Of a stretch of DNA of 25,879 nt, positions 1 through 25,879 are shown piece by piece. The first letter of the stretch is position 1, and each line of letters starts with the position of its first letter. The position numbers were made by a program, and so were the translations under genes. The DNA is taken from IMG/VR virus record IMGVR_UViG_3300025880_000092, positions 1 through 25,879 of that record. One strand, given 5' to 3'. A model generated the notes under the pieces. It saw nothing but the letters and a program-made list of their open reading frames with translations. It searched no databases and was not told the DNA's origin. Source of the DNA: a virus.

Positions 1-1
1 G

Positions 2-259
2 GAGACCACTACAAACGTAGGTGATCCTTACTTAGTACCTAACACACCTAACTATGCTATTGATGTTGTGGGAACACTAAGTGAACCTACAGGCAATACA
101 CTGACAGATGATAATGACATGGAGTATCCTGAGATGCAAGCCTTAGATGGTTGGCATGTGAATATCCGTTTAGTAGGTGATGAAGTTAGAGCAGCAGTAG
201 AAGCACTAGATGAAACACACGGTGTTACTCCAAGTGCACCACAAAGAATTTGGTTATAA
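2..259 (+). CDS. C-terminal part of an unrecognised phage protein
   Basis: The reading frame is open from the left edge and ends at the TAA at 257-259, so about 85 C-terminal residues are visible and the start lies outside the window. The fragment is acidic and rich in Thr, Asn and Pro at first, then contains a stretch around W-H-V-N-I-R-L that looks like a beta-rich fold, and ends PQRIWL. There is no signal peptide, membrane segment or catalytic motif. A GTG at 68 could open a shorter frame, but the coding character continues upstream of it. Being upstream of the internal-head-protein cluster it could be a structural protein, but that is only inference. Confidence 0.6.
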   Translation, partial: ETTTNVGDPYLVPNTPNYAIDVVGTLSEPTGNTLTDDNDMEYPEMQALDGWHVNIRLVGDEVRAAVEALDETHGVTPSAPQRIWL

Positions 260-277
260 AATAATTAAATTTAACAC

Positions 278-306
278 TTTACTTATTAAAACAAATATGG
301 TATAAT
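278..306 (+). promoter_or_regulatory. sigma70-like promoter directly before the ligase-like gene
   Basis: The -35 box TTTACT (278-283) and the -10 box TATAAT (301-306) are 17 bases apart, and TATGG before the -10 gives an extended -10 (TRTGn). The AACAC before the -35 matches other promoters in this window. The ATG at 312 is only 6 bases after the -10, so the predicted transcript starts at or next to the start codon. Confidence 0.75.
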
Positions 307-311
307 CAAGT

Positions 312-1538
312 ATGATAACATTTAAAGATACATTAACAGAACAGAAGAACACACACATGACACACATTGAGGATAAGGTTCTCTATGGTGGCGTTAAGGG
401 TACACGTGAAGCTATACTAGCTTTGCGTGAACTACGTGATATGCTAAAAGGTTCTCATAGCGGATCAGTATCCGTTAAATGGGATGGAGCACCTGCTATC
501 TTTGCTGGAGAAGATCCATCTGACGGCAAATTCTTTGTTGCTAAGAAAGGTATCTTTAATAAGAACCCTAAAATTTATAAAACTGCAGCAGAAGTTGATG
601 AAGATACATCAGGCGATCTTGCTGATAAATTAAAAGACGCACTTGAATACTTACCAGAACTTGGTATTAAAGGTGTAATCCAAGGAGATTTTCTATATAG
701 TTCTGGAGACATTAATAAGGAGACAATTGATGGGGACAAATACATTACTTTCCACCCTAATACTATTGTTTATGCTGTGCCTAGTAATGGTGCAGCCGCA
801 CGAGATATCCAAAAATCAAGAATTGGCATTGTCTGGCACACAACATATAAGGGTAAAACATTTGAAGACATGAAGGCATCATATGGTGTCGATACAAATA
901 AGTTTAAAAAATCTAAAAATGTATGGTCACAAGATGCTATGTTAAGAGATATGACTAATGTAACTATGTCTGCAAAGGATACTAAAGATGTTACCAAACT
1001 ACTTAGTGACTGCGGTAAACTATTTACGACAATCTCAGGAACAACACTTAGACAACTGGAAGCAAATCAATTACTTGCACAACATATCGAACAATATAAC
1101 AACACGTTTGTCCGTAAAGGTCAAGTTATTAAAGATACAACAAAACACACTGCTGGTCTCATTCGTTGGATCGACAACAGATATAAAGCAGAAAAAGCAA
1201 AGATGAAGACTGATAGAGGTAAAGCATCACGACAGAAAAAGCTTGATGATCTACTTGCATTCTTCTCTCCTAGTAATAGAATTAACTTGATTCGTATGTT
1301 CGAGTTACAAAAACTTATTGTACTAGCTAAATTAAAACTTATAAATAGTCTTAATAAACTAAGTAATACTAAAACCTTTGTTAAAACTAAGAATGGTTAT
1401 ACAACCACTGGTGAAGAAGGTTATGTAGCAATTGATAAACTTGGCGGTGATGCTGTGAAAATAGTTGATCGTATGGAATTTTCATACAACAACTTTTCAC
1501 CTGATATATTAAAAGGATGGGACAAACCAGGAAGATGA
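312..1538 (+). CDS. DUF6267-type protein with DNA/RNA ligase motifs, possibly packaged in the head
   Basis: This 408-residue protein belongs, from memory, to the family labelled DUF6267 in marine T4-like phages. It carries what looks like the covalent nucleotidyltransferase motif set: motif I K56-W-D-G59, a motif III-like G125-D-F-L-Y-S130, a IIIa-like H176-T-T-Y179, motif IV E369-G-Y-V372, and motif V V382-K-I-V385. Motifs IV and V resemble those of T4 RNA ligase 1. About 190 mostly helical, Lys-rich residues separate IIIa from IV. The N-terminus MITFKDTLTEQ resembles a capsid-targeting sequence with a possible gp21-type cut after LTE. There is no Shine-Dalgarno before 312; the next in-frame ATG is at 357 (M16). 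Enzymatic activity is inference. It heads the cluster and its stop overlaps an ATG at 1535. Confidence 0.85.
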   Translation: MITFKDTLTEQKNTHMTHIEDKVLYGGVKGTREAILALRELRDMLKGSHSGSVSVKWDGAPAIFAGEDPSDGKFFVAKKGIFNKNPKIYKTAAEVDEDTSGDLADKLKDALEYLPELGIKGVIQGDFLYSSGDINKETIDGDKYITFHPNTIVYAVPSNGAAARDIQKSRIGIVWHTTYKGKTFEDMKASYGVDTNKFKKSKNVWSQDAMLRDMTNVTMSAKDTKDVTKLLSDCGKLFTTISGTTLRQLEANQLLAQHIEQYNNTFVRKGQVIKDTTKHTAGLIRWIDNRYKAEKAKMKTDRGKASRQKKLDDLLAFFSPSNRINLIRMFELQKLIVLAKLKLINSLNKLSNTKTFVKTKNGYTTTGEEGYVAIDKLGGDAVKIVDRMEFSYNNFSPDILKGWDKPGR

Positions 1539-1546
1539 GTAAAGAA

Positions 1547-1804
1547 ATGAAATCATTTAATACATTCGTACCAGTAAATGAAGCAAAAGCTTTTGATCTG
1601 GATAAACTTAAAAAGGCATATTCTAGTATGCCAGATAGACTTTCACTTGATAAGTCACGTGAATTAAGTAAAGTTGTTAATAAATTTAGTAAAGACGAAT
1701 TACTTCAGGTAAGAAAAGCTGATATAAAATGGCTATCAAGTATGGCAACTACTGCTCTAATTAGTAAGCATAAAATGACTGCTGCAGACTTGAGGAAAAA
1801 ATAA
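1547..1804 (+). CDS. small internal-head-type protein with capsid-targeting N-terminus
   Basis: This 85-residue basic protein has no named function. I chose the ATG at 1547 because it gives MKSFNTFVPVNEAKAF, matching the MKSF..F N-termini of the next genes; an ATG at 1535 overlapping the previous stop would add four residues. A possible prohead-protease cut follows V-N-E. The body is helical with repeated Lys/Leu, ending in an IKWLSSMATTAL segment, a pattern I associate with small conserved proteins of marine T4-like phages. It shares the A of its stop (TAATG at 1804) with the next gene, suggesting translational coupling. A role as a DNA-associated head protein is inferred from the N-terminus, charge and neighbours. 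Confidence 0.75.
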   Translation: MKSFNTFVPVNEAKAFDLDKLKKAYSSMPDRLSLDKSRELSKVVNKFSKDELLQVRKADIKWLSSMATTALISKHKMTAADLRKK

Positions 1805-2451
1805 TGAAATCTTTTAAGTCATTCCGATTAGACGAAGCATTTGGTAGAGCAAGATTTAATCAACAGCTAAAGAAAAAAGGCATTGATGTAAACAAGCAAC
1901 ATAGTAGTAATGTTAAAGATGCTGCAGCCGCTAAGAAAAGAGCATCTGCTGCTTCTAAAGATCATACTGCATTCCGTAAGAAATATCCAAATATTAAGTT
2001 TGATGAAAAAGCCGAAGATCCAGATATTAAGGATCGTGACGGAGCACAGCCAGCTGCATATCACAAAGGTCTTTCTAAGTCAACTAAAGTAAAACGTGAT
2101 GCTCAGTTTAAGAAGCAAGCTAAAATGGCAGATGATAATCCTGATGCTTATAAGCCAGCTCCTGGGGATGCTACAGCTAAGACAAAGACATCTAAGCATA
2201 CAAAAAAGTATAAACAGATGTTTGGTGAAGATGCTAAAACTGGTTTGGCTAAGAAGGCTGAGAAGTCTGGTATGCCAATTGGTATATTACGCAAAGTATA
2301 TAACCGTGGTGTTGCTGCATGGAAAACAGGACATAGGCCAGGGACTACACCAGAACAATGGGGTTACGCAAGAGTTAATTCCTTTATAACTAAATCCTCT
2401 GGTACTTGGGGTAAAGCAGATAAAGACCTAGCAGCAAAGGTTAGAAAATAA
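1804..2451 (+). CDS. DUF5824-type basic protein, putative internal head protein
   Basis: This 215-residue, very Lys-rich protein starts MKSFKSFRLDEAFG, with a likely prohead-protease site after L-D-E followed by Ala, as in T4 internal proteins. Residues about 20-145 are low-complexity and charged. The C-terminal 70 residues hold a conserved domain (KKAEKSGMPIGILRKVYNRG, then HRPGTTPEQWGYARVNSF and GTWGKADKDL) that I recognise as the DUF5824 type found in many tailed phages. The biochemical role of that domain is unknown. TAATG overlaps link it to both neighbours. Packaging in the capsid is inferred from the N-terminus and context. Confidence 0.8.
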   Translation: MKSFKSFRLDEAFGRARFNQQLKKKGIDVNKQHSSNVKDAAAAKKRASAASKDHTAFRKKYPNIKFDEKAEDPDIKDRDGAQPAAYHKGLSKSTKVKRDAQFKKQAKMADDNPDAYKPAPGDATAKTKTSKHTKKYKQMFGEDAKTGLAKKAEKSGMPIGILRKVYNRGVAAWKTGHRPGTTPEQWGYARVNSFITKSSGTWGKADKDLAAKVRK

Positions 2452-2882
2452 TGAAATCATTTAATTTATTTACTGAAGGTTATAATCCTTCGGAGCATGA
2501 AGAAGGTAAACCGGCTACTGTAGCTCGTGCTAAGGCTTTAACACCAGGGCAAGAACCTGTTGATGAAGTATTAAGTATTAAGCAAAGACGTGATCGTGGT
2601 ATATCTGCTCGTAAGAATAAAACTAAAATGGCAATGGGTAGACGTAAAGCTGCTAATAAAATTGCTTCTCCAGATAAACTAAAGAAACGTGCTCAAAGAC
2701 AAGCTAGAACAGCTATGGCTGACAAGCTGGCTAAAGATCAACCTAAGGGTAAAATGACTGCAGCACGTAAATCAGAGATTGAGAAGCGTTTAAGCAAGAT
2801 GAAACCACGTATAAATAATATAGCAAAGCGTATGTTAAAAGATGTTCGTAAAGCAGAAATAGCAAGAAAACGTGGAAAGTAA
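2451..2882 (+). CDS. Arg/Lys-rich protein with capsid-targeting N-terminus
   Basis: This 143-residue protein opens MKSFNLFTEGYNPSEHEEGK, so a protease cut after F-T-E would remove nine residues. The rest is strongly basic and almost entirely helical: LSIKQRRDRG, MGRRKAANKIASPDKLKKRA, then IEKRLSKMKPRINNIAKRML and a final KRGK. I recognise the type from marine T4-like phages, where it has no assigned function. The charge suggests nucleic-acid binding, for example DNA condensation in the head, but no known DNA-binding fold can be named. It follows the previous gene with a TAATG overlap and precedes the nucleotidyltransferase gene by five bases. Confidence 0.8.
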   Translation: MKSFNLFTEGYNPSEHEEGKPATVARAKALTPGQEPVDEVLSIKQRRDRGISARKNKTKMAMGRRKAANKIASPDKLKKRAQRQARTAMADKLAKDQPKGKMTAARKSEIEKRLSKMKPRINNIAKRMLKDVRKAEIARKRGK

Positions 2883-2887
2883 TACTT

Positions 2888-3889
2888 ATGGGAATCCCAT
2901 CATTTAGCCAGTATCTAGTTGAAGAGGAACAAGCAGTTTATTTTACTTTTGGTAGAATGAATCCTCCAACTATTGGTCATGAAAAACTATTGAACACACT
3001 AGCTAAACAGGCTGGTAGAAATCCGTATAGGATTTATCTATCTCAATCAACAGATAAGAGTAAAAATCCTTTACAGTACAACGATAAGATTAAATATGCA
3101 AGGAAGATGTTTCCTAAGCACGCACGTCAGATCCTTATTAATAAAAAGGTTAAAACATTTATAGATGCAGCAACAACATTATATGACGAGGGTTTTAAAT
3201 CAGTCGTAATGGTTGTTGGATCAGATCGTGTTAATGAATTTGATATTCTTTTAAATAAGTATAATGGTTCAAAAGGTAGACATGGTTTCTTTAACTTTAA
3301 AAGTATTAAAGTGATATCTGCTGGTGAAAGAGACCCAGATGCAGATGGTGCTACTGGAGCATCTGCTAGTAAACAGAGAGCAGCTGCTAAAGCTAATGAC
3401 TTTACATCATTTTCTCAAGGCTTACCTAAACCATTATCCAATTCTGATGCAAAGAAACTCTTTAATGATATCCGTAGTGCTATGGGAATCAAAGAGGAAG
3501 CATCATTTTATCATCACGTTGAATTAAAATCAGTATCAGAAGAACGTGAAGCATTTGTAAATGGAGATTTATTCTCCTTAGGCGAATCAGTTATAATAAA
3601 GAGTACAGACGAAGTTGGTACTATTTGTATGCTAGGTGCTAACTATGTTATTGTAGAGACACCTAACCGTAAAACAAGACAGTGGCTTGAATCAGTAGAA
3701 AAGATTGAAGAAGGTAATGGTCTTTGGGCAAACATCCGTGCTAAGAAAGCACGTGGTGAAAAGATGAGAAAAAAAGGTGCTAAAGGTGCTCCTACAGATG
3801 CTCAGATTAAACACGCTCAAAGTACAAGTGAAAAGAAAAACGAAGAAACAAAATATTCATTTGTAAGCTACATTAAGGACCAGAGTTAA
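2888..3889 (+). CDS. cytidylyltransferase-fold nucleotidyltransferase with capsid-targeting N-terminus
   Basis: This 333-residue protein has a HIGH-superfamily nucleotidyltransferase domain, as in NMN adenylyltransferase and glycerol-3-phosphate cytidylyltransferase. It shows GRMNPPTIGH (residues 22-31, with the T-x-G-H nucleotide-binding motif), VVMVVGSDRVNEF (106-118), and S159-A-S-K-Q-R164, which resembles the ISxTxxR motif. The substrate cannot be told from sequence. It begins MGIPSFSQYLVEEEQ, with a possible prohead-protease site after L-V-E, and a second site-like I-K-E precedes ASFYHH after about residue 200. A small beta-rich SH3/KOW-like domain follows (FVNGDLFSLGE to RQWLESVEKIEE), then a Lys-rich tail. 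Its stop shares a base with the next start. Packaging with DNA is inferred. Confidence 0.85.
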   Translation: MGIPSFSQYLVEEEQAVYFTFGRMNPPTIGHEKLLNTLAKQAGRNPYRIYLSQSTDKSKNPLQYNDKIKYARKMFPKHARQILINKKVKTFIDAATTLYDEGFKSVVMVVGSDRVNEFDILLNKYNGSKGRHGFFNFKSIKVISAGERDPDADGATGASASKQRAAAKANDFTSFSQGLPKPLSNSDAKKLFNDIRSAMGIKEEASFYHHVELKSVSEEREAFVNGDLFSLGESVIIKSTDEVGTICMLGANYVIVETPNRKTRQWLESVEKIEEGNGLWANIRAKKARGEKMRKKGAKGAPTDAQIKHAQSTSEKKNEETKYSFVSYIKDQS

Positions 3890-4191
3890 TGCTTAATTTT
3901 AAAAAATTTATTTCTGAAGAAAATTTGGAAGAACGTGGTGCTGATGGTAAAGGTCACTATAGATCAACTGAGAAAGGCGCAGGCTTAACTCAAAAAGGCA
4001 GAGATGCTATTAATAGAAAAACTGGTAGCAACCTAAAGGCTCCAGTTACAGGTAAAGCTAAAGCTGGTAGTAAAGCAGCTGGACGTAGGAAATCATTCTG
4101 TGCTCGTATGGGCGGAATGAAAGGACCTATGAAAGATGAAAAAGGGAGACCTACTCGTAAGGCCATGTCTCTCAGAAGATGGAAGTGTTAA
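3889..4191 (+). CDS. DUF6321-type small basic protein, putative internal head protein
   Basis: This 100-residue protein starts MLNFKKFISEENLEERG, a capsid-targeting-like N-terminus with a possible cut after I-S-E. The C-terminal third has the conserved pattern RRKSFCARMGGMKGPMKDEK...RKAMSLRRWKC, which I recognise as the DUF6321 type common in phages. The two Cys residues (in SFCARM and the final WKC) and the invariant-looking C-terminus suggest a compact metal-binding or DNA-binding fold, but no function is established. It is coupled to the previous gene by TAATG. The highly basic composition fits a DNA-associated head protein. Confidence 0.82.
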   Translation: MLNFKKFISEENLEERGADGKGHYRSTEKGAGLTQKGRDAINRKTGSNLKAPVTGKAKAGSKAAGRRKSFCARMGGMKGPMKDEKGRPTRKAMSLRRWKC

Positions 4192-4194
4192 GTT

Positions 4195-4479
4195 ATGGCT
4201 ACAGATGTCGACTGGAAGAAACGGTTAGACCGGATCGAGGAAAAGATGGATAAGATGAGTGAAGTCTTAATCTCACTTGCTCGCTTTGAAGAAAAGATGG
4301 ATGCTTATAACGAGTACCGTGAGAGATCATGGGATCGTATGAATAAGTTTTCGGAGAAACTAGATAAAATTGAAAAGATGTGTGACGATAATGCTCGCAC
4401 AGTAAATACTATAAACAAATTATTCTGGATAGCTACTGTTGCTATCGGGAGTGCAGTAGCCACCCAATTTTGGATATAA
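4195..4479 (+). CDS. coiled-coil protein with C-terminal membrane anchor
   Basis: This 94-residue protein has a long heptad-rich helix (RLDRIEEKMDKMSEVLISLA and onward to KIEKMCDDNARTVNTI) and one C-terminal transmembrane segment (about residues 76-94, FWIATVAIGSAVATQFWI). This layout resembles XhlA-type phage membrane proteins that act with holins, and also generic phage membrane-anchored coiled coils; sequence alone does not decide. It begins four bases after the preceding stop. Unlike its neighbours it has no capsid-targeting N-terminus. Its base composition is less AT-rich over the first 120 bases than nearby genes. Confidence 0.75.
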   Translation: MATDVDWKKRLDRIEEKMDKMSEVLISLARFEEKMDAYNEYRERSWDRMNKFSEKLDKIEKMCDDNARTVNTINKLFWIATVAIGSAVATQFWI

Positions 4480-4491
4480 AGGAAAAACCAA

Positions 4492-5280
4492 ATGGAAAAA
4501 GATACTATGACTAAGTTGGGCGATGCGTACGCACAAGTCCAAGAAGCAACAGCTAAACAACGTGCTTTAGCTAGCATTAAAGCTAAACCAAAAGGACAGG
4601 TAACATTACCTAAAGCTCCTTGGGATAAAAAGAAAGAAGGTGTCGAGGAAGACGCTTCTAACGATACATCTGATGATGGCGCAGGATTAGATAAAGCAGA
4701 TCCTAAAGCAGCTAAGAAAAAGTTTAAAGATCGTAAAGATAAAGACATTGATAATGATGGTGATACAGATTCTTCTGATGAATACCTTCATAAACGTCGT
4801 AAAGCTATTTCTAAAAATGTTAAAGAAGCAGACGATAAAACAACACCTTGTCCTAAGTGTGATGGTTCAATGGAAAATCATGCTAAAGATTGTCCAAACC
4901 ATCCAGATAATAAAGGTAAAAAAGATGATACTGCTGTAATGAATCCTAAGAATGATGAAAAAGAAAAGGTTGCAACAGAAATGGCAGAACCTAAATGGCC
5001 AGTTTACAAACGTATTATTGAAAAAGTATCTGCAGATAAAGCAAAGAAAGATGCAGAAAAAGGCGAAGAAATGGATTCAAAAGATTCAGAAGGCGCTAAG
5101 AAGTTTGTAGATGATCACGAAAAGAATGATGATAAGAAACAAGGCGATAAAGTTGATATCGCAGTAGCAATAAAAAAGAATGCATCTGCAATGGCTAATC
5201 CAATGAAAGCGGCACCAATGCGCCCAGGTGATAATAAAGCCGGAGATAAAGTTGCTGATAAACCAGAAGGAAAAATGTAA
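4492..5280 (+). CDS. acidic/basic repeat-rich protein with EF-hand-like loop and CxxC motif
   Basis: This 262-residue, highly charged protein is probably disordered. Three features stand out: an N-terminal site V16-Q-E18 followed by Ala that fits the prohead-protease pattern; a dockerin/EF-hand-type calcium loop D85-I-D-N-D-G-D-T-D-S-S-D96 followed by EYLHKRRK; and a possible zinc site C120-P-K-C123...H130...C134-P-N-H137. The remainder is Lys/Asp/Glu repeats ending in Met- and Pro-rich sequence. Similar DxDNDGD...YLHKRRK segments occur in proteins of marine T4-like phages near head genes. The start at 4492 has AAGGA upstream. A role as a core or internal head protein is inference. Confidence 0.78.
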   Translation: MEKDTMTKLGDAYAQVQEATAKQRALASIKAKPKGQVTLPKAPWDKKKEGVEEDASNDTSDDGAGLDKADPKAAKKKFKDRKDKDIDNDGDTDSSDEYLHKRRKAISKNVKEADDKTTPCPKCDGSMENHAKDCPNHPDNKGKKDDTAVMNPKNDEKEKVATEMAEPKWPVYKRIIEKVSADKAKKDAEKGEEMDSKDSEGAKKFVDDHEKNDDKKQGDKVDIAVAIKKNASAMANPMKAAPMRPGDNKAGDKVADKPEGKM

Positions 5281-5616
5281 ATGATTAATCCACCAAAATG
5301 GTGTTCAAAAGCTATTCCAACTGTTCGCGGTTGGAAACATCATGTTCGTAGAGAGATTTTAAAACCTCAACGATTTACACAAGAGCAGTGTAATGAGTAT
5401 ATGATTGCAAATGGCATGATGGAATCACCAGAAGTAATTACTGAAGTTCCACAAGTAGAAGCACCAGCTATGTTAAATGAAGCACCAGTTGGCGGTGATC
5501 TTGATGGTATGACTAAGGTTCAATTAGAAGCCTTAGGTCGTCAGAACGGAATAGAATTAGACCGAAGAAAAGGTAAAAAAACTTTAATAGATACTCTAAA
5601 GAATATAGTAAATTAA
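5281..5616 (+). CDS. protein with C-terminal SAP/HeH-like helix-extended-loop-helix domain
   Basis: This 111-residue protein starts directly after the previous stop. The N-terminal 45 residues (MINPPKWCSKAIPTVRGWKH, then KPQRFTQEQCNEYM) match a pattern I associate with conserved small T4-like phage proteins. A flexible Glu/Pro/Val linker follows, containing L-N-E-A, which would fit a prohead-protease site. The last 40 residues (DLDGMTKVQLEALGRQNGIE, then a basic turn and LIDTLKNIV) look like a SAP/HeH/LEM-type domain, usually nucleic-acid binding. This suggests a head or DNA-associated protein. No catalytic motif is visible. Confidence 0.78.
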   Translation: MINPPKWCSKAIPTVRGWKHHVRREILKPQRFTQEQCNEYMIANGMMESPEVITEVPQVEAPAMLNEAPVGGDLDGMTKVQLEALGRQNGIELDRRKGKKTLIDTLKNIVN

Positions 5617-5636
5617 TCTAATAAAGTTGAGGTTCT

Positions 5637-5999
5637 ATGGATATACAATTAACTGAGGATAACATCCCACTATACGCTGCTAAACATTATTATAATCCAC
5701 TTGGTGCAGATCATGATGAATTCATAGAAGATTTAAAACGCTTTAAATATATTAAGCGGTTGGTCAATAGATACACTGAAAGTGGCTATCTTGCTGATCG
5801 CTTAATTTTAAATCATCTAATTATTATTCATAATGTTTTTGGTATTCGACCTGGTGTTGAAATGTTAAAAATAAAATTAACAGATGATCAAATGTGTATA
5901 ATAAAACCATTCTTATTGTTTTTAAACTATATTGAGAATGTTGAATTAACAAATATATCTATGGACAAAATAGTTGTTCAAAGGTTAAGGAATATATAA
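5637..5999 (+). CDS. conserved T4-like phage protein of unknown function
   Basis: This 120-residue soluble protein has the look of a family widespread in marine T4-like phages: an acidic start (LTEDNIPLYAAKHYYNP), a central EDLKRFKYIKRLVNRY block, LILNHLIIIHNVFG, and a C-terminal IIKPFLLFLNYIE. It is mostly helical. I cannot assign a function. GAGG lies about six bases before the ATG. It ends one base before the next ATG and is therefore probably co-translated with it. A link to virion assembly is only suggested by gene order. Confidence 0.8.
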   Translation: MDIQLTEDNIPLYAAKHYYNPLGADHDEFIEDLKRFKYIKRLVNRYTESGYLADRLILNHLIIIHNVFGIRPGVEMLKIKLTDDQMCIIKPFLLFLNYIENVELTNISMDKIVVQRLRNI

Positions 6000-6560
6000 A
6001 TGGGTATTTTATCAAGAGCTGGTGATCTAGTTTATACACTAAGGTTTCTTAGGTTACTAACAACGCCTTGGGAGAATACAACTGCATTCGAATTAGGGCT
6101 TATTGATAATAAAGGTAAGACCATTAAGAAAGCAGATACACCAGAAGAAAAGACTGCACATAATGCATTTCATAAACTGGTATTTAATATTAAGAAGCTA
6201 TTGCCTGGCAAAAGATTTGGTTCATATGCAGCTGCTCTATTCCTTCTTAAAGAGAAATATGGCGTATCAAACTTTGATAAAATTCTAAAAGAGTGTGGTA
6301 TTAATTCACTTGATCTTATATCAGAAAATAGTGAATGGTTCTTATTAGAAAATAAACAATTATCACCTGGTGTCTATAGAGTAAATGGTAGTAAAATGAT
6401 CAATGAGACACACGATGAAGTTGTTACTAAAAGAGATCAGGTAAGAATTAAAGAGGGTTGTTTCCCTGTTGGTGATGTTATGGGTTTAGACATCTATAAG
6501 GTAACACATCTTAAAACAAATAAAGAAATTTACATTACTGCAGGAGAGCTAATCAGATGA
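6000..6560 (+). CDS. conserved T4-like phage protein of unknown function
   Basis: This 186-residue protein has a conserved-looking N-terminus (GDLVYTLRFLRLLTTPWENT), then FHKLVFNIKKLLPGKRFGSY and an AAALFLLKEKYG helix. The C-terminal half is beta-rich (YRVNGSKMINETHDEVVTKR, KVTHLKTNKEIYITAGEL). I recall this combination from cyanophage-type T4-like genomes, where it sits with the preceding protein as an uncharacterised pair. There is no signal peptide or clear transmembrane segment. It abuts the upstream gene and overlaps the next by ATGA at 6557-6560, so the three are probably one translational unit. Confidence 0.8.
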   Translation: MGILSRAGDLVYTLRFLRLLTTPWENTTAFELGLIDNKGKTIKKADTPEEKTAHNAFHKLVFNIKKLLPGKRFGSYAAALFLLKEKYGVSNFDKILKECGINSLDLISENSEWFLLENKQLSPGVYRVNGSKMINETHDEVVTKRDQVRIKEGCFPVGDVMGLDIYKVTHLKTNKEIYITAGELIR

Positions 6561-6727
6561 AAATAAAAGAAGATGCACCTACAAATTCTGTTGCTAGCGG
6601 TGGGTATGATTTAGCACCAAATGCTGGACCAAGAGTAAAAGAAATTCCTGTTACAGATCGCAGGCGAAGAAAAGATAAGCAACCTGTACTACTAAAAAGA
6701 TTTAGAAAGTTTGTTAAAGATGATTAA
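6557..6727 (+). CDS. very small basic protein of a T4-like family
   Basis: This 56-residue gene begins at the ATG overlapping the previous stop (ATGA). It encodes MKIKEDAPTNSVASGGYDLA, then NAGPRVKEIPVTDRRRRKDK and a basic tail ending KFVKDD. The D-A-P-T-N-S plus Gly-rich stretch and the basic tail recall small proteins at the same place in marine T4-like phages. I-K-E near the N-terminus could be a prohead-protease site. Its last eight bases overlap the start of the spanin gene. Function is unknown. Confidence 0.72.
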   Translation: MKIKEDAPTNSVASGGYDLAPNAGPRVKEIPVTDRRRRKDKQPVLLKRFRKFVKDD

Positions 6728-7139
6728 AGTTTATTTATTTTTATTTATCGTTGGTATCTTAGGTAGTGCTGGCTATGGCGGTTATAGCTATTATCTTTGG
6801 TCACAAGAAACAATGAATACATTACGTGAAAATAATGTAAAGTTAGAACAAGTCACAGTTGTTCAAGCTAATACTATTACCGAACTAGAAAACAATGCCG
6901 CAAAGAATGAAGAACTAAATAAGAACTTATCTACAGCACTACAGAAATCACAAGTGCACTTGGATGCTTTGAGAAACAAATTCTCAAAGATTGATTTAAC
7001 TATGGAAGCTATTACAAACCCAAATGGTTTGGAAGAAAGGGTTGACAATGCCGTTGCTAAACTTATTAAAAGAATTGAAAATGAAACATCTCCTGATCGT
7101 AACAGCACCGATGCTGCTGACAGCGTGTCTGGGAACTAG
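6720..7139 (+). CDS. inner-membrane spanin subunit (Rz-like)
   Basis: Starting at the ATG at 6720, this 139-residue protein has one N-terminal transmembrane segment (YLFLFIVGILGSAGYGGYSY) with almost no cytoplasmic part, followed by a long periplasmic coiled coil (about residues 27-95). This is the standard i-spanin layout. A downstream gene in another frame starts inside this one and encodes a lipoprotein, as in Rz/Rz1 and T4 PseT.3/PseT.2 pairs. In lysis, the i-spanin and o-spanin span the periplasm and fuse inner and outer membranes. A TTG at 6711 is in frame but adds only three residues; the ATG overlaps the previous gene. Confidence 0.78.
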   Translation: MIKVYLFLFIVGILGSAGYGGYSYYLWSQETMNTLRENNVKLEQVTVVQANTITELENNAAKNEELNKNLSTALQKSQVHLDALRNKFSKIDLTMEAITNPNGLEERVDNAVAKLIKRIENETSPDRNSTDAADSVSGN

Positions 7140-7431
7140 AACACCCGAACCAGTTGTTATAACACAAACAGAGTTTACTAAACAATCTATTCCTATTCAA
7201 ACACAACCAAAAGGGGTGTCTATGCCACCAGTTGATTGGTATGTAGTAAATGGTGATAATGTTGAAGAATTCTTAGAACGTATAAAGAATGATACTGGAG
7301 CACCAGTATTCTTTGCTATTACACCAAAGGGCTATGAAAACTTGGCTATTGGTATTGGTGATCTAAGACGTTACATTAAAGATGAGCAAGCTATTATCGG
7401 TTATTATGAAGAAGCATTAACTGAAGAATAA
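7081..7431 (+). CDS. outer-membrane lipoprotein spanin subunit (Rz1-like)
   Basis: The ATG at 7081 gives MKHLLIVTAPMLLTACLGTR, a short lipoprotein signal with lipobox L-T-A-C, so the mature protein should start with an acylated Cys. A Pro/Thr/Gln-rich linker follows (TEFTKQSIPIQTQPKGV), then a small domain WYVVNGDNVEEFLERI...AITPKGYENLAIGIGDLRRY. The first 59 bases overlap the i-spanin in a different frame. The C-terminal domain is longer than in lambda Rz1 but resembles lipoproteins beside i-spanins in marine T4-like phages. An upstream in-frame GTG- or ATG-like extension to 7024 would destroy the signal peptide and is rejected. Confidence 0.8.
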   Translation: MKHLLIVTAPMLLTACLGTRTPEPVVITQTEFTKQSIPIQTQPKGVSMPPVDWYVVNGDNVEEFLERIKNDTGAPVFFAITPKGYENLAIGIGDLRRYIKDEQAIIGYYEEALTEE

Positions 7432-7478
7432 TTTGCGACATATAGTAATAAAATGTTAAAAATTACTACATTTAGCTA

Positions 7479-7507
7479 TTTACAAGATCACTGATATGCT
7501 ATATAAT
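7479..7507 (+). promoter_or_regulatory. sigma70-like promoter of the nrdB-nrdA operon
   Basis: TTTACA (7479-7484) and TATAAT (7502-7507) are separated by exactly 17 bases. TATGC lies just before the -10 region but two bases too far for a perfect extended -10. Upstream, TAGTAAT (7443-7449) and ATTACTA (7462-7468) form a seven-base inverted repeat with a 12-base spacer; it lacks a T-run, so it could be an operator or a weak terminator of the lysis genes. The leader to nrdB is about 50 bases. Confidence 0.75.
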
Positions 7508-7561
7508 ACTACCTACTAGAAATGAGAATCCACTTGTTTCACGCCCTGGAGTATTAATTGC

Positions 7562-8533
7562 ATGCTATTCGAAGAACAAATTTCCCGAAAACCTGATCAC
7601 TATCCATGGACTAAACAGTTCATAGAAGCAATATGGAAAGGTTTCTGGACACCGGAAGAATTTAACTTCCGATCAGACTATTCCCAATTTAAAAATGATT
7701 TAACACCAGCTGAACAACAAATAGTTGTTAAGACAATGTCTGCTATTGGTCAGATAGAGATTGCTGTTAAATCATTCTGGGCAGATGTGGGTAATAACCT
7801 ACCGCACCCATCTATCAAAGACTTAGGTTATGCTATGGCTAATTCAGAGGTCATACATAATATGGCTTATGAAAAGATCCTCGATGTTCTACATCTTACA
7901 CACGTATTTGAAGAGAACCTTAATGTTGATGTTATTAAAGGTCGTGTTGACTATCTAAGAAAATACAATAAGAAAGTATATGAGGACGATAGAAAACAAT
8001 ACATCTATTCAATTGCACTCTTTACATTGTTTGTAGAAAATGTTAGCTTGTTCTCGCAGTTCTATATTATCATGCACTTAAATCGTAATAAAGCAGTAAT
8101 GAAAGATTGTGCTCAACAAGTACAGTATACACGTAATGAAGAAATGCTACACGCACAAGTAGGCATTAAATTGATTCAAACATTACGTGAAGAATACCCT
8201 GAGTTGTTTGATAAAGAATTAGAAGACCGTATCAAGCATGAGTGTGTTGAATCACTAAAAGCAGAAAGCAAAGTAATTGAGTGGATTATGGATGGACATA
8301 CAGCAGATGGTCTGAGTGCAGATATTCTAAAATCTTTTATCGCTAAGCGCATGGCAGATTCTATGGATATGATCGGTATAGATAACTCTGAAATCGTCTA
8401 TGATGAAGGTCATATTAAAGAGACTTTCTGGTTTGACGAAGAACTATTTGGTGCTAACATGACAGACTTCTTTCAAAAGAGACCTGTTGAGTACGCTAAA
8501 GGCAAGGGCATTTCCGCCGATGATTTATTTTAG
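7562..8533 (+). CDS. nrdB: class Ia ribonucleotide reductase, beta (radical) subunit
   Basis: This 323-residue protein is the R2 subunit that makes and stores the radical used by NrdA to turn ribonucleotides into deoxyribonucleotides. Metal ligands can be placed at E66 (QIEIAVKSFW), E96 and H99 (ANSEVIHNMAY), E159 (FVENVSLF), E194 and H197 (RNEEMLH). Y103, four residues after H99, matches the radical Tyr of E. coli NrdB (Y122), so this is a tyrosyl-radical enzyme. The first ligand is Glu where E. coli has Asp84. The C-terminus GISADDLF fits the tail that docks into NrdA. GGAG lies about ten bases before the ATG. nrdA follows 12 bases later. Confidence 0.93.
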   Translation: MLFEEQISRKPDHYPWTKQFIEAIWKGFWTPEEFNFRSDYSQFKNDLTPAEQQIVVKTMSAIGQIEIAVKSFWADVGNNLPHPSIKDLGYAMANSEVIHNMAYEKILDVLHLTHVFEENLNVDVIKGRVDYLRKYNKKVYEDDRKQYIYSIALFTLFVENVSLFSQFYIIMHLNRNKAVMKDCAQQVQYTRNEEMLHAQVGIKLIQTLREEYPELFDKELEDRIKHECVESLKAESKVIEWIMDGHTADGLSADILKSFIAKRMADSMDMIGIDNSEIVYDEGHIKETFWFDEELFGANMTDFFQKRPVEYAKGKGISADDLF

Positions 8534-8545
8534 AAGGATTACATA

Positions 8546-10195
8546 ATGGGCTTTGAATGGGCAAATGATGATTCACGGGTGTTCCTCTCCCGTGGATACA
8601 TTGACGGTAACATGACCGTTGAAGAAAGAGTAAGAGGTATTGCGCAGACAGCAGAAAAGAACCTTGAACTGGAAGGTACTGGATGGGCTGATAAATTCTA
8701 TGACTATATGAGTCGTGGTTTCTATTCGCTATCATCTCCTGTGTGGGCTAACTATGGAACATCTAAAGGATTACCAATTTCATGTAATGGAGTTTATATC
8801 TCTGATACTATGGAATCAATTCTATTAAAGACTGCAGAAGTAGGAATGCAAACAAAGCTAGGAGCAGGAACATCTGCATACTTTGGTGCATTAAGGTCAA
8901 GAGGTGAAACTATTAAGAGTGGTGGAACTGCTGATGGTCCTGTACACTTTATGAACTTATGGGAAACAACTGTTGATGTTGTAGCTCAAGGTAATGTAAG
9001 ACGTGGATCAATGGCTGCATATCTTGATGTTGAATCACCAGACATTATGGAATTCCTAGATGCTCGTGAAGAGGGTTCATCAATTATTAATCTAAGTCTC
9101 GGTGTTACTATCGGAGATGAGTGGATGCAATCCATGATTGATGGTGATGTAGATAAGAGAACAATATGGGCACGTATTCTGCGTAAACGTCGTGAGAGTG
9201 GTTATCCTTACTTGTTCTTTAAAGATACAGTAAATAATAATGCACCTAAAGTATTACGTGATCAAGGTATTAAGATTTGGGCATCTAATCTATGTTCAGA
9301 GATTGCTTTACCGTCCGCAGAAGACGAATCGTTTGTATGTAATCTAGCATCTATGAACTTACTAAAGTATGATGAGTGGAAAGAAACTGACGCAGTAGAA
9401 ACAATGATCTGGTTTCTTGATGCTGTTATGGAAGAGTACATTGAAAAGACTGATAATATTCCTTTCATGGCTTCTGCTAATAACTTTGCACGCAGATGGC
9501 GTGCACTTGGTCTAGGTCAACTTGGTTGGCATTCATATCTACAATCTAAGATGATTCCCTTTGAGTCATTTGATGCTCATCTATTAACTGTTGAAATCTC
9601 TAAATTTATTGAAGATCATTCTAAGGCAGCATCTAAGGAACTTGCTATTGAATATGGTGAACCAGAAGGTATGCTAGGATATGGTATGCGAAACCTAACC
9701 ACTTGTGCTATTGCTCCTACTACAAGTTCATCATTTATTCTAGGTCAAGTATCACCATCTATCGAGCCATTGGCATCTAACTACTTTACTAAAGACTTGG
9801 CAAAGGGCAAATTTACTTACAAGAATCCTTATCTAAATGACGTACTAGAAAAGTATAGTAGGAATGATAGTGCAACTTGGCTAGATATTTTAAAGCATGG
9901 TGGTTCAGTACAGCATCTTAATTTCTTATCTAAGATTGAAAAAGATGTATTTAAAACTTTCTCTGAAATCTCACCATTGGTTATTGTCCAACAAGCTGGT
10001 GCAAGGCAGAAATATATAGATCAAGCACAGAGTTTAAATATACTTATCCACCCTGATGTGTCAGCTAAAGATGTGAATGCATTGATTATAGAAGGATGGA
10101 AACTAGGTGTAAAAACTTTCTATTATCAACGATCAGCTAACCCTGCTCAAGAATTGGTAAGAGATATTATGAATTGTGCAGCATGCGAAGGATAA
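8546..10195 (+). CDS. nrdA: ribonucleotide reductase, alpha subunit, compact form without ATP cone
   Basis: This 549-residue protein is the catalytic R1 subunit. Key residues are visible: C80 (LPISCNG) and C265 (ESFVCNLASMNL), the active-site redox pair; N248, C250 and E252 (SNLCSEIALP), matching N437/C439/E441 of E. coli; the phosphate-binding IAPTTSSS; the radical-transfer pair Y526-Y527 (TFYYQR); and the C-terminal shuttle C544-A-A-C547. It is about 200 residues shorter than E. coli or T4 NrdA, and the first redox Cys is at 80 rather than 225. The ATP-cone and much of the N-terminal helical domain are therefore missing, so dATP feedback through a cone is not possible. AAGGA precedes the start. 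Confidence 0.93.
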   Translation: MGFEWANDDSRVFLSRGYIDGNMTVEERVRGIAQTAEKNLELEGTGWADKFYDYMSRGFYSLSSPVWANYGTSKGLPISCNGVYISDTMESILLKTAEVGMQTKLGAGTSAYFGALRSRGETIKSGGTADGPVHFMNLWETTVDVVAQGNVRRGSMAAYLDVESPDIMEFLDAREEGSSIINLSLGVTIGDEWMQSMIDGDVDKRTIWARILRKRRESGYPYLFFKDTVNNNAPKVLRDQGIKIWASNLCSEIALPSAEDESFVCNLASMNLLKYDEWKETDAVETMIWFLDAVMEEYIEKTDNIPFMASANNFARRWRALGLGQLGWHSYLQSKMIPFESFDAHLLTVEISKFIEDHSKAASKELAIEYGEPEGMLGYGMRNLTTCAIAPTTSSSFILGQVSPSIEPLASNYFTKDLAKGKFTYKNPYLNDVLEKYSRNDSATWLDILKHGGSVQHLNFLSKIEKDVFKTFSEISPLVIVQQAGARQKYIDQAQSLNILIHPDVSAKDVNALIIEGWKLGVKTFYYQRSANPAQELVRDIMNCAACEG

Positions 10196-10204
10196 GGAGA
10201 GAGT

Positions 10205-10354
10205 ATGTCTAAACCAATAAAAATAGAATGTGGTATGTGTGAAGAAATATCATTTGTAGAGGTTGTGTCTGATGAAACACCACATCATTGTCCAATGTGT
10301 GGTCATCCGGTTAACTTTGAATCTGATGGATATGATGAGGAAGATGACTACTAA
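10205..10354 (+). CDS. 49-residue zinc-ribbon/rubredoxin-like protein
   Basis: This short gene begins nine bases after nrdA with AAGGAGAG before the ATG. The protein has two CxxC pairs, C9-G-M-C12 and C29-P-M-C32-G, 16 residues apart, and an acidic tail (GYDEEDDY). The pattern is that of a zinc ribbon or rubredoxin-like metal knuckle. It may be a structural zinc protein or, given its position after nrdA, a redox partner; the second idea is speculation. It is co-oriented with the nrd genes and probably in the same transcript. Confidence 0.7.
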   Translation: MSKPIKIECGMCEEISFVEVVSDETPHHCPMCGHPVNFESDGYDEEDDY

Positions 10355-10381
10355 ATAGCCTTGAATTGATAAGGTATTGCT

Positions 10382-10822
10382 ATGTGGTTATATGAAGATA
10401 AAGAATTTAAGCCCACCCCAGATGAACTATCGTCTTGGGTGGGTTTTGTATATGAAGTACAAGATAAGAGTAATGGTAAAAAGTATATCGGTAAGAAGGG
10501 TTTCTGGTCCACTCGCCGTCTAAAGCCATTAAAAGGTAAGACCAGAAAAAGAGTTGTTAAGAAAGAATCCGATTGGATGAAGTATTATGGCTCTAACGAA
10601 CAAATCAAACTATTATTAGAAGAACATGGTCCTACTCGCTGGAATCGCACTATTTTAAGATTGTGTAAAAGCAAGGGAGAGATGAGTTATTACGAAGCTA
10701 AACTGCAATTTGATAAAAACGTACTTTTTGACTCAAATTATTATAATGAATTCATAGGTTTAAAGATACATTCCAAGCACGTTGCAAATCTAATCGAGGA
10801 AATGATGAATGGTGGAGATTAA
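10382..10822 (+). CDS. GIY-YIG-type endonuclease
   Basis: This 146-residue protein opens MWLYEDKEF and contains WVGFVYEVQDKSNGKKYIGK. The G-F-V-Y and K-Y-I-G blocks are spaced as in GIY-YIG nucleases. KESDWMKYYGSNEQ and a later helix SYYEAKLQFDKNVL follow; the Glu there is a candidate metal-binding residue and an Arg in FWSTRRLKP a candidate catalytic Arg. The family is frequent in marine T4-like phages as a stand-alone putative endonuclease. It could be a homing-type (Seg-like) enzyme, given its place beside the nrd genes, or a nuclease for host DNA. AAGG precedes the ATG. Confidence 0.8.
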   Translation: MWLYEDKEFKPTPDELSSWVGFVYEVQDKSNGKKYIGKKGFWSTRRLKPLKGKTRKRVVKKESDWMKYYGSNEQIKLLLEEHGPTRWNRTILRLCKSKGEMSYYEAKLQFDKNVLFDSNYYNEFIGLKIHSKHVANLIEEMMNGGD

Positions 10823-11009
10823 TATAAAGAAAGCCAATGAGTTAATGTGGGCTGTAAAAGGCCAGTTGATACCAGAAAACTATTCAGATGAAGATATAAA
10901 GAAAACATATGATTCATACTTTGCAAGGATGTGGGGTAACCATGAATATACATATCGTTTAGAAGGATTTGAAGAAGCATGGGCAAAAAGAGTAAAAGAT
11001 AAGATGTAA
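10809..11009 (+). CDS. small protein of unknown function
   Basis: This 66-residue protein (MVEINIKKANELMWAVKGQL...FARMWGNHEYTYRLEGFEEA) overlaps the end of the nuclease gene by 14 bases in another frame. It is soluble, helical and aromatic-rich; no motif is recognised. The overlap and shared direction suggest it is translated with the nuclease. Its stop codon lies within the stem of a possible terminator. Confidence 0.6.
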   Translation: MVEINIKKANELMWAVKGQLIPENYSDEDIKKTYDSYFARMWGNHEYTYRLEGFEEAWAKRVKDKM

Positions 11010-11035
11010 CATATTTGTTACACTTTATTGTTTTT
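11005..11035 (+). terminator. possible intrinsic terminator after the nrd operon
   Basis: TGTAACA (11005-11011) and TGTTACA (11016-11022) form a perfect seven-base stem with a four-base loop, followed by a T-rich stretch ending in five T's at 11031-11035. The stem is AT-rich, so it is probably weak, but its position, at the end of the gene group and before the next promoter, fits. Confidence 0.5.
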
Positions 11036-11067
11036 ATAAAAAAAAGTTAAAAAAGTAAAGAAAACAC

Positions 11068-11096
11068 TTTACATCTATGTTTAAATGTGTTATATT
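11068..11096 (+). promoter_or_regulatory. sigma70-like promoter with inverted repeat over the -35 box
   Basis: TTTACA (11068-11073), 17-base spacer, TATATT (11091-11096), with TGTGT giving an extended -10. GTAAAG (11055-11060) and CTTTAC (11067-11072) form an inverted repeat with a six-base spacer that covers part of the -35 box and could be an operator. The 28 bases at 11049-11076 are identical to 22599-22626. Confidence 0.78.
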
Positions 11097-11128
11097 AGTT
11101 ATAGAAACAATAACTAAGGAATTATAAT

Positions 11129-11353
11129 ATGGGTTATATAACATTCAAAGATCAAATGTTTGATGACGAGCATGGCGGTCCTTTTGATCGTGGCATTATG
11201 GATTCTTATTATGGTAGACGATATGCACCTCATAGGTATTCTAATGGAACTCATAACCTTGGTCGTATCGAAAAATTAACTGCCGAAGAAACTCATGCTT
11301 ATTGCATGGGATTTGAATATAATGAAGAAAGCGGAGATAGAAAGGAATGGTAA
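11129..11353 (+). CDS. small conserved phage protein of unknown function
   Basis: This 74-residue acidic protein (FDRGIMDSYYGRRYAPHRY, then KLTAEETHAYCMGFEYNEES, ending GDRKEW) resembles short proteins of marine T4-like phages that share the DSYY...Y.NG and GY...E..GDKK pattern. It is the first gene after the promoter at 11068-11096, so it is probably expressed early. The region GGAATT before the ATG may serve as ribosome binding site. No function can be given. Confidence 0.7.
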   Translation: MGYITFKDQMFDDEHGGPFDRGIMDSYYGRRYAPHRYSNGTHNLGRIEKLTAEETHAYCMGFEYNEESGDRKEW

Positions 11354-11532
11354 TGAACCAGTCACAAATAATGTTTGTAGCAGAATATACTCTGCTTAAT
11401 GATGAAAAGTCAATTGCTTACTTTGATAGCCAAAGTAAGGCACTAGAATGGGTTAAAGATGCCAATAAATTTGGTTTACTAGATACCTTTATTATTGATC
11501 AACGTAAAGTTAAAATGGAAGAGTTTATATGA
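11353..11532 (+). CDS. small protein of unknown function
   Basis: I prefer the ATG at 11353 (MNQSQIMFVAEYTLLNDEKS) because AAGGA at 11342-11346 is six bases from it; the in-frame ATG at 11347 touches that sequence. The 59-residue product has an alternating beta/alpha pattern (MFVAEYTLL, then SKALEWVKDANKFG, then TFIIDQRKV), suggesting a small beta-alpha-beta fold. Its end overlaps the nuclease gene by four bases (ATGA). Possibly an accessory of that gene, but this is only from position. Confidence 0.6.
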   Translation: MNQSQIMFVAEYTLLNDEKSIAYFDSQSKALEWVKDANKFGLLDTFIIDQRKVKMEEFI

Positions 11533-12374
11533 TATTAATTGATTATAATGGAGTTGCCATCGGCAACTTCCTTGCTATGAAAATGCAGACGGACGAGGAT
11601 TTACTCCGTCATATGGTTCTTAACTCAATTCGTATGTACCGCAAAAAGTACAGTAAAGAATTTGGTGAGATTGTTGTTGTTGCTGACGGCACTAATAACT
11701 GGCGCAAGCGTGTGTTTCCTCAGTATAAAGCTAATCGTAAGAAATCACGTGAGAAATCTAGTGTAGATTGGAATGAAGTGTTCCGTATTCTTAATACTGT
11801 TCGTGATGAAATACGCGATAACTTTCCTTATAAAGTAATACATCAAGATGGATGTGAAGCTGACGATTCGATAGCACAGATAGCTACGGCAACTCAAGAG
11901 TTCGGTAGATATGAGCCTGTTATGATTATATCAGCAGATAAAGATTTTGCTCAACTCCAAATAAATAGTAATGTTAAGCAGTATTCTCCTATGACTAAGA
12001 AACTTATTGTAGAAAAGAATCCTAGAACATTCTTACTTGAGCATGTACTTAAAGGTGACTCATCAGATGGTGTGCCTAATGTATTATCAGATGATGATGT
12101 ATTTGTAGATGGTCGTCGTCAGACACCTTTATCAGCTAAGAAAAAAGCTGCCTTAATGGAAGACCCTTTAGCCCTAGGTGAAGATGTCTTGCGTAATATA
12201 CAACGTAATCGTACCATGATTGACTTGATGGAATTACCAGAAACTATAAAACTGGATATTATAAATAACTATGATAGCCAAGATCCAACAGAGAATAAAT
12301 CTAAGGTTCTGAACTATCTAATTAACAAACGTTGTAGATTATTAATTGAAAGTGTAGGAGAGTTTATTTTATGA
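11529..12374 (+). CDS. rnh: T4 RNase H-type 5' nuclease (FEN-1 family)
   Basis: This 281-residue protein matches the T4 RNase H family, which removes RNA primers and 5' flaps from Okazaki fragments. The acidic metal-binding residues lie in LIDYNG (residues 3-8), VVADGTNNWRKRVFPQYKAN, the EADDSIA motif, SADKDFAQL, and GDSSDGVPN, which is the helix-hairpin-helix entrance. The length fits T4 RNase H (about 305). It overlaps its neighbours by four bases on each side (ATGA), so translation is probably coupled. It is the first clear replication gene of this block. Confidence 0.88.
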   Translation: MILIDYNGVAIGNFLAMKMQTDEDLLRHMVLNSIRMYRKKYSKEFGEIVVVADGTNNWRKRVFPQYKANRKKSREKSSVDWNEVFRILNTVRDEIRDNFPYKVIHQDGCEADDSIAQIATATQEFGRYEPVMIISADKDFAQLQINSNVKQYSPMTKKLIVEKNPRTFLLEHVLKGDSSDGVPNVLSDDDVFVDGRRQTPLSAKKKAALMEDPLALGEDVLRNIQRNRTMIDLMELPETIKLDIINNYDSQDPTENKSKVLNYLINKRCRLLIESVGEFIL

Positions 12375-12787
12375 AACTTGTTTATGAAGTCTTTGAGAAA
12401 TATTCAAAGGCTAGAAGTAAAGAGGAGCGTATAGCTGTTCTTAAAGATAATGAATCATGGTGGTTAAAAGATATTATCCGTGGCACGATGGATGATACAG
12501 TTAGATGGAACTTACCTGCGGGTGCTCCACCTTACACTGAAAATAAACCTGAAAGTGCACCTTCCCAACTCAGTAAACAGCACAAGAAGTTTGTCAACTT
12601 TGTAGTAGGCGGACCTGGTGATAATATGAATGGTATACGGAGGGAAAGATTGTTTATAGAAATTCTGGAAGCTATTCATCCAGAAGATGCTAAGCTAGTA
12701 ATTGCTATGATTTCAAAAAAGAAGACCGTTAAAACATTAACTAGACCTATAGTAAATGAAGCCTTTCCTGGGCTTCTAAAGGACTAA
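12371..12787 (+). CDS. DUF6433-type phage protein
   Basis: This 138-residue protein follows the 5' nuclease with a four-base overlap. It shows a pattern I recognise as DUF6433 in marine T4-like phages: RWNLPAGAPPY, KQHKKFVNFVVGGPGDNMNG, then RRERLFIEILEAIHPEDAKL and a C-terminal VNEAFPGLL. It is soluble and helical with no catalytic motif visible. Its constant place after the RNase H gene suggests a replication-linked role, but that is inference. A terminator lies just downstream. Confidence 0.78.
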   Translation: MKLVYEVFEKYSKARSKEERIAVLKDNESWWLKDIIRGTMDDTVRWNLPAGAPPYTENKPESAPSQLSKQHKKFVNFVVGGPGDNMNGIRRERLFIEILEAIHPEDAKLVIAMISKKKTVKTLTRPIVNEAFPGLLKD

Positions 12788-12819
12788 CATTGCCTAACAA
12801 ACTAAAAAATTAACCAATG

Positions 12820-12852
12820 GGTCGAAGTAGAAATTCTACTTTGGCCTTTTTT
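12820..12852 (+). terminator. strong intrinsic terminator
   Basis: GGTCGAAGTAG (12820-12830) pairs with CTACTTTGGCC (12836-12846): 11 pairs, two of them G-T, around the loop AAATT, followed at once by TTTTTT (12847-12852). An A-run precedes the stem. This is the best terminator in the window and should end transcripts from the rnh group. It starts inside the possible ATG at 12817, which bears on where the next gene starts. Confidence 0.82.
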
Positions 12853-12873
12853 ACTTTAAGGAAACAATCTAAT

Positions 12874-13044
12874 ATGATCTCAGCTCAAATTGAACGACTA
12901 AGACGTGACTCGCGAGAACTGGTACAATACTCAAAGAAACTAGAAAAAAAGGGTAGAGCCGATCTTGTACATAAGATTATGTTAAAGAAACAATTTATAG
13001 ATCAGCACATTGAAGATGTGATAGCGGAGCAAAATTCTTCATAA
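12874..13044 (+). CDS. small basic helical protein of unknown function
   Basis: From ATG 12874 the product has 56 residues (MISAQIERLRRDSRELVQYS, ending HIEDVIAEQNSS), one long basic helix with coiled-coil character. AAGGAAA at 12858-12864 lies about ten bases upstream. An in-frame ATG at 12817 would add 19 residues (MGRSRNSTLAFFTLRKQSN) but has no Shine-Dalgarno and lies at the edge of the terminator stem; the STLAFFTLRKQSNM stretch does look protein-like, so the longer form cannot be excluded. Expression depends on read-through of the terminator. Confidence 0.6.
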   Translation: MISAQIERLRRDSRELVQYSKKLEKKGRADLVHKIMLKKQFIDQHIEDVIAEQNSS

Positions 13045-13060
13045 AAACAAAAAATAAGTG

Positions 13061-13089
13061 TTTACATCTCCACTAAGGTATGGTATAAT
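13061..13089 (+). promoter_or_regulatory. sigma70-like promoter
   Basis: TTTACA (13061-13066), 17-base spacer, TATAAT (13084-13089), with TATGG giving an extended -10. It is followed after about 30 bases by the ATG at 13121, and would restart transcription after the terminator at 12820-12852. Confidence 0.8.
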
Positions 13090-13120
13090 AAATTAACTTA
13101 TTTTGGTGGAGATGGATACT

Positions 13121-13684
13121 ATGAATATTTTTATATTAGATAAAAATCCTGTTGTAGCAGCACAGTTACAATGCGATAAACATATCGTTAAAATGATCTT
13201 AGAGTGTGGTCAAATGCTTTCAACTGCACATCGTATGTTGGATGGCACTCTTACTAAAAGAAAATCTAAATCTGGTAAGACCATGAGTAAATACTGGGAG
13301 CTTACTGGAGAGAAAGAGCAAGTTTTGTATAAAGCTGTACACACTGGCCATCCTTGTACCGTATGGACTATGGAAACTAATTCTAATTACAATTGGCATT
13401 ATAAACACTTTATTGCTTTATGTGATGAATACACTTATCGTTATGGTAAAGTGCATATGACAGATACTAAATTACGTGATGTGTTAAAAAGACCACCTGT
13501 TATGACTTTATATAGCAATGACTTAACACCGTTTAGACTAGCAATGGGTGCAGAGCCACAGTGTATTAATGAGTCAGATCCAGTTGGTTCTTATCGTGAA
13601 TACTATCAGACTAAGCAAGATAGATTTAAAATGGTTTGGTCTAAACGTGATATACCGGAGTGGTTTAATGTTTCTGCTGCCTAA
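13121..13684 (+). CDS. conserved phage protein of unknown function (MNIF..D.NP..AA..CDKH family)
   Basis: I chose ATG 13121 because GGTGGAG is about ten bases upstream; TTG 13103 and ATG 13112 are in frame but badly placed. The 187-residue protein has several blocks typical of a family spread in large phages and algal viruses: MNIFILDKNPVVAAQLQCDK then HIVKMILECGQML, HTGHPCTVW, NYNWHYKHFIALCDEYTYRY, and SYREYYQTKQDRF. Conserved Cys, His and Asp suggest an enzyme or metal site, but no activity is known to me. The gene is first after its own promoter. Confidence 0.8.
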   Translation: MNIFILDKNPVVAAQLQCDKHIVKMILECGQMLSTAHRMLDGTLTKRKSKSGKTMSKYWELTGEKEQVLYKAVHTGHPCTVWTMETNSNYNWHYKHFIALCDEYTYRYGKVHMTDTKLRDVLKRPPVMTLYSNDLTPFRLAMGAEPQCINESDPVGSYREYYQTKQDRFKMVWSKRDIPEWFNVSAA

Positions 13685-13970
13685 TCTTAAAACATTAGAA
13701 GAATTATCAATAGGTGACACAAAAATGCGCCTCGTTGAGACAGTTAAAAAAAATCAATATATACAGTTATATTCTAGTTTATCAAAGAAGTGGAATGTAA
13801 TGTATAAAACAAATGTTGAACAAGAATGGATTGATTGGAAAAATTATGCCAGTGTATACAATAATAGACATAAACACAAACAAAGAGTGGGACGAAGTGA
13901 TGTCTTGGTCAAGCCTAGAAAAGCTGTTAAGCGAAAACCCAAATCTAAAGCAAAGTCTCGCAGTGCCTAA
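13668..13970 (+). CDS. basic protein overprinting its downstream neighbour
   Basis: From ATG 13668, with GGAG seven bases upstream, the product has 100 residues (MFLLPNLKTLEELSIGDTKM onward). An alternative ATG at 13725 has AGGTGA upstream and would give 81 residues. The middle (VETVKKNQYIQLYSSLSKKW then WIDWKNYASVYNNRHK) looks conserved; the tail is extremely basic (KPRKAVKRKPKSKAKSRSA). The last 125 bases, coding that basic tail, overlap the next gene in another frame. The first 17 bases overlap the previous gene. Function unknown; the tail could bind nucleic acid or simply be a by-product of the overlap. Confidence 0.62.
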   Translation: MFLLPNLKTLEELSIGDTKMRLVETVKKNQYIQLYSSLSKKWNVMYKTNVEQEWIDWKNYASVYNNRHKHKQRVGRSDVLVKPRKAVKRKPKSKAKSRSA

Positions 13971-14079
13971 AATAGTAAGTGCTGTTGGTGGAACACTTAA
14001 ACACACTTCTGATGGTTGGAAAGACCTAACTAAAAGAATGCATGAAAAAGCTGGTAGAGAGAGTAAGATTATTCGATGA
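13846..14079 (+). CDS. MPxYxx-type small phage protein
   Basis: The product from ATG 13846 (77 residues) starts MPVYTIIDINTNKEWDEVMS and continues SLEKLLSENPNLKQSL, then VPKIVSAVGGTLKHTSDGWK. This matches a small family common in T4-like phages whose N-terminus resembles FmdB-type regulatory proteins (M-P-x-Y-x-F...T-G-E-E-F-E...M) but lacks the zinc-ribbon cysteines. ATG at 13813 would add 11 residues and is less likely. It overlaps the preceding gene by 125 bases and ends in an ATGA overlap with phoH. Function unknown. Confidence 0.75.
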   Translation: MPVYTIIDINTNKEWDEVMSWSSLEKLLSENPNLKQSLAVPKIVSAVGGTLKHTSDGWKDLTKRMHEKAGRESKIIR

Positions 14080-14771
14080 GCCGTAAATCAACTAAGAGTA
14101 TGATCCTACGTTTGGACAACATGCCAGACTTTAAACCAATTACTGAAAATCAAAGCCTTGCTGTAGATGCTTGGGATGATGGCGATAGTCTAATCTTATC
14201 TGGTTCAGCTGGTACTGGTAAAACATTTCTTGCTGTATCATTAGCACTTGAAGATGCTCTTGATAAAGAATTGCCAGAATATGATAAGGTTACTATCGTT
14301 CGTTCTATAGTTCCTACACGTGATATAGGTTTCTTACCTGGCAATGAAGATGAGAAAAAGCAAGCATATGCTGCACCTTATATTAGTATTCTAACAGAAT
14401 TGTTCCAAGATAAAGAAGCATGGATGAAACTCCAAGCCTCTAATAATATATCATTTGAATCAACATCATTTATACGTGGTACAACTTTTAATAATACTAT
14501 TATAATTGTAGATGAAATGCAGAACTTAACCTTTCATGAACTTGACTCAGTCATTACTCGTGTGGGTACTAATTGTAAAATTATATTCTGTGGAGATTTC
14601 CATCAGTCTGATTTCCGCTTTGAAGATGAACGTAATGGACTGCCAGTGTTTCTTAATATACTTGAGCAGATGAAAGACTTTACGACTATAAACTTTGATT
14701 GGAAAGATATTGTACGATCTGGTATCGTACGTGATTATATTATGACTAAGGAGATGAATGGAGTACGTTAA
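14076..14771 (+). CDS. phoH: PhoH-like P-loop NTPase
   Basis: This 231-residue protein is a PhoH-family ATPase. It has Walker A GSAGTGKT (43-50), the PhoH hallmark VRSIVPTRDIGFLPG (75-89), Walker B VDEMQN (145-150) and the CGDFHQSD sensor region. PhoH proteins are very common in marine phages; bacterial members are linked to phosphate starvation and RNA metabolism, but the phage role is not settled. The length fits the short phage form, without an extra RNA-binding domain. It overlaps the previous gene by four bases and is followed 42 bases later by a nuclease gene. Confidence 0.92.
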   Translation: MSRKSTKSMILRLDNMPDFKPITENQSLAVDAWDDGDSLILSGSAGTGKTFLAVSLALEDALDKELPEYDKVTIVRSIVPTRDIGFLPGNEDEKKQAYAAPYISILTELFQDKEAWMKLQASNNISFESTSFIRGTTFNNTIIIVDEMQNLTFHELDSVITRVGTNCKIIFCGDFHQSDFRFEDERNGLPVFLNILEQMKDFTTINFDWKDIVRSGIVRDYIMTKEMNGVR

Positions 14772-14813
14772 TGAATAAACTTAACAGTAACACATTGAAA
14801 GAAAATTTACATT

Positions 14814-15500
14814 ATGAGAAAATTCGAACACACACCAGTGGATCTAGGCTATGAAGACCTTATTGCTGAAACAAAACAATCGGGACGAACTTATCTTACC
14901 CCTGAAGGTAATAGATATCCTAGTATCACCACTGTCCTATCAATCCTCTCAAGAGACTCAATCGCAGCATGGAGAGCAAGAGTAGGCGAAGAGGAAGCCA
15001 ATAAGGTTTCTTATAGAGCATCTACACGCGGCACTGCAGTACATGATATTGTTGAGAAGTATCTTGACAATGAGGAAATTGATAGAAGTAAGTATACACT
15101 AGATGTAATCCAAAGTTGGCTAAACCTAATGCCTATTTTGGATGAACGTATTGGTAAAATCTTTTCTCAAGAGACACCTTTGTATTCTAAGTATCTTGGT
15201 GTTGCGGGTAGAGTTGACTGTGTGGCAGAGTTTGATGGTGTTCCTAGTATTATTGATTTTAAGACAAGTAAGAAACCTAAAAAACGTGAATGGGTAACAA
15301 ATTACTTTACACAAGAGTCAGCATATGCTATAATGTGGGAAGAACGTACAGGAATGCCTATTACTAATCTTGTAACAATAATGGATGTGGATGGAAATGA
15401 ACCTATTATATTTAAAGAACATCGTGATACGTGGGCGCCTAAATTACTCGAGACGATTGATCTATATCATCAGGACCAACGTAAAAGACCTCTCAGTTAG
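14814..15500 (+). CDS. PD-(D/E)XK exonuclease (Cas4/RecB-like)
   Basis: This 228-residue protein has the RecB-like nuclease core: PSITTVLS near residue 37, GTAVHDIVEKYL with H77, E120, GVAGRVDCVAEF with D135, SIIDFKTSKK with D148-x-K150, and the QxxxY-type motif TQESAYAIMW. No four-Cys iron-sulfur cluster as in Cas4 is present. It is the stand-alone phage exonuclease type seen in many marine T4-like phages, likely acting on DNA ends in recombination, replication or host DNA breakdown. No good Shine-Dalgarno is visible before the ATG. Confidence 0.85.
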   Translation: MRKFEHTPVDLGYEDLIAETKQSGRTYLTPEGNRYPSITTVLSILSRDSIAAWRARVGEEEANKVSYRASTRGTAVHDIVEKYLDNEEIDRSKYTLDVIQSWLNLMPILDERIGKIFSQETPLYSKYLGVAGRVDCVAEFDGVPSIIDFKTSKKPKKREWVTNYFTQESAYAIMWEERTGMPITNLVTIMDVDGNEPIIFKEHRDTWAPKLLETIDLYHQDQRKRPLS

Positions 15501-15602
15501 TCAGTGGCAAAGACGGAGAACAAAAAAGATAAATATATGTGTATTACTCGGTAAAGAGTATTGTATGAATAATTGGATAGAGAACAAGTTGGGAAAAGAT
15601 AA

Positions 15603-15806
15603 ATGAATATATTTGTTGTTTTAAATTTACGCACGGAGTTCGAATCAATCTCCTATAACTTTAATCCTTCCTTTACAAGCGATATAGATAGTTTAAGAGC
15701 CTTTAAAAAAGAAGGCTATAAGAAAAATCGGTTCCGTAAAGATTATGATAGAGCGGTTGAAATTGCGGAAGCAATTCTAGGAGAAACAAATGGAGCAAAA
15801 GCCTAA
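15603..15806 (+). CDS. small basic protein of unknown function
   Basis: This 67-residue protein begins MNIFVVLNLRTEFESISYNF and is Lys/Arg-rich in the middle (FKKEGYKKNRFRKDYDRA), ending with a helix (VEIAEAILGETNGAKA). GGGAAAAG lies shortly before the ATG. The 102 bases upstream hold no clear gene, only a weak hairpin (TACTC/GAGTA around 15545-15560) and an open frame of 13 codons at 15565 that I do not call. It overlaps the EF-hand gene by 17 bases. Confidence 0.55.
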   Translation: MNIFVVLNLRTEFESISYNFNPSFTSDIDSLRAFKKEGYKKNRFRKDYDRAVEIAEAILGETNGAKA

Positions 15807-16152
15807 CTCGTTTGGAGTAACACCAAAGGTACTATGTACTGATTCTGATCTTAATAAGGCAGATACCAATAATGATGGTGTTATTACTGATGCTGAGATA
15901 GCTCGTCAAGAGAGACTAATTCGTCTTGAGAATGAAGATAAAAAGGAAGATGCCCAAAGAGCCATGGCATGGTTCTGCTTAGTTGGAATGTTAGGGTATC
16001 CATTTGCAGTTATACTAGCTGTTGTATTTGGAGTAGATAGTGCCGCCAAGATTTTAGGCGATATGGCTGGTGTATATTTCATAGCTGTTGCTGGTATCAT
16101 AGCTGCATTCTTTGGAGCTGCTGCCATAAAATCTAATGCCGCAAAGAAATAA
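15790..16152 (+). CDS. EF-hand protein with two transmembrane segments
   Basis: This 120-residue protein contains a canonical EF-hand calcium loop, D25-T-N-N-D-G-V-I-T-D-A-E36, preceded and followed by helix-forming residues. A charged linker follows, then two hydrophobic segments (about residues 57-80, AWFCLVGMLGYPFAVILAVV, and 87-112, DMAGVYFIAVAGIIAAFFGA). It should sit in the inner membrane with the EF-hand on one side. It could be a holin-like or signalling protein; nothing in the sequence proves either. The start overlaps the previous gene; ATTCTAGGAG lies before it. Confidence 0.78.
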   Translation: MEQKPNSFGVTPKVLCTDSDLNKADTNNDGVITDAEIARQERLIRLENEDKKEDAQRAMAWFCLVGMLGYPFAVILAVVFGVDSAAKILGDMAGVYFIAVAGIIAAFFGAAAIKSNAAKK

Positions 16153-16166
16153 AATGAAAGTTTATT

Positions 16167-16943
16167 ATGAAAAGATTAATCTATCAAGTTTATGTTGGAC
16201 CTAAATCTAACTTATATGATTGGTGTACTAATAGTGTAGAACAATATGCTAAAGATATAGGTGCCGATTATATTCTACAGACAGTACCTAAGTTGTTTAT
16301 TAAACCAGATCCCTTTACTACAAATCGTAGTGAGGGAGCATCTCGTTTAGGGTATCTTCCTATATATGAAAAAGAAAACGCCTTTGGTTACTTTGATGAC
16401 TATGATCAGATTGCTATTATTGATAGTGATATTTTTATTCGTGATAAGTCACCTAATATCTTTAATGAGATAAAGCCAGATGATGATTTTGCTGGTGTTT
16501 ATGAAAGAGAGATGCCAGTCACACAAAACTATTCTAACAAGATTCGTAACTATTCGCGTATGCAATATGGTGGAATGAATATGGACTTTGACTTTGAACA
16601 CCCACACGGTGGTGCTTTTATGAATATGGGTATGATGGTAATGAACAAATCATTCCAAAAATATCTAAGAGGTATGTCTCCAAAAGAATGGATCACACAA
16701 CCTTTATGGAAAGACTTTGTTGATGGTAAGGGTACTTGGAAATGGTCTACAGATCAGACACTTCTAAATGCTTTTATTAAGATGGAAGGCATTAAAGTAA
16801 CTCACTTATCATATAAATGGAATGCATTATTTACTGCAATACCTGATGATAGTTTAAGTGAAGCACACTTTATACATTTCTTCCTTAAGGATAAATTACC
16901 ACAAAAAGGTGAGAATGTTGAGGAACTTATGAAGTATGTCTAA
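16167..16943 (+). CDS. GT-A-fold glycosyltransferase 1 (GT8-like)
   Basis: This 258-residue protein has a GT-A-type layout: LIYQVYVGPKS then IGADYILQ, the metal/nucleotide-sugar DxD motif at D86-S-D88 (AIIDSDIFI), a NMGMMVMNKSF region, and STDQTLLNAFI near residue 200, similar to the acceptor region of GT8-like enzymes. It has no membrane segment and no signal peptide. It opens the glycan gene block and shares its N-terminal plan with the genes at 16936 and 19004, suggesting duplication. The sugar and acceptor are unknown. It ends with an eight-base overlap with the next gene. Confidence 0.82.
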   Translation: MKRLIYQVYVGPKSNLYDWCTNSVEQYAKDIGADYILQTVPKLFIKPDPFTTNRSEGASRLGYLPIYEKENAFGYFDDYDQIAIIDSDIFIRDKSPNIFNEIKPDDDFAGVYEREMPVTQNYSNKIRNYSRMQYGGMNMDFDFEHPHGGAFMNMGMMVMNKSFQKYLRGMSPKEWITQPLWKDFVDGKGTWKWSTDQTLLNAFIKMEGIKVTHLSYKWNALFTAIPDDSLSEAHFIHFFLKDKLPQKGENVEELMKYV

Positions 16944-17736
16944 AAATTTAATATATCAAGTATGGGCTGGAGAACTAAGGTCTGCTTGTAAACATAGCTC
17001 TAAACTAATGAAAGAATACGCTGATAGAATTGGCGCTGATTATAGATTAGATATTGATCCTAATATAGCATCATCTTTATGTAATGTACCAATGTACTTT
17101 GAATGGCTTAATCCAATTTTATGTAAATCATTTTTAGAATATGATAAAGTATTAGTAGTTGATTTAGATGTATTTCCTACGCCAGATTGTCGCAATATAT
17201 TTGAAGAGAATATTGGTGACGTTGGTATTTGTACTGAGCCATTTCAAGGTAAGTATAGAGCATCAACTGTAATTGGTGGTTCTATCTGTGCTGCTAGTGA
17301 CGAACAATGGGCACAACATTGTAAAAGAATTTACGGAATAGATTTACCTAGAGATGATGAAGGTTATCTTAAAGTATATAATGCTGGTATGGTATTATTT
17401 ACTAAAGAAGGCATACTCAAGTGTAGAGAAAGATTTGTAGAATTCCAATCCTACATTAATACCATGAGAAGTTGTGGATTAGGTAGGTTCTATACTGTAG
17501 ATCAGAATTATTTCCATGCTATGATGGTGGCACATTTAGACTATACCGAAATGGATAATGATTGGAATTGTTATATACATTATGTAAGAGGACCTTTAGG
17601 TTTAACCACTCCTATACACGATGGTAGAGGCAATGACCCACAACTTGTACATATACAATTAAGTGGTGCTGATTACTTTGAAGATGATATGATAGATAGA
17701 ATAACAAATCAACCACAGGGAAGATGGAATCTATGA
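16936..17736 (+). CDS. GT-A-fold glycosyltransferase 2
   Basis: This 266-residue protein has N-terminal LIYQVWAGELR and EYADRIGADYRLD, matching the gene before it, then DxD at D76-L-D78 (VLVVDLDVFPTP), NAGMVLFTKEG, and TVDQNYFHAMMVAH. It is a probable cytosolic transferase using a nucleotide-sugar. Similarity with the genes at 16167 and 19004 points to tandem duplication followed by divergence. The start overlaps the previous stop. The acceptor could be a host surface glycan or a phage protein. Confidence 0.82.
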   Translation: MSKNLIYQVWAGELRSACKHSSKLMKEYADRIGADYRLDIDPNIASSLCNVPMYFEWLNPILCKSFLEYDKVLVVDLDVFPTPDCRNIFEENIGDVGICTEPFQGKYRASTVIGGSICAASDEQWAQHCKRIYGIDLPRDDEGYLKVYNAGMVLFTKEGILKCRERFVEFQSYINTMRSCGLGRFYTVDQNYFHAMMVAHLDYTEMDNDWNCYIHYVRGPLGLTTPIHDGRGNDPQLVHIQLSGADYFEDDMIDRITNQPQGRWNL

Positions 17737-18440
17737 CTTTATGGGACGGATTTAAAGCTAATATTAAAAGAGAATATGAAGAAAATCCTTTTAACTTTCT
17801 TTCTCAAAGAACATTTAGATTATGCTTATGTCCATATCAAAAAGATATAGCAATAAATTATTATAATGAAATGGGTAGTAATTGGTTACCTAGTGTAGTA
17901 GAACATAATTTTGGTAACCCTACTATCAGCCATATGAACAAAACTAGTGTAACTATTCAACAAATGTATTATATGTACTTAATGAATAAGCACTGGGGTA
18001 AAAGTAGTTTTAATACAATACTTGAAATAGGTGGTGGTTATGGTAATGCTTGCCGTATCTATAAGAGTCAAGGTCATACTGGTACATATACTATAGCGGA
18101 CTTTAAAGAACTACACAAAGTCCAACGTGCATATTTAGGGCGCACATCAAATACAACTAATGTTAATATGAAATCATTACAAGATTGTTGGGGCACTACA
18201 GATTTACTTCAAGCAACTTTTAGTATGAATGAGATGCCTTTATCTGATAGAGTACATATTGAAAATAATATAACCAACTATGATTATATCTTTATTGCAC
18301 ATAATCGTGTTTATGAGGGTATAGATAATATTGAATATTTTAAAAATATAGCAGAGAAACTAAAAGAAAAGTATACAGTAAATCACTTTCCATGTCACAT
18401 TTATAATAAAGCATGGTTTTTAATAGCATCAAGGAAATAA
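17724..18440 (+). CDS. SAM-dependent methyltransferase, putative sugar O-methyltransferase
   Basis: This 238-residue protein holds the SAM-binding motif I, I99-L-E-I-G-G-G-Y-G-N-A108 region, followed by TYTIADFKELHKVQ (motif II-like) and ATFSMNEMPLSDR, a pattern I associate with putative sugar O-methyltransferases in surface-glycan clusters. In-frame ATG at 17733 makes an ATGA overlap with the preceding stop and is an equally good start, losing three residues. It lies between glycosyltransferase genes, which supports methylation of a sugar. Direct substrate evidence is lacking. Confidence 0.78.
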   Translation: MESMTLWDGFKANIKREYEENPFNFLSQRTFRLCLCPYQKDIAINYYNEMGSNWLPSVVEHNFGNPTISHMNKTSVTIQQMYYMYLMNKHWGKSSFNTILEIGGGYGNACRIYKSQGHTGTYTIADFKELHKVQRAYLGRTSNTTNVNMKSLQDCWGTTDLLQATFSMNEMPLSDRVHIENNITNYDYIFIAHNRVYEGIDNIEYFKNIAEKLKEKYTVNHFPCHIYNKAWFLIASRK

Positions 18441-18441
18441 T

Positions 18442-19011
18442 ATGATAAATGTTGAACTAGGCCATGTGAAAGATGTGGTAGAATTTTATAAAGATATTCG
18501 TGAAGGTCAAGAAGGTGAACATGGTGACGAATACTGCCAGCAACATGATGCAATTAAAAAGTTTGGTGCTGAGTGTGAATCATATCGTGAACTAGGTACA
18601 CATCAGGGCGGCACTCTTGCTAATGCTCTATTATCTGGATTTACATATGTTGAAGGTGTTGATATTGATATGAGTAGGTATCATAGATTTCTAAAACCAC
18701 ACGCAGAAAGATATGCTAAAGAAAACGGAATACAGTTAAAGATTGTTCAAACTGATTCTATTGGTTTAGGTTCCATTGGTAAAGCTGTTGATATGCTTCT
18801 TATAGATTCGTTACATAAAGCATTTCATATGTCGCAAGAGCTACAACTACACGGTCCATCAACTAAAAAATATATTGTGGCTCATGATACTTGGTCTTGT
18901 CCAGAATTGCATAAGTGTTTAGAAGATTTTTGTAAAGAATATCCAGAGTGGTCAGTCCATGAACGTGGTACAGTAAATGTAGGTTATACAGTACTCAAGA
19001 AAAATGCGTAA
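18442..19011 (+). CDS. class I SAM-dependent methyltransferase (CmcI/macrocin-type)
   Basis: This 189-residue protein has E50-L-G-T-H-Q-G-G-T58 as SAM-binding motif I, then YVEGVDIDMSR, LKIVQTDSIG, and DMLLIDSLHKAFHMSQEL followed by KYIVAHDTW. The L-I-D-S-x-H and H-D-T patterns resemble cephalosporin-hydroxylase/macrocin O-methyltransferase-type enzymes with a metal-binding Asp pair. It probably methylates a sugar hydroxyl of the glycan made by the neighbouring transferases. It starts one base after the previous stop and overlaps the next gene by eight bases. Confidence 0.8.
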   Translation: MINVELGHVKDVVEFYKDIREGQEGEHGDEYCQQHDAIKKFGAECESYRELGTHQGGTLANALLSGFTYVEGVDIDMSRYHRFLKPHAERYAKENGIQLKIVQTDSIGLGSIGKAVDMLLIDSLHKAFHMSQELQLHGPSTKKYIVAHDTWSCPELHKCLEDFCKEYPEWSVHERGTVNVGYTVLKKNA

Positions 19012-19684
19012 TATAATACTACAACACTTTGATAAATTTGATAACTTGCGTGAGCTTGACAAGAAAAGTCAAAAGAATATCCAAGAATATGCTGTACAAA
19101 TAGGTGCAGACTATGAGCTTGTGTTAGGCATGCCATTCCGTAAGCATCTAACAGCACCTTGTCAAAAGTTATATATGATAGATGAACAGTATGATGATTA
19201 TGATAATGTTCTAATGGTAGACATTGATATGTTTGTTCCAAAGAATATGAATAAGGATATATTTGAAGAACCTGGCATTGGTTTATATAATCCTATTCAA
19301 CAAAGATTGCATAATAAGTTAGTAAGTCAACATCCATTTCAAGGATCAATGGATACTCCATACTGGGGTGGTGCTATCTATAAAATGGATAGAAAATTAA
19401 GACAAAAACTAAGAGCAGGTCTTGGTGGTAATGAGGGTTGGATGAATGCATATAACCAACCGTATCAGTGGGAAGATGAAGGTATATTTCATACACTTGC
19501 TTTTAAAACAGGTGTAAGAATAAGTCAAGATCAAATGTTACACCCTAAATGGTGCTATGATAACTACTTAGAATATCCACAATATGCTGGTATGATACAT
19601 ATTCGCACTAAAATTACACCACAAGGACCTAAACAAGAAAAGATTAAAAATTATCAAGCATTGGTTGATAAAGGAATTTTATAA
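19004..19684 (+). CDS. GT-A-fold glycosyltransferase 3
   Basis: This 226-residue protein shares the plan of the genes at 16167 and 16936: a hydrophobic start, EYAVQIGADYELV, then D73-I-D75 (VLMVDIDMFVPKN) as the DxD motif, WGGAIYKMDRK and QWEDEGIFHTLAF. It is shorter at the C-terminus. The minimal catalytic features of a nucleotide-sugar transferase are present. It overlaps the methyltransferase before it by eight bases and shares one base with the next gene (TAATG). Sugar and acceptor unknown. Confidence 0.8.
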   Translation: MRNIILQHFDKFDNLRELDKKSQKNIQEYAVQIGADYELVLGMPFRKHLTAPCQKLYMIDEQYDDYDNVLMVDIDMFVPKNMNKDIFEEPGIGLYNPIQQRLHNKLVSQHPFQGSMDTPYWGGAIYKMDRKLRQKLRAGLGGNEGWMNAYNQPYQWEDEGIFHTLAFKTGVRISQDQMLHPKWCYDNYLEYPQYAGMIHIRTKITPQGPKQEKIKNYQALVDKGIL

Positions 19685-20379
19685 TGGACGCATATGTTAT
19701 CACTATAGGCGGTAATGCTATATCTGAAGACGCCGCTCGAGTTTGTATTGAATCATCATGGGATATAAAGAATGATTTTTCTGTTAAAAAGTTTTGGGCT
19801 ACAACACCAGATATGGCAGAGAAAACTTTAAAAGATTATAAACTAAAATGGAACTGGCCTTGGGAAGGTGAATTGCATGATATGGCTTCTGGTTTAAAAA
19901 AGTCTGCATATCAAACTGCCGATAGATTGGCACGTGTAGGTTGTTCTCTGAGTCACTTTAGACTATGGTATCTATGTTCTACAAGAAATGAACCTATTAT
20001 AGTTCTTGAACACGATGCTATATTTAAACATAAACTTGATCCAGATAAGTATTTGAATAGAGGTTATGATATCATTGGTCTAAACTCACCGCTGGGTGCG
20101 ACCCGTAAAGCACAAGTATTTCATAACACTATTCAGAGTAGTAAAAATGATTTACAATCTTGCCCCGTTATTGATAATACATTCATACCTCAAGGCATTG
20201 CTGGAAATAGTGCATATATACTTACACCAGATGGAGCTGAAGCTCTTATGAAAGCATCATACAAATTTGGACTATGGCCTAATGATGCAATTATGTGTCG
20301 GCAGATTATATCTAACCTTGGTGTAACAAAGAAATACTATACTGATATTCAACGTACTAGGAGTACAACTACATTATGA
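19684..20379 (+). CDS. GT25-family-like glycosyltransferase 1
   Basis: This 231-residue protein begins MDAYVITIGGNAISEDAARV and has the GT25 (LPS-type galactosyltransferase) core: GCSLSHFRLWYLC (86-98), then NEPIIVLEHDA (102-112) with E109-H-D111, and AYILTPDGAEALM. GT25 enzymes add galactose or glucose in lipooligosaccharide synthesis, and also occur in phages. The ATGA overlap with the next GT25 gene and their shared layout suggest a duplicated pair. The likely acceptor is a cell-surface or virion glycan. Confidence 0.84.
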   Translation: MDAYVITIGGNAISEDAARVCIESSWDIKNDFSVKKFWATTPDMAEKTLKDYKLKWNWPWEGELHDMASGLKKSAYQTADRLARVGCSLSHFRLWYLCSTRNEPIIVLEHDAIFKHKLDPDKYLNRGYDIIGLNSPLGATRKAQVFHNTIQSSKNDLQSCPVIDNTFIPQGIAGNSAYILTPDGAEALMKASYKFGLWPNDAIMCRQIISNLGVTKKYYTDIQRTRSTTTL

Positions 20380-21017
20380 GAGCATTTGTTATTACTATAA
20401 AAGACAATCCAAAATCTGTGGAGATGTCTAATAGATGTATAGAGTCATATAAAAAACATTGCAATAATAATATAGAACAGTTTAATGCTATTACACCAGA
20501 GCAAGATCCGTTTTCTTTGGCTGAGTCTTATAAGATACCTTTACATAATTTCCGTGAAAAGTATTCTCGTTATGATAGAGTCATTTCTGCTTTTCTATCA
20601 CACTTTTCATTGTGGAAGAAATGTATTGAATTAAATGAATCAATTATTATATTTGAACATGATGCTGTAGTAACAAATAAAATTCCAGTTTTACCTTTTA
20701 ATGGATTGGTTAATATAGGAGCACCAAGTTACGGTAGATTTAAAACACCAACACTAGGTCTAGGTAAACTAATATCAAAACAATATCTACCTGGTGCTCA
20801 CGCATATGGTATTACACCAAAAGGTGCTCAAGCTATAATAGATCAGACTGTATTTAATGCTGGACCAACTGATGTGTTTCTTAATACTAGATTATTTCCT
20901 TGGTTAGAAGAATATTACCCATGGCCAGTAGAATGTAAAGATGAATTTACTACAATACAGAATGAGACTGGGTGTCTTGCTAAACATAATTGGGGGCAAG
21001 ATTATGGCATCATATGA
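20376..21017 (+). CDS. GT25-family-like glycosyltransferase 2
   Basis: This 213-residue protein parallels the gene before it: MRAFVITIKDNPKSVEMSNR then CIESY, LSHFSLWKKC (74-83), SIIIFEHDAV with E94-H-D96, and HAYGITPKGAQAII. It is a second GT25-type transferase, diverged enough for a different donor or acceptor. It starts within the previous stop (ATGA) and overlaps the next gene by 14 bases. Confidence 0.84.
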   Translation: MRAFVITIKDNPKSVEMSNRCIESYKKHCNNNIEQFNAITPEQDPFSLAESYKIPLHNFREKYSRYDRVISAFLSHFSLWKKCIELNESIIIFEHDAVVTNKIPVLPFNGLVNIGAPSYGRFKTPTLGLGKLISKQYLPGAHAYGITPKGAQAIIDQTVFNAGPTDVFLNTRLFPWLEEYYPWPVECKDEFTTIQNETGCLAKHNWGQDYGII

Positions 21018-21624
21018 TAAACTATACATTACTGGTGCTGATAAGAATAGTGATTGGTTATTACCTTGGTTTGAAGATAACTTTAATAAGCATAATCCAG
21101 ATGCTCAACTTGCAGTATATGAGTTTGATACCTTTGCGCCAGAACTAAAAGGTTGGTTTAAAAAGCCAGCTGCATTAATGGATGCCGCAAAGATGGCAGA
21201 TCAAATTGTTTGGTTGGATACAGATTGTGAGATAAGAGGAAACCTAGATGGAATCTTTAAACACATACAGCCTAATAAACTAACTATGGCAATAGATCGA
21301 CCGTGGACTACACGCCGAGGTGATCGTGGCACATGGTATAATTCTGGAGTTATAGGTTTTCAAGGTATCCCACCGGTACTTAATGAATGGGCTAGATATA
21401 TAAAAGAAGGATTAACAAATGAAGTTGGTGATCAAGAAGTTTTAAATTGGATGTTAGGTGGGGATCCTCTTAGAGAACTTACTCATATGAATACACTTCC
21501 ATCAATATACAATTTTTTAAGACTAGATATACAAGACAAGTACCCGAATTTTGATAAAGCTAAAGTTGTACACTGGACTGGCAATAAGGGTAAAGAAGTT
21601 ATAAAAGAGATGATGAATGACTAA
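21004..21624 (+). CDS. GT-A-fold glycosyltransferase 4
   Basis: The start at 21004 is chosen because GGGGGCAAG lies just upstream; the frame is open to 20941 but that part overlaps the previous gene. The 206-residue product begins MASYDKLYITGADKNSDWLL, with DxD at D72-T-D74 (IVWLDTDCEIRG), TWYNSGVIGFQ, VGDQEVLNWML and a C-terminal KVVHWTGNKGK, where the His is a typical late metal ligand of GT8-type enzymes. It overlaps the previous gene by 14 bases and the next by eight. Confidence 0.82.
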   Translation: MASYDKLYITGADKNSDWLLPWFEDNFNKHNPDAQLAVYEFDTFAPELKGWFKKPAALMDAAKMADQIVWLDTDCEIRGNLDGIFKHIQPNKLTMAIDRPWTTRRGDRGTWYNSGVIGFQGIPPVLNEWARYIKEGLTNEVGDQEVLNWMLGGDPLRELTHMNTLPSIYNFLRLDIQDKYPNFDKAKVVHWTGNKGKEVIKEMMND

Positions 21625-22213
21625 TAATGTACATATAATAGGTAACGGCAAATCTGCGGGGTATTTTAATGCAAATGCAGAAGGTATAAGAATTACTTGC
21701 AATCTTCCTCCTATGGCTGTAGATAATGTATTTGCAACTTGCATGGTAGATTTTAAAATGATGAGAGCCATTCAAGAAGGTAGTGTAGATGTTCCTGGCC
21801 ATTGGATATTAGGTAATAGACCAAAGATCCATATGCAGAAAAATCCTAGTTTTTATATGAAACATTCTAGTCAGATCAGAGGTTTCTACCTAGATGTTCC
21901 TAAATATGCTTCTAATGCCACAGACTTTAATTGTGGCCATCTCGCAACTCACTACGGTGTGTCAAGATTTAAACCAAAAGAATGCCATATGTATGGCTTT
22001 AACTCTATGTTTGATTTTGATATGACTAGCTGTACAGATTTTTACTTAGAATCAGATCGTAGTGATAGTAATAATAATAGACTTGCTAATAACTGGAGAG
22101 GTATATGGCCTCAGATGTTTAAAGAATTCTCAGATACACAGTTCCATGTCTATCATAAACATGATAACATTAAGATGAAATTACCAAAAAATGTTAAAAT
22201 AGTTACGCCTTAA
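21617..22213 (+). CDS. Rossmann-like protein of the glycan block (DUF115/sialyltransferase-like)
   Basis: This 198-residue protein starts MTNNVHIIGNGKSAGYFNAN, a beta-strand plus Gly-rich turn, followed by RITCNLPPMAV, TCMVDFKMMRAI and a late HLATHYGVSRF and HMYGFNSMFDFDM. The opening pattern recalls the G-x-G-P-S-type start of DUF115 (MptE/motility-accessory) and sialyltransferase-like proteins, which handle nucleotide-activated sugars. The match is by eye and partial. It is the last gene of the glycan block and is followed directly by a new promoter. Confidence 0.7.
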   Translation: MTNNVHIIGNGKSAGYFNANAEGIRITCNLPPMAVDNVFATCMVDFKMMRAIQEGSVDVPGHWILGNRPKIHMQKNPSFYMKHSSQIRGFYLDVPKYASNATDFNCGHLATHYGVSRFKPKECHMYGFNSMFDFDMTSCTDFYLESDRSDSNNNRLANNWRGIWPQMFKEFSDTQFHVYHKHDNIKMKLPKNVKIVTP

Positions 22214-22216
22214 CAC

Positions 22217-22245
22217 TTTACATTAGTAGAATTATGGTTTATAAT
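22217..22245 (+). promoter_or_regulatory. sigma70-like promoter
   Basis: TTTACA (22217-22222), 17-base spacer, TATAAT (22240-22245), with AACAC before the -35 as in other promoters here. TATGG lies two bases farther from the -10 than in a perfect extended -10. It overlaps the end of the glycan block by position and drives the gene at 22280. Confidence 0.8.
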
Positions 22246-22279
22246 AAATATTCTACTAGGTAAAGAAAAGGATCTTGCT

Positions 22280-22594
22280 ATGATAGATCAAAATAAAAAG
22301 AAACACAGTCTTTCTGAAATAGAAAAGATGTTTATGGATACTATTGATAAGAATTCAAATATGTTAATTCCATGGTATCTAATGGCTTCATATGCTTACT
22401 ATGTAGAAGATGAACCAATACTTGAAGATGTTATGTTTGATAGACTTGCTAAAAAGTTATTAAAAGTCTTTGATGATGTAGAACATGTTCATAAAGAATT
22501 ACTAACAAAAGATATGCTAGAAGCTGGTACATATCTTGGTGAATATCCATCACTTGTTCAAGGTGCTGTAAGAGATATAAGGTTCAAAAAATAA
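22280..22594 (+). CDS. stand-alone homologue of NAD+-dependent DNA ligase domain Ia
   Basis: This 104-residue protein contains Y40-Y-V-E-D-E-P-I-L-E-D50-V-M-F-D54, which matches in spacing the NMN-binding segment of LigA domain Ia (E. coli Y22-H23...D32...Y35-D36). Three of five NMN-contact residues are kept (Y, D, D), while His becomes Tyr and Tyr becomes Phe. No adenylation domain, OB fold or zinc finger follows, so it cannot be a ligase by itself. The C-terminal half (VHKELLTKDMLEAGTYLGEY) is not part of the ligase domain. It has its own promoter. Function unknown; NMN or NAD binding is a hypothesis. Confidence 0.72.
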   Translation: MIDQNKKKHSLSEIEKMFMDTIDKNSNMLIPWYLMASYAYYVEDEPILEDVMFDRLAKKLLKVFDDVEHVHKELLTKDMLEAGTYLGEYPSLVQGAVRDIRFKK

Positions 22595-22617
22595 ATTAAA
22601 AAAAGTAAAGAAAACAC

Positions 22618-22646
22618 TTTACATCTTAATTAAAATGTGTTATTAT
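22618..22646 (+). promoter_or_regulatory. sigma70-like promoter with inverted repeat over the -35 box
   Basis: TTTACA (22618-22623), 17-base spacer, TATTAT (22641-22646), with TGTGT extended -10. GTAAAG (22605-22610) and CTTTAC (22617-22622) form the same inverted repeat as at 11055-11072, and 22599-22626 is identical to 11049-11076. The start of the next gene follows after 23 bases. Confidence 0.78.
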
Positions 22647-22669
22647 TGTTATATCAAATGGAGATAATT

Positions 22670-22822
22670 ATGAACAGTCAAGATATGAATTATGTTGTTA
22701 GTAAAACAAAATTAGATAATTTAAAAAAAGCATTACTTGACTGTAAAGTTGAATATATGATTACTAGGCATGAAGGTGTAGTAGTACACATAAATGCTTG
22801 GGTTGGTGAAGAAATTTGTTAA
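22670..22822 (+). CDS. 50-residue protein of unknown function
   Basis: ATG 22670 has GGAG seven bases upstream and follows a promoter at 22618-22646, so it is likely a real gene. The product (MNSQDMNYVVSKTKLDNLKK, ending AWVGEEIC) has a helix followed by a beta-rich half (VEYMITRHEGVVVHINAWV) and a C-terminal Cys. No homologue is recognised. It ends 10 bases before the next gene. Confidence 0.62.
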   Translation: MNSQDMNYVVSKTKLDNLKKALLDCKVEYMITRHEGVVVHINAWVGEEIC

Positions 22823-22832
22823 AGGAGTTATT

Positions 22833-23294
22833 ATGAAGAATATATTATTAATTACAGCAATGGCTATGTCATCAAGTGCGGCATTAGCAGAAAATGTAAA
22901 TGCAGTAGTTGCTGATCGTTATAAGATCATAGTTGAGGTTGAGCCTTACACTAAGAAAGAATGTGTAACAGTCAATGTCCCTGTCTATGGAAATACTACA
23001 CAACAAGGTGATGCCGCTGGTGGTGCTTTGTTAGGTATGATCATAGGTGGTCTTATTGGTAAAGGTGTTACCGGAGATGATGGTGGTGCTGCCGCTGGTG
23101 CTGTATTTGGTGGTTTAGTAGGAGCCGATAAAGGTGCTCAGCCTAAATCAAAACAAACTGTAATTGGTCACAAGCAAGAAAATAGATGTGATAATGTCAC
23201 ATACTATAAAGATGTTGAGCGCACAGTTTATGATTATTCTATCATTACTTGGACACAAAATGGTGTAACATATTCTGAAACTTATACTAAGTAA
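22833..23294 (+). CDS. secreted glycine-zipper protein (17 kDa antigen-like)
   Basis: I chose ATG 22833 because AAAGGAG lies six bases upstream and it gives a clean signal peptide (MKNILLITAMAMSSSAALAE, cleaved near ALA). The 153-residue protein has a glycine-zipper 2TM segment about halfway (GGALLGMIIGGLIGKG, then GGAAAGAVFGGLVG) as in SlyB and the 17 kDa surface antigen, flanked by regions with Cys in KKECVTV and ENRCDNV. No lipobox is present. It should be exported and may insert into or associate with the outer membrane. This domain occurs in some marine phages, where its role is unknown. Confidence 0.8.
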   Translation: MKNILLITAMAMSSSAALAENVNAVVADRYKIIVEVEPYTKKECVTVNVPVYGNTTQQGDAAGGALLGMIIGGLIGKGVTGDDGGAAAGAVFGGLVGADKGAQPKSKQTVIGHKQENRCDNVTYYKDVERTVYDYSIITWTQNGVTYSETYTK

Positions 23295-23303
23295 GGTTAT
23301 ATT

Positions 23304-23465
23304 ATGGAAACAAAATTTGAATCAATTGCTCGTAGAATTAAAGATGCCGAAGAAGCAGACAATGCTAACTCAACATCTTGGATAAAAGCTGGCAAAGAAA
23401 CTATGCGAGTTGCTAAAGAAATTCGTGAAGAACATTTTAAAAGAGAAGGTATTAAAGTCTCTTAA
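23304..23465 (+). CDS. 53-residue helical protein of unknown function
   Basis: This small gene follows nine bases after the glycine-zipper gene, with AAGG before the ATG. The product (METKFESIARRIKDAEEADN, ending EHFKREGIKVS) is charged and almost all helical. No motif is recognised. The tRNA gene begins eight bases after its stop, so the two are probably in one transcript. Confidence 0.55.
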   Translation: METKFESIARRIKDAEEADNANSTSWIKAGKETMRVAKEIREEHFKREGIKVS

Positions 23466-23473
23466 AAATAACA

Positions 23474-23550
23474 CAGGGTGTAGCTCAGTCTGGTAGAGTG
23501 CTACACTTGGAATGTAGAAGTCGTTGGTTCGAGTCCAGCCACCCTGACCA
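23474..23550 (+). tRNA. tRNA-Pro (anticodon UGG)
   Basis: A 77-base cloverleaf with encoded CCA. Acceptor stem CAGGGTG/CACCCTG gives the C1-G72 pair typical of proline tRNAs. D-stem GCTC/GAGT has one G-T pair. The anticodon stem CTACA/TGTAG encloses CTTGGAA with anticodon TGG at 23508-23510. The T-stem GTTGG/CCAGC encloses TTCGAGT. It reads CCA, the codon the A/T-rich phage genes use often for proline, and would help translation if the host has few such tRNAs. Confidence 0.93.
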
Positions 23551-23568
23551 AATTAGGAAAGATATATT

Positions 23569-23859
23569 ATGACAAGTTTTATTATGGATTGGTGGAATGT
23601 GATAATGGATAGTGAAAAGAATCCATTGTCCAATATCAAAGATTTAAGAGTACGTCACTTGGTTATGCAAATTCTTGCATGGATGTGGTGTATAATATTT
23701 ACTGCAATAACAGGTACATGGATGTATCTGGGCGTGAACATATTGTTACATGCTTTACTGCTTTGTGGGATATTCGTAACAGTATCAGTATTTGAAGCTG
23801 CTAAACGTAAGCCTCAAATCTTTTACACAATGCGTGGGAATGGAGGAGAACATGAGTAA
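23569..23859 (+). CDS. small membrane protein of a marine T4-like family
   Basis: This 96-residue protein has an N-terminal amphipathic part (DWWNVIMDSEKNPLSNIKDL, then RVRHLVMQ) and two hydrophobic segments (about residues 34-52, ILAWMWCIIFTAITGTWMYL, and 55-75, VNILLHALLLCGIFVTVSVF). The D-S-E-K-N-P-L-S and L-A-W-M-W blocks are familiar from membrane proteins of cyanophages and related phages, function unknown. AGGAAA lies upstream of the ATG. It overlaps the next gene by eight bases. Confidence 0.78.
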   Translation: MTSFIMDWWNVIMDSEKNPLSNIKDLRVRHLVMQILAWMWCIIFTAITGTWMYLGVNILLHALLLCGIFVTVSVFEAAKRKPQIFYTMRGNGGEHE

Positions 23860-23986
23860 TCAAGAACATGATAATAAAGGCGCTTTAGGGGCAGTTGCTA
23901 TCATCGCATTTATGATGGTGGGTTTACCTATCATTATAGGTACATCAATGGGTTGGTTTAATTTATTTGGGATATTAGGGCTATGA
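23852..23986 (+). CDS. 44-residue single-pass membrane protein
   Basis: ATG 23852 is preceded by GGAGGAG, a strong Shine-Dalgarno sequence, and overlaps the previous stop. The product (MSNQEHDNKGALGAVAIIAF onward to LFGILGL) has a hydrophilic N-terminus and one or two hydrophobic stretches. It may be a small holin-like or membrane-modulating protein. An ORF extension to 23792 would lie inside the preceding gene and is not used. It ends in an ATGA overlap with the next micro-gene. Confidence 0.68.
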   Translation: MSNQEHDNKGALGAVAIIAFMMVGLPIIIGTSMGWFNLFGILGL

Positions 23987-24048
23987 ATAATATAATATTT
24001 GCAATCCTTGTTGGGCTTTTACTAGCAATAATTGTGCAAGGATATTAA
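23983..24048 (+). CDS. 21-residue membrane micro-protein
   Basis: The frame ATG 23983 to TAA 24048 encodes MNNIIFAILVGLLLAIIVQG plus Tyr, a single hydrophobic helix with almost no other residues. It starts in an ATGA overlap with the preceding gene, which argues for coupled translation. Single-helix micro-proteins of this size often regulate membrane enzymes or form holin-like pores. Because of the small size the call rests on hydrophobicity and coupling only. Confidence 0.5.
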   Translation: MNNIIFAILVGLLLAIIVQGY

Positions 24049-24052
24049 CCAA

Positions 24053-24283
24053 ATGACTAAAGAGTTCAATTGGCCTAGAATACATAAGTATGAAGAAAAC
24101 TTTGAACGTGATATTATAGACAGTGTTTATGGATATATATTTCAGTATTATGGTATTGAAGAAATCAAACAACTTACTAAAGAACAAATTTCACAAATTG
24201 AAGAGTTTAAAAGTGAGCTGAACGAATATAGTGTATTACAAATAGGTTTTAGTGATTTACTAATGCAATGTGAGGATTTATAA
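24053..24283 (+). CDS. small acidic protein of unknown function
   Basis: From ATG 24053 (AAGGA about ten bases upstream) the product has 76 residues: MTKEFNWPRIHKYEENFERD, a helix with YGYIFQYYGIEEIKQL and EFKSELNEYSVLQIGFSDLL. The acidic helical pattern with a C-terminal Cys is not matched to a family. The ORF is open to ATG 24032 but that region lies in the micro-gene. It joins the next gene through TAATG. Confidence 0.62.
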   Translation: MTKEFNWPRIHKYEENFERDIIDSVYGYIFQYYGIEEIKQLTKEQISQIEEFKSELNEYSVLQIGFSDLLMQCEDL

Positions 24284-24471
24284 TGTGGGTACTTGTCTTT
24301 ATATATTTTTATGAAACAGTGGCATACGTGGAAAAAGTAACTGTTACCGATACAATGGATAATTGTTTTCAAGCAAGAGATGCGCTTAGTGAATACCATG
24401 GTAAAGGTGGTGGTTATTTTAATACAGGTACGCAAGCACTTTGTATCGAAATAAAAGGAAATAATGTATAA
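24283..24471 (+). CDS. small protein with two cysteines, possibly secreted
   Basis: This 62-residue protein begins MWVLVFIYFYETVAYVEKVT, a short hydrophobic N-terminus that may be a signal anchor, and has C28 in DNCFQARDAL and a second Cys near the end (ALCIEIKGNN). The CF.AR....G..GYFN....A.C pattern recalls small phage proteins of unknown function. The two Cys could form a disulfide in the periplasm. TAATG couples it to the previous gene. Confidence 0.6.
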   Translation: MWVLVFIYFYETVAYVEKVTVTDTMDNCFQARDALSEYHGKGGGYFNTGTQALCIEIKGNNV

Positions 24472-24477
24472 TAATAC

Positions 24478-24506
24478 TTTACATCTGTTTTAATATGTGC
24501 TATAAT
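24478..24506 (+). promoter_or_regulatory. sigma70-like promoter of the HAD nucleotidase gene
   Basis: TTTACA (24478-24483), 17-base spacer, TATAAT (24501-24506), with TGTGC as extended -10. Downstream, an ATAGAAACAATAA stretch resembles that after the promoter at 11068-11096, ahead of AAGGA and the ATG at 24542. Confidence 0.8.
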
Positions 24507-24541
24507 ACATATAGAAACAATAAATAAATAAGGATTATATT

Positions 24542-25147
24542 ATGAATACATTAAATGAAAAAATTATATTAACAGACTGCGATGGCGTCTTAGTAGATTG
24601 GCTATACTCATTCGGTAGATGGATGAAAGAAGAACATGGAATCAGTGGTGTGAGCCCTGATGAATATGATCTTGGTAAGGCAATGGGAATGTCTGCACCT
24701 GAAGCTAAGAAGTATGTTGAGACATTCAACTTATCTTCAGCAATTGGTTATATGAAACCAGAACGTGATGCAATTAAATATGTACGCAAGTTACATGAAG
24801 AGCATGGATATGTTTTCCATTGTATCACAAGTATGAATACTAACGAGTCTGCATATAAAGCTCGTAAGTATAATCTCGATCAACTATTTGGTCCAACAGC
24901 ATTTGAAAGTTTAGTATCTCTACCATGTGGTGCAGATAAAGATGATGCTTTGTTAAAGTACAAAGATAGTGGATGTTGGTGGATCGAAGATAAACCAGAG
25001 AATGTTATCACTGGTTCTAATATGGGTCTTAATTGTATTATGATCGAACACCCTTTCAATAGAGATCGTGAAGATGCAAAATCTGTATCTAAAACAGCTA
25101 AAAACTGGAAAGAAATCTATAAATACATTACAGAAGGTTATATATAG
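24542..25147 (+). CDS. HAD-family phosphatase, 5'(3')-deoxyribonucleotidase-like
   Basis: This 201-residue protein has HAD motif I D12-C-D14-G-V-L-V-D-W, a Thr/Ser motif II in FHCITSMNTN, a Lys later, and motif IV in WWIEDKPENV. The cap region between motifs I and II is short and helical, as in 5'(3')-deoxyribonucleotidases, which dephosphorylate dNMPs. It could adjust nucleotide pools alongside the RNR in this window. Substrate is not certain; other HAD phosphatases of similar length exist. AAGGA precedes the ATG. Confidence 0.8.
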   Translation: MNTLNEKIILTDCDGVLVDWLYSFGRWMKEEHGISGVSPDEYDLGKAMGMSAPEAKKYVETFNLSSAIGYMKPERDAIKYVRKLHEEHGYVFHCITSMNTNESAYKARKYNLDQLFGPTAFESLVSLPCGADKDDALLKYKDSGCWWIEDKPENVITGSNMGLNCIMIEHPFNRDREDAKSVSKTAKNWKEIYKYITEGYI

Positions 25148-25156
25148 GAAAAAACC

Positions 25157-25417
25157 ATGAGTGATATATTTGATTTCGGCTTTACTGCAGTTACTGAGGA
25201 TGAACTAGAATATTCTCAGAAGGCTGTAGCTAAAGCAACTCAAGCAGTTGATGAAGCTAATTCTGTACAAGAAAGATTAGACGATCTTTATAACTCAGTC
25301 ATACCACTTCTTACTAATCTAAAAAAGAATCCAGAGAAAGATTACATTCTCTGGCCAAATCGTTTGGATAAAGTAGAAGAATTTGAAACAATGATTACTA
25401 AAATCTATAAAGGTTAA
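25157..25417 (+). CDS. small coiled-coil protein of a T4-like family
   Basis: This 86-residue protein starts MSDIFDFGFTAVTEDELEYS, a start I recognise from small proteins of marine T4-like phages, and continues as a helix (KAVAKATQAVDEANSVQERL) with a C-terminal YILWPNRLDKVEEFETMI. It may form a coiled coil. Function is unknown. AGGAAA lies before the ATG. Confidence 0.72.
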   Translation: MSDIFDFGFTAVTEDELEYSQKAVAKATQAVDEANSVQERLDDLYNSVIPLLTNLKKNPEKDYILWPNRLDKVEEFETMITKIYKG

Positions 25418-25423
25418 ATAGTA

Positions 25424-25879
25424 ATGATTTTAACATCAATAGTAATTGGATTAATATGGTCTCAAATCATATCACACCTTGGTGCTTCCATATTATTACA
25501 TAGATATTATTGCCATAAACAGTTTAAAGTGCCTGGATGGTTTGAGACAATGGGATTAGCAATGTTAATGATAGCATGTATTAGAACACCTATTGGTTGG
25601 ATTGCATCTCATAGAATGCATCATAATCATAGTGATAGTCCTGAAGATCCTCATGCTCCTAAACATGTAGGTTATTTAAAAGTATTAACCACAACTTGGT
25701 CAATACCAACAATACCTATAAAGTATGCAAGAGACTTATATAAAAATCCAAAGTTAGTATTCTGCCATAATCATTGGCTTAAAATATTAATTTCTGTTTG
25801 GGCTATATCTTATATCATCTCTCCATATTTCTTTATATCATTTGCTCTTGTACCATTTATCTTTGCTAAGATCGGATTT
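25424..25879 (+). CDS. fatty acid desaturase, N-terminal part, cut by the window edge
   Basis: The frame starts at ATG 25424 and is open to the edge, giving 152 residues of an integral-membrane desaturase. The first histidine box is H-R-Y-Y-C-H (in SILLHRYYCHKQF) and the second is H-R-M-H-H (ASHRMHHNHSDSPEDPHAPK), as in acyl-CoA/acyl-lipid desaturases with a di-iron site. Hydrophobic segments precede and follow the boxes. The third His box, expected near the C-terminus, lies beyond the window. The enzyme would introduce double bonds into acyl chains of host lipids. Confidence 0.85.
   Translation, partial: MILTSIVIGLIWSQIISHLGASILLHRYYCHKQFKVPGWFETMGLAMLMIACIRTPIGWIASHRMHHNHSDSPEDPHAPKHVGYLKVLTTTWSIPTIPIKYARDLYKNPKLVFCHNHWLKILISVWAISYIISPYFFISFALVPFIFAKIGF

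Follow-up and report, generated by a model that had tools for sequence, protein, structure and literature searches.

Predicted T4-type capsid-targeting leaders on a row of phage proteins, two of them enzyme-like, in a T4-like marine myovirus

In the window (the whole stretch of 25,879 nucleotides that was analyzed), six consecutive genes at 312–4191 encode products whose N-termini lie in the register of the T4 capsid-targeting sequence. Their leaders, 9–12 residues long, carry an aromatic residue at P7, an aromatic or bulky residue at P4, an I/L-type residue at P3, and Glu at P1 (Table 1). We consider it very likely that this gene row is a T4-type tagged cargo operon, whose products would dock in the prohead, be cut by a gp21-type protease, stay in the head, and probably enter the host. 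Two nucleotide-handling enzymes would probably be carried in the particle and delivered with the DNA. This is the known tag system of T4 with new cargo and not a new mechanism. The nearest named relatives of the phage, a T4-like marine myovirus, are classed as Kyanoviridae.

Table 1 Predicted cargo genes and leaders in the window (each leader ends at its predicted cut).
Feature	Position	Strand	Basis or remark
DUF6267 protein, 408 aa, ligase-like	312..1538	+	Pfam DUF6267 E 6.6e-103
Leader MITFKDTLTE of DUF6267 protein	312-341	+	loose rule + profile
85-aa basic protein	1547..1804	+	loose rule; alternative ORF start 1517
Leader MKSFNTFVPVNE of 85-aa protein	1547-1582	+	loose rule
215-aa basic protein, C-terminal DUF5824	1804..2451	+	DUF5824 E 1.3e-26
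Leader MKSFKSFRLDE of DUF5824 protein	1804-1836	+	loose rule + profile
143-aa very basic protein	2451..2882	+	loose rule + profile
Leader MKSFNLFTE of 143-aa protein	2451-2477	+	loose rule + profile
NMNAT-like nucleotidyltransferase (phage cytidyltransferase family), 333 aa	2888..3889	+	phrog_3041 E 2.6e-67
Leader MGIPSFSQYLVE of NMNAT-like nucleotidyltransferase	2888-2923	+	loose rule + profile
100-aa basic DUF6321 protein	3889..4191	+	DUF6321 E 8.8e-24
Leader MLNFKKFISE of DUF6321 protein	3889-3918	+	loose rule + profile
262-aa protein, different longer leader	4492..5280	+	homologue pattern AYxEVxE
Leader MEKDTMTKLGDAYAQVQE of 262-aa protein, second leader type, uncertain	4492-4545	+	homologue pattern

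A sequence-only reading had proposed seven T4-type tags, and all seven N-termini are present in the sequence at the places it gave; the six consecutive genes hold up as T4-type, while the seventh site, at 4492, is of another leader type. All six follow a loose T4-like rule (F/Y at residues 3–6, Glu at 8–13, and I/L/V/F/M two residues before the Glu), against 2 of the 41 other genes called (Fisher p = 2.6e-6, a value that is descriptive only because the cluster was chosen by that reading). As background, ~3% of positions fit the loose rule. The most general T4 rule, met by 19–22%, was too common to discriminate and was set aside.

A tag profile was then trained on the other families plus T4 and applied to the distinct N-termini of the family left out. 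It recognized leaders in 124 of 191 N-termini of five cargo families versus 1 of 91 distinct N-termini in the controls, three untagged neighbor families. Recognition reached 54/60 for the cytidylyltransferase and 50/73 for DUF6267, and was 6/9 for DUF6321, 7/16 for DUF5824, and 7/33 for the 143-aa family; none was recognized in the families of the 85-aa protein (0/5) and of gene 4492 (0/15). In a scan of whole relative genomes, made with simple, crude gene calls and a profile that overlooks leaders that are short or carry indels, few tags turned up beyond this locus. Internal tag-like sites that could serve as cuts between fused domains were rare (8 matches in 396 proteins); one of them, YSFASFITE/AEYQGRKV in L102 (a slash marks the predicted cut), is suggestive.

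Homologue alignments, which the earlier reading had named as a check, showed that P7, P4, P3, and P1 are kept across unrelated protein bodies, and that the leaders vary except at these positions next to almost invariant bodies, so that the leader evolves separately from the body. Among 39 close DUF6267 homologues, pairwise identity is 46% over residues 2–9 and 95% over residues 11–20, with F4, I/L8, and E10 fixed; E10 is invariant in 69 homologues, and in the cytidylyltransferase family F6 and E12 are invariant in 38. The four positions equal residues 4, 7, 8, and 10 of T4 IPIII, where mutants show that residues 4 and 7 matter for targeting and 8 and 10 for processing (PMC9026906). After the predicted cut, the mature products are mostly basic (p = 1.4e-4), the 143-aa protein reaching a net charge of +20 per 100 aa. 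Judged from sequence, the leaders of the row are genuine T4-type tags, and the core of the earlier reading, capsid-targeting leaders on a set of proteins that includes two enzymes, is supported.

The smaller products differ in how far their tags extend among relatives. For the 85-aa protein, the tag is kept in near-identical relatives only, more distant ones being untagged. Short DUF5824 relatives carry a tag immediately before the domain, e.g., MIKFKAYINE/DATAGLKKKAEKSGMP. Homologues of the product of gene 4492 share a pattern resembling AYxEVxE, e.g., MNTNDIKKMMEAYLEVVSE, the site in the window being AYAQVQE, and the annotation of S-SCSM1 lists a partial homologue, gp92, among the virion proteins. 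This site may represent a second leader type, an assignment that we regard as uncertain.

The product of 2888..3889 has an NMNAT-like, Rossmann-type fold. Its best PDB fold matches are NaMNAT/PPAT (E 2.6e-4), phosphopantetheine adenylyltransferases matching about equally, and the family carries a nearly invariant NPPTxGH, a (H/T)xGH motif. For DUF6267, assignment as a ligase is less secure and would follow from one motif, KWDG (residues 56–59, invariant), and a middling fold match: for residues 56–213, RNA/DNA ligases were the top structural matches, with Z 6.5–5.1, a range that may be non-specific. In Foldseek, the whole DUF6267 model had no significant match, its hits being mostly BAR-like helices, and PDB sequence searches with either enzyme-like protein found no relatives. 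DUF6267 resembles ATP-dependent RNA/DNA ligases (T4 Rnl2, TbREL1, Trl1) in the KxDG motif (motif I) and in a partial fold match, but it has no sequence match to them, and a ligase activity would be putative. No leader is present on the DUF6267 proteins that were examined in cyanophages, and the domain is named nowhere in the open-access literature searched.

Under the proposed mechanism, the aromatic P7 and P4 of the leader would dock the protein to the scaffold core of the prohead, and a gp21-type prohead protease would cut at [I/L]xE, just past the Glu. The resulting proteins, most of them basic, would stay alongside the DNA inside the head and probably pass with it into the host. The cargo would comprise the NMNAT-like nucleotidyltransferase, the ligase-like DUF6267 protein, and small basic proteins resembling the T4 internal proteins. 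Speculatively, the enzymes might be active in the first minutes, for example in rebuilding NAD+ against NAD-depleting defenses or in sealing nucleic acids.

The cargo could instead be packaged and processed for head assembly or DNA condensation alone, without any function in the infected cell. In favor of this, a number of the products are small and strongly basic, and T4 IPIII has a role in head assembly, though IPII has none known (PMC9026906). However, two of the cargo proteins are enzyme-like, one having an invariant KWDG and the other invariant HxGH-type residues; packing alone would not be expected to conserve such residues, and we consider this explanation unlikely.

Homologues of gp21, for which the sequence-only reading had suggested a search, were found in 9 of 12 large relatives, including every one of the six contigs that reach 140 kb; the window, a fragment, contains no gp21, and a PF03420 search of its own record gave no match, an uninformative result since the controls were equally silent. 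The major capsid proteins of two relatives carry a cut site, VILE/NQEK. It is improbable that the leader is an uncut packaging or scaffold-binding signal whose Glu is kept for another reason. The T4 work does separate targeting (residues 4 and 7) from processing (residues 8 and 10) (PMC9026906), but in the DUF6267 and cytidylyltransferase leaders no positions are more constrained than P3 and P1, and even the shortest DUF6267 leaders (MELLNE/D) retain the cut site [L/I]xE, though nothing else of the pattern, a point against the tagged cargo reading.

Published proteomes place a homologue of the cytidylyltransferase/NMNAT in the virions of S-SM1, S-CREM2, and S-SCSM1, in agreement, as to presence, with the virion mass spectrometry check suggested earlier. 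All three detected homologues are tagged (MKKFSAFLNE in S-SM1, MKSFLQFLKE in S-SCSM1, and MKNFSSFLTE in S-CREM2). Across the S-CREM2 proteome, the four best tag scores, Cas9 included, all belong to virion proteins (p = 0.003). Replication in the S-SCSM1 proteome was not significant, one of three N-termini scoring 10 or more being a virion protein, and further virion proteins encoded by the corresponding cluster of this phage carry no tag. The accessible text of the published reports mentions no packaging tag. The gene arrangement of the window phage is different, with the tagged DUF6267 and DUF6321 adjoining the cytidylyltransferase. No study applying this targeting signal to the cargo of cyanophages or pelagiphages was found in the open-access literature, which is not proof.

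Contamination is named as a possibility by the authors of both cyanophage proteomes, and the virion homologues could be highly expressed contaminants whose shared N-terminus is a different signal. This is very improbable given their independent detection in three phages, the placement of the best-scoring S-CREM2 tags on virion proteins only, and a leader register equal to the tested signal of T4. Chance resemblance, despite how common short hydrophobic-x-Glu patterns are at N-termini at the rates given above, is hardly credible when six consecutive genes follow the rule, families and controls separate so sharply in the profile test, and homologue leaders vary yet keep the pattern.

The tagged cargo reading brings the gene row closest to T4 IPI-III and Alt, with which it shares an N-terminal leader of ten residues with matching register, the [I/L]xE cut site, a variable basic cargo, and, in relatives of the window phage, the gp21 protease. 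It differs in the families that make up the cargo: a single operon encodes six of them one after another, NMNAT-like and ligase-like proteins included, and their cutting and injection are predicted. The ejection proteins of SPN3US-type giant phages are likewise head-carried and cut by a prohead protease, but both the cargo and the protease of giant phages are probably distinct from the T4-type tag system described here. As in the phage NAD+ reconstitution pathways NARP1 and NARP2, an NMNAT-type reaction might restore NAD+ after an NAD-depleting defense, although no partner enzyme was identified in the window cluster and the NMNAT substrate of its enzyme is putative.

Earlier reports placed NMNAT-like proteins, a SAM lyase, a kinase, and Cas9 in cyanophage virions but gave no route by which they are packaged, and contamination was possible. 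A T4-type leader on several of these proteins offers such a route and opens the question to testing. The leader, being short and easy to recognize, can help in predicting which proteins abundant marine phages carry in the head. Should the NMNAT-like enzyme arrive together with the DNA, it could act against an NAD-depleting defense from the first minute. More tentatively, and with somewhat less than even confidence, a single interchangeable N-terminal tag may serve T4-like marine phages as a general address for loading enzymes (NMNAT-like, ligase-like, SAM-lyase, kinase, and even Cas9), so that packed enzymes would act on host defenses and nucleotides before phage expression and the injected set of uncultured phages could be read from sequence.

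The window is a 25.9-kb record of a T4-like myovirus whose nearest named relatives, Phage C48C1, Methylophilales phage Melnitz, and Pelagibacter phage HTVC008M, are assigned to the Kyanoviridae. Its ten genes between 312 and 5999 (named by start coordinate) were compared with Pfam and PHROGs. In some PHROG families, modules of these genes occur fused: phrog_455 matches DUF6267 as well as the cytidyltransferase, and phrog_3041 matches the latter as well as the DUF5824 protein. The modules therefore travel together as a set.

Coordinates of the genes and regions discussed (a slash marks the predicted cut)
Record	Position	Strand	Feature	Source
Window	312		DUF6267	Pfam/PHROGs
Window	within gene 1804		DUF5824 domain	Pfam/PHROGs
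Window	2888		phage cytidyltransferase	Pfam/PHROGs
Window	3889		DUF6321	Pfam/PHROGs
Window	4492–5280		other leader type (AYxEVxE); EF-hand-like DKDIDNDGDTDSSDEY stretch	
Window	5637		DUF7207	Pfam/PHROGs
Window	16167–22213		gene run resembling glycosyltransferases/sugar-related enzymes	by eye
S-CREM2 (L007)	7704–10313	-	virion Cas9 with capsid-targeting-like leader	
S-CREM2 (L007)	3837–5081	-	virion SAM lyase with capsid-targeting-like leader	
S-CREM2 (L007)	10579–12846	-	virion APH-like kinase with capsid-targeting-like leader	
S-SCSM1 (L440)	44215–44535		gp30, 106 aa, MKTFKQFMSE/SVN	
C48C1 (L265)	7622–9031		cytidyltransferase, annotated start MNPPTIGH	
Melnitz (L005)	15855–16523		Zeta-toxin/AAA-type kinase, tag-like MKTFAELQE/G	
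HTVC008M (L003)	6562–7224		Zeta-toxin/AAA-type kinase, tag-like MIPFILKE/G	

Judged by sequence, the leader tags of the cluster are genuine. The first six genes (312, 1547, 1804, 2451, 2888, and 3889) fit the T4-like leader rule, against only 2 of the 41 others. Their predicted mature products are basic, as are the T4 internal proteins (+4 to +20 per 100 residues, compared to a median of -1.2 for the rest of the window, p = 1.4e-4). IMG/VR homologues were collected on the basis of their similarity to either DUF6267 or the cytidyltransferase. The DUF6267 leader takes at least 69 forms (e.g., MENFSSYITE, MDFKEFITE, MFDSFQQFITE, MISFKQTITE), all with an I/L-x-E end, followed by a nearly invariant body (KNTHMTHIEDK); identity between homologues is 46% at residues 2–9 versus 95% at residues 11–20, with F4, I/L8, and E10 kept in 39/39 close homologues. 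F6 and E12 are likewise invariant in 38 cytidyltransferases. The sequence-only reading had placed tags on a ligase-like protein and a HIGH-type nucleotidyltransferase, and both are borne out by these alignments, where leaders vary apart from the bodies. The DUF5824 leader lies directly before the domain in short relatives and far from it in the window protein, indicating that it moves independently of the body.

A log-odds profile over the last seven leader residues (P7–P1, P1 being the Glu) was trained on the leaders of other families plus T4 MKTYQEFIAE and scored on the left-out family; the 143-aa family (gene 2451) was in no training set. Positive distinct N-termini numbered 50/73 for DUF6267, 54/60 for the cytidyltransferase, 6/9 for DUF6321, 7/16 for DUF5824, and 7/33 for the 143-aa family, compared to 1/91 for the untagged neighbor families at 4195, 5281, and 5637. 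The Fisher p overstates independence, as the rows are related sequences, but the contrast itself is clear. None of the N-termini of the 85-aa family (gene 1547, 0/5) or the gene 4492 family (0/15) was positive; of the seven leaders originally proposed, six fit the T4-like rule and that of gene 4492 is of another type. A partial S-SCSM1 homologue of the latter is listed as a virion protein.

A DNA pattern for MKxFxxF[L/F]xEA, searched over IMG/VR using no homology information, gave 72 ORFs of at least 40 residues among the matches listed. One similarity cluster including the cytidyltransferase held 52 of these, an upper figure for that family, as single linkage may join proteins via shared modules; one ORF was DUF6267-like (MKSFQTFLNE/AKNVHMEHFED), and the remainder fell in other groups, mostly without known domain.

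The cytidyltransferase model (pLDDT 83) matches NaMN and phosphopantetheine adenylyltransferases alike (E from 2.6e-4). In the DUF6267 model (pLDDT 74.5; KWDG invariant), the top structural matches of residues 56–213 are the RNA/DNA ligases REL1, T4 Rnl2, and Trl1 (Z 6.5–5.1, a possibly non-specific range), making "ligase-like" a fair label and "ligase" not an established one. In C48C1, an upstream GTG start yields IKNFSQYLLE/EE, a tag hidden by the downstream start annotated in GenBank. The cytidyltransferase of a relative (L102, contig group of L100) has a second, internal tag-like site (YSFASFITE/AEYQGRKV, residue 294), and the part after it resembles a protein encoded separately in C48C1 and HTVC008M; the C-terminal end of the window protein, YSFVSYIKDQS, is perhaps a remnant. 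The tag-like N-termini of the Melnitz and HTVC008M kinases are short, and in HTVC008M the kinase gene is flanked by those for DUF6267 and the cytidyltransferase.

Published proteomes place tagged cytidylyltransferases in virions of S-SM1, S-CREM2, and S-SCSM1, in line with the predicted virion presence. S-SM1 virions contain the putative citidylyltransferase T4-GC190 (MKKFSAFLNE/AE), undetected in S-PM2 virions (Sullivan et al., PMC3037559), whose annotated protein has no leader; this contrast is weak, as several genuine virion proteins likewise escaped the older study of S-PM2. S-CREM2 virion proteins (PMC10665884) include a cytidylyltransferase (MKNFSSFLTE/), a SAM hydrolase (MKDFDSFLEE/), an APH/ChoK-like kinase (MKRFDAFLTE/), and Cas9 (leader-like PLRFASFMAE/ at residues 17–25). 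With a profile trained without any S-CREM2 sequence, the top four of its 219 proteins were listed virion proteins (cytidylyltransferase, Cas9, kinase, and gp136; Fisher p = 0.003, somewhat optimistic because the cut-off was taken from the ranking, lower ones being weaker). The S-SCSM1 virion NMNAT begins MKSFLQFLKE/AA. Proteome-wide, S-SCSM1 gave no replication, just one of the three N-termini scoring 10 or more belonging to a listed virion protein. Its highest-scoring protein, gp30, is unmarked as a virion protein in the list, which marks the genes on both sides. Other S-SCSM1 virion proteins encoded in the cluster homologous to that of the window (gp89, 90, 92, 93, and 97) lack a T4-type tag, which is therefore not the sole way into the head. 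The S-PM2 and P-SSM2 DUF6267 proteins start close to the residue of the predicted cut, and the S-SCSM1 homologue is unmarked as a virion protein in that list. This fits a loading signal that can be detached, but it also implies that belonging to DUF6267 does not in itself make a protein cargo.

According to a review of the T4 head, the first ten residues of IPIII are enough for packaging, residues 4 and 7 mainly determining targeting and 8 and 10 processing; with Asp at 10, the protein is packaged uncut, and leader-only fusions are packaged, then delivered into cells (PMC9026906). Residues 4, 7, 8, and 10 correspond to P7, P4, P3, and P1 in the leaders of the marine phages. Cutting had been assigned to a gp21-type protease, and gp21 homologues were indeed found in 9/12 large relative contigs, including 6/6 of those of at least 140 kb. 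Its gene lies ~40–55 kb from the cluster in two relatives, which explains a fragment without it. In HTVC008M and Melnitz, the major capsid protein carries a VILE/NQEK site, and the gp21 N-termini include LIAE/A and YITE/A, compatible with self-cutting.

By analogy with T4, the six proteins would most likely attach to the prohead core through their leaders late in infection, gp21 would then cut the leaders off, and the mature proteins would stay amid the DNA and exit the head with it. Phages counter NAD+-destroying host defences by rebuilding NAD+ (PMC12774641, PMC11984713), and one testable idea is that an NMNAT reaction helps restore it here; no partner enzyme for this was identified in the cluster. 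The tag system (T4's) and the virion presence of the cytidylyltransferase/NMNAT family were already known. As far as the open-access literature shows, to which our search was confined so that earlier mention elsewhere is possible, what is new is that the tag is recognised in these marine phages, that six tagged genes form one operon, and that DUF6267, DUF5824, and DUF6321 proteins carry the tag, as do virion enzymes of S-CREM2 (Cas9 among them), for which it offers a packaging route.
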